This document shows, piece by piece, positions 1 to 64,000 of a DNA stretch of 64,000 nt (positions are counted from its first letter, which is position 1; each line of letters starts with the position of its first letter). The notes below the pieces were generated by a model. That model saw only the letters and a program-made list of their open reading frames with translations. It was not told where the DNA came from and did no database searches. The stretch is from contig NZ_CP091092.1 in the NCBI RefSeq assembly GCF_029633915.1, forward strand, positions 2,356,001 through 2,420,000, given 5' to 3'. The translations under genes and the position numbers were made by a program. This DNA comes from Methanomicrobium antiquum (lineage in GTDB: Archaea; Halobacteriota; Methanomicrobia; Methanomicrobiales; Methanomicrobiaceae).

Positions 1-228
1 TCCTTCATAGATTGCTTCATGAATGTCTGCTTTGCCGGCGAGCACTTCATGCAGTGTAACAGGCATGTTTTCAAGGCCTAAGATAAGTCCCAGATTTGCC
101 ATACCCATATCAGAGTCTAAAATAAATGTCCTTTTTTTATGGTATGCAAGCATTGAGCCCAGATTTGCAGTTACTGTTGTTTTTCCGGTTCCCCCTTTGC
201 CGGATGCTATTGTAAAAACTGTTGTCAT
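1..228 (-). CDS. MinD/ParA-family P-loop ATPase (N-terminal part, cut by window edge)
   Basis: The 76 visible codons start at an ATG (226-228 on the reverse strand) and run off the left edge. Residues 7-17 hold the deviant Walker A motif [10 protein letters not shown], with the signature lysine of the SIMIBI/MinD class. An [10 protein letters not shown] stretch follows near residue 37, which is the switch I/A' region of MinD-like proteins. Members bind ATP, dimerise and act in positioning or in switching partner proteins on and off. The gene lies 27 bases behind the Roadblock-like membrane protein, so it is probably the third gene of that operon. MinD against another ParA-like subfamily cannot be settled from the N-terminus alone. 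Confidence 0.88.
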
Positions 229-255
229 AGATTAATTACTCCGTTTTAATTTCTC

Positions 256-843
256 CTACATGTTTTTGCCAAGTATAAACCTGATATCCTTTTCAATCAG
301 TAAAAGATCTGTTTTGGAAAGGTCTGAATCTGATTTGATAATTCCTACAACTGTTTTGCCCTTGTAGGGAATTCCTATTAGTCTTATCTTATCCGATTCC
401 GGCTGGCTGTCTTTTTGGTACATATAGCTGTAGTTTGCCGCGTCTGCTTCAGCCGTTGATTTATCCTCAGTTGAGCTTATCACAAGGCCGTCGGATGTTG
501 CCATTGTAAATGATTTTAAGCTGTAGTGTCTGAAGAGCAAAAGAAGATTCTCCTGAATTGAATCTGAAGTGTAGATAAGAGAAGGATTTGAATCTTTTTT
601 GCGATTATCTTCACTTCGTTCTGTACTCGTATCAGCAGAATCAGAAATATTTTCCTGTTGAATTTTTTTAAAATTAAGAGTGGTGGCCTTTTTTTCTTTA
701 GTTTTAGATGTCTCTTTAGATGTTTTTTCAATAAAGTTTCTCATCTGGTTAGAAAGCATTAAAACTGCAAATAAGAGCAGAAGAAGAAGTACGGCAATTG
801 CTGTAAGCATTACATTTCCGTACACTACCGGATCAATAGTCAT
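256..843 (-). CDS. Membrane-anchored Roadblock/LC7-like protein
   Basis: The protein has 195 residues. Residues 9-30 form one strongly hydrophobic segment, a membrane anchor, followed by a Lys/Thr/Ser-rich linker (about 35-90). The folded C-terminal part (about 93-195) begins with a helix (SIQENLLLLFRHY) and has the strand pattern SFTMATSDGLVISST typical of Roadblock/LC7-type domains, which usually regulate small GTPases or polar and motility complexes. Its start overlaps the stop of the upstream gene by 4 bases (ATGA), which implies translational coupling. The MinD-like ATPase follows. The Roadblock assignment rests on pattern only; the anchor and linker are plain in the sequence. Confidence 0.68.
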   Translation of the reverse strand: MTIDPVVYGNVMLTAIAVLLLLLLFAVLMLSNQMRNFIEKTSKETSKTKEKKATTLNFKKIQQENISDSADTSTERSEDNRKKDSNPSLIYTSDSIQENLLLLFRHYSLKSFTMATSDGLVISSTEDKSTAEADAANYSYMYQKDSQPESDKIRLIGIPYKGKTVVGIIKSDSDLSKTDLLLIEKDIRFILGKNM

Positions 844-1550
844 TTTTTGGTGTCTCCGTTATTTTTGTCTGTTATTAAATGATCAAGATGAATTCTTTTC
901 AGAATTTCTGCGGCATTAAGCCTGAAATCCTTCTCAATTGATTCAATTTCTGATTTGTCAATTGATAAAAGAAAATCCTCATCGGTTTCCAAATTATCAG
1001 CATTCAAAGGTTTCTTTGAATTTTTTTCATAGGAACTATTAATTTTTTCACTTAAATTTTTCACATCAGATTTTTTGTTTTCTGTGTATCTTTTATCGTC
1101 TGCTAAATTATCGCCGGATGGATTATATTCAGCCGAATTTTGTGTTTTATCTTTGGTTTTTAAACTCAAAAGAGAGTCTGAAGTGTTATTTTTAGATTTG
1201 TCAGAATTGTTCTCCAAAGAAGAGAAAAATGAATTAGAAGTCTCTGAATCAACACTGCATTTTGAATTGAATTCTTTTGCAAGTTTTATCTGGGCGTCAT
1301 TGTATAGCGAAAGCTCAACTGTAATAATACACTCTTTGTCCAAAATAAGGCTGTTTAGGAGAGAATCGCCACATTTCTCAGAAGACTCGGCAAGAATTAT
1401 ATCTCCGTTTTCAAATACAATCTCCGCCTGAGTCTCTCCGAAGATTCCAAAACAGCATCCTGTGAAATTGTTTCCTGAAAGGTTAAAAAGACAGGTTTTA
1501 ATGTCATCGCCACGAACGAATTTTTCAAATCTGCCTCTTGGAAGCTGCAT
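840..1550 (-). CDS. DUF2226-like archaeal protein, function unknown
   Basis: The protein has 236 residues. The N-terminal 95 residues form a compact domain starting MQLPRGRFEKFVRG, with strands such as FGIFGETQAEIVFENGDIILAE, resembling the archaeal DUF2226 family. Residues about 96-190 are a low-complexity Ser/Asn/Lys/Asp linker. A final acidic helical segment (ESIEKDFRLNAAEILKRIHL) could bind a partner. It is the first gene of a three-gene operon with a membrane Roadblock-like protein and a MinD-type ATPase. The context suggests a membrane-associated regulatory or positioning complex. The family name is from memory of the N-terminal pattern, and no reaction can be assigned. Confidence 0.6.
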   Translation of the reverse strand: MQLPRGRFEKFVRGDDIKTCLFNLSGNNFTGCCFGIFGETQAEIVFENGDIILAESSEKCGDSLLNSLILDKECIITVELSLYNDAQIKLAKEFNSKCSVDSETSNSFFSSLENNSDKSKNNTSDSLLSLKTKDKTQNSAEYNPSGDNLADDKRYTENKKSDVKNLSEKINSSYEKNSKKPLNADNLETDEDFLLSIDKSEIESIEKDFRLNAAEILKRIHLDHLITDKNNGDTKK

Positions 1551-1674
1551 ATTTGTACCTGAAGAGAATTAATAATATTAACCTTCGCATTTTTTGAAAA
1601 GAAATTATTATATTCACTCTGAGATAAGAAAAATAGGTAATATTGAAATTTTAAGCAATAAATGAAATATTATT

Positions 1675-2130
1675 TCATGACTTTGTTATTTTTATAATCT
1701 CACTGCAGGCTTTATGGATACCTGTCATCACCTCTTTGTCAATTTCATCAGAATACTCTTCTATGAAATCAACCTCAATTCCAATTGTTATTATCTCAAT
1801 TCCGGGGATAATCTCCTTTGCAATCTCCACAACCTCTGAAATTGAAGCGTCATGCATCGACATTGTTGAAGGAATGAAGGGGGGAGTGTCATAAAAAATT
1901 TTAATATCGCCTTTTTTCTCACCAATTCCAAGCATTGCGTCAACAATTATTATGCGCTCGAAGTCTTCCATATCGGCAATCAGACCAAGACCGCCTGTTC
2001 CTCCGTCAACGGCATCAATATCCTGACAGGTTTTGTTTAGTATTTCCACTGCACAGACACCTGAACCGTCATTTCCCATTAAAGGATTGCCACAGCCGAA
2101 AACTCTTGTTTTTTTTAATTTACCGGTCAT
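1675..2130 (-). CDS. Hydrogenase maturation protease (M52/HycI-like)
   Basis: This 151-residue protein matches the hydrogenase maturation endopeptidases that clip the C-terminal peptide from the large subunit of [NiFe]-hydrogenases after nickel insertion. Visible hallmarks are VFGCGNPLMGNDGSG near residues 10-24 (the GNxLxxDDG-type motif with a nickel-binding acidic residue), VDGGTGGLGL near 41 and IIIVDAMLGIG near 61, plus a histidine in MSMHDAS near residue 92. Methanogens use such proteases for F420-reducing and related hydrogenases, but no hydrogenase subunit lies in the window, so the substrate is unknown. It starts 19 bases after the DUF3089 gene stop and is probably cotranscribed with it. 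Confidence 0.85.
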   Translation of the reverse strand: MTGKLKKTRVFGCGNPLMGNDGSGVCAVEILNKTCQDIDAVDGGTGGLGLIADMEDFERIIIVDAMLGIGEKKGDIKIFYDTPPFIPSTMSMHDASISEVVEIAKEIIPGIEIITIGIEVDFIEEYSDEIDKEVMTGIHKACSEIIKITKS

Positions 2131-2149
2131 TTTTGGTTTACACTTTAGT

Positions 2150-3349
2150 TTATTTCTCTGATTTTTCCATGTATGCCTTTATTCTCACAGAAACATTTTC
2201 TCTGAGGTTTTCGTAGAAAACAGCATAATCATACATATGATACACCCCTTTTGGGAATGTAACACTTGTTGCCAAAAGCTCATCCGGATTTTTTATATCT
2301 GTAATTACAAGGGCGTTTTTTGAAATTTTTGCTGCAGAAAAATTCGGATACCTTTCAGGTTTTTGTGGATGTTCATGCTTAAAAAAGCAGGCACCGATAT
2401 TTTCGGATGACTGTGCAGGTGTATTGTCAGTCCTCCAGTTGAGAGGGTTTACAACGAAAGTGCCGGGAATTATTGTCGGGCATTCCTTCTCTTTTCCCTC
2501 TTCATCCGATATTGTATTATAAAGGATAAAACAGCCTGTGTCTGTCGCATTTTGGCTTATTCTTATCAGGGGGTTTTTCTCTATATCAGATTTTGTTATT
2601 GAGTACCCTATTGTATATGCACATATAAGACTCTTTAAAGATTCAGGACTGCCTGTTAAAAGCTCTCCTTTTTTGGCCAGTTCAACAACCCTGACAGATC
2701 CCTGGCTGTGTGCGGCAAGGATTATTGGGCGCTCTCCTTTGTTGAAATTTTTAAGGAAGTAGTCAAATGCTCTTAAAAGGTCGTTTTGGCCAAGGCTGAA
2801 TATGGGTTTTGCATCTGTTAACATAACAGGATTAATATTGACATTATTCTGCCTGTAGTAAGGTGCATAAATGTTTGCCTGACCGTCAAAGATGCCTGCC
2901 TGTTCGACAATTGTCCATTCTGCCTTTTTTCTTAATTCAGGATTTGATATATCCATAAGATAGGTTTTCTCATTCGAAAGAATGGTTGGATATACAAAAA
3001 AAACATCAACAGGCTGTTTTTTTCTGCTGAAATATTCCGGGAGCTCTACCCATGAATCAGGGTTTTTATAATCAGGCCTTTTTGGAATGTCGTTATCAGG
3101 ATTAAAAGGCAAAAGAGCCTTTGGTATTCCAATAGACTTTCCTTTTAAATTCATCAGTGAATCAGAAAAAAGTTCTTTTTCTGAAATATCCTCATTTTGA
3201 TGTATAAAAGAGTCTTTGGAAGAGTCATTTCCATCAGTGTTTTTTATATCTTCAAAATGTTCAAAATCTTCAAAACTTTTATTTTGTGAAGAATTGTTCT
3301 GATTTCCTGATAAAAGGGCAGAACACACGAGAATAATTAAAAAAATCAT
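2150..3349 (-). CDS. DUF3089-family secreted alpha/beta-hydrolase-like protein
   Basis: The 399-residue protein opens with a short hydrophobic segment (residues 1-14, signal peptide or anchor) and an acidic, Asn/Ser-rich stretch to about residue 75. The rest fits DUF3089: PVDVFFVYPTI near 113, a long middle region with ANIYAPYYRQ, and the nucleophile elbow AAHSQGS near 213-219, which gives the G/A-x-S-x-G-like serine of alpha/beta hydrolases. Members are predicted serine hydrolases or lipases of unknown substrate. Secretion is inferred from the N-terminus. The hydrogenase protease gene follows after 19 bases. A GGAGGG lies upstream of the ATG with a rather long spacer (about 16 bases). Confidence 0.75.
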   Translation of the reverse strand: MIFLIILVCSALLSGNQNNSSQNKSFEDFEHFEDIKNTDGNDSSKDSFIHQNEDISEKELFSDSLMNLKGKSIGIPKALLPFNPDNDIPKRPDYKNPDSWVELPEYFSRKKQPVDVFFVYPTILSNEKTYLMDISNPELRKKAEWTIVEQAGIFDGQANIYAPYYRQNNVNINPVMLTDAKPIFSLGQNDLLRAFDYFLKNFNKGERPIILAAHSQGSVRVVELAKKGELLTGSPESLKSLICAYTIGYSITKSDIEKNPLIRISQNATDTGCFILYNTISDEEGKEKECPTIIPGTFVVNPLNWRTDNTPAQSSENIGACFFKHEHPQKPERYPNFSAAKISKNALVITDIKNPDELLATSVTFPKGVYHMYDYAVFYENLRENVSVRIKAYMEKSEK

Positions 3350-3384
3350 TAAAAAAATACCAAACCCTCCTGAGAATTCTTAAA

Positions 3385-3480
3385 AATTTAATCAGCTATT
3401 TTGTAATTTAATTAGTTCTTTGAATTTTGAATTTAATCAGCTATTTTGTAATTTAATTAGTTCTTTGAATTTAATCAGCT
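3385..3480. repeat. 42-bp direct repeat (two full copies plus a 13-bp partial)
   Basis: Two identical 42-base units lie at 3385-3426 and 3430-3471, with a third partial copy at 3468-3480. The unit is AT-rich and starts AATTTAATCAGC. It sits between the divergently placed 5' end of the DUF3089 gene and the 3' end of feoB. It may be a slipped-strand duplication. No regulatory role can be shown. Confidence 0.85.
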
Positions 3481-3567
3481 TTTTATAGTGCTTTTTGTAG
3501 TTAATCTTCATTAAAATTTGTGCTTTTAAAAAAGGTTTTTTTTGACCTTCATAGTAATCTGATAAAT

Positions 3568-5421
3568 CTAAACAAGCGAAAATATAAGATTCAGGATGAT
3601 GCCTGCAATAATTCCAAGACAGAGTGTGTAAAATGAGATGACGGCCGCAATTTTAAGCCCCATCTCTTTGTATAAAACGGCGATTGTCGATACACACGGA
3701 ACAAATAAAACGCTTACAACCGCAAATATATAAAGCTGGGCCGAGGTCATAACAGAGCCTAAATCTGCTGTTCCTGCAAGAATTGCAAGAGTCTCGAATG
3801 CCATCTCCTTTCTTAGTATTCCAAACAAAAGTGATGTTGATGCATAATCAGGAAGGCCTAAGAGTGAGAGCATTAGTGGTGCAAAAATATCCTGAAATGC
3901 CTGAATTACCCCTGTATACTGAAGCACTCCAAGAAATACACTGCTTACCAAAAGAAGGGGCATTGCTATGAATAAAAACTCCTTCATATGAAGCCATGCA
4001 CGCTTAAGGGTCTGTTTTACTCGTGGTCTTCTCATAGGAACAATCTCTAAGATCATCCCAAACTGTTCTCCGGGTGCCACTTTTGTAAGAACAAGTCCGG
4101 TTAAAAATATCAGTATGAAGACTATCAGGTAAATTGAAAGAGCCGCTGTAATTCCGACAAAAACCGCAACAATTCCGGCAATTATGACTGTTCTTGCCGA
4201 ACACGGAACCATTGTGATTAAAAACGAGGCAATAAATCTCTCACGCTTTGAAAGCTGGCGGATACTCATCAGTGCAGGAACATTGCATCCGAATCCAAGC
4301 ACCATCGGAATTAACGCCTGTCCGTGCATTCCTACCCTGTGCATTGCCCTGTCTGCAAGAAATGCGGCACGGGTCATATATCCGGTATCCTCCAGAACAG
4401 AGATTATTATGTAAAACACGAAGACAAACGGAAAAGCAATTCCAAGTCCGGCTTCAACTGCAATCAAAAGGGAATATAAAATCTGCTCCCAGAAAGGAGA
4501 AAGGCCAAGTGTGAATAAAGGCTCTATCAGATATACATCAAAAAGACCGACAATTGTCTCCTCAAGAAAAGAACCGACGATAAATACGCAAAGAAGCGTT
4601 GATAAAAGAACAGCGGCCATTATGGGAACGCCGGGAAACGTTCTTGTAAGAAGCCTGTCGAGATTTGCACTGGTAGTTTTTTTATCTTTTTTTGAGACCT
4701 CATCTGAAATTTTTCCTGCGATATTATGACGGTTTGCGGCGATTATCTGATGAACAGACATTTTGTGCTGTTCTTCTATCTCTTCTGCAATTGTCTTTGC
4801 AGAATCCAGCAGTTCAGTATCATCTCCAATCTCTTCAAGTGCATAGAGTGCTTCAATTCTTTTGCATCCGCTGATTTTCTGAAGGCTTCTTACTGCCGCT
4901 TCAATATGGCTGTCATATGGAACTTTATATTTTGGAACTTTTGCATCATTTAATGCAAGTGGAATTATTTTATCCACATTTCGACCTTCAATCGCCGCTG
5001 TCTTTAAAAATTCACAGTTAAAAATTTCAGATAGTTTTTCCGCATCAATAAAAAGGCCTGATTTTTCAGCCTCATCAGTCATATTTAAAAGGACAACTGT
5101 CGGGATTTCGAACTCTGCAATCTGGAGAAGAAGGTATAGATTTCTTTCAAGATGAGCGGCGTCAAGAACAGCTATCAGTATATCCACATCTTTGTTAATC
5201 AGGCATTTCCTGACTTCAGATTCCTCCTCTGAAACTCCGTCAAGCGAGTAGATTCCCGGAAAATCAACGATTTCAAATTTTTCACGCTGATAGCAGACAT
5301 TTCCGGAGAACATATCGATTGTTGTTCCGGGAAAATTAGAAATCTCAACACCGATTCCTGTTAAAAGGTTAAAAATAAGAGATTTTCCAACATTAGGGTT
5401 TCCGATAAGTCCGAATTTCAA
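3568..5421 (-). CDS. feoB: Ferrous iron transporter FeoB
   Basis: FeoB moves Fe2+ across the cytoplasmic membrane, with an N-terminal GTPase controlling the channel. The G domain is explicit: GNPNVGKS (G1), TTIDM region (G2), VDFPG (G3) and LLNMTDE (G4) within the first 120 residues. A cytosolic helical linker runs to about residue 260. The membrane part then has Gate motifs (PFVFVFYIIISVLEDTGYM and VLGFGCNVPALM). The length of about 617 residues is at the short end of the family. I place the start at TTG 5421 because GGGAGGTG precedes it with a 7-base spacer; a GTG at 5430 is the alternative. It lies 33 bases behind the DtxR-FeoA gene and forms an iron-uptake operon with it. Confidence 0.95.
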   Translation of the reverse strand: MKFGLIGNPNVGKSLIFNLLTGIGVEISNFPGTTIDMFSGNVCYQREKFEIVDFPGIYSLDGVSEEESEVRKCLINKDVDILIAVLDAAHLERNLYLLLQIAEFEIPTVVLLNMTDEAEKSGLFIDAEKLSEIFNCEFLKTAAIEGRNVDKIIPLALNDAKVPKYKVPYDSHIEAAVRSLQKISGCKRIEALYALEEIGDDTELLDSAKTIAEEIEEQHKMSVHQIIAANRHNIAGKISDEVSKKDKKTTSANLDRLLTRTFPGVPIMAAVLLSTLLCVFIVGSFLEETIVGLFDVYLIEPLFTLGLSPFWEQILYSLLIAVEAGLGIAFPFVFVFYIIISVLEDTGYMTRAAFLADRAMHRVGMHGQALIPMVLGFGCNVPALMSIRQLSKRERFIASFLITMVPCSARTVIIAGIVAVFVGITAALSIYLIVFILIFLTGLVLTKVAPGEQFGMILEIVPMRRPRVKQTLKRAWLHMKEFLFIAMPLLLVSSVFLGVLQYTGVIQAFQDIFAPLMLSLLGLPDYASTSLLFGILRKEMAFETLAILAGTADLGSVMTSAQLYIFAVVSVLFVPCVSTIAVLYKEMGLKIAAVISFYTLCLGIIAGIILNLIFSLV

Positions 5422-5454
5422 AAAAAGCACCTCCCTGCCTTAAAAAATAACTGT

Positions 5455-6105
5455 TTAGATTTTCCAAACGAAAACAGAATCTGCAATCTCAGGACTGAGT
5501 CCCACTTCACATGACTTGATAACGACTACCATGGCGCCGTTTGAAAGCCTTCTTTTAATCTCTATTGTCTCTCCGGGGATTACTCCAAGATCATGTAGTC
5601 TGTTTGTACATCCTGCCTTTCCTTTTGTGTATAAAATTCTTACAGTTTCGTTTTCAGCAAATGATGTAAGAGGAATACCCATGCATCCGGATCTTTGAAA
5701 ATGACCTTCTTGCATTGCTCTTCCCCTTCTGCATCTGCCGGGGCCGCCGAGGTAAGTTTTAAGCCGTTTTATTGTGTCATCGGATGCTCCGTGCTCTAAT
5801 ATGCAGGCCTCTTTTGAAGCGGCGTCAGGTTCCATTCCAAGCATTTCTGTTAAAAATGACTCAAGCACACGGTGTTTTTTTATTGTGCACTCTCCGGTTT
5901 TTCTGCCCTTTTCTGTAAGGGCTATTTTATCGTCATCTTCAAATATTATGTATCCAAGTGTTTCAAGCTCAAGCAAATCCTCTTTTATTTCGGATTGAGT
6001 TTTGCCAATAATTTTTGAGAGTATGTCAAGAGAGCTTCCTTTTTTATCTGAAATTGACTTATTTATTATAGATTCCAGATAATCCTCGCATTCATCCGAC
6101 TGCAT
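5455..6105 (-). CDS. DtxR-family metal-dependent regulator fused to a FeoA (SH3-like) domain
   Basis: The 216-residue protein combines a winged helix (about residues 1-75, with SDKKGSSLDILSKIIG and a wing ending in LTEKGRK), a DtxR-type metal-binding/dimerisation segment (KHRVLESFLTEMLG, ACILEHGASD, about 76-120), a Cys/Arg/Gly-rich linker (GGPGRCRRGRAMQ and two further cysteines), and a C-terminal FeoA/SH3-like domain (about 145-216, RLHDLGVIPGETIEIKRR). DtxR proteins repress iron or manganese uptake genes when metal-loaded, and FeoA domains support FeoB. It is directly upstream of feoB, so it probably autoregulates the operon and may also act on FeoB. A TTAGG...CCTAA inverted repeat lies upstream of its start. 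Confidence 0.9.
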   Translation of the reverse strand: MQSDECEDYLESIINKSISDKKGSSLDILSKIIGKTQSEIKEDLLELETLGYIIFEDDDKIALTEKGRKTGECTIKKHRVLESFLTEMLGMEPDAASKEACILEHGASDDTIKRLKTYLGGPGRCRRGRAMQEGHFQRSGCMGIPLTSFAENETVRILYTKGKAGCTNRLHDLGVIPGETIEIKRRLSNGAMVVVIKSCEVGLSPEIADSVFVWKI

Positions 6106-6151
6106 ATATCCAGGTAATGTCTGTATGTTAAAAAGAAAAAGATTAGTATTG

Positions 6152-6175
6152 TTAGGAAAATTTGTAAAAACCTAA
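6152..6175. promoter_or_regulatory. Candidate DtxR-type operator
   Basis: An inverted repeat TTAGG (6152-6156) ... CCTAA (6171-6175) lies in the divergent intergenic region between the DtxR-FeoA gene and the DUF2115 gene. TTAGG half-sites resemble known DtxR/IdeR/MntR boxes, though the spacing is wider than in the 19-bp bacterial consensus. Control of feoAB is the natural inference, but it is unproven. Confidence 0.4.
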
Positions 6176-6219
6176 AATATGCCGGAGATGAAATATATTA
6201 CTAATACGGAGTTTTAATT

Positions 6220-6960
6220 TTGAGTTTTTTGTCAGCGATTTCAGATGTTTTCTCACGCGGGAATAAATTGGAGGAAAAAAAGGAGAAGGATAAAAAGTCT
6301 GCTTATTTGTATTCTCTTCTTTTGGAGACAGTTGATTTAAAAGATTACGAAAATCAAAGTATTCTCTCTAAATATTCAGTTGAGGTTCATAATATAACAA
6401 TTGCGTGCACTGTTTTATCACAGGCAAGATCGGTAAACCAGCTGATTGATATAACAGGCTCGGAGATTGAGAGGTATCCTCTAAAAGCCCTGACTGTTTT
6501 TTTGAATGAATTATCAGAAAAAGCTGAAGCTTTCGATGAGGTCTATAAAAATAAGCTTTTAAAAAAATATCGTGAACAGCTCTTTGACACACATCATAAA
6601 ATTATGATTCTGAAAGAGAAGAGGAAATATTCGGATTATCTCTCTTCGCCTGGTAAAAAATCAGATGATTACTGGCTTATGGTGCTTGAGGCATGCAAAA
6701 AAAAGGCGTGCTATGAAGATCCCTATAGCCTTTATCTTCATTATCTCCTTGCCGGATTTAGAATGTTTGCTCTAAAAGAGCCCGGGCATGTTATCGGAAT
6801 GCCTTTTCCTGACGGCGAAGTGGAAAAAAGAGGAGCAGGGGTATTTTATTGCCCTGCAAAGGATAAGGGAGAAAAATATCAATACTCAATATGCTCCTTC
6901 TGTCCGGCAAAAATAGCTGAATCTCTTTTAAAAAAGAATCAGGAAAAAGATTCTGATTAA
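6220..6960 (+). CDS. DUF2115-family protein (methanogen-conserved)
   Basis: The 246-residue protein ends with the family's cysteine signature: GMPFPDG..., then FYCPAKDK...YSICSFCPAK, with three cysteines that may hold metal or form a disulfide. An all-helical N-terminal part carries the LKKYREQLFDTHHKI stretch. DUF2115 is known from methanogens, and its function is unknown. I accept the TTG start at 6220 because CGGAG lies about 7 bases before it. A second, shorter paralogue occurs at 18786-19388. This gene stands alone, divergent from the iron regulator, and could share a control region with it. Confidence 0.85.
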   Translation: MSFLSAISDVFSRGNKLEEKKEKDKKSAYLYSLLLETVDLKDYENQSILSKYSVEVHNITIACTVLSQARSVNQLIDITGSEIERYPLKALTVFLNELSEKAEAFDEVYKNKLLKKYREQLFDTHHKIMILKEKRKYSDYLSSPGKKSDDYWLMVLEACKKKACYEDPYSLYLHYLLAGFRMFALKEPGHVIGMPFPDGEVEKRGAGVFYCPAKDKGEKYQYSICSFCPAKIAESLLKKNQEKDSD

Positions 6961-6978
6961 CTATAATTCCTGTTTTTT

Positions 6979-7383
6979 TTAATTTTTCTTCTCCACTTCT
7001 TCTTCCGGCACAAAAAGAAGTGATAGTGAATTGACACAGTACCTGGTGTTTTTCTCTGTTAAGTGCTCGCCTTTGAATACATGCCCTAAGTGTGCACCAC
7101 ACTTTTTACAGCATATTTCTGTTCTTCCTGTGTCGGATTCTGGAATCTTTATTATGGATTTTTTTATTTCATCATCAAAAGCCGGCCAGCCGCATTCACA
7201 CTTAAACTTATCTTTAGATGAGAAAAGAACAGCATTACATCTTTTGCAGGTATATACTCCGTTTTTAAAAAACGCATAATATTCACCGCTAAAGGGAGGC
7301 TCTGTGCCTTTATATACGATAATTCGCTCCTCTTCAGGAGTAAGTTCTCTTAAATTTTCCTCATCTTTAAAATCATCTGTCAT
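6979..7383 (-). CDS. msrB: Peptide-methionine (R)-S-oxide reductase MsrB
   Basis: MsrB reduces methionine-R-sulfoxide in damaged proteins. The sequence shows the whole fold: YKGTEPPFSGEYY, the zinc-binding CKRC and CCKKC pairs, FKCECGWPAFDDEI, GRTEICCKKCGAHLGHVF and RYCVNSLSL, which contains the catalytic cysteine (usually RYCINSASL). I choose the ATG at 7383, giving about 134 residues and a start matching the family. An upstream in-frame extension to 7458 would run into a dispersed palindrome at 7425-7441 and is unlikely. The gene is single and convergent with the DUF2115 gene, 18 bases away. Confidence 0.92.
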   Translation of the reverse strand: MTDDFKDEENLRELTPEEERIIVYKGTEPPFSGEYYAFFKNGVYTCKRCNAVLFSSKDKFKCECGWPAFDDEIKKSIIKIPESDTGRTEICCKKCGAHLGHVFKGEHLTEKNTRYCVNSLSLLFVPEEEVEKKN

Positions 7384-7424
7384 AAAAACGTCCATGAAAT
7401 TATATTTAATGCACGATTTCATGT

Positions 7425-7441
7425 AAATTACAAAGTAATTT
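7425..7441. repeat. Dispersed short palindrome, copy 1 (CATGTAAATTAC type)
   Basis: AAATTAC-aaa-GTAATTT is a 7-bp inverted repeat with a 3-base loop, flanked on both sides by TTTCATG or TTCATG. Related palindromes recur at 9699, 20471, 21058 and 60389, always in intergenic DNA. This copy lies just upstream of msrB. Confidence 0.6.
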
Positions 7442-7528
7442 TCATGTAAAACCCGCATGATGAGCTTTTTTCATCACACAAAAAAGTGATGATAAGTCTA
7501 TCAGGAATTTTGACTTTCATAACAAATC

Positions 7529-7759
7529 TCATCCTTTCCTTTTTTTCCAACTCTTTATTCTTCTCATCAAAGCAGGAATTTTTACTTTTTTTTCGTAATT
7601 GTCTGATGGTTTTTTATCATGATAGATTTGCTGATATATGAAAGAAGAATAATCTGGTCCTTTCAGCCGGCTTTTATGACAGAGAAAAATGCTTCTGGAT
7701 ATAATTATTGACAAAAGAATGACAAAAAAAATTGATTTTTTTAATGTTTGTTTTTTCAA
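7529..7759 (-). CDS. Small membrane or secreted protein, function unknown
   Basis: This 76-residue reading frame begins with a basic start and one hydrophobic segment (residues 9-26, FFVILLSIIISRSIFLC), and ends in a basic tail. The TTG start at 7759 has GGAG about 10 bases upstream, and the frame follows the PEGA-protein gene by 43 bases on the same strand. I do not recognise the family. A translated small protein is plausible from the ribosome site and the order of membrane segment and polar tail, but base composition alone could produce it. Confidence 0.4.
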   Translation of the reverse strand: MKKQTLKKSIFFVILLSIIISRSIFLCHKSRLKGPDYSSFIYQQIYHDKKPSDNYEKKVKIPALMRRIKSWKKRKG

Positions 7760-7802
7760 TGGTCTTTATTCTCCTGGTGGTTTTAGTGGTTTTAACGCTT
7801 TT

Positions 7803-9131
7803 TTACTTTCTTTTAAGAATTAAAATTCCTGCAAAGATTCCCAAAAGTGCTGTTAAAACCGCTAATCCGGGTGCTGACTGTGTTGGCTGGGGAGTTGGAA
7901 TAGTTGTTTGTGTGTTTGTTTTTGCCATTCCGATTGTAAGTGTTGAAGTCTGTCCTGCATTAACAGTGACTTTTGAGTATGTATCTTCATATCCGGATAA
8001 AGAAAGCATAACAGTGTGTTCACCGGCGGGGACACCTGTAAGTGTGAATGGCGTAATTGTACCTTTATACACATTATCTAAGTATATGTATGCACCTGAG
8101 GGTGTTGATGAAATACTCAGATATCCTGTATTTTGAATAGGTCCTTCCTCCATGTCAGCAAAAATATTGACTGTGCTTCCTGTCATTGTAATTGATGTTG
8201 TATAATCAGAATATCCCGGATGTGTCAGTTTAAGCTGGTGCTGGCCGTTTGCAACATTTTGTACAGGATATGAAACCCCGTCCATTGTTTCACCGACATA
8301 AACGCCGTCTAAGTAGATTTTTGCACCATATGGTTCAGATGTCACAAGAATTTCGTTTGTCGGCGCTATTGGGTTTAAATCAGCATATACTGAGATTTGC
8401 GTCCCCTCGATTACATTGACAGTCTTTTTGTAATTGTAGTATCCGTTTTTGGTAACTTCAATCTCGTGGTTTCCGGAAGAAAGACCTGTTATGACATAAG
8501 GTGTTTTTCCAACCATTTTGCTGTTTACATACACGTAAGCATCAGAAGGATCTGATGTTACAGAGATGGAGCCCGGAGATCCTAAGTTTAAGTGAACATT
8601 TTGTGTATAGCCGCTATGCAGGTAAACATTTGTTGATGAACTTTCATATCCGTCAAGTTCTGCCTCAATTGTATATGTTAATCCTGCCTTTAGGTTTGAA
8701 AGTGTCAGAGGAGAGAGTCCCTGGTAGATATTGTTTACATGAATTCTTGCGCCTGACGGGGATGTTGTGATATAAAATCCGCCTGTGCCGGATTCAGTCG
8801 CTGTTGCAGTCGGCCCCGGATTTAGCGTTACATAAACATTTACAGTTTCACCTGGTGAAGGTGCTGTAGGAAGTGTTGTTGTTGCTGTAGGGTATCCCTG
8901 CTTTTGAACAGAAACTTCGGAGTATGGAGCCGCGGTTGAATAAACAGCAACTGAAAGAACTCCTCCTGCGATATCTCCCATGTAATTTCCGTCAAAATAA
9001 ACACTTGCACCATTTACATTGCAGTGAATGGTGTACCATCCCATATCTCCTCCGACAGCACCGGCGGGAAGGGCAAGTGCTGAGGAGATGCCTATGAGAA
9101 GAATAATAAGAGATGCATAATTCCGCTTCAT
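7803..9131 (-). CDS. PEGA-repeat surface protein with C-terminal membrane anchor
   Basis: The 442-residue protein has a signal peptide (residues 1-25, ending ALALPAGAVG), five PEGA-type repeats (roughly 28-105, 117-183, 187-253, 259-328 and 336-402; typical segments TTSPSGARIHVNN and SSTPSGAYIYLDN), a Thr/Gln/Pro-rich spacer, and a final hydrophobic helix ending in LKRK. That tail resembles archaeal C-terminal sorting/anchor signals. PEGA domains are small surface beta modules of unclear binding role, common in methanogen envelopes. The start is a clear ATG. A 48-bp tandem array occupies its upstream leader region. Confidence 0.9.
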   Translation of the reverse strand: MKRNYASLIILLIGISSALALPAGAVGGDMGWYTIHCNVNGASVYFDGNYMGDIAGGVLSVAVYSTAAPYSEVSVQKQGYPTATTTLPTAPSPGETVNVYVTLNPGPTATATESGTGGFYITTSPSGARIHVNNIYQGLSPLTLSNLKAGLTYTIEAELDGYESSSTNVYLHSGYTQNVHLNLGSPGSISVTSDPSDAYVYVNSKMVGKTPYVITGLSSGNHEIEVTKNGYYNYKKTVNVIEGTQISVYADLNPIAPTNEILVTSEPYGAKIYLDGVYVGETMDGVSYPVQNVANGQHQLKLTHPGYSDYTTSITMTGSTVNIFADMEEGPIQNTGYLSISSTPSGAYIYLDNVYKGTITPFTLTGVPAGEHTVMLSLSGYEDTYSKVTVNAGQTSTLTIGMAKTNTQTTIPTPQPTQSAPGLAVLTALLGIFAGILILKRK

Positions 9132-9224
9132 AATTATCTATATCCGTTATTTTTTAGATATAGGTTTCTGAAATAAAAAAAAGTATATGAAAAAGTATAT
9201 GAAAGAAACCGGAAATGAAAACAA

Positions 9225-9460
9225 ACCGGGATTGGGAACAAACCAATATGAGATGAAAATGATATGAAAAGAACCGGGATTGGGAACAAACCAATATGAG
9301 CTGAAAATGATATGAAAAGAACCGGGATTGGGAACAAACCAATATGAGCTGAAAATGACATGAAACAAACCAGGATTGGGAAGAAACAAACCAGGATTGG
9401 GAACAAACCAATATGAGATGAAAATGATATGAAAAGAACCGGGATTGGGAACAAACCGGA
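9225..9460. repeat. 48-bp tandem array (about five units)
   Basis: Units start at 9225, 9273, 9321, 9390 and 9438 (the last is partial), with a shortened 21-base unit at 9369-9389. Each begins ACCGGGATTGGG or ACCAGGATTGGG and continues with AATATGAGATG-type sequence. The units abut, so this is not a CRISPR array. Because 48 is a multiple of three, the reverse strand stays open in all three frames. The array fills the leader of the PEGA-protein gene. Confidence 0.95.
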
Positions 9461-9698
9461 AGACAAGAAAGGAAAGATTAAAAAAAATATACTCATAAAG
9501 TTAAGATATCAGATAAATAATATTCAGGGAATACTTTATTCTGGTATATCTTAAATAAATATTACAGGATAAGACCTGCAGAGAAAAGTATTGGAAAATC
9601 AAATTTTGGATGACTGGTTTTAAAAACCAATGATTATCATACGAAAACGTTTATGAAAACGTTCATGAAATTTTCATTTCATGCTAACTGTTTCATGT

Positions 9699-9715
9699 AA
9701 GTTACGAAGTAACTT
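9699..9715. repeat. Dispersed short palindrome, copy 2 (CATGTAAGTTAC type)
   Basis: AAGTTAC-gaa-GTAACTT is a perfect 7-bp inverted repeat preceded by TTTCATGT, and further CATGAAA-type palindromes lie just upstream (9641-9685). It is about 45 bases before the GTG start of the PH-like/zinc-ribbon gene and could be part of its leader. Confidence 0.65.
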
Positions 9716-9760
9716 TAATAGCAAATCATACAAAAATCTGCAGGATATAAATAATTACAG

Positions 9761-11644
9761 GTGATAATAACGTATATTCCGGATTTGGCTGGCGATGAGG
9801 GCGTTCTTGCTGAAATACCAAACATAGAAGTAAAATCAATAGAATTCAGGCTGTTTCTTACAAATAAAAGAATAATCTTAGCTGAGGATTCGCTTAAAAG
9901 AAAACCTCCTGTTGTAGTTCCGCTTCAGGCAATAAGAAATATCAGCACAGGAACAAATTTCTCAGACGATCCTGTAATTAAAATTTCAGTCTCGGCTCCA
10001 AACGGAAGTCAGAAGAAGATGGTTTTATCCTTCAAACAGGAATTTACCGGCGTCCGCGACAAAGAACGCGATCAGCTAAAAAAAGTTCTTGAAGGCGTTG
10101 TATCAGAAAGCCAGATGACTATCAAAACCCCGTCTTTTAATCAGCCGGGAGGACAGTCTGGTGCGGGCAGTTTTGGCTCTGTTCATCAGGGAGGATTCAT
10201 AAATAACCAAAACAGCGCTCAGTCCTTTAACGGAGGTAGTGGCGGTGGAGTTGGAGGTGCCGGGGGGGTTATTTTAAAAGCCGCAAATGTGCTTGTAAAA
10301 TCCCAGGAATACACAGTTGAGCTTACAAATGAAAAAATAACTTTAGTAGATCCAAACCGCCCGCAAAAACCATCTGTAATTCCAATCTCGTCTATTAGAA
10401 GCGCTGAAGGTGAAACTGGTGATAACGGCGAGCCTGCAATAGGTCTTTTAGTGGAAGCCGGAAATGGAAATATCAGGCGAATGGTTCTTAAATTCTCACA
10501 ATGGTATGACAAAAACCGCTTTTTAGAGCGTGAGACATTTGTAAGGGCAGTCCAGGATATTATTGCAACCGGAAGTGTATGTGAACTCTACCGCCCAAAT
10601 GAGGCTGAAGTTATGCAGTCTGCCAGCGCACCTTCCAATATGTCTTCTCAGGCCGGATTTTCAGCAAAACCTCCACAGATGACAAATAATCCGGGAATTT
10701 GCCCGATGTGTGGTACATCTGTATCTTTTGGCACCAGATTCTGTGTAGCCTGCGGACATATGATTGAAGGAGAGTCGTTTGCATCCAGGGGTGTGTCTGC
10801 TGCCGGAATGTCTTCCAATATGTCGGGCGGAATTATAGATTCCGAATCATATGGCGGAGGAAACAGAGGCTTTTTGAATGAATCAGAGGGTGGTTTTGAC
10901 ACATCCGGCGATGATGACTTTTTTGCCGCTCCTCCTGTTAAAAGATCTCAAAAGCGAACCAGGCCCAAAAGAGAAAAAAAGCCAAAGGTGGCAAAACAAA
11001 AGAAGAGCCGCAGTTCATACGATGATGATTTCTTTGGCGGAGGAAGAAGTTCGGGTCCTTTGTTTGATTCAAACTCTGTTATCGGAAGAATCCTTTTATT
11101 TATTACATCCCCTGCAGATGCGTTTCAAAAGACTAAAGGGCAGGACGCCCTTGAAACAGCGCCACATCTTGCTATCTCACTTTTAATATTTGCGCTTGGA
11201 AACGTTTTTTTCCTGAGCTGGTATGCATCAGGGCTTGATGCCGCCCAATATCCGCTGATGAGCACCTTCTCCGACTTTGGAAATGCGTTCTTCTTCGTTT
11301 TCGAACTTGCGATACTAATTGCAATAATTACAGTAATTTACGGAATTTTACTCCATGTTTCACTGGGGCTTTTGGGATTTAGAAGTGAGGTAAATGACGG
11401 TCTTAGAATATCTGCATACTCTGCAACTGCGTTCATCGCCGGCGGAATTATCCCTCTTGCAGGTCTTTTTATTGCACCTTTATGGGCGGTTTTGCTCCAG
11501 GTCATCGGAATCAGGGAAAATTTCAACACATCCGGAATGCAGGCTCTAATAGCCGCATTAATCCCTGCGTTTGCCGCTTTTGTTGTATTTTATATTTTTA
11601 TATCATCCGGAGACAGCAACTTTTCGATATTTGGAGGAGCATGA
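9761..11644 (+). CDS. PH-like/zinc-ribbon/Yip1-type membrane protein
   Basis: The 627-residue protein has two related N-terminal modules (about 1-120 and 165-285) marked by FLTNKRIILAED and VELTNEKITLVD, the strand pattern of PH-like/GRAM-type domains. Next come a zinc ribbon (about 316-336, CPMCG...CVACG), a Gly/Ser linker, acidic DDDFF motifs and a Lys/Arg-rich patch. From residue about 440 a hydrophobic domain with about five helices begins at LFITSPADAFQKTKG, typical of Yip1-like proteins. A membrane protein sensing or binding a cytosolic partner is plausible. The GTG start is taken because PH-like strands begin at once. The four-PKD gene follows after 1 base. A sister protein is encoded at 14415-16130. 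Confidence 0.75.
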   Translation: MIITYIPDLAGDEGVLAEIPNIEVKSIEFRLFLTNKRIILAEDSLKRKPPVVVPLQAIRNISTGTNFSDDPVIKISVSAPNGSQKKMVLSFKQEFTGVRDKERDQLKKVLEGVVSESQMTIKTPSFNQPGGQSGAGSFGSVHQGGFINNQNSAQSFNGGSGGGVGGAGGVILKAANVLVKSQEYTVELTNEKITLVDPNRPQKPSVIPISSIRSAEGETGDNGEPAIGLLVEAGNGNIRRMVLKFSQWYDKNRFLERETFVRAVQDIIATGSVCELYRPNEAEVMQSASAPSNMSSQAGFSAKPPQMTNNPGICPMCGTSVSFGTRFCVACGHMIEGESFASRGVSAAGMSSNMSGGIIDSESYGGGNRGFLNESEGGFDTSGDDDFFAAPPVKRSQKRTRPKREKKPKVAKQKKSRSSYDDDFFGGGRSSGPLFDSNSVIGRILLFITSPADAFQKTKGQDALETAPHLAISLLIFALGNVFFLSWYASGLDAAQYPLMSTFSDFGNAFFFVFELAILIAIITVIYGILLHVSLGLLGFRSEVNDGLRISAYSATAFIAGGIIPLAGLFIAPLWAVLLQVIGIRENFNTSGMQALIAALIPAFAAFVVFYIFISSGDSNFSIFGGA

Positions 11645-11645
11645 A

Positions 11646-13007
11646 TTGAAAACCGGTTGTATAGTTATAACCGTTTTTTTAGGATTTTTTCTGATAACAG
11701 GCGCAGTATCAGCGGCAGATGGATCTTTTTCATTTGAGCAGGGAAACTTAAATACTGATGATTATCTGACTGTTAAGTTTACAGGTTTAATGGAGGGTAA
11801 AACAGCTTCAAATGATAGTCAGTGGGAGTGGAATTTTGGTGACGGAACAAAAGCCGGATATGGAAAAATCGTCACCCATACTTACTCCAAAGACTCTCTT
11901 CCCTTTGATTTGAGCCAGCCGATAGAGTTTATGATCGGCCTTTCTGTTACTACAGATGAAGATTCAGGTGAAGAAAAGATTGAAACATCCAGAAAAATTA
12001 CGCTTGCAGAACCCTCACTTTCAGCAACATTTTCCGCCAACGTGACCTCAGGCACATACCCGATGACAGTTTTGTTTGAGGATAAGACGCATGGAAGGCA
12101 CAGAATACTGGAATGGGATTTTGCAGATTTAAGTGATAAGCCTGCAATATCGCCTGTGACACACGTTTTTGAAACCGACAGGACATATCCTGTAAAGCTT
12201 GTTGTCGGAAGAGGGCCGGGAGAGGTCAGCACTGCAATGAGAGAAATTGTTGTAAGAAAACCCGGGCCGGTTGTCTCCTTTTCATCTGATGTCAGCAGTG
12301 GAAGAGCACCTCTTGTAGTTCATTTCACTGATAATTCTGTGATTGACAGCGGTGAGATAACAGAAAGGCTGTGGGATTTTGGGGATGAATCTTTGACATC
12401 AGATGCAAAAAATCCAAAGCATGTCTTTTCAAAGCCGGGGGAATATTTAGTTGTCCTGACAGTTACGGGAAATGAGAAAACAGCGTCTGATAAGATGAAA
12501 ATTACTGTCAAAAACCTTGAAGCCTCTTTTTCTGCCGACAAAACCTCCGGGACTGAATCTCTTTCAGTTTCGTTTACAAGCGATTCCAAGGGAGATATTG
12601 AAACGCATTACTGGAATTTTGGTGACGGGCATTTCAGTACAGAACAAAATCCTGTTCATATCTTTCATAATGCCGGAGTATATGACATCTCGCTTACTGT
12701 TTCAGGCCCTTTGGGCTCTGATATGAAGACAAGATTCGGATACATCGAGGTTTTTGATTCAGATTTAAAACCGTTTAAAGACGAAGACTCTGATTTGGAT
12801 TTGAAAGACTCTCCAACCAAAGTTTTTACTGAAAAAAAACTGCTCTTTGGAATTTCAGGAACAGAGATTATTATGGAAAAATTGGATCAGTTTAAAACCT
12901 TTATACTGGAGATTTTTTCAATTACCAGGGAAACCGGAGAAGACATTGGAGAAAATATCGGTGATATCGGTGAAAACTTAAATATTTCAGAGACTGAAGC
13001 AAACTGA
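11646..13007 (+). CDS. Secreted PKD-repeat protein
   Basis: I start this protein at TTG 11646 because GGAGG (11633-11637) is 8 bases upstream and the first 23 residues then form a clean signal peptide ending ITGAVSA-ADG. About 453 residues remain, with four PKD domains marked by WEWNFGDGTKAG, LEWDFADLSD, RLWDFGDESLT and HYWNFGDGHFS, each followed by the H-x-(Y/F) strand. PKD modules are surface beta sandwiches for protein or sugar contacts. The C-terminal region from about residue 395 is acidic and then amphipathic, with no obvious membrane helix. It begins one base after the PH-like/zinc-ribbon gene and is probably cotranscribed. Confidence 0.87.
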   Translation: MKTGCIVITVFLGFFLITGAVSAADGSFSFEQGNLNTDDYLTVKFTGLMEGKTASNDSQWEWNFGDGTKAGYGKIVTHTYSKDSLPFDLSQPIEFMIGLSVTTDEDSGEEKIETSRKITLAEPSLSATFSANVTSGTYPMTVLFEDKTHGRHRILEWDFADLSDKPAISPVTHVFETDRTYPVKLVVGRGPGEVSTAMREIVVRKPGPVVSFSSDVSSGRAPLVVHFTDNSVIDSGEITERLWDFGDESLTSDAKNPKHVFSKPGEYLVVLTVTGNEKTASDKMKITVKNLEASFSADKTSGTESLSVSFTSDSKGDIETHYWNFGDGHFSTEQNPVHIFHNAGVYDISLTVSGPLGSDMKTRFGYIEVFDSDLKPFKDEDSDLDLKDSPTKVFTEKKLLFGISGTEIIMEKLDQFKTFILEIFSITRETGEDIGENIGDIGENLNISETEAN

Positions 13008-13267
13008 AACACAAAGTAAAACAAACCGGGAGAAACTAAAAAAAAATGGTTCTTCTCCATTTTTCTGAAAGATAGGACTATCCAAAAAGAGAAACAACTT
13101 AGAGAATAACCTCCAAATATGATGATATGTCCAATAAACATTACAAATGGAGGGAATGCATTTCTGCATTCACATCTATGTTCTCATTTGTGGGCTTTTA
13201 AGATTATTGATATGGAAGATTTCATCAGTTTCTTAGGTTACTGGCCTTGACTGGAAGACAATCAAAG

Positions 13268-13431
13268 ATAATCGATTATTAGCAAGGGAGGGGACAGGCC
13301 CCTCCCTTAAACCCGCCCCGCTTACGATAGGTCACCGGAGGGGGGCTAAGCCCCTCCGGTTCCCGGGGATATTGTGTACATCGCGACAAATCAATTCCAA
13401 ATTAGGGTGATCAGAAATATGGCGAAGAGTC
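13268..13431. repeat. Dispersed two-hairpin element, copy 1 (full)
   Basis: The element starts with the palindrome ATAATCGATTAT (13268-13279). Hairpin A is a 10-bp stem (13284-13293 with 13299-13308) and hairpin B another 10-bp stem (13334-13343 with 13351-13360). It ends in a conserved box reading ATTCCAAATTAGGGTGATCA and then GGCGAAGAGTC. Full copies recur at 59729-59898 and 60420-60633 and a 3' half at 24310-24396. Stem bases differ between copies but stay paired. It lies in a 520-bp gap with no gene. Orientation of any transcript is unknown. Confidence 0.9.
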
Positions 13432-13527
13432 AAAAAAATATGATAATTAAAGCAAAGGCATATTCAAAATATTAATTAAATTAAAGAAACTGGAAAATTT
13501 CCTTCTCTTTTGTATCTTTGGATTTTT

Positions 13528-14277
13528 TTATTTTTTTGCCTTTCCCTGATTTGATACTTCATCCATTGCGGCTTTGATCTTCTCCTGGTCTCCAAGATAG
13601 TAGTGCTTTATTGGTTTTAGGTCTTCATCAAGCTCATATACAAGCGGAACGCCGGTCGGGATATTGACTTTTGCTATATCGTCATCTGAGATTTCGTCAA
13701 GAATTTTAACAAGCGCTCTTATACTGTTTCCATGCGCCGCAACAAGAATTTTTTTACCTGATAAAATGTCAGGTGATATAACATCCCTCCAGTAGGGAAG
13801 TACCCTTGCAACTGTATCTTTTAAGCACTCTGTTAACGGAATCTCTTCAGGCTTTAAACTTTGATAGCGGCGATCATTTACCGGACTTCTTTCATCATCC
13901 GGCTTTAACTCAGGCGGTGCTGTTTCATAACTTCTTCTCCATACAAACACCTGCTCGTCACCGTAACTGGCGGCTGTTTCTGCCTTGTTTAACCCCTGAA
14001 GTGCACCATAATGTCTTTCATTTAATCTCCATGAACGTATAACTGAAATCCACATCAGATCCATCTCATCAAGTGTAATCCAAAGCGTTCTTATTGCCCG
14101 TTTTAAAACAGAGGTATATGCGGTGTCAAAGGTGTAGCCTTCGCTTAACAAAAGTTTGCCTGCGGAGTGTGCCTCTAAAACTCCTTTTTCAGACAAATCA
14201 ACATCAGTCCAGCCGGTAAAGCGGTTCTCTTTATTCCATACGCTTTCACCATGACGAAGCAAAACGATTTTGTACAT
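13528..14277 (-). CDS. gpmA: 2,3-bisphosphoglycerate-dependent phosphoglycerate mutase
   Basis: The enzyme interconverts 3- and 2-phosphoglycerate in glycolysis/gluconeogenesis. The sequence has the phosphohistidine motif [11 protein letters not shown] at the N-terminus, [10 protein letters not shown], the [12 protein letters not shown] segment, and the second catalytic histidine in [13 protein letters not shown]. The length of about 249 residues is normal for dPGM. I use the ATG at 14277 ([12 protein letters not shown]); a TTG three codons upstream is possible. dPGM is mainly bacterial, and many archaea use the cofactor-independent type, so bacterial ancestry is plausible. The gene stands alone. 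Confidence 0.95.
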
Positions 14278-14414
14278 AATTTTCAAAGACTCCGGTTTTT
14301 ATTTGAATATCTAGTATTATTGTTCCGGCAGTAAAAAAAAAGTGCTTGTTGAAAGTTATTGGTGAAAGTTATTGGCGGCAAAAAAAAGAAAAAAAAGATC
14401 TTAGATTTTTTGTT

Positions 14415-16130
14415 TTATGAGACCGTTGCCGAGACTGTCACTGAATCAGACGATGCAGTGGAACTTCCGGACGCGGCGTACTGACCTTTCTGGTTTATGA
14501 CATCGACCATTAAAACACCGGAACCTCCGTCATCCTTGACAGTGGTAACAGTTATTGTGCCGGACGGATTTTCAAGCTTAATGTCTTTGTATCCGTAGAT
14601 TGCTGGTTCTCCGTCATCATCTGTGATTGTTGTTTTCACACCGTTTACACTGTAGCTTCCGGACCACTGACCTGAGTAGATAATCTGTATATGCCATGTT
14701 CCAAAGTTTTCCGATACAGATGTTGAACCAGGAGTGTAATCAGCGGCGGGCGACGATGATGATCCCGGATTTGTGGGTGACGGGCTGTTTTCTCCTGAGA
14801 ACATTCCGCTGTTTAATGCAAACATGACAACTGCAATTACAACAATAACTGCAACAACTCCTCCGATGATCATGGGGAGATTTTCAGGCAGTCTGCTCTC
14901 CTTATATCCGTATGGGTCTCTTTGTCTTTGCCCGCGACTTTTAACTGCTTTTCTCTGCTCTTTTTCGTATTGTTTTTGCTCTTTTAACCGCTGTTTTTCA
15001 GAGGCTTTATATGCCTTTTCCTGTGCTTTGGAAAGATTTCCCTGAGGTTTTGAATTCCTAAGACTCCTTTTATTTCCTCTCATATTTTGAAATTCAGGAT
15101 CATCTGCAAGACTAAAACCTCCGTTTTTAGGTGGCACAGGTGGCATTGGCGGTGCTCTTCTCTGGAAACTTTCATCAGGCCCGCCTCTCATGTATCTGTC
15201 AGGTACCGGAGGGCGCTGATTTAAGTTCTGAGTATGTGGTGAAGCACCATATCCTCCGGCGTTTTGTTGTTGTGAGCTGTGAGATTCGGCCTTTTTTCCG
15301 CACGAAGGACAAAAAACAGATCCAGATGGCATTTTTGCACCGCAATAACCGCAGAATGAAGGTTTGTTCACAGTTCCTGCGTCATATCCTGCCGGCGGCG
15401 TCTGCATTCCGCCGCGGGGCGGCACAGGTGGCATATGGCTTTCGTGTGGAGGAACAGGAGGTCTGTTTTGGATATTATGGTATTGATTTGGATATCCTGC
15501 TGGAGGAGACCGCGGCGGGGATTGCCGGTTATCCTCATGCACAGGCGGCATCTTTGGCGGCTGTCCATAAGAGTCGTTTCTCCGGCTTTCATACGGAGGT
15601 ACAGGTGGAGGTGCTACAGGCGGTCTGCCTGAAGGCTCAAAGCCCTGGCGCGGATTTAGATGAGGTGCTTCTCTTTCATATCCGATATTGCCGCCTGTGC
15701 CCGGCCCTGGAGGATTGTAAACAGGCGCACTTTGAGAAGTTCTGTCAGGCCCGGATGAAAAAGCGCCATAAGAATTTTTGTTTTGAGCCTGTGTGGTGAT
15801 TATTTTTAGCTTTTCTATCCATTCATCTCTTTCAAAATAGCGGTAATCTCCTGACTGGGCAAATTTAAGTATGAGGTTTCCGTTTTCGCCTGAAGGTTTT
15901 TGAATTAAAAATTCAATTGTCGGTGTTCCTGCCTGATCTGTTTTTGGATCAAAATTTCGGACCAGATTTATGGGAAATACAAGCTCTTTTTTCTCATAGA
16001 GTTCTTCAGATTTTTTGACAAAAATAATTCGTTTGTTTGTTAAAAATGCGTCAAACAAAACATTTTTTACAATTACATCCGGAGAGGTTTTGATTACTTC
16101 CTCTCCGGGATTTAGCTGGGGCCTGTACAT
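14415..16130 (-). CDS. PH-like/zinc-ribbon protein with proline-rich linker and one membrane helix
   Basis: The 571-residue protein shares its N-terminal PH-like module (residues 1-115, FDAFLTNKRIIFVKK) with the protein at 9761-11644. It continues with a long Pro/Gly/Arg-rich linker (about 125-245), a zinc ribbon (about 258-278, CGYCG...CPSCG), another proline-rich stretch, a Lys/Glu/Gln-rich helical segment, one membrane helix (about 417-440, MIIGGVVAVIVVIAVVMFAL) and a C-terminal beta domain (about 475-571, FGTWHIQIIYSGQWSGSY). The last domain would face outside, and the PH-like and zinc parts inside. It looks like a signalling or scaffold protein; the partner is unknown. The ATG start at 16130 is clear. 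Confidence 0.72.
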   Translation of the reverse strand: MYRPQLNPGEEVIKTSPDVIVKNVLFDAFLTNKRIIFVKKSEELYEKKELVFPINLVRNFDPKTDQAGTPTIEFLIQKPSGENGNLILKFAQSGDYRYFERDEWIEKLKIITTQAQNKNSYGAFSSGPDRTSQSAPVYNPPGPGTGGNIGYEREAPHLNPRQGFEPSGRPPVAPPPVPPYESRRNDSYGQPPKMPPVHEDNRQSPPRSPPAGYPNQYHNIQNRPPVPPHESHMPPVPPRGGMQTPPAGYDAGTVNKPSFCGYCGAKMPSGSVFCPSCGKKAESHSSQQQNAGGYGASPHTQNLNQRPPVPDRYMRGGPDESFQRRAPPMPPVPPKNGGFSLADDPEFQNMRGNKRSLRNSKPQGNLSKAQEKAYKASEKQRLKEQKQYEKEQRKAVKSRGQRQRDPYGYKESRLPENLPMIIGGVVAVIVVIAVVMFALNSGMFSGENSPSPTNPGSSSSPAADYTPGSTSVSENFGTWHIQIIYSGQWSGSYSVNGVKTTITDDDGEPAIYGYKDIKLENPSGTITVTTVKDDGGSGVLMVDVINQKGQYAASGSSTASSDSVTVSATVS

Positions 16131-16542
16131 AATGATACTTTAATTGTTTGATAAAGGATACAATAAATTATTCTATGGTCACTGACCCGGGAGGGTAAAC
16201 CATCAGACTGAGTAGGGTAAGATGAATCTGTAAACTGAAGTTGATGCCGGATACAACTACACTAAATATTTGATACCGGTTTGATGGTACTGAACATGTC
16301 ATACCGAATCTATGAAGAAAGGCTTATTAGATGCCTGATTTAAAAGAATTATTTGAAGAATATAAGAATAAAAAAATGAGAAGATATGAATAAAAAATAA
16401 AATGGGAAGAAAAAAATAAAAATAAAATGAGAAGAACAATCAAAAATTAAAAAGAAAAAAAAGAACGAAGAAAAAGAAAAATTTTAAAAAATAAATTCTA
16501 CATTGAGAATTGTTATCCGCTGATGACTGAGGGAGAGAAGAT
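16131..16542. other. 412-bp divergent gap, purine-rich
   Basis: The gap separates two divergent genes. The right half (about 16370-16500) is strongly purine-rich on the top strand, with repeated AAAATGAGAAG and AAAATGGGAAG stretches. A 20-codon frame starting at ATG 16331 ends just before that stretch and has no other support. I see no structured RNA or recognisable operator. Confidence 0.4.
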
Positions 16543-18693
16543 ATGTTAATAGAGAAAGAGAAAATCAATAAAAAAATTAAAAATCTTTATGAAGACTCTC
16601 TCTCTGATATTATCATTTTTTCTTCAACAGCAGTCTGTATAGTATTTGTTGCTTATTTTTTGTATGCCGGCACTGTTACGGTAATTCCACATATTCTTTA
16701 TATCCCGATAATTCTCTTTGCATACAGATATCCTAAAAGAGGCATTTTATTTTCATTCATAATTGCAGTATTATACCTGATTTTGTTTGACATCCTTATA
16801 TCAGCTGATTTTGGATTATATATAGATGCAATTGGAAGAACGGTTGTTTTTATTGCAGTTGGAATTATTGTATCATATATCTCAGGAAAACTGCACTCTC
16901 AAAAGGAGAGATATATGTCTCTTTTCAACAGTCTTGATGAGCCCATATTTCTGGTTGAAAAAAACCCCGACAACTCTCTTGGAAAGATAACTGACTGTAA
17001 TCAGACCTGCTGTGACATACTTGGATATACTAAAATTGAACTTTTATCAATTGAATTATCATCAATAATCACAAAATCAGGAGATGCGGAATTAAGTAAT
17101 GAAAAAAAATCCCCTCTTTTCTTTAAAGGTTCTAAAAGCAGTCCTTTGGAGGTTTTGATAACCGCAAAAAGCGGCATGAAAGTTTTGTTTGACCTAAATT
17201 TTCATAAAAGTCCGTCAGGAAAAACAGAGGAAGTTATAGTTGCCGCAAAAAACCCGTACCTAAGGCATGAGGCAGAGAAAAAAATAACCGAAAGCCGCTT
17301 TCGACTTGAAGAGTCTCTTAAAATTGCAGGTCTTGGATACTGGGACAAAAATACAGATGAGGATTTTCAGACATGGTCTGATGAGACCTTCAGGATATTC
17401 AAAATACCTCCGAATTCCGAAATGAAGATAAAAAGTGAGGATTTCAAGGAGTTAATTCATCCGGAATTTCGTGAAAAGGTATTTTTAGGGTATGATAAAA
17501 GTATATCTGAGAGAAGTGAGTATTCACGGAAATTTAAGATAATCACCGGCGATTCAGAGGAAAGATGGGTTCATTCCCGTTGCCGGCACTATACCGATAA
17601 AAGAGGAGTTGTCATACGTTCCCTTGGTACAATCCAGGATATAACTGATGATGTAATTGCAGAGAAGAAAGCCTCTGAACAGGCGAAGTTTTTTGAGACA
17701 CTTCTTGAGACAATTCCTCTTCCTGTCTTTCACAAAGATAAAGACGGAAAATATCTTGGATGCAATCAGGCTTTTGCGCTTTTGACAGGAAAAAGCAAGG
17801 ATTATATTATTGGAAGGACTGTATTTGACCTCTTTGATGAGAAAACCGCTGTTTTCTTATCAGAAAAAGACAATCCTATGCTTAATAAGTCAGGTGTTCA
17901 GATAACAGAAGCAGAAATTCCTGACAGCCGGGATAATATCAGAAATATGATAATAAGCAAGGCTGAAATTTCCGGCAGTGATGGAGAGGACAGAATTGTT
18001 ATCGGAGTTATGCAGGACATTACTCTTCTTAAAAGAACAAAGAAGAATTTAAGAAAGTCGTTAGAAGAGAAGAATGTTCTTTTGCAGGAGGTTCATCACA
18101 GGGTAAAAAACAATCTTGCGGCAATAACCGGAATTTTAGAGATTGAAAAAAGCAGAATAAAAGATGAGGATGCTCTTCGGTTTTTGGATGAGGCTGAAAA
18201 CAGAATTCAGTCGATGGTGATTGTTCATGAAAGTCTTTATCATTCTGATAATGTTGGTGAAATTGACGCACAGGTACACTTCAAAAATCTGTTTGAGTCT
18301 GTGCTTACATCATATTCTCCGCCCTCTGATGTTAAGCTTTTACTTGATACATCCGGCTGTAAAATTGATATTAATTCGGCGATTCCATGCAGTCTTGTTG
18401 TAAATGAAATTCTCACCAATTCGATGAAGTATGCATTTTCCGGCAGAAGTGAGGGTGAAATTAAAATCAATCTTAAATGCCATGACAAATATTACCATCT
18501 TTCAGTCTCTGATGACGGCATCGGGATTCCTGAGGACATTTCACCTGAAAAATCAAAAACACTTGGTATAAAAGTGATTTATAATATTGTAAGCCTTCAG
18601 CTTATGGGAGAAATATCTCTTGATAGAAAAAACGGAACAAAATGGGAGATTACCTGGCCGCGAAAGGAAACAGATTCTGATACAGTTTTATAA
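16543..18693 (+). CDS. Membrane PAS sensor histidine kinase (HisKA_2 class)
   Basis: The 716-residue protein has about five N-terminal membrane helices (residues 22-125), then PAS regions (about 127-235, 255-375 and 380-500; the second has the YW...PAC-type pattern and the third FHKDKDGKYLGCNQAF). A HisKA_2 domain with EVHHRVKNNLAAITG follows, in which His518 is the likely phosphate acceptor. The HATPase domain ends the protein (N box VNEILTNSMKYAF, G box SDDGIGIPED, then TLGIKVI). Such kinases are common in methanogens, often without a linked response regulator, and none is seen here. The signal could be a membrane or redox cue. The start ATG follows GGGAG at 16531-16535. Confidence 0.92.
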   Translation: MLIEKEKINKKIKNLYEDSLSDIIIFSSTAVCIVFVAYFLYAGTVTVIPHILYIPIILFAYRYPKRGILFSFIIAVLYLILFDILISADFGLYIDAIGRTVVFIAVGIIVSYISGKLHSQKERYMSLFNSLDEPIFLVEKNPDNSLGKITDCNQTCCDILGYTKIELLSIELSSIITKSGDAELSNEKKSPLFFKGSKSSPLEVLITAKSGMKVLFDLNFHKSPSGKTEEVIVAAKNPYLRHEAEKKITESRFRLEESLKIAGLGYWDKNTDEDFQTWSDETFRIFKIPPNSEMKIKSEDFKELIHPEFREKVFLGYDKSISERSEYSRKFKIITGDSEERWVHSRCRHYTDKRGVVIRSLGTIQDITDDVIAEKKASEQAKFFETLLETIPLPVFHKDKDGKYLGCNQAFALLTGKSKDYIIGRTVFDLFDEKTAVFLSEKDNPMLNKSGVQITEAEIPDSRDNIRNMIISKAEISGSDGEDRIVIGVMQDITLLKRTKKNLRKSLEEKNVLLQEVHHRVKNNLAAITGILEIEKSRIKDEDALRFLDEAENRIQSMVIVHESLYHSDNVGEIDAQVHFKNLFESVLTSYSPPSDVKLLLDTSGCKIDINSAIPCSLVVNEILTNSMKYAFSGRSEGEIKINLKCHDKYYHLSVSDDGIGIPEDISPEKSKTLGIKVIYNIVSLQLMGEISLDRKNGTKWEITWPRKETDSDTVL

Positions 18694-18785
18694 TATTGGC
18701 ATAAAAGTCAAAATCCCTGAGAGAATTTCATCATTTTTTTGTGTTTAAAATAATAATTTTTTAATTTTTATTTTAAATTTTATCA

Positions 18786-19388
18786 TCAGATATTGTTTTC
18801 ATCCTGTTTTGCAGGACAAAAGTTGCACACTGAGTAAAAAATATCTTCTTCCTTGTCGCGTATCGGACAAAAATATCCTTCACTGTTCTGTGTTACCTCA
18901 AATCCGCCCGGAAACGGAGTTCCCGGAGGATGTCCGGGCTCTTCTTCAACAAACATTGCATAAGCACATAAAAGATAATAGAAGAGATCGTAGAGCGGCT
19001 TTTTTTCTTTATCAACAAATCTGTGTCCTTCTTTTTTCTCATCAAAGCATGCTTTTGGAATCATCTCGCAGTATTTTTCAAATGTTTCCGGATCTGAAAT
19101 TAAAGAGCAGTTTTTTTTAAAATCGCCCCGTCTGTAATTAAGAAGTATCCTGTGGTACCTTCCAAAAAACCATTCTTTTGCATACGGGAGAAGTTTAGTT
19201 CTGTAAGGTTCCGGAAGGCATTCCACTTCATCCCGTGCCCTTGCAGAGATTACCGCCAGGCTGTACCTGTCATATTTCATAAGAATTTCTGCTATGAATT
19301 CCAAAAGCCTGCCCTTTGTCTTAATGCTTTTCATTTCATCAGCAATCTGATGAATTTTTTGAAATGCGGGATTTTCTGAATCTTTCAT
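18786..19388 (-). CDS. DUF2115-family protein (second copy)
   Basis: About 200 residues, with the family C-terminus GHPPGTPFPGG...FCPIRDKEE...YSVCNFCPAKQ. Compared with the paralogue at 6220-6960 it lacks the extended N-terminus and keeps all signature cysteines. I use the ATG at 19388; a TTG at 19409 that would overlap the TrmB gene is an alternative. It follows the TrmB regulator on the same strand with almost no gap, so the pair is probably one transcript. The function of DUF2115 is unknown. Confidence 0.85.
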   Translation of the reverse strand: MKDSENPAFQKIHQIADEMKSIKTKGRLLEFIAEILMKYDRYSLAVISARARDEVECLPEPYRTKLLPYAKEWFFGRYHRILLNYRRGDFKKNCSLISDPETFEKYCEMIPKACFDEKKEGHRFVDKEKKPLYDLFYYLLCAYAMFVEEEPGHPPGTPFPGGFEVTQNSEGYFCPIRDKEEDIFYSVCNFCPAKQDENNI

Positions 19389-19395
19389 TTTAGTT

Positions 19396-20145
19396 TTATT
19401 TATCCTCAAGAATTCTCATAAACTCTCTTATTGTACATACAAACTCAGGCACCTGAAGTACAACTCCTGTTACTTCTCCATCGCGAATACCGATAAAAAA
19501 TCCGGTCTGGTTGTCAATTATCATTGTGATTTTAGCCACCACTTTTTTGTCGAATTTATATTTTTGAGATGAGATTTTCTCTTCGAATTCAATCATCTTC
19601 TTAGGATATTCCGAGACTTTCAGGTTTGTTCCGATAAAATCGGATTTGTTTCTGGCATAAATTTCTAAGTTTATCTTCCTCTTTAATTTTTTTAATTCCG
19701 GAAGCATCCATTTGAAATAAGAGTAGTCATTTACAATTATCAAAATTTCATTCTCGGCATTTTGAATAAGAGTCTTTGCCCTGTTTTTAATTCCCCATTC
19801 TGAATGGATTGTCCAGACCATTGACGGCGGCTTTGAATTTAAATGAAGATTTGATAAGTATTCTGTTGATTTATCGATTGATTCGTTTATCTGTGATTTT
19901 AATTTTCCAAGCACTGCACCGGGATTGTCGGCATAGTAGTAAGATGGATTTCCGTTTTGGATTTCAATGAATTTTTTATCTGAAAGACTTTTTAAAACCG
20001 CATATATTCTTCCCTGCGGGACGCCTGAGTTTTCATGAATTTCACGTGCTGTTGCCATTCCGTAGCCGATAAGTGATATGTATGCTTTTGCTTCATATTC
20101 TGTGAATCCAAGTATTTTTAAAGTTTTTATTGTGTTTTCAACCAT
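19396..20145 (-). CDS. TrmB-family transcriptional regulator
   Basis: The protein begins with the TrmB winged helix: LKILGFTEYEAKAYISLI, then REIHENSGVPQGRIYAVLKSL (about residues 8-60) and a coiled linker near 80-100. The C-terminal part (about 105-250) resembles the effector-binding PLD-like TrmB_C region (IHSEWGIKNRAKTLIQNAENEILII). These archaeal regulators often bind sugars and control sugar transport or metabolism genes. The start ATG at 20145 has GGAG close upstream; a TTG seven codons earlier is less likely. It precedes the second DUF2115 gene and faces a 980-bp gap. The target genes are unknown. Confidence 0.88.
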   Translation of the reverse strand: MVENTIKTLKILGFTEYEAKAYISLIGYGMATAREIHENSGVPQGRIYAVLKSLSDKKFIEIQNGNPSYYYADNPGAVLGKLKSQINESIDKSTEYLSNLHLNSKPPSMVWTIHSEWGIKNRAKTLIQNAENEILIIVNDYSYFKWMLPELKKLKRKINLEIYARNKSDFIGTNLKVSEYPKKMIEFEEKISSQKYKFDKKVVAKITMIIDNQTGFFIGIRDGEVTGVVLQVPEFVCTIREFMRILEDK

Positions 20146-20470
20146 TGACAACTCCGAAAGTTTCAATTAATTAATTAGTTCTTTATGCATTATATAACTT
20201 AAGCAGTGAAGATGACTAAAAATGCACACAGCAAAAATCCAAAAAAACACAGAATTGCATGAAAATGCTTAGAAAATTAAAAAACAGCATAGAACAACAA
20301 AAAGTATGTGAAAATTAGTAAGTTAAAAAATTTTAAGGATTTAATCTCCCAAAAAGGTATGAAACATTTTCAGGATAAAATCTCCCTCCAGATATCTGAC
20401 TCCTGAGAACAAAAAATCCTGAAATTTTTTAAAAAGTTAATTAAAAATGTGCTATGAAAAAGTTTTATGT

Positions 20471-20487
20471 AAATCACAACGTGATTT
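20471..20487. repeat. Dispersed short palindrome, copy 3 (AAATCAC type)
   Basis: AAATCAC-aac-GTGATTT is a 7-bp inverted repeat with TTTTATGT before it and TTCATG after it, matching the layout of the copies at 7425 and 9699 but with changed, still paired, stem bases (TCAC/GTGA instead of TTAC/GTAA). Confidence 0.6.
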
Positions 20488-21057
20488 TCATGTTAAATGT
20501 GATGCTAAATTAATTTAAAAAAAATCACCCTGGAAAATTAAAATTAAAATTAAATTCGACATCTAAAAGCCAGTATATGAGATGTGCAAAAAAAATCCCT
20601 TAATAACTGATAAATTCTTATGCATGAGTTAGTTAAGGATAAGATTTGACGGGAAAAGGGGGATTTTTAAGATTTTGACTCTTCACTGTGGATTATATTT
20701 TTTTGCAGATGCTATGTTTTTTATTCTTTTTTTAATTTTTCTTCCATCCTGGTGTTTTTTTAATTTACTTTAATCCTGTTAATTTTCTGAAATTTCTTTA
20801 ATCCGGCAACTTTCTTAATTTTGCACTTTTACTTTTTATTGTGCGGCGTTTTTTTGAAATTTAAAAGTGCCACAAAAATCCTGAAAAACCCTTAAAAAAC
20901 CCTTAAAAAAATCATGTTAGACTCTTAAAAATACATCCTAAGAAACTCCTAAAAAAATCCTTAAAACTTTAAGGGTTGTACTTCATTTAATATCTTTCTT
21001 TTAAAAATGTTTATGAAGAAAATTTCATAGAATAAGTTATCACATAAAAGTTCGTGT

Positions 21058-21100
21058 AAGTCACATAAGTGATTTACAATTGAGAGTTACTTTGTAACGT
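21058..21100. repeat. Dispersed short palindromes, copy 4 (double)
   Basis: Two palindromes lie side by side: AAGTCAC-ataa-GTGATTT at 21058-21075 and AGTTAC-ttt-GTAACG-type at 21085-21100. They lie about 55 bases before the start of the gene at 21153. Confidence 0.5.
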
Positions 21101-21152
21101 ACCTGAAAAATAGTACATATAAATAAGAAAAATTTCGTTTGAGGAAAAAGTG

Positions 21153-21590
21153 ATGAAAAACCAATTAAATAATCTCTCCATAACCTCCGGTGAGGATTTA
21201 TCAGAGCTCTCAACAGCCGGTATATGGGAGGATGCAGGCATACTGCCTCCGCCTGTATGCATGCGTCTTGTGGAAATTCTGCATATTTTGTATTTTTCTG
21301 AAAAACAAATTCCTGCCGACTGCATGAAGATGATAAATCTGGCAGTAAACACTCACGAATTTGTAAATAATCCTGAATTTAGGGTGACAGATATAAAAAA
21401 GATGCACTCTTACGCAAAATGCCTTGGAATCGATATATCAGACTTCAATGAGTCTGAAACAGCTTCTAAGATAACAAAGGAAATAATCTGTGATTATATC
21501 GCTGATGACCGGCAGAGATTTTCTCCGGCAGAAAAGGATTTTTCCGATAAGAACAAAATACTAGAGAAATATTCTTCTTTGAATTTCTGA
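21153..21590 (+). CDS. Conserved-looking small protein, function unknown
   Basis: About 145 residues, mostly helical and soluble, without a membrane segment. It has a PPPVCMRLVEILHILYF stretch near residue 35 and three cysteines overall. I do not recognise the family. The ATG at 21153 has GAGG 8 bases upstream; GTG 21150 is an alternative. It lies about 40 bases before the RND exporter gene on the same strand, so it may be an accessory protein of that exporter or simply share its transcript. Confidence 0.7.
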   Translation: MKNQLNNLSITSGEDLSELSTAGIWEDAGILPPPVCMRLVEILHILYFSEKQIPADCMKMINLAVNTHEFVNNPEFRVTDIKKMHSYAKCLGIDISDFNESETASKITKEIICDYIADDRQRFSPAEKDFSDKNKILEKYSSLNF

Positions 21591-21632
21591 AAATTATGCC
21601 TTTGTATTTTTTCAGCCGTGAGGATGATAATA

Positions 21633-24011
21633 TTGAAATCACCATTTGAATTTATAGCAAAATCAATTAACAACCGGCCATTTCTTGTTGCAGGCCTGAT
21701 AGTCGCCGTTTTAATAATGGCGTTATTCGGTGCTTCAATGACATACATGAAGACAGGTACTGAGACCTATCTTAATACTGACGAGCCTTTAGGCTCTCTT
21801 GTCGTTCATTACAGCGATACATTCGGCTCGGATGCAGTAATACTGATAATAGAATCTGCTGATGTAACAGCGCCTGATGTATTAAAATATCTGGATAATC
21901 TTGAAGAGCAGATAAGAAGTGAAAGATATATATCCGGCGTTTCAGGACTCGTTGACGTTATAAAATCCGCAAACGACGGTGTGCTCCCGCAAAACAAGGG
22001 AGATATAGATGCAATTTTAGCATCAATTCCACCTGAGCATCTGCAAAAGCTTCTTCCGTCAAAGTCGATGACTCTTGTAAGCATTCCGCTTGAAACCGGA
22101 ATTTCAGATGACAATCAGAAGAGCGTTGTATATATTATTGACAGCGTAATCGAATTTTCAAACGTTCCTGCCGGAGTCACTGTAACTCCTACAGGTTCTC
22201 CTGCGTTTTCTGTTGAGATGGAAGAAGACATGGGGTCAAGCATGGGAACACTCATCGGTCTTGCAATGCTTCTCATGATTGTTGCGATGGTTTTGCTGTT
22301 TGGCCATGTCAGATACAGGATGCTTCCTGTATTCATAGTCTTTTGCGGAATCATTCTGACATTCGGAGTCATGGGTTTTTGCGGGATTGCAATCAGCTCG
22401 ATTGTTGTTGCGGCCTTTCCTGTGTTAATCGGTATCGGGATTGATTATGCAATTCAGTTCCATTCGAGATTTGATGAGGAGATAAAGAAAAAACCGATGA
22501 AGGATGCGGTTTTTACAACCATTACAAGCTCAGGGCCTGCAGTTATGCTTGCAATGACTGCAACTGCTCTTGGATTTGTTGCTCTTTCAATTCTTGCCCC
22601 TTCACCAATGGTTGGTGACTTTGGAACGATATGTATTGTCGGTATAGTCTGCTGTTACTTATCAGCGATGATAATTGTCCCGACATTTGCGACAATAGTA
22701 AAATACAGACCAAAGGAGGGCGAAACAAACATACTTGACAGTGCAGAGCCATGCCAGCTGGACTGGAAAGGCTGTGAAAAACCTCCAAAGGTTAAATCCG
22801 GCACAAAAGGATCTTTTATGGAAAAATATGATATGCTTCTTGGAGGACTTGCCGGAAAAATTGCCAAGAATCCTGTTCCAATCCTTATATTTTTGTGCAT
22901 GCTTGCCGTTGTTGGAATTCAGCTTGACGAAAAGGTAATAATTGATACTGATGAGGACTCGATGGTCTCACAGGATATGCCTGCGATGATCTCGATGAAC
23001 AAGCTTACAAGTGTTATAGGTTCGACAAGCACAATTACAACATACATAAAGGCTGATTCAATACTTGATCCTGAAACTTTACAGTGGTTGGATGATTTTG
23101 GAAATTATGCAATATCGAAGCATGACGATTTAACCGGTGCAACAAGCATTGCAACATATGTAAAGTATTACAATGGCGGCGAAATCCCGTCTGATATGGT
23201 TACTTTAAAGAAGGTCTGGGAGGAGATTCCAAAAAGCACAAGGGATTCATATGTGAATGGAAACACAGAGGCTGTTTTGGAATTTTCTATGAAGGACATC
23301 TCAATTCCGGCAACCCAACAGCTTATTGCCGATATGCAAAAAGACCTTGACTGGTATATTCAGCACCCCGGAATGACTGCCTCCTTTACAGGTCAGATGG
23401 TAATGTTTTCTGATCTCATAAATGGAATCAAAGATACCAAAAATCCAATGACATATCTTGGGTTTGTCCTGATTTTTGTATTTTTAATTCTGGTTTACAG
23501 GAAGTTTACCGCAATTACGCCGCTTATTCCGATTATGATGATTGTCGGCTGGAACGGGCTTATTATGTATTCTCTTGGCCTTACATACTCGCTTCTCACA
23601 GCGACTCTTGGAGCGATGACAATCGGTGTTGCGTCTGAGTATACAATTCTTATTATGGAGAGATATCAGGAAGAGAAAGAAAAAGGAGAGGATATGGTTA
23701 CTGCTATTCAAACAGCAATTCAAAAGATTGGAACAGCTGTTTCAGTATCAGGCCTTACAACTGTCTTTGGCTTCTCAGCGCTTATTCTTTCAACATCGCC
23801 TGTAATCCAGAACTTTGGTATAGTAACAGTTGTTACTGTTGGTTTTTCATTAATCGGCGCAATTGTTGTAATGCCTGCGATTATATCTCTGTTTGAATCT
23901 TTAAGTGTCTTTATGGATGACAGAAAACGATACCGTGCAGGCGGATGCCCTAAACAAAGCAAAAAAAGCTCAGGGCTTCTGGCAAGGTTTACAGAATTTT
24001 TAAAGATATAA
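21633..24011 (+). CDS. RND-superfamily exporter (HAE3/MMPL-like)
   Basis: About 792 residues in the two-fold RND layout: one helix near the start, a large extracytoplasmic loop (about 45-195), a five-helix block containing the sterol-sensing-like GIGIDYAIQFHSRFDEE, a second helix (about 415-435), a second loop (about 440-610) and a second block with GVASEYTILIMERYQEE. The acidic residues in GIDYA and ASEYT are those usually tied to proton coupling. Archaeal HAE3 proteins are predicted lipid or amphiphile exporters. The TTG at 21633 is preferred because GAGGATGAT sits 9 bases before it; GTG at 21618 is possible. A T8 tract (24026-24033) after the stop may terminate transcription. Confidence 0.9.
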   Translation: MKSPFEFIAKSINNRPFLVAGLIVAVLIMALFGASMTYMKTGTETYLNTDEPLGSLVVHYSDTFGSDAVILIIESADVTAPDVLKYLDNLEEQIRSERYISGVSGLVDVIKSANDGVLPQNKGDIDAILASIPPEHLQKLLPSKSMTLVSIPLETGISDDNQKSVVYIIDSVIEFSNVPAGVTVTPTGSPAFSVEMEEDMGSSMGTLIGLAMLLMIVAMVLLFGHVRYRMLPVFIVFCGIILTFGVMGFCGIAISSIVVAAFPVLIGIGIDYAIQFHSRFDEEIKKKPMKDAVFTTITSSGPAVMLAMTATALGFVALSILAPSPMVGDFGTICIVGIVCCYLSAMIIVPTFATIVKYRPKEGETNILDSAEPCQLDWKGCEKPPKVKSGTKGSFMEKYDMLLGGLAGKIAKNPVPILIFLCMLAVVGIQLDEKVIIDTDEDSMVSQDMPAMISMNKLTSVIGSTSTITTYIKADSILDPETLQWLDDFGNYAISKHDDLTGATSIATYVKYYNGGEIPSDMVTLKKVWEEIPKSTRDSYVNGNTEAVLEFSMKDISIPATQQLIADMQKDLDWYIQHPGMTASFTGQMVMFSDLINGIKDTKNPMTYLGFVLIFVFLILVYRKFTAITPLIPIMMIVGWNGLIMYSLGLTYSLLTATLGAMTIGVASEYTILIMERYQEEKEKGEDMVTAIQTAIQKIGTAVSVSGLTTVFGFSALILSTSPVIQNFGIVTVVTVGFSLIGAIVVMPAIISLFESLSVFMDDRKRYRAGGCPKQSKKSSGLLARFTEFLKI

Positions 24012-24025
24012 TAATAATCTAAATC

Positions 24026-24033
24026 TTTTTTTT
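24026..24033 (+). terminator. Oligo-T tract after exporter gene
   Basis: Eight consecutive T residues lie 15 bases after the RND stop codon. Archaeal RNA polymerase often terminates at such tracts. No hairpin is needed or visible. Confidence 0.4.
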
Positions 24034-24097
24034 GTATCTATTCAGCCTTTAATATCATATGATAATTTTTAATTAAGTAAGTTGTCCTATATTATGT

Positions 24098-24309
24098 GTG
24101 AATAATATATCTATCGATATTAAAGAGTTATGCAGGTATACAAATGAAGAATATATATCTTTAATTCAGATAGGTTATGTCTATTGTCAAAAAATCTTAA
24201 CATTTATTCCCAGAGTAGATTCCTTAAAAGACTATCCTTCCCATGGAATAGATCACTCTGTTAGAATAATTGAATATATAAATAAATTTATAACTTCTTT
24301 TGAAGTTGA
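24098..24309 (+). pseudogene. Truncated HD-domain phosphohydrolase-like gene
   Basis: The frame starts at GTG 24098 and reads about 70 residues that end in KDYPSHGIDHSVRIIEYINKFI, the opening histidine-containing region of an HD-domain metal phosphohydrolase (HGIDHS supplies the first ligands). At 24310 the sequence switches abruptly to the 3' half of the dispersed two-hairpin element, and the frame ends in it at 24370. The remaining HD residues are absent, so this is a gene remnant from a deletion or insertion event. HD proteins of this kind often hydrolyse nucleotides, but this fragment cannot. Confidence 0.7.
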
Positions 24310-24396
24310 GCTAAGCCCCTCCGGTTCCCGGGGATATTGTGTACATCGCGACAAATCAATTCCAAATTAGGGTGATCAGAAATATGGCGAAGAGTC
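24310..24396. repeat. Dispersed two-hairpin element, 3' half (copy 2)
   Basis: These 87 bases are identical to bases 13345-13431 of copy 1, starting inside the loop of hairpin B and ending at the GAAGAGTC terminus. The 5' half, including hairpin A, is missing. The junction with the truncated HD gene is at 24309/24310, so the element marks a deletion or recombination point. Confidence 0.92.
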
Positions 24397-24417
24397 ATTT
24401 TTATTTCAAAATATTTT

Positions 24418-25335
24418 TTAAAGAAGCAGTATTCCTATAATAGGAATTGTTGCAAGACACATAAGTGTTGAAATGAATACTCCTTTTGAGGCCGCATTTG
24501 AATCTACGTTGTATTCTTCTGCTAATAAAACAGCGTTTGCGGCAACCGGCATCGCCGCAAGAATTACAGGTATTCCTAACATTAAAGGATCGTCTACAAA
24601 GGGTCTTAATAAAAGGAAGAGTGCAAAAGGAATCACCAAAAGGCGAAATGCTGACATAATGTAAATTTTTGTATCCGAAAACATCTCTTTAATCGGCATT
24701 GCGGCAAGAAGGGCGCCTACGACAACCATTGCCAGCGGAGTTGTCATGGAACCTAAGGTGTCGATGACATTGAAAAAAGGTTCAGGTATGCTGTATCCTG
24801 TAAAAAAGAATAAAAGTCCTGCGAGTGATGCGATGATTCCGGGGTTTAGAATTAGTTTTTTGTCAAAATATTTTCCCATATCAGGCCTTAACATTAGAAT
24901 TCCTGCAGAGAAGACTAAAAGACCGAAGGGGAGCATGAAAAGCGATGTGTAAAATGCGGCTTCTTCACCAAACATTGCGATGGTTACAGGAATTCCCATA
25001 AAACCGAGGTTTGAAAATACAAGCATGAACCTGTATACTCCTCTTTCCAGATCACTTTTAACAAAAAATTTTGGGACTATTAAAGCAAATGCAAATGAAA
25101 GAGCATAGTAGATTCCGGCAATTAAAAACATCTCCATTGTATTTGCAAATATCTCCTCATTAAGGGGAATCTGCATTGAGATTATGATAAGGCATGGAAG
25201 TGAGATGTTTACAAGAAATGATGAAAGTCCTCCTGCCGCACTTCTGTTGATTATTTTTGCCTTATATGAGGCATATCCTACCGCCATTAAGATAAATAAA
25301 ACAATTATGCTGTTTACGACTACAAAAAAATCCAT
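24418..25335 (-). CDS. AEC-family (auxin efflux carrier-like) transporter
   Basis: The 305-residue protein has about ten membrane helices in two five-helix halves. The family's first-half signature FLVNISLPCLIIISMQ is present (about residues 40-55), and the second half carries TPLAMVVVGALLAAMPIKE and LPVAANAVLLAEEY-like sequence (about 195-275). Bacterial and archaeal members move malate or other organic acids, or small metabolites; the substrate here cannot be read from the sequence. It is a single gene, converging on the truncated HD remnant, and ends 21 bases from the dispersed element. Confidence 0.9.
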   Translation of the reverse strand: MDFFVVVNSIIVLFILMAVGYASYKAKIINRSAAGGLSSFLVNISLPCLIIISMQIPLNEEIFANTMEMFLIAGIYYALSFAFALIVPKFFVKSDLERGVYRFMLVFSNLGFMGIPVTIAMFGEEAAFYTSLFMLPFGLLVFSAGILMLRPDMGKYFDKKLILNPGIIASLAGLLFFFTGYSIPEPFFNVIDTLGSMTTPLAMVVVGALLAAMPIKEMFSDTKIYIMSAFRLLVIPFALFLLLRPFVDDPLMLGIPVILAAMPVAANAVLLAEEYNVDSNAASKGVFISTLMCLATIPIIGILLL

Positions 25336-25560
25336 TTTGGCTTCTTCTTTTTTCTTTATAGTTATTTTAATTTTATTACAATAATATGGGTGGTGTTTTT
25401 GGAAGTATCTGTTTTTTAATAATAGGAAGAGAAGTTATTTTCTGATATAAGCGAAATTTTAAAAATTTACATTTACTGCAACAGGAGAAAAATTTCAGGG
25501 ATTATTTATTTTCAATATTATCATTCCCGTCATGGCTGATGATGTGTAGATTTAAGTTAA

Positions 25561-25842
25561 TCACAAATGTGAGTAATCCTTATGTGCCCCGTCAATTGTC
25601 ATTATTTTTTCAACTTTAACAATATTATTGTGAATATCAATTATGTAAAATACAGTATAAGATCTGCTGATATGGAGGCGGTATACATCAGGAGGTCTGG
25701 AGCAGAATAATTTTTCCTTATTCTCCCCGGGAAAAGGATTAGCCTTTAGTTCCAGAATTCTCTCAACAATTATGTGCCGGGATTTTAGTGGCAGTTTTTT
25801 AAGAAATTTCTCTGCTTTTTTTTCAATTAGAATAGTAAACAC
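25561..25842 (-). CDS. RelE/ParE-type toxin
   Basis: The 93-residue protein has the RelE fold pattern: FTILIEKKAEKFLKKLPLKSRHIIVERI, LKANPFPGENKEKL, VYRLHISRSYTVFYIID and a C-terminal strand VVKVEKIMTIDGAHKDY. RelE toxins cleave mRNA at the ribosome, while ParE relatives attack gyrase; the basic YRLHISR region fits RelE. It lies 24 bases behind the antitoxin gene and forms a type II pair with it. Confidence 0.88.
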   Translation of the reverse strand: MFTILIEKKAEKFLKKLPLKSRHIIVERILELKANPFPGENKEKLFCSRPPDVYRLHISRSYTVFYIIDIHNNIVKVEKIMTIDGAHKDYSHL

Positions 25843-25866
25843 AGTCCTTTTCCTGTATCGTTTGGT

Positions 25867-26100
25867 TCATTCGCTTTTTAGTATCTCTTCAGGATTGAAA
25901 GGCACAAATTCCCCTTCATTTTCTATATCAGCAATCATTTTCCATTCCCGAAAGTCACGTTCTCTTCCAATCATTTCTGAAATCAAATCATCATAGCTCT
26001 GCCCTGCTTTTTTTAAGTCATGCAGTTCTCTCCATGTAGGCTCTTTTATTGGAATACGTTTGATTTGATTTGATGAAGTTTCATCTGTTCCCGACAGCAT
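25867..26100 (-). CDS. Antitoxin of the RelE-type pair
   Basis: About 77 residues. The protein has a short N-terminal region with RIPIKEPTWRELHDLKKAGQ, similar to VapB/RHH-like antitoxins of archaea, and an acidic C-terminus (ENEGEFVPFNPEEIL) suited to wrap a basic toxin. I choose the ATG at 26100 because a TATA-like box (TTATAAATATAG, 26121-26132) lies about 26 bases upstream, as expected for a leaderless transcript. A GTG at 26121 would fall in that box. Four GTGCAT sites at 18-bp steps lie directly upstream and may be its own operators. Confidence 0.8.
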   Translation of the reverse strand: MLSGTDETSSNQIKRIPIKEPTWRELHDLKKAGQSYDDLISEMIGRERDFREWKMIADIENEGEFVPFNPEEILKSE

Positions 26101-26120
26101 GAGATGTTTTTTGTAAAGCA

Positions 26121-26194
26121 CTATATTTATAATTGTGCATTTATGCCCTAATGTGCTTATATGGCATATTGTGCATTTTTATCATGTTGTGCAT
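26121..26194 (-). promoter_or_regulatory. Toxin-antitoxin promoter with four phased GTGCAT sites
   Basis: The TATA-like box is at 26121-26132. GTGCAT occurs at 26135, 26171 and 26189 and GTGCTT at 26153, exactly 18 bp apart each time. Regular phasing just upstream of the TATA box suggests an operator array bound by the antitoxin or toxin-antitoxin complex. Binding is inferred. Confidence 0.6.
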
Positions 26195-26292
26195 CTGTAA
26201 TTTGCTGTTTACCATGAAAAATCTGGTTTCATGACCGTTTTTTGGAAGTATATTAAAGCCGATGCGGTGTATAAGTATTAATACAGGATTTT

Positions 26293-27444
26293 ATGAAGAT
26301 TGCATTTGTCTATGACGTCATATATCCTTATGTCAAGGGAGGCGCTGAAAAAAGAATTTATGAGCTTTCGCTCTCTCTTGTAAAAAGCGGTCATGAAGTT
26401 CATATTTTCGGCATGAAATACTGGGATGGCTCTTCTGTTATTGAAAAAGAAGGTGTAATTTATCATGGCGTCTGCAGGCCAAAAGAACTCTATGTGAAGG
26501 GTAGAAGATCTTTTTTCCAGGCTGTATATTTTTCAGTATTTCTTTTTTTCCCGCTTTTAAGGGAAAAATTTGACATAATCGACTGCCAGGCGTTTCCTTA
26601 TTTTCCTGTATTTACATCGCTTTTGGTATCAGTACTTAAAAAAACCCCGCTGGTTGTTACATGGCATGAATTCTGGGGAGATTACTGGTATGAATATATT
26701 GGTTTTTCAGGCGTTTTTGGAAAATTCACAGAGAGGATTTGTGCAGTCCTTTCAAAAAATCAAATCGCAGTTTCAGATTTGACTGCTGACAGATTAAAGA
26801 AGAGAAATTGTCTTTTGCATAATTCTCACCAACATGTATGCGTTGTTCCAAACGGAGTTAATAAAATCAGGATTTCAGACGTTATGCCATCAGCGGAAAG
26901 TTGTGACATATTGTTTGCAGGCCGTCTTATCGCTTCGAAAAACGTTGATCTAATTTTACGATCGCTTGTTTTAGTAAAAAATAAACTGCCGTTTGTAAAG
27001 GCAGTAATTATAGGAGACGGGCCGGAGATAAATTCTCTAAAGAGTCTTTCTGCAAAGCTGGATATTTCAGAAAATGTTTCATTTAAAGGCTTTTTAGAGG
27101 ACGAATTATTAGTTTTTTCTGCTATGAAGTCAGCGAAAGTCTTTGTTCTTCCATCGACAAGAGAGGGTTTTGGGATTGTTGCAATAGAAGCGATGGCCTG
27201 TGGAATTTCAGTTGTTACTGTAAGAAGCAATTCAAACGCCGCTGCATCTCTAATAAAAGACGGAGAAGACGGAATAATAACAGACCCTGACCCGGAGAGT
27301 TTTGCTGATGGGATACTTACTGCAATTTTAAATGAAGATCAGATGGGTGATAAAGCGCTTACGGCGGCAAACCGCTATGATGTTTCTGAGATTTCAAAAG
27401 AGATTGTTTTTTATTATGAGAAAGTCTTGAAAAGTTCAGGTTGA
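26293..27444 (+). CDS. Glycosyltransferase family 4 protein
   Basis: The 383-residue protein shows the GT-B fold of GT4 enzymes. The N-terminal Rossmann half opens with VYDVIYPYVKGGAEKRIYEL and the C-terminal half holds DILFAGRLIASKNVDLIL, the donor-binding region AKVFVLPSTREGFGIVAIEAM with its EX7E-type glutamates, and SNSNAAASLI. Retaining transfer from a sugar nucleotide to a lipid-linked glycan is expected; donor and linkage are unknown. It is the first gene of the glycan locus and is followed by a gene-free region with a structured element. Confidence 0.92.
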   Translation: MKIAFVYDVIYPYVKGGAEKRIYELSLSLVKSGHEVHIFGMKYWDGSSVIEKEGVIYHGVCRPKELYVKGRRSFFQAVYFSVFLFFPLLREKFDIIDCQAFPYFPVFTSLLVSVLKKTPLVVTWHEFWGDYWYEYIGFSGVFGKFTERICAVLSKNQIAVSDLTADRLKKRNCLLHNSHQHVCVVPNGVNKIRISDVMPSAESCDILFAGRLIASKNVDLILRSLVLVKNKLPFVKAVIIGDGPEINSLKSLSAKLDISENVSFKGFLEDELLVFSAMKSAKVFVLPSTREGFGIVAIEAMACGISVVTVRSNSNAAASLIKDGEDGIITDPDPESFADGILTAILNEDQMGDKALTAANRYDVSEISKEIVFYYEKVLKSSG

Positions 27445-27581
27445 ACAATTACTTCATTTGATAGATATAACTCCGAATTCAATTCCAGAATATTCATTAT
27501 TTTGAATATTAAATTCACTTTGTGCTAAAATCTCCTATGAGTCATACGTAGTATCGCCTGTAACTCAAACATCATTCCCAC

Positions 27582-27690
27582 CTGCTGAGAATACCCGCGA
27601 GGGTATTCTTGAAGCAGACTATCACTATGGCGCAAGCCCTGAGGTCAGGGCGTGTTCGCGAAGCGAACTGCGCAAAGGTTTTGCCAATAG
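27582..27690 (+). ncRNA. Multi-branched structured element (candidate RNA or transposon end)
   Basis: One long hairpin pairs CTGCT (27582-27586) and GAATACCC (27589-27596) with GGGTATTC (27601-27608) and AGCAG (27613-27617) around a GCGA loop. Directly after it, GCGCA (27630-27634) pairs with TGCGC (27669-27673), closing two hairpins: GCCCTG/CAGGGC (27636-27651) and GTTCGC/GCGAAC (27654-27668). CTATGGC...GCCAATAG may close the whole. The stems are near perfect in AT-rich surroundings. It could be a small RNA, or the remnant of an IS200/IS605-type end. Strand is uncertain. Confidence 0.5.
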
Positions 27691-27983
27691 AGGGAAAAAG
27701 GGGTATAGGGCATAATATTTCACTAAAAAAATTATATTGATATTGTCCTCATATCCATATATTTTAGATTCTCTATACAGGACATTTAGACTGTCCAATG
27801 TTAACGGTCAAGGTATACAAAATGAGTGTTCGTACTGTTCTAAGTTGGGTGTAATATACAGTAATGAGTAAAGGCATTTATTACTCATAAATTAAAAAAT
27901 AATAATTTAGTTTACCTTATACCAAATACAAAAATAGCTCTGGAAAACGAAACCCTGTGTCTTATGTATTTTAGGGGGAATTT

Positions 27984-28315
27984 ATGAAGAAGATATTAAT
28001 TACCGGAATCAGCGGATTTGTTGGCGGATATTTTGTTGATTATGTCAAAAAAACTCACTGCAATCTTGAAATATGTGGAATCAGCAGAAATCTGCCGGAC
28101 TGGGATTTTGTAGATGCAGGAGCTTCTAGTATCACTCATTATAAGGCAGATTTAAATGATCTGAATCTTATAAAAAAAATAATAGAAGAGACTGAACCTG
28201 ATTATATTCTTCACCTTGCAGCGCAGAGTTCGGTTGCAGAAAGCTGGAAGACCCCTGTTGATTCGTTTTTGAATAACACCAATATTTTTCTGAATATAAT
28301 TGAGAGAATTTCGAA
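27984..28315 (+). pseudogene. GDP-4-dehydro-6-deoxymannose reductase-like gene, 5' fragment
   Basis: The first ~110 residues of an SDR-type nucleotide-sugar enzyme are intact: LITGISGFVGGYFVDY (NAD(P)-binding glycine motif), ADLNDLNLIKKII, and LHLAAQSSVAESWK. The frame breaks at an IS5-like insertion near 28316. The 3' part continues at about 29435. The uninterrupted enzyme would reduce a GDP-4-keto-6-deoxyhexose, next to the Gmd-like dehydratase that makes it. Unless a separate fragment works, this step is lost here. Confidence 0.8.
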
Positions 28316-29434
28316 AAACCCCCCACTTACCGATAGTACTTTATAGTCGCCGATCTCTGAATTATTATGAGTAACTTTGCTAATTTTGCTTTTAAAGATG
28401 AATATGCGCGGATTGTCTCAAAAGGAGATAAGTTAGGTGAAGTTGAAAAAATAATTGACTGGGAATGTTTTAGACCAATCCTGTACCCTTTATTCCTGAA
28501 CAAAACAGGACTTGGTGGAAGGCCCAACTACGACGAAATATTGATGCTCAAATTGCTTCTTTTGCAACAATGGTATAGCCTTTCAGATCCCGAATTGGAA
28601 AGACAAGCCAACGATAGAATCTCTTTTCGAAACTTTCTGAACTACCCATTAAAAATTCCAGATCACTCGACAATTTGGTTTTTTAGAGAGAGATTAGTAA
28701 CAGCTGAGATCTCAGATAAAATCTGGAACGAATTACAGAGACAGATTGAAGAAAAGGGAATATCAATTACTCGCGGAGTTATCCAGGATGCTTCATTTAT
28801 TACGTCAGATCCAGGTCATGCCAAGAAAGATAAACCACGAGGAGAGGAAGCCCAAACAAGAAGGTCAAAAGATGGAAAATGGAGTAAAAAGGGAAATAAA
28901 TCATATTTTGGCTATAAAATTCACACTCTGATTGATAAGGAATATCTAATGATTCGTCGATTTACTACAACTCCTGCTAATGTTCATGATAGTAAAATCG
29001 ATCTTTCAAAAAAGGGTGAGACAGTGTACCGCGATAAGGGATATTTTGGGGTTAAGCCAAAGGCTTCAATGGATAAAACTATGAAAAGGGCAACAAGAAA
29101 CAACCCATTGAAAGAGAAAGACAATCGGAGAAACAGGGCAATATCCCGAACTAGGTCTTTGGTTGAATTACCTTATGCAGTGATTAAGCGTACTTTCCAT
29201 GGAGGTCATGTTTTGCAAACAACGGCCAAAAGGGTACATGTCAAGAATTTATTTTCGTGTTTGGCTTACAATTTGTATCGACTAAAAGGATTGCAACAAT
29301 GATGAGCCTCTAGCTGTAGCTATAGAAAAATATTACAAAAAATGACCAGATTGAGAAAATTTTAGATTGAATTTTGTATTTTGTAGATCATTCCATCCAT
29401 TTACAAACATTATTGGGAAAATGTAGGGATTTTA
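28316..29434 (+). mobile_element. IS5-like insertion sequence (boundaries approximate)
   Basis: A single transposase gene lies between two halves of a sugar-reductase gene. The left candidate end reads AAAACCCCCCACTTAC (about 28316-28331), and the complement of the right candidate end near 29415-29432 reads CTAAAATCCCTACATTTTCC, an imperfect inverted match. A second possible inner pair is near 28343 and 29315. A clear target duplication is not visible. Length of about 1.1 kb fits IS5-family elements. Confidence 0.6.
28367..29302 (+). CDS. IS5-family transposase (DDE type)
   Basis: The 311-residue protein has the N-terminal DUF772-type region (PNYDEILMLKLLLLQQWYSL, then LSDPELERQANDRISFRNFL) and a DDE catalytic core. 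The likely residues are the aspartate in VIQDASFI, the aspartate in YRDKGYFG and the glutamate in SLVELPYAVIKR, in IS5-like spacing. The reading frame is complete and could still encode an active enzyme. The element it belongs to splits the GDP-sugar reductase gene. No other copy is in the window. Confidence 0.92.
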   Translation: MSNFANFAFKDEYARIVSKGDKLGEVEKIIDWECFRPILYPLFLNKTGLGGRPNYDEILMLKLLLLQQWYSLSDPELERQANDRISFRNFLNYPLKIPDHSTIWFFRERLVTAEISDKIWNELQRQIEEKGISITRGVIQDASFITSDPGHAKKDKPRGEEAQTRRSKDGKWSKKGNKSYFGYKIHTLIDKEYLMIRRFTTTPANVHDSKIDLSKKGETVYRDKGYFGVKPKASMDKTMKRATRNNPLKEKDNRRNRAISRTRSLVELPYAVIKRTFHGGHVLQTTAKRVHVKNLFSCLAYNLYRLKGLQQ

Positions 29435-30087
29435 GTTATCCTCTTGATACTGTGAGGAGAATTGACAAGGGCACAAGAGTTTTATCTGTTGGGTCATCCG
29501 AGCAGTACGGAATTGTTAAAAATAGTGATCTGCCATTAAAAGAGACAAAACAGCAGAATCCACAGAATCCATACGCGGTTGCAAGAGTCTCACAGGAGCT
29601 TTTGGCAGGAATTTATGCAGAAGGATACGGACTTGACATCTGCTGTACACGCTCATTTAACCACTGCGGGGCAGGGCAGAAGGATAAGTTTGTTATAAGT
29701 TCGATTGTAAAGCAGTTCGCAATGATTTCAAAGGGTCTGCAGGAGCCTGTTTTACACATCGGAAACGGCTCAATTATCCGTGACTTTTTAGATGCCCGTG
29801 ATGTATGTGTTGCATACGGACTTCTCTTAAAAAGCGGAAGAAGAGGTGAAGTCTATAACATATGCAGTGGCACCGGCAGATCGATTCTTGAAATTATTGA
29901 GATTTTATCCGGGATGTATAATATCCCGGTTGAAGTCCGCCAGGAAAGCTCACAGATTCGACCGATTGACAACCCTATGATTGTCGGAGATTATTCAAAA
30001 ATAAATAGTGAAACCGGATGGGAGCCGAAAATCTCATTTGAAAAGAGTCTGTCTTCAATATATGAATACTGGATGAAGCACATATAA
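29435..30087 (+). pseudogene. GDP-4-dehydro-6-deoxymannose reductase-like gene, 3' fragment
   Basis: This part carries TRVLSVGSSEQYGI, the catalytic-type NPYAVARVSQELLAG region (tyrosine present, arginine where lysine is usual), CTRSFNHCGAGQKDKFV, and the C-terminal substrate domain to GWEPKISFEKSL. It is the continuation of the gene begun at 27984, displaced by the IS5-like element. A frame opened from within the insertion (ATT/TTG codons near 29374) could express it as a truncated protein without the NAD-binding part. The joint does not rebuild a perfect sequence: both sides contain a similar RI(S/D)K stretch. Confidence 0.78.
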
Positions 30088-30174
30088 GTTTTAAAAATAG
30101 TTTTGATAGATAAGGTTCAATTTATTTGTAATCAAAAAACTTAATGTTTTTTTGGAATTTAAGGGAATAATATT

Positions 30175-31227
30175 ATGACACAACAGAAAAAAGCGTTAAT
30201 AACCGGCCTTACAGGCCAGGACGGCTCATATCTTGCAGAGCTTCTTTTGCATAAAGGCTATGAGGTGCACGGTCTTATAAGACGTGCATCGACCTTTAAC
30301 ACATCAAGAATTGACCACATCTATGTTGATCCGCATAACCCTAATGCACAGATGTACCTTCACTACGGAGACCTTGCTGACTCTGAACAGATTAACAATA
30401 TAATATATAATGTAGCGCCTGATGAGGTCTATCACCTGGGCGCCCAGAGTCATGTAAGGGTCAGTTTTGATATCCCTGAGTATACCGGCAATGTAACCGG
30501 CCTTGGAACAACCCGCATCCTTGAAGCGATAAGAAGAAGCAGAAAGGATATCAGATTTTACCAGGCATCGTCCAGTGAGATGTTTGGTGGTGCAACCCCT
30601 CCGCAGGATGAGGAGACACAGTTTGTTCCAAGAAGTCCTTATGCATGTGCAAAAGTGTATTCATACTGGATGGCAAAAAATTACCGCGAGGGGTATAACA
30701 TGTTTGCCTCAAACGGTATTTTGTTTAATCACGAGTCGCCGCGACGGGGAGAGACATTTGTTACAAGAAAGATTACAAGGGGTATTGCATCTATTCTTGC
30801 CGGGAAAGAAAAGTATCTTTATCTTGGAAATCTTGAGGCAAAACGCGACTGGGGATTTTCACCTGAGTACGTTGAGGCTATGTGGATGATTCTTCAGGCA
30901 GACAAACCTGATGATTTTGTTATCGGAACAGGAGAGACTCACTCAATTAATGATTTCTTAGACGAAGCCTTCTCCTATGTCGGCTTAAATATTGAGGACC
31001 ATGTAAGAATCGACCAGAAATACTTCCGCCCGACTGAGGTTGATGCTTTAATGGCAAACCCTGATAAATCCGAGAAAGTTTTGGGATGGAAAGCCAAAGT
31101 TACTTTTGAGGATCTTGTAAAGATAATGATGGACTCTGATATGCGTGCTGCAGGTCTTGAGGTCCCGGGCGAAGGTGATGAGATAATTAGTAAAAAGTTT
31201 GGCGAGAAGTGGTGGAAGAAGGACTGA
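30175..31227 (+). CDS. gmd: GDP-mannose 4,6-dehydratase (Gmd-like)
   Basis: Gmd turns GDP-D-mannose into GDP-4-keto-6-deoxy-D-mannose, precursor of GDP-fucose and GDP-rhamnose. The 350-residue protein has [17 protein letters not shown] at the N-terminus, [38 protein letters not shown], the catalytic SSSEMFG and [13 protein letters not shown] (Tyr/Lys), then [17 protein letters not shown], all typical Gmd signatures. In heptose clusters a Gmd homologue (DmhA) acts on GDP-manno-heptose, so the substrate could be heptose. The ATG is preceded by AAGGG. A reductase-like gene fragment lies upstream and a glycosyltransferase follows. Confidence 0.93.
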
Positions 31228-31250
31228 TAGGGGATTTTGGTGAGAAATCC

Positions 31251-32321
31251 TTGAAAACTGCTATTTTTCATGATTATTTTGGTGCAATCGGCGGCGGCGA
31301 AAAGGTTGTATTAGAGATGGCAGGGATTTTAAATGCCGATATTATTACAACTGATACTGATGCCGCAGGAAAAATTGACAGCAGTGTAAATATCATAAGT
31401 CTTGGAAGCACTATTAAATACCCTCCATTGAAGCAGATCTCGGCTTCGATAAAATTTTTTAACTGCGATTTTTCAAAAGATTACGATTTTTTTATTTTTA
31501 CAGGCAACTGGAGTCATTACGCAGCCCGCAGGCACCACCCCAATATGTGGTACTGTTACACACCGGTAAGGGCATTTTATGATTTATACCAGACTTTTTT
31601 AAACCGGCAAAATTTTATTACCAGACAGGTGTTTAGAATCTGGGTTTTAATCAACAGATATTTTGACAAACGTTCTGTTGAAAAGATTGATAATATTGTA
31701 ACAATCTCAAAAAATACGCAAGGGAGGGTTTTGAAATATCACGGAAGAGAGTCTGAATTAATTTATCCTCCCGTAGATGTCTCCAAATATTCGTGCAAAA
31801 ATTATGGTGATTTCTGGCTTTCTGTGAATCGTATTTATCCTGAGAAGCGGATTGAACTTCAGATTGAGGCATTTAGAAATCTGCCTGATGAGAAACTGGT
31901 AATTGTCGGCAGCTATGCAAAAGGTGATCACGCTTCAGTCTATGCTGAGAAAATTTCTGAAAATCTGCCTGAAAATGTGGAAATTATCGGAGAGGTAACC
32001 GGTGAGAAGCTGTTAAATCTTTATTCACACTGCAGAGGATTTATTGCAACAGCAATTGATGAAGACTATGGTCTGACACCTGTTGAGGCGATGGCTTCCG
32101 GAAAGGCAGTTGTCGCTGTAAATGAAGGCGGATTTAGGGAAACTGTTATTGATGGAAAAACCGGGTTTTTAGTCGATGCTGATGTGGAATCGATTGTAAA
32201 GGCTGTTGAAAAGATATCTGAATCGCCTGAAATTTATCATGATGAGTGTATTGAAAGGGCAGAGCTTTTCTCCCTTGAGAGATTTAAAAAAGGCATAAAA
32301 GAGGCGGTTGTTAACCGATAA
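31251..32321 (+). CDS. Glycosyltransferase family 4 protein
   Basis: With the start at TTG 31251 the protein has about 356 residues. GGTGAG lies about 8 bases before it, and the GT4 N-terminus [18 protein letters not shown] follows at once; an upstream frame would overlap gmd. The C-terminal half has [33 protein letters not shown], a [21 protein letters not shown] nucleotide-sugar region and [10 protein letters not shown]. Members of this type often transfer mannose or rhamnose in O-polysaccharide pathways. It precedes the Wzm/Wzt exporter genes. Confidence 0.88.
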
Positions 32322-32386
32322 TGTTTATGCTTTCTATGTAAAATATTATGGATAATTATTTTTAGGTAATGAACAGGTGTGTCTGA

Positions 32387-33154
32387 GTGAATTTTAGCTT
32401 AATAATGGATTTTGCAAAACGCGATCTGACCGAGAGGTATTCAGGCTCTCTTTTAGGATTTTTATGGAATTTTATTTTCCCTCTTGCAAATATCATAGTA
32501 TATACATTTATTTTTTCAAGCATTATGGGAGCAAAGCTTCCCGGCTCTTCTGATGTTTTCAGCTACGGGATATATATCTGCGCAGGAATTTTACCATGGA
32601 CTGCTTTTGCATCCATGTTTGCACGAATTTCAACTGTTTTTCCTGACAAGCGACACATTCTTACAAAATTAAATACTAATCTTCGGTATTTTCCTCTTTA
32701 TATTGTAATCTCAGAGAGTGTAATATTTCTTGGAACAATGGCTTTGTTTTTTGTTTTTCTTCTATATACAGGCTACCAGTTCTCCTGGCTTATTCTGTTT
32801 GTTCCTGTAATCTATTTCATTCAGGTTCTTTTTGCATATTCTTTGGGATTTTTTTTGGCAAACTTCATGGTATTTTTAAAAGATCTGCGTGAGACAATCC
32901 AGGTTGTACTCCTGTTCTGGTTTTGGTTTACGCCGATTGTATATGTGTTTGACATCCTTCCTGAGTTTGCAAAAGGAGTTATAGTGTGGAATCCGATGAC
33001 AGCGGTTGTAAACGGCTATCAGTCGATTTTTGTCTATAATGAAGTGCCCGGATTTATGTTTTTGGGATATGTTCTGCTGATAAGTATTTTCATGCTTCTT
33101 TTGTCTTTTTGGGTATTCAATAAGCTTGAAAAGGACATTCGGGATTTCATGTGA
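32387..33154 (+). CDS. ABC-2-type polysaccharide export permease (Wzm-like)
   Basis: The 255-residue protein has six membrane helices. The N-terminus DLTERYSGSLLGFLWNFIFPLANI is the hallmark of TagG/Wzm/KpsM permeases, and FLANFMVFLKDLRETIQVVLLFWFWFTPIVY is the conserved C-terminal block. It forms the membrane channel that moves lipid-linked polysaccharide out, driven by the ATPase encoded 12 bases downstream. The GTG start at 32387 is accepted; an ATG six codons later is possible. Confidence 0.93.
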   Translation: MNFSLIMDFAKRDLTERYSGSLLGFLWNFIFPLANIIVYTFIFSSIMGAKLPGSSDVFSYGIYICAGILPWTAFASMFARISTVFPDKRHILTKLNTNLRYFPLYIVISESVIFLGTMALFFVFLLYTGYQFSWLILFVPVIYFIQVLFAYSLGFFLANFMVFLKDLRETIQVVLLFWFWFTPIVYVFDILPEFAKGVIVWNPMTAVVNGYQSIFVYNEVPGFMFLGYVLLISIFMLLLSFWVFNKLEKDIRDFM

Positions 33155-33166
33155 GGTGATTTATTT

Positions 33167-34408
33167 ATGATAACTGTTAAAAATGTCAGCAAAAATTACC
33201 GGATATATCACTCTCCTGCAGACAGGTTAAAAGAGATTGTAACACGAAAGAAATACCATAAGGATTTAAAAGCGTTATCAGGCATCTCTTTTACAGTATC
33301 TGACGGGGAGACTCTTGGAATTGTCGGTGAGAACGGGGCAGGAAAGTCAACTCTTTTAAAGATTCTGCAGGGCGTAATCATTCCGGACGAGGGGGAAGTC
33401 AGCGTTACCGGAAAGGTAACCGGACTTTTGGAGCTTGGAACAGGCTTTAACAGTGAGCTTTCCGGTGTTGAAAACATCTACATGAACGGAACTATGCTTG
33501 GAATGAGCCGGGAAGAGCTTGACGCAAAAAAAGATGAAATTATTAATTTTACAGAGTTAGGGGATGCAATATACGATCCGATAAAGACGTATTCTTCCGG
33601 AATGCTGATGCGGCTTGGTTTTTCAATCGCAATTCACGCTGACCCTGCATGTTTTTTAGTTGACGAAGCACTCTCTGTCGGGGACGCATATTTCCAGCAG
33701 AAGTGCATGAGAGCGATTCAGGCGTTTAAGGAAAAGGGCGGATCTATTATCTTTGTCTCGCATGATATGAATGCTGTGCGAACATTATGTGACAGAACTT
33801 TGTTTATTGATCACGGAAATTTGATAGATTATGGCAATACAAAAGATGTTGTTGATTTCTATCAAAATAAAATTATTAAAAAGATCCATTGTGGCAAAGC
33901 AGAATTAAATATTAAAAAAGCTGATACTGAAAATTTAGAAGAAAGATCAGGTATGAATACGGGAGAAGTGGAACTTGTTTCTTTTAAATTTTTAAATGAA
34001 GATAATGAAGAAATTTCATCTATCGAAAGTGAAAAAAATGTGAAAATAGATTACATTATAAAAACAAAAAAAGATTTGGAAGAACCTCATTTTGGAATAA
34101 TAATTCGCAACTACCTTGGCCAGACGATATTTCAGATAGAAACCGATTCAATGGGATTAAAGCCTAATAAATTATCAGCATTTCATCTTGCTCATATTTC
34201 GTTTTTATTGAATTTTCCTTTATTTCCAGGGAAATACTCATTCTCAATTGGTATATCTAACAAAGGGAATGGTATTGGAACTTTTGAGGAATATTTATTG
34301 ACTATTTATGATCTTGGAATTCTCAATGTTGTACCAAATAGGGCATCAATATTATATTCGGGGATTTTCAATATGAAACCTAAAGTTGAACTCTGTTACT
34401 TTGAATGA
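33167..34408 (+). CDS. ABC-type polysaccharide export ATPase with Wzt-like C-terminal domain
   Basis: The 413-residue protein contains Walker A GENGAGKST (near residue 60), the Q-loop region, the signature TYSSGMLMRL, and Walker B CFLVDEALSVGD, ending the ATPase by about residue 235. A C-terminal extension (about 250-413) has beta-sandwich strands such as GEVELVSFKFLNED and HFGIIIRNYLGQTIF. In bacterial Wzt this extension reads the capped end of the glycan and permits export only of finished chains. That fits the chain-terminator-like methyltransferase encoded downstream. It is cotranscribed with the Wzm-like permease. Confidence 0.93.
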   Translation: MITVKNVSKNYRIYHSPADRLKEIVTRKKYHKDLKALSGISFTVSDGETLGIVGENGAGKSTLLKILQGVIIPDEGEVSVTGKVTGLLELGTGFNSELSGVENIYMNGTMLGMSREELDAKKDEIINFTELGDAIYDPIKTYSSGMLMRLGFSIAIHADPACFLVDEALSVGDAYFQQKCMRAIQAFKEKGGSIIFVSHDMNAVRTLCDRTLFIDHGNLIDYGNTKDVVDFYQNKIIKKIHCGKAELNIKKADTENLEERSGMNTGEVELVSFKFLNEDNEEISSIESEKNVKIDYIIKTKKDLEEPHFGIIIRNYLGQTIFQIETDSMGLKPNKLSAFHLAHISFLLNFPLFPGKYSFSIGISNKGNGIGTFEEYLLTIYDLGILNVVPNRASILYSGIFNMKPKVELCYFE

Positions 34409-34549
34409 TTCTTTGTGATTGGTATGATAATAAAAAAAAAATTAAAGTTTTGATAAATCTTTACTGGGAAGATAATAAGGGGACATAATTATTTTACAAA
34501 GTAGATCAAAACTTTAAAAGACAGACGAATTACTATTCGAGATTCGAAT

Positions 34550-35311
34550 ATGAGACTTTTTCGTTTAAAGAATGTGGAGGGAATCAGCATTAATTCTAAT
34601 AAAAACATTATCCACTCATTTTCAAGGCCTTTGACCTCCTATGGAGTTGGAGATTCCGAGCGATGCATTGAAATTCCATGGGCAATATCTCAATACAAAA
34701 ATGAAAAGGTTGTATTAGATATTGGATACGCACATGCTGAGGAAAGATATTTAAAAAAATTACTTGATTTACATATACCCGAACTTCATGGACTTGATAT
34801 TGTTGATAAAAATATAGATGGAATTATTTCGCATGTTAGTGATATTAGAAAAACAGAATTCTTTGATGATTTTTTTGATTTAGTTTTTTGTATTTCAACA
34901 ATAGAACATGTTGGAAAAGATAATAAAATATATACTGGAATTATTAGTAATCAGGAAAAATGTGGAGATATTCAGGCCTTAAGAGAGATATATCGGATTA
35001 CTAAACCTGGAGGGAAAGTAGTCATAACTGTACCATATGGTAAATTTCATGATTATGGTTGGTTTATTCATTATGATAAAGAAAAATTACATGCATTAAC
35101 CCATTCCTCTCCATGGCAAAAAAGTGCTGAGAGTTATTATCTCTATAATAATGGATGGTTTAATTGCGGAGATAAAGATCTTGAATCCATATTGTACAAA
35201 GATAATGGAGCTCCTGCAGCAGCAGGACTTGCATGTATAGTATTAATTAAGCCCAGTTTAAAAAGGAATATATTTTCGTTAATTTCCCGTTTAGGATTAA
35301 AAATTAAATAA
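34550..35311 (+). CDS. SAM-dependent methyltransferase, class I
   Basis: The 253-residue protein has KVVLDIGYAHAEERY (motif I region, with GYAHA in place of the usual GxGxG), IHGLD-like motif II (ELHGLDIVDKN), FDLVFCISTIEHVG (motif IV) and YRITKPGGKVVITVPYG (motif VI). The variant motif I is odd but the following strand order is regular. The target is probably a glycan residue or carrier, by context. It lies between the exporter ATPase and the coiled-coil methyltransferase. The ATG start is clear. Confidence 0.82.
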   Translation: MRLFRLKNVEGISINSNKNIIHSFSRPLTSYGVGDSERCIEIPWAISQYKNEKVVLDIGYAHAEERYLKKLLDLHIPELHGLDIVDKNIDGIISHVSDIRKTEFFDDFFDLVFCISTIEHVGKDNKIYTGIISNQEKCGDIQALREIYRITKPGGKVVITVPYGKFHDYGWFIHYDKEKLHALTHSSPWQKSAESYYLYNNGWFNCGDKDLESILYKDNGAPAAAGLACIVLIKPSLKRNIFSLISRLGLKIK

Positions 35312-35343
35312 GAAGAAAAATATTGATAATAAAAAGGATTTTT

Positions 35344-36357
35344 ATGATGATGTCTACCTTGCGAACGATAAAAAATTTACCACAATTGATATTAGACATT
35401 GAATCCCGTTTGAAATCTATAGAATCACGGATAATTGTTAATGAGCAATTTATGGTTGATACCGAATCCCGTTTGAAAACGATAGAATCACGGATAATTG
35501 CTAATGAGCAATTTATGGTTGATACTGAATCCCGTTTGAAAACGATAGAATCACGGATAATTGCTAATGAGCAATTTATGGTTGATACTGAATCCCGTTT
35601 GAAATCCATGGATTTAAAGGTTGATTCTCTTGAAACTCAAATTATTAAACTCATGGCAGATATTAATTTGTTAAATAATCTGATTATTCCAGATATCTCA
35701 ATAGAAAATTCTGAATTTAATATTCCAGTAACAGATTCTTTTGATTATTCTAATTTTGAGGATATGTTCAGAGGCAGTGAGCAATTAATTAAAAAACGAC
35801 AAAAAATATATTTGCCACTTTTTAAAGAAAAAAAGATTATTGTTGATTTAGGTTCAGGAAGGGGAGAATTTTTAGAAATATTAAAGGAGTATGGACTTGA
35901 TGGAATGGGAGTAGATTTTGATGATAAAATGGTTACCCGATGTCAGAAAAAAGGTCTTAATGTTAAGTTTGGTGATATAATAGAATATTTAGAAGGTTGT
36001 CTGGATGAATCCATTGATGGAATTTTTTCATCTCAGGTTATCGAACACCTCACATTTGAAAAAATGGATCGGTTAATTAGAATTGCATTTCGCAAATTGA
36101 AAACGGATGGTATTTTTGTTATAGAAACTATAAACCCATATAATTTATTGGCTTTCCGTCTTTTTTATTTAGATCCATCTCATCAAAAACCAATCTTTCC
36201 AGAAATAGTTAGGTTTATTTGCTGTTCTTCAGGATTTGGGCATGTCAAAATAAGATATCTTTCTGAGGACATTGATCTTAATGATGATTCAGCTGTGGAT
36301 TCTTTAAATAAATGGGTAAATGGTGACTACGCTATAATTGCAAAAAAAGGAGTCTAA
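35344..36357 (+). CDS. Coiled-coil methyltransferase resembling O-antigen chain terminators (WbdD-type)
   Basis: The ATG at 35344 (AGGA 5 bases upstream) gives 337 residues. Residues about 15-115 form a coiled coil; residues 20-82 are three near-identical 21-residue units (three heptads each) and part of a fourth. After a linker, the methyltransferase domain opens with RGSEQLIKKRQKIYLPLF, VDLGSGRGEFLEIL (motif I), IFSSQVIEHL and VIETINPYN, a pattern I know from O-antigen chain-terminating methyltransferases. In E. coli O9a, WbdD's methyl/kinase cap plus coiled coil sets chain length. No kinase is seen here. Its place beside Wzt supports capping before export. Confidence 0.85.
   Translation: MMMSTLRTIKNLPQLILDIESRLKSIESRIIVNEQFMVDTESRLKTIESRIIANEQFMVDTESRLKTIESRIIANEQFMVDTESRLKSMDLKVDSLETQIIKLMADINLLNNLIIPDISIENSEFNIPVTDSFDYSNFEDMFRGSEQLIKKRQKIYLPLFKEKKIIVDLGSGRGEFLEILKEYGLDGMGVDFDDKMVTRCQKKGLNVKFGDIIEYLEGCLDESIDGIFSSQVIEHLTFEKMDRLIRIAFRKLKTDGIFVIETINPYNLLAFRLFYLDPSHQKPIFPEIVRFICCSSGFGHVKIRYLSEDIDLNDDSAVDSLNKWVNGDYAIIAKKGV
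35401..35610 (+). repeat. 63-bp in-frame tandem repeat in coiled-coil region
   Basis: Units begin at 35401, 35464, 35527 and 35590 (partial), each GAATCCCGTTTGAAA and onward. Units two and three are nearly identical, and the first differs by a few bases. The 21-codon length keeps both reading frame and heptad phase, so slippage would lengthen or shorten the coil without breaking the gene. Confidence 0.97.
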
Positions 36358-36436
36358 ATTATAATACCTTATGTTTTCTTTAAAATTCCGTATTAATTGT
36401 ACAAATATATTTTAAACAGGAGCAAATGATTTCTTT

Positions 36437-38017
36437 ATGAAAATCGGAATTAATCTCATACCTTTAAGACCCGGAAAAAATGGAGGAATGGAGGTATATC
36501 TTAGAAATTTATTGGAACAACTCTTTCTAATAGATAATGTCAATCAGTATTACCTGATCACAGCACCTTACAATGATTCAACTCTTAATTATTCGGCTCC
36601 AAATTGTAAAAAATTGCGAATTCATGAAGGAAGAGGGTTAATTGATTTAACTTCAGGATTATTATCTAAATTTATTCCATCACATACTTATGTTGATGAT
36701 CCGATGACCAGAATTATAAAAGACAATAAAATCGATTTATGGTTTTGTCCGTTTTTAAGTCTGGATCCGCGCCCATTAAATATCCCCAGTATTGTTACAA
36801 TACCTGATCTTCAGCATGAATATTTTCCTGATTATTTTTCCAAAGAGGAACTTGAATTAAGAAGAGATTATATCCAACCTTCCTGTGAGCAGGCTACTAA
36901 AATTATTACAATATCCCAATTTTCAAAACAAAGTTTTATTGAAAAATTAGGAATTAAACCTGAAAAAATTGAAGTGATTTATCTTGCAGCCGGAGATAAT
37001 TTTGGGAAAAATACTGACGATCAGAAAAAAATCTTAAATAAATACAATCTTCCTGAATATTATTTATTATACCCTGCAAATGCATGGCCTCATAAAAATC
37101 ATTTAAATCTCATTAAGGGATTTAATCACTATAAAAAAATATATAATGACTCTTTGCATCTTGTTCTTACAGGAAGTGATCTTAAAAATAATATTGCAAT
37201 TAATGATCTTATTTCACAGTATAATCTTAAAGAATCCGTTCATATTCTGAATTATATAGATAAGGGCGATATGCCTGAATTATTCAAAAATGCTAAAGCA
37301 CTTATATTTCCATCATTATTTGAGGGATTTGGGATTCCTCTTTTAGAGGCAATGACGGTTGGCTGTCCTGTGATTGCCTCTGATACAACAAGTATACCTG
37401 AAATTGCAGATAATGCAGCATATTTGTTTGAACCGACAGATCCTCTGAGTATTTGTGATGCGATACATAAGATTGTGGCTGATGAACCTCTGCGTGAAGA
37501 ACTAGTATCACGTGGAAAAGAAAGGGCGATATTATATTCATATGAAAAAGTTGCCCGAATGCATCTTGATCTTTTTACATCTGTATATAATCAATATAAA
37601 GATTCAAATAATTCATTAAAAAATGAATGCCATTATTTCCATGGTTTATATTCAGATGGATGGTTTTCCAAAATGAAATTTGTATATTGCGGGAAAAAAA
37701 GATTCAGACATTTACATATCGATCTTAGAAGCGAACTCCCTGTAAAATATCCAATGAAAATATCAATAATTCTAAATGATAAAAAAATTAATGCAATTAT
37801 TCCGTCATTAGGTATTCATTCATTTGATTTTGAAATTCCTGATATTGAAACAACAAATACAGAATACAAAATCGAGATAATTTCCAAGTACTCATATAGT
37901 CCAAAAAAACTTGGTATCAATGATGATGAAAGGAAAATTTCAATTATTCTGGATTCATTAATTATGATAGACTTTAATGAAAATTCAACAGAGTATGTTC
38001 AAAGGAAAGTAAAATGA
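36437..38017 (+). CDS. Glycosyltransferase family 4 protein with extra C-terminal domain
   Basis: The 526-residue protein has a complete GT4 core (about 1-385): INLIPLRPGKNGGMEVYLRNLL, DLQHEYFPDYF, YLLYPANAWPHKNHLNLIKG, LIFPSLFEGFGIPLLEAMTVG and SDTTSIPEIADNA. A further ~140 residues carry alternating beta strands ending in IDFNENSTEYVQ, not seen in usual GT4 enzymes. That extension may bind the acceptor. The downstream GT2 gene overlaps its stop by 4 bases. The mannosyltransferase-like motif set suggests a mannose or related donor, but the substrate is not readable. Confidence 0.9.
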   Translation: MKIGINLIPLRPGKNGGMEVYLRNLLEQLFLIDNVNQYYLITAPYNDSTLNYSAPNCKKLRIHEGRGLIDLTSGLLSKFIPSHTYVDDPMTRIIKDNKIDLWFCPFLSLDPRPLNIPSIVTIPDLQHEYFPDYFSKEELELRRDYIQPSCEQATKIITISQFSKQSFIEKLGIKPEKIEVIYLAAGDNFGKNTDDQKKILNKYNLPEYYLLYPANAWPHKNHLNLIKGFNHYKKIYNDSLHLVLTGSDLKNNIAINDLISQYNLKESVHILNYIDKGDMPELFKNAKALIFPSLFEGFGIPLLEAMTVGCPVIASDTTSIPEIADNAAYLFEPTDPLSICDAIHKIVADEPLREELVSRGKERAILYSYEKVARMHLDLFTSVYNQYKDSNNSLKNECHYFHGLYSDGWFSKMKFVYCGKKRFRHLHIDLRSELPVKYPMKISIILNDKKINAIIPSLGIHSFDFEIPDIETTNTEYKIEIISKYSYSPKKLGINDDERKISIILDSLIMIDFNENSTEYVQRKVK

Positions 38018-38922
38018 ATTCAGAAGATCTGCCGCTTGTGACTATAGTTACACCTTCGTATAACCAGGGCCGGTTTATAGAGGAGACTATTCTCAGTGTT
38101 TTAAACCAGGATTACCCTAATATCGAATATATTGTGATGGATGGTGGTTCGAACGATGAAACGTTGGATATTTTGAAAAAATATGATGACAAAATTGTCT
38201 GGGTTTCAGAAAAGGACAAAGGACAAACCGATGCAATAAACAAAGGTCTTCGGATTGCAAAAGGTGAAGTTTTGGCTTATCTTAATTCAGATGACACATA
38301 TCTTCCTGGAGCAATCAGTCGTGCAGTTCGTTATTTTTCAGAAAATCCGGACTCAAAACTATTATATGGTGAAGGCTATCATATAACTGCAGAAGGGGAT
38401 ATTATTGAAAGATATCCTACAGAACCCTACAATTTTAAACATTTGGCTGAAACCTGCTATATCTGTCAGCCTACGACATTCTGGAAACGCGAAGTTATTG
38501 AAGACATTGGATTATTTGATGAAAGTCTCCACTATGCAATGGATTATGATTATTGGATCCGTGCAGCTGAAAGATATGGAAAACTGGATTATATGCCGGA
38601 GTATTTGGCAAATTCCAGATTTTACCAGGAAACTAAAACCATGTCTAAAAGGGTAGAGGCCCATGCCGAAATTCTCAAAGTTATAAAAAGTCATTATGGG
38701 AGAGGGAATGTTCCGTTATCATGGATTTACGCATATTCTCATTTGTATGTAGATCGTTTTGTATCGCGTGATACCAAATTAAAAAATGCATTGTTTATAA
38801 TAGGAATGACAACTGTGACTACGATAAAATGCCTCCAGTTTAATCGAAAATTCCCATTTTCGGAGTTTCATAGATGGAAAGACTGGTACCTTAAATCTTT
38901 TATAAACAAAGATATGCAGTGA
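38014..38922 (+). CDS. Glycosyltransferase family 2 protein
   Basis: The 302-residue GT-A protein begins VTIVTPSYNQGRFIEETILSV, then VLNQDYPNIEYIVMDGGSNDET, with the DXD-like motif in LAYLNSDDTY and YWIRAAERYGKLDYMPEYLA near residue 190. Inverting transfer from a nucleotide sugar is expected. Its start overlaps the preceding GT4 and its stop overlaps the following GT4, each by four bases, so the three are translated together and probably act in sequence on one glycan. Confidence 0.92.
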   Translation: MNSEDLPLVTIVTPSYNQGRFIEETILSVLNQDYPNIEYIVMDGGSNDETLDILKKYDDKIVWVSEKDKGQTDAINKGLRIAKGEVLAYLNSDDTYLPGAISRAVRYFSENPDSKLLYGEGYHITAEGDIIERYPTEPYNFKHLAETCYICQPTTFWKREVIEDIGLFDESLHYAMDYDYWIRAAERYGKLDYMPEYLANSRFYQETKTMSKRVEAHAEILKVIKSHYGRGNVPLSWIYAYSHLYVDRFVSRDTKLKNALFIIGMTTVTTIKCLQFNRKFPFSEFHRWKDWYLKSFINKDMQ

Positions 38923-40070
38923 GTCAAAAAATGAAAATTGGGATTGATATAAGTTTAATCGTAGGCGAAAAGGCAGGTGTGGGATATTACACAGCAAATC
39001 TGATAGATGCACTTGCAAAAATAGATAAAAAAAATAAATATGTGCTCTATCCTTTTTTTTATCATATATATCATCCTGATTTTAAAGATGCCATAGCACC
39101 CTATAAGAGGAATTTTCGTATTCGTTTTGAAAGAATTCCTAAAAAAGTAATAGACCTGCTTTGGCGGCACTCAAAAATTCCAAAAAAATTGATTCTTGGT
39201 CATGTTGATATACTCCATTCAACAACTTTTTGTGCACCCGAGGATCATTACGGAAAATTGATTGTAACAATTTACGATATAAGCTTTGAGGTAATGCCTG
39301 AGTGTCACATTGAGGAAAACAGGCAGCATTGCCTTAAGGGAACGCTGGATGCCTTAAAATATGCGGATCGAATTATAACAATATCAAATCATGGAAAAGA
39401 AGAACTTATAAAGCATTTCGGTGCCGATCCTGATAAGATAACTGTTACACATCTAGCTGCAAAAGATATATTTTCTCCCCGCAATTTAGACGAAAAAAAT
39501 GAAGTAATTTCTAAATACAATCTTCCTGAAGATTTTATTTTATTTGTGGGTTCTTACGAACCAAGGAAGAATCTCATCACATTAATTAAAGCATATTGTA
39601 ATCTTCCCGAATCAATAAAAATTAGGCATCCGTTAGTAATTGCAGGAGGAAAGGGCTGGCTGAATTCTGAAATAGATGGACTGATTGAATCGAATAATTT
39701 TTCACAGATTTATCGAATTGGCTATGTCGATGAAGATGATCTTCCTGCACTTTATTCTGCTGCAACACTTTTTGTTTATCCTTCCTTGTATGAAGGATTT
39801 GGACTTCCCCTACTTGAGGCAATGTCATGCGGAGTCCCGGTGATAACGTCCAATACATCTTCCATGCCTGAAGTTGGGGGTGATGCGGCTCTATATTTCG
39901 ATCCTCTCAATGGAAAACAATTAAGGAATCTTATTCTTGATACAATAGATGATGAAATCCTAAAAGAAGATCTCAGGCAAAAAGGTTTTGAGAATGTAGC
40001 GAAATTTTCATGGGAGAAAACTGCAAGAGAAACTCTTCGGATATATGAATCGGTGTATAATGGAGAGTAG
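38919..40070 (+). CDS. Glycosyltransferase family 4 protein
   Basis: The 383-residue protein is a GT4 enzyme: IDISLIVGEKAGVGYYTANLI, VTIYDISFEVMPE, FVGSYEPRKNLITLIKAY, LFVYPSLYEGFGLPLLEAMSCG and TSNTSSMPEVGGDAALYF. The start is a GTG that overlaps the GT2 stop by 4 bases; an ATG five codons further (MKIGIDISL) is also usable. It ends the three-glycosyltransferase block, 73 bases before the GDP-fucose synthase-like gene. Confidence 0.92.
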   Translation: MSQKMKIGIDISLIVGEKAGVGYYTANLIDALAKIDKKNKYVLYPFFYHIYHPDFKDAIAPYKRNFRIRFERIPKKVIDLLWRHSKIPKKLILGHVDILHSTTFCAPEDHYGKLIVTIYDISFEVMPECHIEENRQHCLKGTLDALKYADRIITISNHGKEELIKHFGADPDKITVTHLAAKDIFSPRNLDEKNEVISKYNLPEDFILFVGSYEPRKNLITLIKAYCNLPESIKIRHPLVIAGGKGWLNSEIDGLIESNNFSQIYRIGYVDEDDLPALYSAATLFVYPSLYEGFGLPLLEAMSCGVPVITSNTSSMPEVGGDAALYFDPLNGKQLRNLILDTIDDEILKEDLRQKGFENVAKFSWEKTARETLRIYESVYNGE

Positions 40071-40131
40071 TCTGATTAAATATTTTAGGATCTTAATCAC
40101 AATTGGTATTCATTAGTAAAATAAATAATAA

Positions 40132-41085
<954 letters not shown>

Positions 41086-41120
41086 AAAAATGTTTTTTTT
41101 GCATAATATGTGATTCAATT

Positions 41121-41858
41121 ATGAATGAGAAATATCAGGACAATCCTCCATTAAATGAACCTTTTAAGGTTGGGCGAGATGAATCCAGACTTTTATTTGA
41201 TTTGGGTATTGCATTATCCTGTATCCAAAAAAATTATGAGAATATTAAAATATTGGATTTTGCGGCTGGGACATGCTGGATATCAGAATGGCTCAACCGG
41301 ATGGGATATGATGTATCTGCATGTGATATTTATACAAATTTTGCCTGTGTTGGCAGGGAAAGATTTTCTTTAGATAAGTGGTTAAATTCAAATTCAATGA
41401 GTTTTGTTCTTTGTGATGGTGGCTGCCTTTCATTTAAAGATAATACTTTTTCCAATATAATTTGCTTTGATTCATTACATCATATGAAGGATTATTCTAA
41501 AACCCTATCCGAAATGCATCGGGTATTAATACCCGGAGGTCGGGCAATTTTTATAGAACCGTGAGCGAAACATTCGAAAAGTAAAGAAACAATTGAGTTT
41601 CTTGATACATATGGGGAACAACTTGGACCTGACTGGATTGAACGTGATGTTATTCTTGACGAAATATACCAAATATCACAGCAATGTGGTTTTAATCAAA
41701 TGAAATTAAAGCCATTTCTGTTCCCCGGCATCTGTGAGTATTCATTTGGAGATTGGATGCAGTTTAGAAATGGAAATAGGAATCTTTCAGAATCTTATCT
41801 TACCCAGTTAAAGGATTTAAATTATAATAGCAGAGTCTGTTTTTATCTGGAAAAATAA
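41121..41858 (+). pseudogene. SAM-dependent methyltransferase interrupted by one in-frame stop
   Basis: The first 147 codons hold LDFAAGTCWISEWLNRMG (motif I), CDGGCLSF, ICFDSLHHMKDY and MHRVLIPGGRAIFIEP (motif VI), then TGA at 41562-41564. The same frame continues without a break for 98 more codons (KHSKSKETIEFLDTYGEQ ... CFYLEK) to TAA at 41856-41858. A single G-to-T change of GGA would explain the stop, because family members commonly read EPGAKHSKS here. It may be a recent nonsense mutation, or a sequence error. Selenocysteine is unlikely. Confidence 0.8.
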
Positions 41859-42003
41859 TATTTTCAATGGCATAAAAGTGATAGATGTCTCGAATTTACT
41901 AACCAATTGCACACAATGTGACAGTCATTGTTTGCTTTTAATTGGAATTTAATATTTTGAGCATTTTTAACACGGCATTGACATAATTATATTAAAATAG
42001 TTT

Positions 42004-44211
42004 TCAGGTTTCTCCTACGATTTTCATTTGGGATATACGAACAAAGAATTCTCTTGGATCTCCTGGAATAATTACACTGGTATTTTCAGGATATATTGTT
42101 TTAAAATCTACAATATTTAATCCTGGTTTAATAACTAATGGAATTGATACTGTTTCTGTCCCATTAGTTTCAATTATTAAGTCTTGTTGAGATTTTCCCT
42201 TTATCATTGAAACTTTAACAATTCTTTTATTACTATCAGGATAACCAAGGCCGGGGTCGGATAGATATGACAAAGTAATATTTTGTTCCTGATCACCTTG
42301 CCAGTAAAGATTTATTCTCATCTCTTTTCCTAACCAGTTATATTCTGATCCTTCTGTTCCTTCCATACCTTGTGGATTATCTATTAATGCAATTAAGGAA
42401 TCATCTATATCTCCAGATAGCTGAGGATATTCAGAACCCAATGTTAATTTTTTTGCATTTTGCGGGAATTCAGAGATGTTATTAAATAGAAAAGTATTAG
42501 GATATACTCTCTCAAGAGGAACATCTCCAATTACATTATTAATAAAATAAATCCGATCATTTCTTCCATGATAAGCTGCCCATGCTAATGGATATGGGTG
42601 AGATATGGATAGAATAAAATCCTGATTTTTTGTTTGTTCTAAGTAATTATATATATCAATCATTTCTTTTGCATTGTCTATTTCTACTGCACTTCTATAT
42701 CCTCCGGTTATGCTAAATGATGCAAGATACCCTGTAATTATAACAGATGATATCAGAAGACATATCAAAACAATTTTAGGAATTTTATAAATTATAGGGT
42801 GAAGTTGATCTTTTATATGGCAATTCACATCGTCCTTGCTATATTCCCAAAACTCAGACAGTAACATCCAAACGCCAAGCATTAGTATGGGAGACACAGT
42901 CATCAGCATTTTATAAAATTGATATGGATATGGTTCTGATTGAGAGAGAAGAGCCAGTGGGAAAAGTAGAATGATAAATAAAAGAATACACATTACATTT
43001 TTGTCTCTTCGCATTGCATTAATAATTCCTGTATATCCTGCAATGGTTAAAAGCGCTGCAAAAATGTTTATTACAAAAATCAAAAAAGAAGATTCGAGCA
43101 AGGATCCTGAATAACCAAACCAGAGATAGCCTAATCCCTCTATTGTCTCAGCGAATGGGAAAATAGCTTGAAGAACATTTGGCATATCATTTCCTCTGGT
43201 CATTATAGCAATGCTTCGCCCAATATAACCGATATTTATCAGGAGACCTCCGGTGATTATAAGTGTAATTACTGAAATAGAAGGAATAATTGCATTTTTC
43301 TGCAGTATGTACCAGATCATACCGCAGATTGCCAGAGCGATAAATAATAATGTGAATTCTGTATATATTGAATGAATCGAAGCAAGAATTAGTATCCCAA
43401 TTGTAACAAAGCGCCAGTCTTTTTCTTTTAATGCAAGATATATTATCAGTGGCGAGATCAAAAGAAATGGAACTGCAAGTGCCTGTGAAAGAAAATCCTG
43501 TAAGTGAATTAATGCAAATCCTGGAATACATGCTGCTGATATCGCCGCGCCATATTGTGCCCACTCATCTTTTATCAGCCTTCTGGAATAGATCCATATA
43601 ACAAAAAATGTTAATAACGGACTTAACAGTGAAATTGCCCCATATGCTGTTTTTGCATTCTGAAAAGACAAAACTGCTACATAACCCTGCAAGACACTTT
43701 GGCCTATACGATCATCTTTTTTTAATATTGCATCAACTAAATATGGAGTATCTCCGATATCATCCAGTGATGTACTAAAGGATTTATCCATTAAAAATTG
43801 AGAAATCCCAACATAGTTATGCTGGTCAATCCATCCATATCCAAGGTAATTTGATGAACCTAATACAAAATAACCAATTCCATTTGTTGCAAGGACAACA
43901 ATCGCGAGAATAAATAGTAGAGTTGGTATTTTAGGAATTTGAGGCTTATTTCTTTTATAATATACGTATGTTCCTGCTAAAATGATGAAAAAATAAGGAT
44001 ATACTGAAAGTGATAATGGTACATTTAAATAAATAATAGTTTGTAATAAGATTATTACAAATGGAATACCGAGGAATGGCATTAATATCCAAAAATAATC
44101 CTCTTGGTAATGTTTTGGTATCAATAATAAAGATAAAAGGAAACCACTAATGAAAATTATTACTATTGTGAATATTAGCATTAAAATTGAAGATATTATT
44201 TCAGTTATCAT
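42004..44211 (-). CDS. Large polytopic membrane protein, probably envelope glycan related
   Basis: The 735-residue protein has about 12 hydrophobic helices in the first 510 residues and then an extracytoplasmic beta-rich tail (about 515-735). The loop after the first helices contains GYGWIDQHNYVGISQFLMD, with an acidic residue pair as in GT-C-type glycosyltransferases. It overlaps its upstream neighbour by 11 bases, so the two are coupled. I do not recognise a named family; a lipid-linked sugar transferase or polymer-handling role is inferred from the architecture and glycan context. Confidence 0.65.
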   Translation of the reverse strand: MITEIISSILMLIFTIVIIFISGFLLSLLLIPKHYQEDYFWILMPFLGIPFVIILLQTIIYLNVPLSLSVYPYFFIILAGTYVYYKRNKPQIPKIPTLLFILAIVVLATNGIGYFVLGSSNYLGYGWIDQHNYVGISQFLMDKSFSTSLDDIGDTPYLVDAILKKDDRIGQSVLQGYVAVLSFQNAKTAYGAISLLSPLLTFFVIWIYSRRLIKDEWAQYGAAISAACIPGFALIHLQDFLSQALAVPFLLISPLIIYLALKEKDWRFVTIGILILASIHSIYTEFTLLFIALAICGMIWYILQKNAIIPSISVITLIITGGLLINIGYIGRSIAIMTRGNDMPNVLQAIFPFAETIEGLGYLWFGYSGSLLESSFLIFVINIFAALLTIAGYTGIINAMRRDKNVMCILLFIILLFPLALLSQSEPYPYQFYKMLMTVSPILMLGVWMLLSEFWEYSKDDVNCHIKDQLHPIIYKIPKIVLICLLISSVIITGYLASFSITGGYRSAVEIDNAKEMIDIYNYLEQTKNQDFILSISHPYPLAWAAYHGRNDRIYFINNVIGDVPLERVYPNTFLFNNISEFPQNAKKLTLGSEYPQLSGDIDDSLIALIDNPQGMEGTEGSEYNWLGKEMRINLYWQGDQEQNITLSYLSDPGLGYPDSNKRIVKVSMIKGKSQQDLIIETNGTETVSIPLVIKPGLNIVDFKTIYPENTSVIIPGDPREFFVRISQMKIVGET

Positions 44212-46333
44212 TCTTTGAGATCTCCAGGAAGTATTTTCTTAATTGATACAAACATATTATAACGAAAATAAATAATGATGTTAAACTCAAGTAATTAGTC
44301 CATTTCAGCCCGGTAAATTCATATGTGATTTCATTTTTACCAGGAGGAACCATAACTCCAACTTTATTTCCAATATTCATACAAGTTACTGATTTACCGT
44401 TGATCTTTATTTCAATCATATCCGGGTAATATAATACCGGCAGTTGAACTATTAATGAATTGCTATTGTTGATTACTAATTTGTTTGAAGATATTTTTTG
44501 TATTCGAGGATCTCTGGCAGAAATATATTCATCTGATGAAAGCATTTGAGGAAAAATTTTAAATGAATCAAGTAGTAATGCCAATTTGCGATTATCTGTA
44601 CTCCTGGGATCAATCTCACTAGGAATAAAGTATTTGTTAGATTCTATTTCAATGTTTAATTTATTATTTTGAGAGTTCAATACTGAATTATTGTATTTTG
44701 ATATATTATTGATTGGGATATTTATCATAAATGATCCCCGTTGTAAATTTGTTTGATTAAGATATTCCCCATTCAAAAAAAATGTCAGTATAAGATTACC
44801 CGTCTGCTCTGGAACATTTCCTTTCATTTCTATAATGATTGGATTATTATATTGAGATTCATTTATATATATGTTGGCTGTATTTAGGAGCCATCCCCCC
44901 GAATATCCATTAATCAACGTAGTTTTATCTCCATATGGAAAGCCATTACTTGAGAGTGATAATTTTGACATTTGATATATAGTTGTTGCACCTCCACCTC
45001 CCATATCTGGAGATGAAACTAAATCTGTAATTGTATTTTCTGGTTCTCCTATGTGATTAGGAAGGTAAGTGCTAGTAAATGATAGACAAATCAATAATAT
45101 TATGGCTGCATGTTCTAATTTAAATTCTTCAAATATTTTTATTAATACAATTGGAGCTATCATTGCTCCAAAAATCACGAGATAAACTAATATTCGACAA
45201 GTAACTTGAACATATAGTAGTTGACTTGGTAAATATGACCAGAAATTTACTGGAGATAATATTAATAAAAATGCTACAAATGAGCAAAAAACTAATATTT
45301 TTAGCAGAGTAAGATTTATTTGGTTATTTCTTTTTAATACTGTGTTTGATTTAGAATATTTTTTTGAAGTTAATATTATTATTCCACAGACAATAAATGT
45401 CAATACTGGAGCCCCTATTTGAAATCCCAAATTAGTATTTCCTACTTCCTCAAAATAATTGATAGGCAATGGGAGAATTTTAGATGGTGCAAACAAAACC
45501 CAGATCGTTGTAAGATAATTTGAATCAAATGGATTGTTTTGTAAGATTTTGATGACTAAATTATTCGAAAGAATTAATTGTGGTATCAAGTACCATGCTG
45601 ATATTAAAAAGGCAAGAATTGAGCTTGATATCATTCCAAATATGGAGTAATATGATTCTCTATTAATTAGGAATAAACAGATTACGATTATGAATAAAAA
45701 TACCATTGTGTATAAACTAAAGATATTATGTGTAAGAAATAGAAGGGCTAAGAAGAAAGATAAAAATAGATAATCTATGACATTCTTTGAATAAAAGCCT
45801 TTAAAAAGATAATAAAAAACACAAGGTAATATTCCAAAAGATACAATTTCCGGAAAAGCAAATCTACCATGAATATCTGTCAAAAGATAAGGTGCAGTAA
45901 GGTAAACAGTTGATGCAATTGTTGCTGCATATTTATTTTGTGTTGTCAAAAGCCCAAATTTGTAGAGGTAATACGCACCTAAAAAGAGACTAAGCATAAT
46001 TACCAGTTTATATGCAAAATATGGTTCGTCTGTTATAATGTAAAAAATGGCTCCTAAGGTATATGGAAAATTGCCATAAAATTGAAATATTGGGTATCTC
46101 TCTCCATCAAGAGCGTTTGGAGCGATTCTAATTGGGAACTGTCCTTCAGCGAGTGCATTTTTTGCTTCTATAACTCCAGATATATGGTTTAACAAATCAT
46201 TTGCAGAGGATTCAACTGGAATATTTGAACCAAGAGGGGACATTATTGAAATAATTAATATGAGTATAAGTAAAACAGCTGGGAGGTTTTCACCACTCTT
46301 CATTAGGTTGGAATAAATCTTCTCTATACTCAT
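44201..46333 (-). CDS. Large membrane protein of the 6-pyruvoyl-tetrahydropterin-synthase-related type
   Basis: The 710-residue protein has a first-loop motif SANDLLNHISGVIEAKNAL, then QFPIRIAPNALDGERYPIFQ and YGNFPYTLGAIFYI, which I recognise from membrane proteins labelled 6-PTPS-related, a group of predicted GT-C-like transferases. About ten helices fill residues 15-420; an outside beta-rich domain follows (about 425-685), and one last helix sits near the C-terminus. The pterin link in the label is historical and not supported by active-site residues. It is the first gene of the leftward pair. Confidence 0.7.
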   Translation of the reverse strand: MSIEKIYSNLMKSGENLPAVLLILILIISIMSPLGSNIPVESSANDLLNHISGVIEAKNALAEGQFPIRIAPNALDGERYPIFQFYGNFPYTLGAIFYIITDEPYFAYKLVIMLSLFLGAYYLYKFGLLTTQNKYAATIASTVYLTAPYLLTDIHGRFAFPEIVSFGILPCVFYYLFKGFYSKNVIDYLFLSFFLALLFLTHNIFSLYTMVFLFIIVICLFLINRESYYSIFGMISSSILAFLISAWYLIPQLILSNNLVIKILQNNPFDSNYLTTIWVLFAPSKILPLPINYFEEVGNTNLGFQIGAPVLTFIVCGIIILTSKKYSKSNTVLKRNNQINLTLLKILVFCSFVAFLLILSPVNFWSYLPSQLLYVQVTCRILVYLVIFGAMIAPIVLIKIFEEFKLEHAAIILLICLSFTSTYLPNHIGEPENTITDLVSSPDMGGGGATTIYQMSKLSLSSNGFPYGDKTTLINGYSGGWLLNTANIYINESQYNNPIIIEMKGNVPEQTGNLILTFFLNGEYLNQTNLQRGSFMINIPINNISKYNNSVLNSQNNKLNIEIESNKYFIPSEIDPRSTDNRKLALLLDSFKIFPQMLSSDEYISARDPRIQKISSNKLVINNSNSLIVQLPVLYYPDMIEIKINGKSVTCMNIGNKVGVMVPPGKNEITYEFTGLKWTNYLSLTSLFIFVIICLYQLRKYFLEISKNDN

Positions 46334-46448
46334 ATTATACTAATTATGGAAGAAACAAGTTATATTAATTATTGTTTTGTTTTTTAATAACTTCTGCCAT
46401 AATATTTTTCATGAAAATAGTTGCAACATAAAAATTTGAACAAAAACA

Positions 46449-46459
46449 ATATTTAAAAG
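46449..46459 (+). promoter_or_regulatory. TATA-like box upstream of GtrB-like gene
   Basis: ATATTTAAAAG lies about 30-40 bases before the ATG at 46489. Archaeal promoters have such boxes about 26 bases upstream of transcription start, so the transcript would begin just before the start codon. Confidence 0.5.
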
Positions 46460-46488
46460 TATTTTGAGAATGAAATAATTATAACTTT

Positions 46489-47433
46489 ATGTCTCAAAAC
46501 ACAGAACTCATTTCAATAATCGTCCCGGTCTACCGTGAAGAGACCAATATCCGACCTTTTCTTCAAAGAACAGAACAGGTGATGGAAAAATTAAATTGTC
46601 CATACGAGATTATCTTTTGCCTTGATCCATCTCCGGACAACACCGAGCAGGTAATACTGGACGAGATAAAACGAAACGAAAACATACGTCTTATTCGTTT
46701 CAGCCGCCGCTTTGGCCAGCCTGCCGCAACACTGGCCGGAATTCATTACTGCAAAGGAGATGCATGTGTTGTCATTGATGTTGATCTTCAGGACCAGCCT
46801 GAACTGATTGAACAGATGATTGAAAAATGGCAGGAAGGATATAAGGTTGTTTATGCCAAAAGAAGTTCCCGCAAAGGGGAAACATTTTTTAAAAGATGGA
46901 TATCTCACTTTGGATATCGAGTGATTAACAAAATATCAGATGTTTCTATCCCTTCAGATACCGGAGATTTCCGGCTTATGGACAGGATTGTTATTGATGA
47001 ACTTAAAAAACTGCATGAGTCACACGGTTTTTTGCGTGGAATGGTTGCATTTGTCGGATTTAAGCAGACAGCTATTGAATATGAACGTGATGAGAGAGCC
47101 TCAGGTATTTCAAATTATAACAGATATCTGGGCTCACTTAAAATCGCATTCAATGGGATTGTTGGATTTTCAATTAAACCTCTGCAGCTTGCAACACTTA
47201 TAGGGGCAATTATCGCTTTTGGTGCATTTATTCTTGGATTCTGGATTTTAATTGAGAAATTTATCCTCAATGTTGAACTCACTCCCGGTTTGACATGGAC
47301 TATTGTTTTAATCACTTTCCTTTCAGGAGTACAGCTTCTCTCACTTGGAATTATGGGAGAATATGTGGGCCGAATTTATGAGGAAGTAAAGCAGCGTCCT
47401 TTGTACATTGTTGAAGAAACGGAGAATCTCTAA
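46489..47433 (+). CDS. GtrB/DPM1-like polyprenyl-phosphate glycosyltransferase
   Basis: The 314-residue GT2 protein starts SIIVPVYREETNIRPFL and has CLDPSPDN, VVIDVDLQDQPELI (DXD), the FRLMDR and GFLRGMVAFVGFKQ stretches and then two membrane helices (about 232-255 and 267-290), the standard layout of bactoprenol glucosyltransferases. It loads a sugar onto undecaprenyl- or dolichyl-phosphate. The GtrA-like protein further downstream may flip that lipid-sugar. Its stop codon adjoins the ATG of the next gene directly. Confidence 0.92.
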   Translation: MSQNTELISIIVPVYREETNIRPFLQRTEQVMEKLNCPYEIIFCLDPSPDNTEQVILDEIKRNENIRLIRFSRRFGQPAATLAGIHYCKGDACVVIDVDLQDQPELIEQMIEKWQEGYKVVYAKRSSRKGETFFKRWISHFGYRVINKISDVSIPSDTGDFRLMDRIVIDELKKLHESHGFLRGMVAFVGFKQTAIEYERDERASGISNYNRYLGSLKIAFNGIVGFSIKPLQLATLIGAIIAFGAFILGFWILIEKFILNVELTPGLTWTIVLITFLSGVQLLSLGIMGEYVGRIYEEVKQRPLYIVEETENL

Positions 47434-48324
47434 ATGGAATTTAATTTTCCAATTCCGCCAGGTTATGAGAATATTCCCGCCTGGACAGGTAAAGGGTTTA
47501 AAGTAGGATCTGAGAATATTTCAGTCCTTAAATATAATAAAAATGAAGCCGGATGGAATGCTGATCTTACTGAATTTCATGAGAATGAGGCAGAAAATGG
47601 GAATCACTTTATTGACAGGGCTTCTCGTCTTCATGCCTGCATGGAACTAAAAAGATATCTGCCGCAGGCAGATGGAGGAGTTGTCCTTGAAATCGGTTCT
47701 TCCTCTGGGTACCTGCTCAGGGACATTAAAAAAACATTTCCTGATTTATTTATTATTGGTTCAGACTGCATTTCAGAGCCACTTGAAAAGATTGCTAAAA
47801 ACTATCCTGAAATTCCTTTGATTCAGTTTGATCTTGTCAATTGTCCGTTACCTGACAATTGTGTGGATGTAATTATTGCACTAAATGTTCTGGAGCATAT
47901 TGAAGATGATGTTGCTGCATTAGAGCAGATTTACAGGATATTAAAACCAGGTGGTCATGCAATAATTGAAGTTCCTGCAAATCCTGACTTATATGATTTT
48001 TATGATGAACAGCTAAAGCATTTTAGAAGATATAATCTTTTAGATCTAAAAGAAAAAGTAAATAAGATCGGGTTAGATCCCGTTCGTTCAAGTCATCTGG
48101 GATTCTTTGTATATCCAGGTTTTAAATTTGCAAAGCGAAGGAACATAAAAAAAATGCAGCATCTTTCAGATAATGAGTGTAAGGAAAAGATTAAACAAGA
48201 AATGCATTTTGGGGGGAATATTATGAATGCATTTTTATATGCCCTTATAAAATTTGAATTATTATTGGGAAAGAATATGAGATATCCATTTGGAATAAGA
48301 TGCCTGTTAGTTTTATCAAAATAG
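47434..48324 (+). CDS. SAM-dependent methyltransferase, class I
   Basis: The 296-residue protein has GVVLEIGSSSGYLLRDI (motif I), IIGSDCISEPL (motif II), VDVIIALNVLEHIEDDV (motif IV) and YRILKPGGHAIIEVPAN (motif VI). The N-terminal ~75 residues before the Rossmann core include HENEAENGNHFIDRASR, a region seen in methyltransferases of glycan clusters. It begins at the base after the GtrB-like stop, so the two are coupled. A role in methylating the lipid-linked sugar is inferred. Confidence 0.88.
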   Translation: MEFNFPIPPGYENIPAWTGKGFKVGSENISVLKYNKNEAGWNADLTEFHENEAENGNHFIDRASRLHACMELKRYLPQADGGVVLEIGSSSGYLLRDIKKTFPDLFIIGSDCISEPLEKIAKNYPEIPLIQFDLVNCPLPDNCVDVIIALNVLEHIEDDVAALEQIYRILKPGGHAIIEVPANPDLYDFYDEQLKHFRRYNLLDLKEKVNKIGLDPVRSSHLGFFVYPGFKFAKRRNIKKMQHLSDNECKEKIKQEMHFGGNIMNAFLYALIKFELLLGKNMRYPFGIRCLLVLSK

Positions 48325-48563
48325 AGAAAATTGGGATATAAAATTATTTGCGAATGTAGAAATATGACTTATATTACAATGATAAATTGATAAATTCTAT
48401 ATATATTATTGAATTAATAATATTTTAATTTGACTCATTTAAATTATAAGGTTAAATCCCCATTTAGTGGATAAATGTCACGTATACAAACAATAAAACA
48501 TTTTGAAAATAAAGTTTTATATCTGAAGTGTTTTGCAGAAAGTAAAAAGCTAGAGGATCTATA

Positions 48564-49952
48564 ATGAAAAATAAAAAGAAAATTGTGTTTGTGTCTCCCC
48601 CTAATTTGACATATGGTACTGTATCTCCCCCTGTTGGTTTGTTATATTTAGGAACTGTTACAAAAGAATCAGGGCGCGACACTGTAATTATTGATGCAGC
48701 ATCTTTGAATTATTCGATGGAAGAAACCATCAAATTAATCATTAATGAGAAACCGGATTATGTTGGAGTAACGGCAGTCACAATTACAGTTGAGGAATCT
48801 GGAAAAATTGCTAAAGCAGTTAAAGATGCTTTGCCGGATACAATAACAATTATTGGAGGTCATCATTTAACTGCATTACCTGAAGAGACAATGACTAAAT
48901 ATCCTCAGTTTGATTTTGGTATAATCGGTGAAGGTGAAATTACAACAGTTTCTTTATTAAATGCAATAGATTCCAAAAAGAACTATGAAGATGTTGATGG
49001 GATTATTTATTATGATAATGGTCAATTGATTACTACATCCCCCAGAGAAAGAATAAAAGATCTTGACAGTTTACCTATACCTGATTGGAGCCTTCTTCCT
49101 AATCTTATAAATATTTATTCTCCTCCGCCACATGTTGTGGATGTTTTCCCCTCTATTGGTTTTAATTCTTCAAGAGGATGTCCTGGAAAATGTATCTTTT
49201 GTTCTAATTCTGTTTTCAAGAACAAGATGAGTAGTCTATCAGGTAATAGACTTTATGAAATTGTAAGCCAACTTAAAAACGAATATGGCATTAAAGAGAT
49301 CTGGTTTGGGGAGGATAATTTTTTAATATTCAAGAAACGTTTGCTTGAATTTTGTAAATTAGTAATTGATAATGATTTGCAGATGTCCTTTGTCTGTTCA
49401 GGTCGTATTGATAATGTAAAGAGCAAAGATGATTTATTATTAATGAAAAAAGCTGGATTTCGTCAGATCTGGTATGGAATTGAAAGCGGTGATCAAAGAA
49501 TACTAAATATACTGCAAAAAGGGATAACTGTTGAAGAAGTACATAAAGTTGTCAACTGGACTGATGAGGCAGGGATAGATCCCTGTGGTTACTTCATTTT
49601 TGGAGCTCCTGGAGAGAATGAAGAGACTCTGAGTAAAACTCTTAATCTTGCATTGGATTTAAAACTCCGTGCAGCTCATACATCTTTTATGATACCTTTC
49701 CCTGGATCCAAGTTTTACGAAAACTTCAGGCAATATGGCGTATATAATGAAAATGTCCTTGATATGTATAAGCCAAGTTTCATTCCTTTTGATCTTAATG
49801 AAGAAATTTTAGTAAAATATTTTAAAAGATTCTATAGAGATTTCTATTTCAGACCGCGTATAATTTGGATATATGTAAAAAGATTAAAAAACCCTCATAA
49901 TTTTATGAAATTGTTCCGTGGCTTTATAGAATTAGTAAAAAATATAAAATAA
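48564..49952 (+). CDS. B12-binding-domain radical SAM protein
   Basis: The 462-residue protein has an N-terminal cobalamin-binding-like domain (about 1-140, PPVGLLYLGTVTKESG, IIGGHHLTALPEE and FGIIGEGE). The radical SAM core carries CPGKCIFCSN, the CX3CX2C cluster motif, and continues with IWFGEDNFLIFKK and GIESGDQRILNILQKGI to about residue 400. Such enzymes often methylate or rearrange unactivated carbons, e.g. in lipids or unusual sugars. Position between the GtrB-like/methyltransferase pair and GtrA suggests a sugar or lipid-carrier modification. It stands 240 bases from its left neighbour and 5 from GtrA. Confidence 0.92.
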   Translation: MKNKKKIVFVSPPNLTYGTVSPPVGLLYLGTVTKESGRDTVIIDAASLNYSMEETIKLIINEKPDYVGVTAVTITVEESGKIAKAVKDALPDTITIIGGHHLTALPEETMTKYPQFDFGIIGEGEITTVSLLNAIDSKKNYEDVDGIIYYDNGQLITTSPRERIKDLDSLPIPDWSLLPNLINIYSPPPHVVDVFPSIGFNSSRGCPGKCIFCSNSVFKNKMSSLSGNRLYEIVSQLKNEYGIKEIWFGEDNFLIFKKRLLEFCKLVIDNDLQMSFVCSGRIDNVKSKDDLLLMKKAGFRQIWYGIESGDQRILNILQKGITVEEVHKVVNWTDEAGIDPCGYFIFGAPGENEETLSKTLNLALDLKLRAAHTSFMIPFPGSKFYENFRQYGVYNENVLDMYKPSFIPFDLNEEILVKYFKRFYRDFYFRPRIIWIYVKRLKNPHNFMKLFRGFIELVKNIK

Positions 49953-49957
49953 TCTTT

Positions 49958-50362
49958 ATGGCTCTTTCGATAATTACAATAGATGATAAAAAAGGGTTTG
50001 TTAAATACATATTTGGGGGGGCTATTTCATCGATTTCTGATTTATTAATATTCAGTTTTTTATTAACTGCCTTGAAACTGAATTATATAATTTCAAATTC
50101 TGTCTCATTTATCATAGCAGTATTTATTGCTTTTATTTATCATCGACACATCACTTTTAATTGTTCTAATGAACAATTTGTAATGGGTCAGTTTTTTCTC
50201 TTTTTAATTGTGTCAGTAATTTCTTTAATATTAAGTAATATTTTGTTATATTTATTTATAGGGCTCTTATTAATATTACCCTTAATTGCAAAATGTTTCC
50301 AAATCGGCATTTCATTACCTGTAAATTATGTTTTAAATAAAAAAATTGTTTTCAAAAAATAA
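49958..50362 (+). CDS. GtrA-family membrane protein
   Basis: The 134-residue protein has four membrane helices and the conserved C-terminal stretch LPVNYVLNKKIVFKK. The first helix begins FVKYIFGGAISSISDLLIF, also typical. GtrA proteins are thought to flip polyprenyl-phosphate-sugars across the membrane, with a GtrB-type enzyme loading the sugar; that enzyme is at 46489. The start follows the radical SAM stop by 5 bases, indicating cotranscription. Confidence 0.88.
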   Translation: MALSIITIDDKKGFVKYIFGGAISSISDLLIFSFLLTALKLNYIISNSVSFIIAVFIAFIYHRHITFNCSNEQFVMGQFFLFLIVSVISLILSNILLYLFIGLLLILPLIAKCFQIGISLPVNYVLNKKIVFKK

Positions 50363-50409
50363 TATTATCCATTATGCAATATTTATTTATTGAATTTAAA
50401 ATAGGTGTT

Positions 50410-51126
50410 TTATATTTTATACCCGGCACTCTGTGCATCGTTGTAAAACATCTGCACTGTTTCAAGTGACAGCTGGCTTAAGTCCTTTCCAACCTGCGGG
50501 ACTTTCTTCAGGATGTCATTTGTAATTGTTATGATGTGGCATCCACAGGATTCTGCCTGTATAAGATTTAGAATTTCTCTTGTGCTTGCCCATAAAAGTT
50601 CTGCCTTTGGTTTTGATTTAAGAATCTCAACTGCATCTTTCATAATAGGCATCGGGTCTCTTCCTGTGTCAGCAATTCTTCCTGCAAAGACTGAAACAAT
50701 ACTTGGAGTATCAACTGAAAGTGCATCGGCAACAGTTTTTACCTGTTCAAGTGTCAGTATTGCTGTGACATTGAGCTTTAAACCATCCTGAGAGAGTTTT
50801 TTAACAAGTTCTGCTGTGCTTTCACCTTTTGTGTTTGTGACCGGTATTTTGATATAGACATTGTCACCCCAGCCTGCAATCTTTCTTGCCTCGCGTTCCA
50901 TGCCTGAAAGATCGTCTGAAAAAACCTCAAATGATATTGGAAGATCAGGAATTTCTTTAAGAACAGCCTTTGCAAATTCCTCATAGCTTTTTACTCCTGC
51001 CTTCTTCATAAGAGTAGGATTGGTGGTAAAACCGCTTGCGACTCCTTTTTTGTACTCCTCTATCATGCCCTCAATATCTGCACCATCAGCATAGAGTTTT
51101 ATTTTAAAATCAGAAAGCTTTGACAT
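50410..51126 (-). CDS. Transaldolase / fructose-6-phosphate aldolase family protein
   Basis: The 238-residue (beta/alpha)8 protein begins IKLYADGADIEGMIEEYKKG and has GFTTNPTLMKKAG, the Schiff-base lysine region VYIKIPVTNTKGE, GLKLNVTAILTLEQV, and VSVFAGRIADTGRDP, all signatures of the short transaldolase/FSA group. Transaldolase can make sedoheptulose-7-phosphate, the starting compound of the heptose genes upstream on the same strand. Whether this one is a transaldolase or an aldolase cannot be told from sequence alone. It is the last gene of the heptose operon, 36 bases behind a methyltransferase gene. Confidence 0.9.
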   Translation of the reverse strand: MSKLSDFKIKLYADGADIEGMIEEYKKGVASGFTTNPTLMKKAGVKSYEEFAKAVLKEIPDLPISFEVFSDDLSGMEREARKIAGWGDNVYIKIPVTNTKGESTAELVKKLSQDGLKLNVTAILTLEQVKTVADALSVDTPSIVSVFAGRIADTGRDPMPIMKDAVEILKSKPKAELLWASTREILNLIQAESCGCHIITITNDILKKVPQVGKDLSQLSLETVQMFYNDAQSAGYKI

Positions 51127-51162
51127 CTAACCTTAAATTTTGTTCTTAATATTATATATGAA

Positions 51163-52041
51163 CTAGTTTTTTTTAATTCCAATTCCCCAACAAAGTTTAT
51201 ATTTTTTATCTATAATATTAGATATTATCTGCCATGGAAAAACATTGTAGATTATACTGCTATTGGTTATATGTAGATTTTTTAGTATTTTATATTTGTA
51301 TATATTTGTCCATCCCTTTTTTTGTTCTTTAGAAAGTAGACAATATTGTAATCCTACGGATTCAAATAAATTATTTATTGATTTTTCACTAAATAAGCAG
51401 ATATGAATTTCAGGGATAAAGTAATTCCATTTCATAATATTCTTTTGAATTGGATCAACATTTCCTGTTGTAAAGAAAAATATACCTCCTGGTTTTAATG
51501 CTTTTTGTATATTGTCCATGAATACTTTTGGATTATCTACATGTTCCAATGTTTCTATAGCAGTAATAACATCATATTTATTTTTTGAATTAAGATATTC
51601 TTTTTCAGTTAATATATCAATCCCACTTTTTTTTGCAAAAACGGCTCCATATCCTGTATCAAACCCGTTAATATTGTGTTCTGAGTTTTTAGAAACATAC
51701 TTTATCAATCCACCGGCACCACATCCAATATCTAACCAGTTGTTTTTCTTATTGCCAGAAATGGCATTTATTGTCTTTAAAATACCTTCATATTCATATA
51801 ATCGAATACTTTTATCGGGATTTTCAATCTCATAAATATAATTAATCAATGGATCAGCACCTTTCCCATGATAATATGCTTCATCATAAAGTTTTTTATC
51901 ATATGAAGGATTAGAAACAAAAAAGAAATTGCAATTTCTACAATAATACAGATCAAACTCTTCATTTGAAAGGAATTCACCTTTCTTTGAGTCAATATAT
52001 TCACAGTCTCCACCGCAGATTTTACATTTTATATTTGTCAT
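51163..52041 (-). CDS. SAM-dependent methyltransferase with N-terminal zinc-binding region
   Basis: The 292-residue protein starts with two cysteine pairs (CKICGGDC and YYCRNCNFFF, about residues 6-40), a zinc-finger start seen in many sugar C- or O-methyltransferases. The Rossmann core has WLDIGCGAGGLIKYV (motif I), YDVITAIETLEHV and LKPGGIFFFTTGN. It lacks the C-terminal domain of long C-methyltransferases, so O-methylation seems more likely. It sits between the GmhB-like gene and the transaldolase-like gene, 67 and 36 bases apart. Confidence 0.88.
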   Translation of the reverse strand: MTNIKCKICGGDCEYIDSKKGEFLSNEEFDLYYCRNCNFFFVSNPSYDKKLYDEAYYHGKGADPLINYIYEIENPDKSIRLYEYEGILKTINAISGNKKNNWLDIGCGAGGLIKYVSKNSEHNINGFDTGYGAVFAKKSGIDILTEKEYLNSKNKYDVITAIETLEHVDNPKVFMDNIQKALKPGGIFFFTTGNVDPIQKNIMKWNYFIPEIHICLFSEKSINNLFESVGLQYCLLSKEQKKGWTNIYKYKILKNLHITNSSIIYNVFPWQIISNIIDKKYKLCWGIGIKKN

Positions 52042-52108
52042 AATTATCTACCATATTAATCAAATTATCTCTATATTAGGTACATTCAAATTCAACATAA
52101 ATTATGGG

Positions 52109-52699
52109 TTAGGTAGGGAATTTTTTTGAAAATTCAAGTATAATCTTTACAGCCTCGCAGATATCCCCTGCAAAAAAATCCGGTGCTGATATGCCGCGAT
52201 ATCCTGCAGAATGCTCCTCTTCAATAAGAATTGTCCGTGTTCCTGCCGCGTTTCCGCATTCTATATCAGAATCACGATCTCCTATCATCCAGGAACCGGA
52301 AAGGTCAATGCTATAATCTTTTGCCGCTTTTAAAAGAAAGTATGGTTTTGGCTTTCGGCATTCACAGACATAAGAATATTTTGGAACAATGCCCTGGGGA
52401 TGATGGTAGCAGTAATAATAATCCTGAAATATTATTTTATTCTCTTTAAATATTTCATCAAGTTTATTGTGGACTGCTTTTATCTCTTCTAATGTGGTCT
52501 TTCCTTTTGCATAATCAGGTTGATTGGACACCAAAAAGAGATAAAATCCTGCCTCCATAAGAGAATGAAGGGATGAAATAACACCCGGGTATAAGTCAAG
52601 CTCTTCTGGTGAATGCGGCGGCTCATACTCACCTGTTTTTGGGTTTAGAATGAGCCGGTTTATTACCCCGTCCCGGTCTAAAAAAACTGCTTTTCTCAT
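52109..52699 (-). CDS. gmhB: D-glycero-D-manno-heptose 1,7-bisphosphate phosphatase (GmhB-like)
   Basis: The 196-residue HAD protein has VFLDRDGVIN (nucleophile Asp and acid/base Asp), LVSNQPDYAKG (Ser/Asn site), CYHHPQG...CECRKPKP (the four zinc ligands Cys/His/Cys/Cys of GmhB) and WMIGDRDSDIECG. GmhB removes the 7-phosphate from heptose-1,7-bisphosphate between the kinase and nucleotidyl steps. It follows the GmhA-like gene by 7 bases. Histidinol phosphatases share the fold, but the neighbouring genes favour heptose. Confidence 0.9.
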   Translation of the reverse strand: MRKAVFLDRDGVINRLILNPKTGEYEPPHSPEELDLYPGVISSLHSLMEAGFYLFLVSNQPDYAKGKTTLEEIKAVHNKLDEIFKENKIIFQDYYYCYHHPQGIVPKYSYVCECRKPKPYFLLKAAKDYSIDLSGSWMIGDRDSDIECGNAAGTRTILIEEEHSAGYRGISAPDFFAGDICEAVKIILEFSKKFPT

Positions 52700-52706
52700 C
52701 TGAAAA

Positions 52707-53312
52707 TTATTTTGTGCTTTCCCACTTCATCTCAAATTTCTGCAATTCAGGACTTGAAACAATAAGATGCCATACAACTGCCTGGAAGGCCTCTGTCTGA
52801 GGGGTAACTGTCTTTTCGTTTACAGTTGGAATAATTACACAGGCATCTGCAATTTTTCCAGTGTACCCGCCGTCACGCCCGACAACACCTATTACTTTTG
52901 CACCTTTCTCTTTTGCATAACGAAGAGCATTTACAAGATTTACACTGACATTTTTCTCTTCGTTTCCGCCGCCAACAGAGAAGACAAAGATACAATCCTT
53001 TGCATTGAGACGGCTTCCTTTAAGCCAGCTCTCAAAAACAGTCTCCCAGCCGTCATCATTTACTCTTGCTGTAAGCTCTGATACATTGTCTGTAGGTGCA
53101 TACGATTCAATTCCTGCAATCTTTCTGAAGTCATTTACCGCATGGGAAGCGTGACCTGCTCCTCCACCAACACCTAAAATAAACAGACGTCCTTCATTTT
53201 CTCTGACAGATTTTAAAATATGAATCATATTTTTTATCTGAGACTGGTCTATCTGGCTGATTATTTTTACAGCATCGTCCATAAAATTTGAAATAAAATT
53301 ATTTTCTTTCAT
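52707..53312 (-). CDS. gmhA: Sedoheptulose-7-phosphate isomerase-like SIS protein (GmhA-like)
   Basis: About 201 residues of the SIS fold: LFILGVGGGAGHASHAVNDF (phosphate-binding loop and catalytic-type His), TDNVSELTARVNDDGWE (the aspartate/threonine region of GmhA), FVFSVGGGNEEKNVS, VIGVVGRDGGYT, and TVTPQTEAFQAVVWHLI with the final glutamate and histidine. GmhA turns sedoheptulose-7-phosphate into D-glycero-D-manno-heptose-7-phosphate. The ATG at 53312 has GGAG 5 bases upstream; GTG 53318 is less likely. Its divergence from the usual GNGGSAADA loop marks the subgroup found with HddA. Confidence 0.85.
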   Translation of the reverse strand: MKENNFISNFMDDAVKIISQIDQSQIKNMIHILKSVRENEGRLFILGVGGGAGHASHAVNDFRKIAGIESYAPTDNVSELTARVNDDGWETVFESWLKGSRLNAKDCIFVFSVGGGNEEKNVSVNLVNALRYAKEKGAKVIGVVGRDGGYTGKIADACVIIPTVNEKTVTPQTEAFQAVVWHLIVSSPELQKFEMKWESTK

Positions 53313-53326
53313 AAACACTCCAATTA

Positions 53327-54034
53327 TTAAAAACGTGGTTTCCTATTTATAATATAATCTTCTGTTTCTTTGATGCCCTGAACTGAACCTGTCTCATAAA
53401 AACGGTTTTCAACAACAAATGCACTTACAATACCCAAATTCACAGAATCGGAAATTACAAGAGATAGATCAAATGGTTCATCGGCAGGATATCCGGAAAA
53501 AATTTCTTTTCTGATGACTATCAGGCCGTAATCAATGTATATCATTTCAGGATCAGATACATTCTTTTCATATCTGACAACCCTGCTATCTTTAAGGACA
53601 ATGTTGCTTTTATCAAAAGCGTCATTGTTTTTGTAAACAGTCATTAGAACGGGTAGTTCTTCTTCATAATAATGCTGTATTATCTGTTCGATATCTATAT
53701 CCAGATATGAATCTCCATACAGGATAACAAAATCATCCGGAAGAAGTTTGCCTGCCTTTTTTAGTGCACCGCCTGTTCCAAGAAGTTTTTCACCATCATA
53801 TGAATATCTGACATTAATTCCAAACTGTGATCCGTCACCAACGTGTGCTTCAACACTTTCACCAAGATTTCCCAGGCAAAGAATTACTTCTTCGACCCCC
53901 TTTTCTTTTAAAAGTTCAAGCTGGTGATCGATAAAAGGCCGGCCTGCAATTTCTATCATAGATTTTGGAATTGTTTTGGTTATCGGGTAGAGGCGTGTTG
54001 CAAGACCGCCTGCTAAAATTACAACCGGGAGCAT
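53327..54034 (-). CDS. hddC: Heptose-1-phosphate guanylyltransferase-like nucleotidyltransferase (HddC-like)
   Basis: The 235-residue protein starts VVILAGGLATRLYPITKTIPKSM, the nucleotide-binding loop of NTP-transferases, and has GRPFIDHQLELLKEKGVEE, LLGTGGALKKA and FVILYGDSYLDID (metal-binding Asp). HddC joins GTP to D-glycero-alpha-D-manno-heptose-1-phosphate. By sequence alone it could be a glucose-1- or mannose-1-phosphate enzyme; position between HddA-like and GmhA-like genes gives the heptose reading. Its start overlaps the HddA stop by one base (TAATG). Confidence 0.87.
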   Translation of the reverse strand: MLPVVILAGGLATRLYPITKTIPKSMIEIAGRPFIDHQLELLKEKGVEEVILCLGNLGESVEAHVGDGSQFGINVRYSYDGEKLLGTGGALKKAGKLLPDDFVILYGDSYLDIDIEQIIQHYYEEELPVLMTVYKNNDAFDKSNIVLKDSRVVRYEKNVSDPEMIYIDYGLIVIRKEIFSGYPADEPFDLSLVISDSVNLGIVSAFVVENRFYETGSVQGIKETEDYIINRKPRF

Positions 54035-55017
54035 TATGATGTTGTCACCACTTTGCTTCCGTCAAAATCAAACCGGAATCTGACTTCCTGCAGACCTTCA
54101 CGAGCCATTGTGGTGCGGAGTTTTTTGTTGTCTTCTGCATAGAACATTAAAAATCCGCCGCCGCCTGCACCAATAAGTTTTCCACCCAGGGCACCATTTT
54201 GCATTGCAAGATCATACCATTTGTTAATTCTCTCATTGCTCATTGCATTAGAACGTTTTTTCTTGCTTTCCCAGTGAATATTCATTATATTTGCAAATTC
54301 CTCAAGATTACCTGATTCAAACGCTTTTTTGCTCCTGTAACCAAGCTCCTTAACAAAGTGCAGGTTGTCTATCATGGAAGTGTCATTGCTTTTGCTTTTA
54401 TCGTCCTGTTCCTTAAGAACATTTGAAGCAGAGCGGGAGTAGCCGGTGAAAAAGAGCAGGAGATGATCTTCGAGATTATATAACGTCTCTTTTGAAATAT
54501 TCAGTTTCTCTGCTTTAACACGATTATCTTTACAGAATGTAAAACAGTTGATTCCTCCGTGTGAAGAGATATATTGATCCTGTTTTCCGATGGGCTCCTT
54601 TAGCAAGTCCATTTCGATGTGACAGGCCTCTTCTGCAAGTTCTGCAGGTGAAACAAATGTTTTATTATATGTATGCAGAGCCTTAAGGAGAGCACAAGTA
54701 AAACTGCTTGATGAGCCAAGACCAGTTCCTGCCGGAATATCAGCAAGACTTGCCAGTTCAAAATTTTCCGACTTTACTTCCAGAAGTTTTAATGCTTCCC
54801 TTATAATAGGGTGCTGTATTTCTTTAACATTCTGAACATGCTCAGTTTGTGAATATTTTATAATTATTTCCTTCTGAAATGTGTCATGCAAAGTAATATA
54901 GACATATTTGTCAATAGCCGCTGAAATAAGAAACCCTTCATGCTGATGATAGTAAGAAGGGAGATCTGTTCCTCCTCCTCCAAGTGAAATGCGTAGTGGA
55001 CTGCGTGTAATGATCAT
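54034..55017 (-). CDS. hddA: D-glycero-alpha-D-manno-heptose-7-phosphate kinase (HddA-like, GHMP kinase)
   Basis: The 327-residue GHMP kinase begins ITRSPLRISLGGGGTDLPSYY, the hallmark of HddA-type kinases, then has PAGTGLGSSSSFTCALLKAL (ATP-binding motif 2), EPIGKQDQYISSHGGINCF and GALGGKLIGAGGGGFLMFY (motif 3). It phosphorylates the anomeric carbon of manno-heptose-7-phosphate. The alpha anomer leads to GDP-heptose, not the ADP form of LPS cores. Overlaps of 1 and 4 bases tie it to HddC-like and oxidoreductase genes. Confidence 0.92.
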   Translation of the reverse strand: MIITRSPLRISLGGGGTDLPSYYHQHEGFLISAAIDKYVYITLHDTFQKEIIIKYSQTEHVQNVKEIQHPIIREALKLLEVKSENFELASLADIPAGTGLGSSSSFTCALLKALHTYNKTFVSPAELAEEACHIEMDLLKEPIGKQDQYISSHGGINCFTFCKDNRVKAEKLNISKETLYNLEDHLLLFFTGYSRSASNVLKEQDDKSKSNDTSMIDNLHFVKELGYRSKKAFESGNLEEFANIMNIHWESKKKRSNAMSNERINKWYDLAMQNGALGGKLIGAGGGGFLMFYAEDNKKLRTTMAREGLQEVRFRFDFDGSKVVTTS

Positions 55018-55988
55018 TCATTTTCTCCATAAATTTTTGCTACAATTTTTAGTGTTTCCTGAGCATCCTGAAGATTTGGTCTTGGAGAAACATCTAATTT
55101 AATTGCCTCTTCAAATTGTTGAAACTGGATTTTCCATGATTCATCAGGGAAAGGATATTCCCAAATTGTTGTTTCAGGGGGACCCATCTGTGGAAGCATT
55201 TTGTATAGTGTGAGACGTTCTGTACCATAACTTCCTCCTATCCCATCGATTTGCATTTTACCATATTCACAAAATATTTCATACGAGAAAAGGTTTTTCC
55301 ATTCAGTACAGCTTACCTGAAGCCATGCTACTTTTCCTGCTTTATTTTCAAGATAGATAAATCCGTTATCCTCAACAGGCATTTTCCAGAAAAAGGTATG
55401 TATATGGCCATCTATCTCTTTAAAATCACCTAAAAACCATCGAGAAAGATCTATTAGATGAACTCCCTGATCTAGTAATTCCCCACCTCCTGAAATTTCC
55501 GGGTTTGCACGCCATTCTTTCTCATATCCTGGTCGTCCTCCGTGGCCATAACGTCCACGAATATATATTATCTCGCCCAATTCTTTGGTTTCAGCAATTT
55601 TTTTTGCTTTTAATAATGCCGGGTGACAACGCAGATTATAGCCCACCATTATTTTAACTGACTTTTTCTCAGATTCTTTAATTATAGAATCAAATTCTGA
55701 AAAATTACGTGCTGCTGGTTTCTCTACAAGTACGTGTTTTCCTGCATTAACTGCCGCAAGTGTTATTGGTGCCAGCCAATTGTTTGTTGTTGAAATAATA
55801 ACTGTATCAATGTCATTTCGTGACAGTATCTCCATCCAGTCCGAATATGCTTCACAATTAGGATATTTTTCTGCAAGTTTTTTTGCACGGTTTAAATCTA
55901 CGTCAGCTACAGCACACAAGTACCCCTCAGGTAGTGAAGCTGCCCTTTTATGACCGATAAGTCCACAACCAATTATTCCAATATGCAT
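55014..55988 (-). CDS. Gfo/Idh/MocA-family oxidoreductase
   Basis: With ATG 55988 as start the protein has 324 residues: IGIIGCGLIGHKRA (NAD(P) glycine loop), VIISTTNNWLAPITLAAVNAGKHVLVEKPAARN (the EKP catalytic lysine), and GGGELLDQGVHLIDLSRWFLGD with the conserved D-x-x-x-H. The substrate is probably a nucleotide sugar or sugar phosphate of the heptose pathway. A GTG at 55997, overlapping the upstream stop, is an alternative. Members with this context often oxidise C-3 or C-2 of a sugar, but none is proved. Confidence 0.9.
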   Translation of the reverse strand: MHIGIIGCGLIGHKRAASLPEGYLCAVADVDLNRAKKLAEKYPNCEAYSDWMEILSRNDIDTVIISTTNNWLAPITLAAVNAGKHVLVEKPAARNFSEFDSIIKESEKKSVKIMVGYNLRCHPALLKAKKIAETKELGEIIYIRGRYGHGGRPGYEKEWRANPEISGGGELLDQGVHLIDLSRWFLGDFKEIDGHIHTFFWKMPVEDNGFIYLENKAGKVAWLQVSCTEWKNLFSYEIFCEYGKMQIDGIGGSYGTERLTLYKMLPQMGPPETTIWEYPFPDESWKIQFQQFEEAIKLDVSPRPNLQDAQETLKIVAKIYGENE

Positions 55989-55993
55989 AATAA

Positions 55994-56857
55994 TCACTTT
56001 AATTTAATATTTCGATCTTCGGGAAGTATTCTTCTAAGTGTGTATATGTCGTTGTTTTTAATCAAATCAACATAATTTGGAAGTTTTTCCCAATCATCCC
56101 ATACAGCACTAATAAGTTTTCCATTAATATCACAGCATTTATTTTGTGTAAGAAAATGAATCAATTCTGCCGCTTTTTTTCCGGTTTCAGGGTTATTATT
56201 TAAGAGATCCATTGCAGATTCAATTTCAGAATTTCCGGCGTATTGTACTCCTGCATTAATAATATCTTTTGTAAGACCACTGTACATGGCGCCTGGGGCA
56301 ACACAATTTATAGTTATACCATATTGCTCAACTTCCTGAGCAATAGTTTCTGAAAAACGTAATAATCCACATTTTGCTGTTGCATAACCTGAAAAGTTCG
56401 GACGTGGACCTGTTGATCCGCCTCCGGAGATGTTGATAATTCTTCCAAATTTGTTTTGTATCATAGAAGGGATAAATTCCCTGCAAATGTGCACCGGCGC
56501 TAAAAGGCAGACATTAAGGCATTTCTGCCATTCCTGCCAGTTGTTTTTATGAATTGGTCCTATAGGTCCCTGTATTGCAGCATTATTTATTATTATATCA
56601 GGATTTCCGGCTTTTGATTTAATATTGTCTGTCAAAGAAGAGATTTCTTCAATATTTGCAAGATCAAATGGAAAATCATAGATCTGCTGTTCTTGCATTG
56701 CATTTTTTGCATATTCCTTAGAAGTTTTTTTTAATTCCTCTTTGTTTCTGGCAACAATAATTATGTTGTTTCCTTCCGACCAGAATTTATCTGCAACAAG
56801 CTTTCCAAGACCTCTTGTTGCACCGGTAATCAAAACAAGATGTGATGCTTGTTTCAT
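55994..56857 (-). CDS. Short-chain dehydrogenase/reductase
   Basis: The 287-residue classical SDR has LVLITGATRGLGKLVADKF (cofactor loop TGxxxGxG), IIINNAAIQGP (NNAA), IINISGGGS (catalytic Ser), YATAKCGLLRF (Tyr-x-x-x-Lys) and VAPGAMYS. It overlaps its neighbours by 4 bases on each side. A reduction or oxidation of a heptose or related sugar is the likely job, from its place between an epimerase and a Gfo/Idh enzyme. The C-terminus is longer than in minimal SDRs (about 250). Confidence 0.88.
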   Translation of the reverse strand: MKQASHLVLITGATRGLGKLVADKFWSEGNNIIIVARNKEELKKTSKEYAKNAMQEQQIYDFPFDLANIEEISSLTDNIKSKAGNPDIIINNAAIQGPIGPIHKNNWQEWQKCLNVCLLAPVHICREFIPSMIQNKFGRIINISGGGSTGPRPNFSGYATAKCGLLRFSETIAQEVEQYGITINCVAPGAMYSGLTKDIINAGVQYAGNSEIESAMDLLNNNPETGKKAAELIHFLTQNKCCDINGKLISAVWDDWEKLPNYVDLIKNNDIYTLRRILPEDRNIKLK

Positions 56858-57816
56858 CTTCTCTCCAAAACCCAGGGATTTTCTTTAAGAAAATCAAGTG
56901 TTTTTATAATTCCTTCCTGAATTGTGTTTTTTGGTTTCCATCCAAGTGAACAAATCTTTTTGCAGTCTAAAAATATGAACGGATTGTCTCCAATCCAGCC
57001 GCGTTCACCGCCGGTGTATCTGATTTCCGGATTTAAGCCAAGGTGGCTACAGATCCAGTTTATTGAATTATTGACCTCAACATATTCATCTGTCCCCAGG
57101 TTAAAAATATTCACAGGGTCATTTGATTTTTCAATAGCTGTGAAAATTGCGTCTATACAGTCCTGAACGTAAAGATAGGATTTTTTCTGGTGCCCGTCTC
57201 CTAAAACATCAAGGTAATCGGGATGTTTGCGGAGTTGTTTATAAAAATCAAAGACATGTCCGTGCGGGTAACGTTCTCCAAGTATGGATACAAAACGAAA
57301 GATCCATGCCTGAAATCCAAATCCTTCTGCATATGCCTGAATTAATCCTTCTCCTGCAAGTTTTGATGCCCCGTAAAGGGAGGTCTGCACAGGAAACGGT
57401 GCATCTTCAGGGGTAGGGATGACTTTAGATTCTCCATATATAGATCCCGTTGAGGAAAATGCAATATTTTTAATTGAATTTTCACGCATTGCTTCAAGAA
57501 CATTGAAGGTTGCAATTGTGTTTTGTTCAAGATCTTTAGAAGGATGTTCTGTTCCAAAGCGTACATCTGCGTTTGCTGCAAGGTGGAAAACAAAATCACA
57601 ACCGATCATTGCTTCAGTTAGTGATTTTTTATTTAAAGTATCACCTTTAATTAATTGAAATTTTGAAGATTTTTTAGCATTATCAAGGTATTCGGGGATA
57701 CCTGTGGAAAAGTTGTCGTAAACGATAACATCATTTCCCTGTGAAAGTATTCTGTCGACAAGATTACTACCAATAAATCCTGCTCCGCCGGTTATGAAAT
57801 ATTTGGTATTAGACAT
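56854..57816 (-). CDS. NAD-dependent nucleotide-sugar epimerase/dehydratase
   Basis: The 320-residue extended SDR has YFITGGAGFIGSNLVDRIL, FHLAANADVRFG, SSTGSIYGES (catalytic Thr/Ser), YGASKLAGEGLIQ (Tyr-x-x-x-Lys) and FRFVSILGERYPHG. It belongs near the GalE/UDP-sugar epimerases, with a group often found in heptose gene clusters. It starts the leftward operon; TATA-like AATATTAAAA lies at about 57842-57852. The exact epimerisation (C3, C4 or C6 of a GDP-heptose is possible) cannot be decided. Confidence 0.88.
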   Translation of the reverse strand: MSNTKYFITGGAGFIGSNLVDRILSQGNDVIVYDNFSTGIPEYLDNAKKSSKFQLIKGDTLNKKSLTEAMIGCDFVFHLAANADVRFGTEHPSKDLEQNTIATFNVLEAMRENSIKNIAFSSTGSIYGESKVIPTPEDAPFPVQTSLYGASKLAGEGLIQAYAEGFGFQAWIFRFVSILGERYPHGHVFDFYKQLRKHPDYLDVLGDGHQKKSYLYVQDCIDAIFTAIEKSNDPVNIFNLGTDEYVEVNNSINWICSHLGLNPEIRYTGGERGWIGDNPFIFLDCKKICSLGWKPKNTIQEGIIKTLDFLKENPWVLERR

Positions 57817-58004
57817 TCTAAATAGATATTGAAATTAATCACTTTTAATATTACGCAGATGAAATTTTTTTGTTTGCAACTTTATTTGGGATTTTCTCAA
57901 ATTTTGCTTGTTTTAGAACATTAAAGTCTATTTGAGACAAATATCTGTATTAATTTTTTGCAATTAGTTTCCCTTTCACTTTCACACTGCACACGGAAAA
58001 TCAG

Positions 58005-58012
58005 TTTATATA
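58005..58012 (+). promoter_or_regulatory. Strong TATA box far upstream of the 58444 gene
   Basis: TTTATATA (58005-58012) is the best archaeal TATA match in this gap. A transcript starting near 58035 would have a leader of about 400 bases that includes the whole mini-hairpin array at 58113-58372. Confidence 0.5.
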
Positions 58013-58112
58013 CGTGAGTTTAACTATTATGATGTCGGCATGCGAAGATATGCATGATTCCGGCAGAAAAACGAAAACCCAGACAGAATCGAAAAAAAAC
58101 AACCAAACCCAA

Positions 58113-58372
58113 ACCAGATTAAATTGGGAAAAATCAAAACCCGATTAAAACTGGAAGAAAATTAAAAAACAGTCTAAACCCGGCGAAAAACCAGACTAAA
58201 GCTGGAACAAACAAACCAGGCTAAAGCTGGAACAAACAAACCAGACTAAAGCTGGAACCAAACCCAGACTAAAAACTGGAACCAAACCAAACCAGACTAA
58301 AAACTGGAAACAAATCAAACCAACGAAAAACCAGACTAAAGCTGGAACCAAAACCAGGCTAAAGCTGGAACC
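58113..58372. repeat. Tandem mini-hairpin array (CCAGACTAAAGCTGG type)
   Basis: About nine degenerate units of 22-28 bases, each around CCAG(A/G)CTAAAGCTGG or CCAGACTAAAAACTGG, separated by AAACAAACC-type spacers. Each unit can fold as CCAG/CTGG with a short A-rich loop. Clear units begin near 58190, 58215, 58240, 58264, 58291, 58330 and 58354. The unit is unlike the 48-bp array at 9225 except for the AACAAACCAG linker. Confidence 0.85.
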
Positions 58373-58443
58373 AAACTCAAACCAAACAAAGTGAAAAACA
58401 AAGAAAAACCAAAAAAAAGATGAAAAGTAGGTAAGTGAAGAAT

Positions 58444-58947
58444 ATGGCCGATTTTATTGAAACAACAAGCACAAAAAGTGCTGTAAGATTAATTGAGAAC
58501 CCGATTGCAGACATTGCATCCTTCGATGCAATTATCAGCCAGATAATGTCAGAAAATCCGTTTGAATGCGTTGATTATGTAGCCGGCGGAGAGACTATTG
58601 ACGGTGTAACCATCAACAGGCAGTATTATACTGCAAAAATCATCTATGAGGATGATGATGCAAAGACTGTTGGAACGATTTCTGTAAAAGCACCATCGGT
58701 TGATGCTTTCTCAGAGGCTTCAGAAACTGTTATGGCAAACACAGAACTTGCGGCTGATATTGGCGGGGATCCTGTAAGGGATTTATCATCTGACGGTTTT
58801 TACTGCCAGCTGAAATGCCATGATGTGTCAGGTGAAATCTATTATGTAACCTTCACCCGTTCAAAGGTTAGAATATCCTCCTATGAAGACGATGCAGTCA
58901 GGCTAAAGGTTGAAACCTGGGCAGACACAGTTTCAGCTCTTGCATGA
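58444..58947 (+). CDS. Small soluble protein, function unknown
   Basis: About 167 residues, acidic, no membrane segment. The pattern of alternating strands (FECVDYVAGGETIDGVTI, YYTAKIIYEDDDAKTVGTI and ISSYEDDAVRLKVETW) suggests a compact beta-rich fold. I use the ATG at 58444 with AGGT about 11 bases upstream; the GTG at 58435 would overlap that site. It is alone behind a long repeat-rich leader. I do not recognise the family. Confidence 0.7.
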   Translation: MADFIETTSTKSAVRLIENPIADIASFDAIISQIMSENPFECVDYVAGGETIDGVTINRQYYTAKIIYEDDDAKTVGTISVKAPSVDAFSEASETVMANTELAADIGGDPVRDLSSDGFYCQLKCHDVSGEIYYVTFTRSKVRISSYEDDAVRLKVETWADTVSALA

Positions 58948-59187
58948 TTTCCTGCATGAAGTTTTTTTATTGAAACAATCGTTTCATGCATGGTTATAAT
59001 AGAAAATGTTCATGAAATGAACTTTTCATGGACTTTTTTTATTAAGCAGGAATCAATAATTCAGGTAATTTCGGATTTTTGATTATCATAGCAGTTTTCA
59101 TGCAGATGACATTTTGTGAATTTCATGTGAAATTTAGTTGTGACAAGCTTTTCGCTTTCACACATATTTTAGGAGGAGGTTTTAAAA

Positions 59188-59427
59188 TTGAACGAAAAAA
59201 CTCTGAGGGATTTGGTGATTGAGACCAGCCGCGATGTGAAATGGATTCGGGCGTCCCTTGATGAATTAAAGGAAAAAGAGACATTTTTTGAAAGCAGGCT
59301 TCGAACGTTAGAGGAGTGTCTTGGAAATACGCAAAAATCCCGTCTTTACGAAAGTCAGATATCAGCAGGCGCAGGTGCCGGTGCCGGAGGAATTGTTGCA
59401 ATTATATTGAGGCTTTTTGGCGGGTAG
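59188..59427 (+). CDS. Small coiled-coil protein with C-terminal membrane segment
   Basis: The 79-residue protein starts at TTG 59188, after a perfect AGGAGGAGGT (59171-59180) and 7-base spacer, the strongest ribosome site in the window. Residues 1-45 form an amphipathic coiled coil (VKWIRASLDELKEKETFF), and residues 57-78 a Gly/Ala-rich hydrophobic helix (GAGAGAGGIVAIILRLFGG). The order resembles XhlA-type holin accessory proteins of phages, or a small membrane protein. No phage genes are nearby. It is probably expressed well; the function is unknown. Confidence 0.65.
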   Translation: MNEKTLRDLVIETSRDVKWIRASLDELKEKETFFESRLRTLEECLGNTQKSRLYESQISAGAGAGAGGIVAIILRLFGG

Positions 59428-59728
59428 TCTGTTTTCTTTTTTTTAAAATAAGTTTGTGAAGATATTCAAAGAATCAAATGTCAAACGAAACTATTCCTTC
59501 AAAGAATCAAATATGTACAACAGATAGGATTGAACAGTTTGACCGCTGAAATTGTACACCCTGACCGGCCAAAATTGAACAGTACAAACGCCGAAACTGA
59601 ACAGTCAAAATGTGATCCTAAAAGTAAATTCAAAAAAAACCTTCCTGATAGAAGTAATCTCTCTGATTTAAGTAATTATGAATTTATTTACAAATCTCAT
59701 CATCAAATTGTACCTCCCTAAAATATTA

Positions 59729-59898
59729 AATAATCCATTCGATTATTAGCAAGGGAGGGGGACACCCCCTCCCCTGGACCCTCCCCTGCTCAGGATAGGT
59801 CACCAGAGAGAGGGGCGAGCCTCTCTCTGGTGCCCGGGGATGTTTTTTTACATCGCGTCAATTCCAAATTAGGGTGATCAGAAATATCGCGAAGAGTC
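59729..59898. repeat. Dispersed two-hairpin element, copy 3 (full)
   Basis: It begins with AATAATC/GATTATT (59729-59747). Hairpin A pairs 59753-59761 with 59765-59773 around ACA. Hairpin B pairs 59802-59813 with 59820-59831 around GGCGAG. It ends with the conserved TTCCAAATTAGGGTGATCAG box and GAAGAGTC. Hairpin B reads ACCAGAGAGAGG/CCTCTCTCTGGT, versus ACCGGAGGGG/CCCCTCCGGT in copy 1. Confidence 0.92.
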
Positions 59899-60056
59899 CT
59901 TTGTAACTTACATGAAACTGCTGGCATAAAAAAAATTTATCATGGACGTTTTCATAGGAACCGGTATTCAGTATTGATACTATGCGCTTTTCCTGCTGAG
60001 GGATATATTTATCCATAATGCTTAGATATATTTCTGTTTAACAGAGGAGTCTTTCT

Positions 60057-60242
60057 ATGCAGTCGGTAAAAGAGAAGATGAAAGAGATAATATATTCGCA
60101 ACCCGATGATTCATCATTTGAAGAGATTATACGGGAGTTAATATTTGAACGTATGATGAAAAGGGGTCTTTTGGATTCGCAAAACGGAAGGGTAATCTCC
60201 AACGCAGAGATGAAAAGCCGGATCAAATCATGGCAGAGATAG
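60057..60242 (+). CDS. Antitoxin-like small protein
   Basis: The 61-residue protein has a helical, charged sequence with FEEIIRELIFERMMKRGL and ends GRVISNAEMKSRIKSWQR, similar to the DUF-type antitoxins that carry a NAEMKxR-like motif in RelE/ParE pairs. The toxin start overlaps its end by 13 bases, as usual for such pairs, but the toxin is truncated (60230-60301). An orphan antitoxin is therefore what is left. The start ATG at 60057 has GAGGAG 10 bases upstream. Confidence 0.65.
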   Translation: MQSVKEKMKEIIYSQPDDSSFEEIIRELIFERMMKRGLLDSQNGRVISNAEMKSRIKSWQR

Positions 60243-60301
60243 TATGGACAGAAGAATCTGAGCGCTTACTTCATAACATCTTTTTTAAATTTTGTTTGTG
60301 A
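60230..60301 (+). pseudogene. Truncated ParE/RelE toxin
   Basis: ATG 60230 opens with MAEIVWTEESERLLHNI, the usual start of ParE-type toxins, then diverges after about 17 residues into FFKFCL and a stop at 60299-60301. The downstream DNA resembles the sequence at 59441-59480 (TTTGTGAAGAT(A/G)TTCAA), so a repeat-mediated deletion probably removed the toxin's main part. Confidence 0.6.
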
Positions 60302-60388
60302 AGATGTTCAACGAACTAATATTCAACTGTTAATGACTTTTTTTATTCACTGCTTATGAAACAAAGGTTTCATGCAACAGTTTCATGT

Positions 60389-60405
60389 AAGTTACGAAGA
60401 AACTT
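60389..60405. repeat. Dispersed short palindrome, copy 5
   Basis: AAGTTAC-gaa-GAAACTT preceded by TTTCATGT matches the copy at 9699 except for one base. It lies immediately before the fourth dispersed two-hairpin element; a half copy in the opposite orientation (GTAACTTACATGAAAC) lies immediately after the third one, at 59903-59918. Confidence 0.55.
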
Positions 60406-60419
60406 TCATCTAAATTTTA

Positions 60420-60633
60420 AATAATCAATTCGATTATTGCAAGGGAGGGGGACGCCCCCTCCCTTGAACCCTCCCCCTGCTCAAGATAGGTCACCAGAGG
60501 GAGGGGCGAGCCTCCCTCTGGTTCCCACTGTTGCCCGTTGTGTATATCGCAACGAAACAATTCCAAATTAGGGTTATTAGAAATATGGCACAGAGTCTCC
60601 AAATTAGGGTTATTAGAAATATGGCGAAGAGTT
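60420..60633. repeat. Dispersed two-hairpin element, copy 4 with duplicated 3' box
   Basis: The layout matches copies 1 and 3: AATAATC/GATTATT (60420-60438), hairpin A 60441-60451 with 60455-60465, and hairpin B 60493-60504 with 60511-60522. The final box is present twice (ending at 60597 and again at 60633). The stem of hairpin B is ACCAGAGGGAGG/CCTCCCTCTGGT, a third paired variant. It ends 9 bases before the stop of the ATPase gene. Confidence 0.92.
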
Positions 60634-60641
60634 AAAAAACT

Positions 60642-62003
60642 TCACAAGTCTAATCCTGTTATATGCTCTCTTAATTCATGCTCAAGAGAATATGCCGGAA
60701 TTATATGAATTATTTTGCCATCCAAAGAAATTCTGTCTTTTTCATTTTCAGTTACAATGTAGCCTTCATCAAGGTTATAGTCCTCCATTGCCTCCTTAAG
60801 GCCGCGAATCTCTCTGTTTTTTGTATCTAAATTCTTAAGTGAGAGTGAAACCTGAACAGCCAATACAATTTGGGATACATTGCCGGAAAGCTTAGTATTC
60901 TCCCTAATATTAACAGGATACTTTGATTTTACAACAAAATCACATTCATATTTCTTTTTATGATAGTATATTTCATCAAAAATCCGGTTTAAAAAGCAGA
61001 ATACATAATTTTCAAGAAGTCTTCCCTTATTTTCAGAGAAAGCAAATGAAACGGCATTTATAAGCCCGGTATCAAGTGCATATATCTTTTTTGGGTTGGC
61101 AATCTGTTTTTTAACAGACCATGTATATTTCATCAGGGTATAGAGAAGATAGCAGTTTTGAGCATACTCTGTATATTCCTTTACTGTATCCGGAGATATA
61201 TTTAGTATTTCTGCAATTTTATTGAAAGAGTAAAGATTTCCTGAATTTGATATCAGAAAATAAAGAAGATTTACGAGATCAGAATTATTTCGAAGGTTAT
61301 TTGGGAGTATTATATCTTTTAGATATATTGTTTCATAGTAATTTTTCAGAATCTGCCTCTTTAAGCTGTCATTAGTTTCAACAGCTATACGCGGATATCC
61401 TCCGAATTTTAGAAACTCATCAAATAACTGTCTTTTTTCAATCATTCTGGGATTAATAATGCCTTTAAAATTTAAAAATTCCTGAAAAGAAAGCGGATAA
61501 ATTGTGCAGGTTAGATATCTCCCCGATAGTCTTGCAGCCGCGTCATTTTTAAGGATAGAGGATGTGGAGCCTGTCAGTATACATTTGATATCTTTTTTGG
61601 TGTCATAAAACGTTTTTATGGCGTATGCCCAGTAATTGTAGTTTTGAATTTCGTCTATGAAAAGGTAAAAAATTTCATTATTTTTTCTTCTGCTCATGTA
61701 TTCTTCAACAATACTTCCAAGAAGGAGAGGTTCATCTCTCATTGACATAAAAAGGGGTTCATCAAGGTTGATATACAAAATATTCTGTATCGGTGTCCCT
61801 GTTTTTATGAGATAATCAATTAACTGATATGCAAGTGTGGATTTACCTGTTCTTCTTGCTCCGGTTAACAGAAGAATTTCTTTTGCATCCAGATATTGCA
61901 TTATTTCCGGGAAAAAAGACAGGCGGTTTATTCCTGTGTCAAAATCCTTTGAAAACCACCAGGGGTTCTGGCTTTCAATGACTATTTGCATACCCTGATC
62001 CAT
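60642..62003 (-). CDS. ATP-binding protein with DUF4143-type C-terminus
   Basis: The 453-residue protein has an AAA_14-type ATPase domain: LLLTGARRTGKSTLAYQL (Walker A), FYLFIDEIQNYNYWAYAIK (Walker B), ILTGSTSSILKN and GRYLTCTIYPLSFQEFL, followed by a DUF4143 region (YECDFVVKSKYPVNI and VLAVQVSLSLKN carry the nuclease-like Asp/Gln spacing). Family members are common in archaeal genomes as selfish or defence-like genes of unknown role. The start ATG at 62003 has TATA-like ATACTTAAAAG about 20 bases upstream, so the mRNA is probably leaderless. Three regularly spaced repeats lie before it. Confidence 0.88.
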   Translation of the reverse strand: MDQGMQIVIESQNPWWFSKDFDTGINRLSFFPEIMQYLDAKEILLLTGARRTGKSTLAYQLIDYLIKTGTPIQNILYINLDEPLFMSMRDEPLLLGSIVEEYMSRRKNNEIFYLFIDEIQNYNYWAYAIKTFYDTKKDIKCILTGSTSSILKNDAAARLSGRYLTCTIYPLSFQEFLNFKGIINPRMIEKRQLFDEFLKFGGYPRIAVETNDSLKRQILKNYYETIYLKDIILPNNLRNNSDLVNLLYFLISNSGNLYSFNKIAEILNISPDTVKEYTEYAQNCYLLYTLMKYTWSVKKQIANPKKIYALDTGLINAVSFAFSENKGRLLENYVFCFLNRIFDEIYYHKKKYECDFVVKSKYPVNIRENTKLSGNVSQIVLAVQVSLSLKNLDTKNREIRGLKEAMEDYNLDEGYIVTENEKDRISLDGKIIHIIPAYSLEHELREHITGLDL

Positions 62004-62041
62004 TTATGGCTTATTAGCTTTTAAGTATCTTTAGAGTGTCG

Positions 62042-62123
62042 GTTATAATCTACAATTTTTAACAAAATCGTAGGTTATAATAGATGATTTTACAACCTAT
62101 GATTTGTTATAATAGATGATTTT
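62042..62123. promoter_or_regulatory. Three GTTATAAT repeats at 32-bp spacing upstream of ATPase gene
   Basis: GTTATAATAGATGATTTT occurs at 62074-62091 and 62106-62123, and a weaker copy (GTTATAATctacaATTTTT) at 62042. All start exactly 32 bp apart. They lie just upstream of the TATA-like box at 62019-62029 of the leftward ATPase gene. An activator or repressor site is a fair inference. Confidence 0.55.
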
Positions 62124-62302
62124 GTGTATTAATTTTTTAGTTTATCATCAAAACAGAGTAATCTGATTTTTCTGATATCAGTTACGAACTGACATAAGAT
62201 AAGAGATTAAGATGACGTTTAGATGTCTTTTGTTCATTTTAGGAGATGTTAGAAAAGAAAAAAAGCCGCTACAAAAAATTATTTGTTGTCTTAATTTATA
62301 TT

Positions 62303-62893
62303 ATGAAGTTAATGAAGCAGGTTCATATCATTGTTGACGGCTATGTCCAAAAGGTAGGTTTTAGAGAGTTTGTGTTAAAAGAAACTTTTGGCAGAGGCAT
62401 CAGCGGATATGTAAAAAACCTTGATGACGGAAAGGTTGAGATAATTGCAGAGGGAAGCGAAGATGAACTTCAGGGTCTTATATCACGAATAAATATAACC
62501 CGGTATCCAATTTCAGTTACTGAAATTCTTGTCTCATGGGAGGAAGCAACCGGAGAGTTTAGGAAATTTGAAATTATCAGGGGTGATTTACAGGAGGAGA
62601 TTTTTGAAAGAATAGATTATATCGTAACAATTCTGCATGAGAATCTTGACATTTCCAAAGAAAATCTTTCAGTCTCCAAAGAAACGCTGAAAAATACAGG
62701 AACAATCGTTGACCTGCAAAAAAGTACGCTGGAGAAGCAGGATCAGATGCTTGACTTGGGAAAGGAGACAAAGAATGAGATTGTTGGCCTTAGAAAAGAT
62801 ACCGGCAGCTATCTTGAAGAGGAATTTAAAGAAATCAAAAAAGAGCTTGTCTCAATCAAAGATGCCCTTGCAAGAGCGGGCATCAAAGTCTGA
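62303..62893 (+). CDS. Acylphosphatase domain fused to a coiled coil
   Basis: The first ~90 residues form an acylphosphatase: VHIIVDGYVQKVGFREFVL (the VQxVGFR loop with catalytic Arg) and ISGYVKNLDDGKVEIIAEG (catalytic Asn in the YVKNL motif). The rest (about 100-196) is a coiled coil with repeated heptads, e.g. NLDISKENLSVSKETLKN and STLEKQDQMLDLGKE. Acylphosphatases are normally about 90 residues; the coil may drive oligomerisation. ATG 62303 is preferred; ATG 62312 and 62246 are possible, but the latter has its AGGAG directly against the start. Confidence 0.85.
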   Translation: MKLMKQVHIIVDGYVQKVGFREFVLKETFGRGISGYVKNLDDGKVEIIAEGSEDELQGLISRINITRYPISVTEILVSWEEATGEFRKFEIIRGDLQEEIFERIDYIVTILHENLDISKENLSVSKETLKNTGTIVDLQKSTLEKQDQMLDLGKETKNEIVGLRKDTGSYLEEEFKEIKKELVSIKDALARAGIKV

Positions 62894-63074
62894 ATTTTTC
62901 CCCACTTGTCTGTAATTTACCATATTTCGGATAGAATTACCGGAAAAGAAAATCGTATACTATTAAAAACTCACACTAATTTTTCCAATTATTTTTTTAC
63001 AGTATTATTTTAAGCAGGCTTTTTTTAGACTAAACCTCCCCGCTGTGTCTAAAAAGTTAAATTCAAAGTAAATA

Positions 63075-63107
63075 GTTGTATACAAAGTATAATACTTATG
63101 ATACAAC
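63075..63107. repeat. 33-bp palindrome, first copy (degenerate promoter duplicate)
   Basis: GTTGTAT (63075-63081) and ATACAAC (63101-63107) enclose the inner palindrome AAGTATAATACTT, followed by ATGATACAACC, the same start as the ATPase at 63307. The reading frame after it (MIQPITESLV...) does not continue, so this is a duplicated 5' end. A TATAAA-like box is missing here. Confidence 0.75.
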
Positions 63108-63283
63108 CAATCACTGAAAGTCTGGTTCATCTTAACTTTAATCAGGGATCCGGTGGTTTTAGTGAATGGAAACGAATTTACTATGAAAACGTTTATGAAT
63201 GTTTTTTTAAAATTTCCTTTCATTTATATACAAAACAAAATCCGAAACGTTAGAAAAATCTCATCAGATGCAATTTATAAATA

Positions 63284-63316
63284 GTTGTATGCAAAGTATA
63301 ATACTTATGATACAAC
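63284..63316 (+). promoter_or_regulatory. 33-bp palindromic operator over the start codon of the ATPase gene
   Basis: GTTGTAT (63284-63290) and ATACAAC (63310-63316) flank AAGTATAATACTT, and the ATG at 63307-63309 lies within. TATA-like TTTATAAATA at 63274-63283 is just upstream. A protein bound to this palindrome would block transcription start on a leaderless mRNA. A near-identical copy is at 63075-63107. Confidence 0.6.
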
Positions 63317-64000
63317 CTTTCGTGAACCGGGAAAGTGAACTTGATTTTCTCAACCGGAAGTATAACGAAAATTCAGCCCAGATGATCGTTTTGTACGGAA
63401 AGCGGAGGATTGGAAAGACTGAACTTATTAAAAAATTCATTGAAGACAAAGACGGGACATATATACTGTGCACAAACGACAGTAAGGAAGAAAATATCAA
63501 AGAGATGAAGGACAAATTTGCCATCTTGACCGGAAAAGAATATTTCAGGGATATAGATGTTTCATCCTTCTATTCTTTATATAAACATCTTTCAGAAGAG
63601 ATGGGCAACAGAAAGGTGGTAATTGCAATCGATGAATTTCCATATCTGATTGAATTAAACCGCGGAGTTGTTTCAGTCTTTCAGAAAATATGGGATGAAC
63701 TACTAATAAACAGCAATATATTTCTGATAATCTGCGGTTCTTCGATTGGGATGATGGAAACCGAGGTTTTAGATTATAAAAGCCCATTATACGGGCGAAG
63801 AACAGGAGAGTGGAATGTTTCACCGATGTCGTTTAAACATTTGAAATATTTTTATCCTGATTATGAAAAAGACAGTCTCTTTTGTTTATGGGCAATATGC
63901 GGAGGCATCCCCTTTTACCTTCAAAAAATGAACGGCTCCTTAACGGTTGAAGAAAATATAAAGGATAAGATCTTCAGAAAAGGGGAGGTCCTCTACAACG
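63307..64000 (+). CDS. ATPase_2-family archaeal ATPase (C-terminus beyond window)
   Basis: The 231 visible codons begin IQPFVNRESELDFLNRKY, the common start of archaeal ATPase_2 proteins, then MIVLYGKRRIGKTELIKKF (Walker A), VVIAIDEFPYLI (Walker B) and LIICGSSIGMMETEVL (sensor 1), SPLYGRRTGEWNVSPMSF. The domain is intact as far as visible; the end is cut by the window. Such proteins often carry a nuclease-like DUF234 C-terminus. The start lies inside a palindromic operator. A truncated copy of its 5' end lies 200 bases upstream. Confidence 0.9.
   Translation, partial: MIQPFVNRESELDFLNRKYNENSAQMIVLYGKRRIGKTELIKKFIEDKDGTYILCTNDSKEENIKEMKDKFAILTGKEYFRDIDVSSFYSLYKHLSEEMGNRKVVIAIDEFPYLIELNRGVVSVFQKIWDELLINSNIFLIICGSSIGMMETEVLDYKSPLYGRRTGEWNVSPMSFKHLKYFYPDYEKDSLFCLWAICGGIPFYLQKMNGSLTVEENIKDKIFRKGEVLYN

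What the first reader, a model, noticed from the sequence alone, without database searches (positions are those of the whole stretch)
13268..13431. Dispersed ~160-bp element with covarying hairpins
Four copies (13268-13431, 24310-24396 partial, 59729-59898, 60420-60633) share 5' and 3' conserved boxes and two GC-rich hairpins. Hairpin B is ACCGGAGGGG/CCCCTCCGGT in copy 1, ACCAGAGAGAGG/CCTCTCTCTGGT in copy 3 and ACCAGAGGGAGG/CCTCCCTCTGGT in copy 4; hairpin A varies likewise. Bases change on both strands together, so pairing is kept. It is the most unusual element in the window, and could be a mobile non-coding element or a family of structured RNAs. No transposase or gene is inside.
Basis: seen in the sequence. 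Interest (0 to 1): 0.82.

Follow-up and report, generated by a model that had tools for sequence, protein, structure and literature searches.

The report
Archaeal ISL3-type MITE with covarying hairpins

Summary
The repeats, hairpins and paired base changes are real, but the boundaries and the "no transposase inside" claim are wrong. Copy 1 is the right part of a 384-bp element (window 13048-13431) with ISL3-like inverted ends and an 8-bp target duplication (AAAAAAAT on both sides). Fifteen near-identical full copies and one 662-bp relic lie in this genome, each with an 8-bp duplication (two with one or two mismatches). The relic encodes an ISL3 transposase HTH domain (Pfam E=4e-12). It is an ISL3-family MITE; no ISL3 transposase remains in the genome. 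Copy 2 is a fragment of it; copies 3 and 4 are diverged right ends. The two hairpins form a ~90-nt module absent from Rfam and found only in Methanomicrobiales. It lies inside ISL3 elements, one intact with its own target duplication, and stands alone as intergenic repeats (at least 68 in one genome). Covariation is very strong, including compensatory changes between orthologous copies. G·T mismatches are no commoner than A·C, and all 16 MITEs point with the replication fork. Both favour a DNA hairpin over a conserved RNA. The MITE is a new member of a known kind; the module is a new variant, REP-like but without GTAG tags or RAYTs. Its function is inferred, not shown.

The parts
13040..13047 (.). 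left 8-bp target-site duplication AAAAAAAT
   Evidence: identical 8-mer at 13432-13439
   Evidence: 15 full copies of 382-384 bp at 95-99% identity in the genome
13048..13068 (+). left terminal inverted repeat GGTTCTTCTCCATTTTTCTGA
   Evidence: imperfect inverted match to the right end; bounded by the duplication in all copies
13219..13266 (+). remnant of the transposase HTH domain (ISSVS.VTGLDWKTIK)
   Evidence: same stretch in the longer relic L027 hits Pfam HTH_Tnp_ISL3 at 4.3e-12
13281..13366 (+). two-hairpin module (covariance models R1/R2)
   Evidence: R2 72.6 bits, E=5e-14
13284..13308 (+). hairpin A: AAGGGAGGGG ... CCCCTCCCTT
13310..13319 (+). unpaired C-run AACCCGCCCC; with hairpin A's 3' arm its complement has a G-quadruplex motif
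   Evidence: 4 C-runs of 3 or more in 79 of 101 copies
13326..13336 (+). conserved motif GATAGGTCACC at the foot of hairpin B
13334..13360 (+). hairpin B: ACCGGAGGGG ... CCCCTCCGGT
   Evidence: covarying helix
13411..13431 (+). right terminal inverted repeat TCAGAAATATGGCGAAGAGTC
13432..13439 (.). right 8-bp target-site duplication AAAAAAAT
   Evidence: 100% identical to copy 1's right end
   Evidence: R2 86 bits; 81% to copy 1; no left end found
   Evidence: R2 93 bits

Best explanation
Copy 1 is a 384-bp non-autonomous transposable element (MITE) made by internal deletion of an ISL3-family insertion sequence. It was moved in trans by an ISL3 transposase that cuts at the ~21-bp inverted ends and duplicates 8 bp of AT-rich intergenic target; that transposase is no longer found in this genome. 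(Shown: ends, duplications, transposase remnant. Inferred: trans mobilisation.) The two hairpins are a ~90-nt module carried near one end of several ISL3-type lineages in Methanomicrobiales and also dispersed on its own as REP-like intergenic repeats. (Shown.) The module most likely acts as DNA: its strand folds into two hairpins when single-stranded, on the lagging-strand template at replication forks. Pairing is kept by selection on the DNA hairpins and/or by hairpin-templated correction. The fork-linked orientation reflects how the element inserts or which orientation is tolerated. (Inferred.) It is more a hitchhiking or packing feature of intergenic DNA than a regulatory RNA. (Inferred.)
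For: Fifteen full copies of 382-384 bp, 95-99% identical, each with an 8-bp duplication (13 exact, L015 with one mismatch, L023 with two). A 662-bp relic with duplication AATAGTTT and an HTH_Tnp_ISL3 domain, E=4.3e-12. Eight bp is the classical ISL3 duplication length (PMC7643977). In G015 the module starts 14 nt after an ISL3 transposase stop codon and is followed by the right inverted repeat; in G148 an intact 1403-bp element (403-aa transposase, duplication ATCAAATA on both sides) carries it between left end and start codon, antisense. PF01610 is absent from G000. At least 68, 52 and 35 copies in three species of one genus, mostly without ISL3 ends. Strong covariation. Orthologous copies at fixed loci: 22 double changes against 6.7 expected, 17 paired in both species. 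G·T against A·C in well-paired columns: 38 vs 44 and 49 vs 53. Orientation with replication: 16 of 16 MITEs and 20 of 20 hits in G000, 40 of 56 in G007, 12 of 13 in G021, with cdc6 taken as origin. MITE orientation is not set by genes: 4 same, 6 opposite in tandem gaps.
Against: The origin is inferred from cdc6; GC skew supports it only weakly. The bias is absent in G167 (2 of 5), and in G007 it may partly follow gene direction. Conserved unpaired parts (hexaloop GRCRAG, GATAGGTC, C-run) could mean a bound protein or an RNA. ISL3 elements without the module exist (G011), so it is not needed for transposition. No transcription, nuclease-probing or transposition data are available.
Confidence: 0.7

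Rival explanations
1. The module is a conserved structured RNA (3'-UTR element, terminator or small RNA) that regulates the transposase or neighbouring genes.
For: Strong covariation and a conserved loop and motif. It sits just after the transposase stop codon in G015 and often 5-80 nt after a gene end in genus g3, with 57 of 105 copies between convergent genes.
Against: Stems show no excess of G·U-type pairs over A·C, unlike selected RNA helices. No significant strand preference in unidirectional gaps (23 vs 15, p=0.26). Opposite strand relative to the transposase in G148. Kept in MITEs that have no gene to regulate. No Rfam match.
Confidence: 0.2
2. The covariation is a neutral by-product: long GC-rich palindromes are repaired by template switching at forks, so arms stay complementary without any function.
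For: Strand-symmetric mismatch pattern, fork-linked orientation and compensatory changes at fixed loci are all expected from hairpin-templated correction.
Against: It does not explain conservation of unpaired parts (loop GRCRAG, GATAGGTC, C-run), nor the spread of the module in several ISL3 lineages and as separate copies.
Confidence: 0.3
3. They are bacterial-type REP or REPIN elements moved by RAYT (Y1) transposases, or IS200/IS605-type decoys.
For: Hairpins, intergenic and convergent placement, and orientation with the lagging strand resemble REP and IS200/IS605 behaviour.
Against: No Y1_Tnp in G000, G007, G021 or G010. No GTAG or CGTC tag at the stem foot. The full element has DDE-type inverted repeats and 8-bp duplications, which Y1 elements do not make.
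Confidence: 0.04
4. The finding is an ordinary remnant: the hairpins are just the 3' end of one insertion sequence copied within one genome.
For: In this genome 15 copies are one recent burst.
Against: The same module covaries across many genomes of the order and 101 aligned copies, most of them away from ISL3 ends.
Confidence: 0.03

Closest known systems
ISL3-family insertion sequences and their MITEs (IS204/IS1001/IS1096/IS1165 group, Pfam PF01610/PF13542/PF14690)
   Same: Inverted ends of the GGCTCTTC type, 8-bp target duplication, ISL3 HTH remnant, and module-bearing relatives with an intact ISL3 transposase (PMC7643977).
   Different: A conserved covarying two-hairpin module sits near one end; no description of this was found in the papers searched. 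The transposase itself is missing from the genome.
REP / BIME / REPIN repeats of bacteria (GTAG and CGTC families, PMC3733652)
   Same: Small GC-rich palindromic repeats in many copies, mainly between convergent or unidirectional genes, often in pairs (PMC3733652).
   Different: Two hairpins with a C-run and GATAGGTC motif, no GTAG or CGTC tag, no RAYT transposase in the copy-rich genomes, archaeal, and linked to a DDE transposase family.
Insertion sequences with end-encoded structured RNA (IS200/IS605 omega RNA, IS110 bridge RNA)
   Same: A structured non-coding segment lies between the transposase gene and one end.
   Different: DDE-type ISL3 element, no Y1, TnpB or DEDD enzyme involved, position and strand vary between lineages, and mismatch pattern does not point to RNA. 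The comparison with these systems is from general knowledge.

Membership tests
ISL3-family MITE | 8-bp target-site duplication | tested here: met
   15 of 15 full copies (13 exact, one with one mismatch, one with two) plus the 662-bp relic
ISL3-family MITE | terminal inverted repeats of ISL3 type | tested here: met
   GGTTCTTCTCCATTTTTCTGA vs GACTCTTCGCCATATTTCTGA (imperfect); intact ISL3 elements of relatives have GCCTCTTC../GGCTCTTC.. ends
ISL3-family MITE | internal sequence derived from an ISL3 transposase gene | tested here: met
   HTH_Tnp_ISL3 E=4.3e-12 in the relic; same codons in the 384-bp copies
ISL3-family MITE | autonomous partner in the same genome | tested here: not met
   no PF01610 match in G000; not a strict requirement, since the partner can be lost
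ISL3-family MITE | mobilised in trans by the ISL3 transposase | not testable with these tools
   needs a transposition assay
REP/RAYT elements | GTAG or CGTC tag at the foot of the hairpin | tested here: not met
   consensus foot is GATAGGTCRC
REP/RAYT elements | cognate Y1 (RAYT) transposase in the genome | tested here: not met
   none in G000, G007, G010, G021
REP/RAYT elements | many palindromic copies between convergent/unidirectional genes | tested here: met
   57 convergent, 38 unidirectional, 10 divergent
structured RNA family (Rfam type) | helices supported by compensatory changes | tested here: met
   22 of 23 pairs; orthologous copies
structured RNA family (Rfam type) | G·U tolerated in helices above A·C mismatches | tested here: not met
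   38 vs 44 and 49 vs 53
structured RNA family (Rfam type) | match to a known family | tested here: not met
   no match at gathering score in the window; best sub-threshold hit in loci E=0.04
structured RNA family (Rfam type) | transcribed | not testable with these tools
   no expression data

The most novel reading that the evidence does not exclude
A previously undescribed archaeal mobile DNA-hairpin module that rides inside ISL3 transposons and has seeded dozens of stand-alone intergenic copies. It is read as single-stranded DNA on the lagging-strand template, so that insertion or survival is locked to the direction of the replication fork.
Probability: 0.3. Interest if true: 0.68.

Novelty: new variant of a known kind. 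Interest (0 to 1): 0.5.

Why it matters
Archaeal MITEs and palindromic repeats are little described (PMC10969869 lists only a few archaeal cases). Here a covarying hairpin module is shared between a DDE transposon family and a REP-like repeat family, in genomes where no RAYT (Y1) transposase was found. The mismatch test separates DNA hairpins from RNA helices. The fork-linked orientation makes a testable prediction about how ISL3 elements choose their orientation. It also warns that covariation in dispersed repeats is not by itself evidence of a functional RNA.

Tried and rejected
IS200/IS605 or RAYT origin, suggested early by orientation bias and hairpins: rejected by inverted repeats, 8-bp duplications and absence of Y1 transposases. 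Alternative small hairpin GYGA-UAGG-UCRC: read by eye in some copies, not consistent in the window's own copies, not pursued. Automatic search for paired ends plus 8-bp duplications around the dispersed copies gave 1 of 101 against 3 of 501 in the control; it used at most 3 mismatches and so misses the window's own imperfect ends; replaced by an end-motif count. Rfam at relaxed threshold gave only a weak, sub-gathering hit. Virus and plasmid collections gave nothing. No paper describing the repeat was found.

Full report
WHAT WAS CHECKED. Aligning the flanks shows a unit of 382-384 bp. In the window it runs 13048-13431, with the 8-mer AAAAAAAT on both sides. All 15 full copies have 8-bp duplications, nearly all different AT-rich 8-mers: 13 are exact, L015 has one mismatch and L023 two. 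The ends are an imperfect inverted repeat: GGTTCTTCTCCATTTTTCTGA on the left, and GACTCTTCGCCATATTTCTGA as the reverse complement of the right. All 15 lie between genes.

WHAT THE UNIT IS. A longer copy (L027, G000:605834-606495, 662 bp, duplication AATAGTTT on both sides) contains broken reading frames whose pieces match the ISL3 transposase helix-turn-helix domain (PF13542, E=4.3e-12). Eight bp is the classical duplication length of ISL3 elements (PMC7643977). So copy 1 is an ISL3-family MITE. No ISL3 DDE transposase (PF01610) is found in the genome, so the family is at present an orphan. Copy 2 is an 88-bp right-end piece, 100% identical to copy 1. Copies 3 and 4 are 77-81% identical, share only the right part with the right inverted repeat (doubled in copy 4), and have no left end or duplication that could be found. 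Three similar copies ending at the right inverted repeat lie in G138.

THE HAIRPIN MODULE. A covariance model of the ~90-nt core (23 base pairs) found matches in 35 of 199 genomes of the order at E<=0.001, strong ones (E<1e-8) in six genera. In the wider class, matches at E<=1e-4 lay only within the order. An exact pattern scan of 84,980 species genomes gave 15 stretches, all from Methanomicrobiaceae or Methanogenium records, and viral and plasmid collections gave none. Over 101 aligned copies, 22 of 23 pairs change on both sides, 249 cells against 52 in shuffles. Between orthologous copies at fixed loci in three species of one genus, 22 double changes are seen against 6.7 expected (none of 2000 permutations as high), 17 of them paired in both species. 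Unpaired parts are conserved too: a hexaloop GRCRAG, the motif GATAGGTCRC, and a C-run whose complement, with hairpin A, makes a G-quadruplex motif in 79 of 101 copies. No Rfam family matches.

WHERE THE MODULE SITS. In G015 it starts 14 nt after the ISL3 transposase stop codon, followed by the right inverted repeat; G009 has the same order with a decayed transposase. In G148 an intact 1403-bp ISL3 element (403-aa transposase, duplication ATCAAATA on both sides) carries it between the left end and the start codon, on the opposite strand. In genus g6 (probably Methanoculleus; name inferred, not verified) some copies sit next to another ISL3-type end (7 of 28, control 0). In genus g3 it is stand-alone: at least 68, 52 and 35 copies, essentially none with ISL3 ends, mostly between convergent genes (57 of 105; 23 same and 15 opposite strand in unidirectional gaps; 10 divergent), and often followed by other palindromic repeats. 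ISL3 elements lacking the module exist in G011, so the module is optional cargo.

RNA OR DNA. If an RNA helix were selected, G·U would be tolerated and A·C would not, on the transcribed strand. In columns at least 80% paired, G·T and A·C are equally rare (38 vs 44; 49 vs 53). This symmetry points to DNA. Orientation points the same way: taking cdc6 as the origin, all 16 MITEs (p=3e-5) and all 20 hits in this genome run with the fork, as do 12 of 13 in G021 and 40 of 56 in G007, but not the few in G167 (2 of 5). In this genome the orientation is not explained by neighbouring gene strand (4 same, 6 opposite in tandem gaps). GC skew supports the origin only weakly. By general knowledge the co-oriented strand is the lagging-strand template, the one most exposed as single strand.

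MECHANISM. Shown: transposition as a unit with 8-bp duplications, ISL3 ancestry, covarying module inside ISL3 elements and outside them, orientation bias given the inferred origin. Inferred: movement in trans by an ISL3 enzyme now lost; action of the module as single-stranded DNA hairpins at forks; pairing kept by selection and/or hairpin-templated correction. The last alternative would produce compensatory changes without function, and is the most serious rival for the meaning of the covariation. A regulatory RNA remains possible but has evidence against it.

NOVELTY. The MITE is a new member of a known kind. The module is REP-like in placement but lacks the GTAG/CGTC tags and the RAYT transposases (PMC3733652), and is tied to a DDE transposon family. 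I rate it a new variant of a known kind, interest 0.5.

Noticed in passing
window 59899-60399: A 501-bp segment bounded by 25-nt inverted repeats (92%; CTTTGTAACTTACATGAAACTGCTG) begins exactly after the last base of copy 3; the same motif recurs at 9688-9705 on the minus strand with one mismatch. Possibly another small mobile element.
   Followed up: partly
window 24098-24370: The MITE fragment (copy 2) ends a short ORF of 90 aa, which looks like a truncated gene.
   Followed up: no
L037, L102, L113, L119 and other G007 loci, 40-80 nt after the module: Further palindromic repeat families follow the module: CCCGGCCGAGGCTACCCGGATGGGTAGCGTCCAGGCCGGG and CCGAAGGGCTTCGCCCTTTCGAAACC..GGCGACCTTCGGTCACCGG; one copy in this genome (L143) is followed by similar sequence.
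   Followed up: no
alignment A5, hairpin B of genus g3 copies: About half of the copies carry the same internal T·C / C·T mismatches in hairpin B, as if a fixed internal loop were kept.
   Followed up: no
L008 (G042) 1240-1400: Upstream of an ISL3-type right end in another family of the order lies a different pair of GC-rich hairpins with GATAGGTC-like and GGTCACC motifs, perhaps a distant relative of the module; R2 did not report it.
   Followed up: partly
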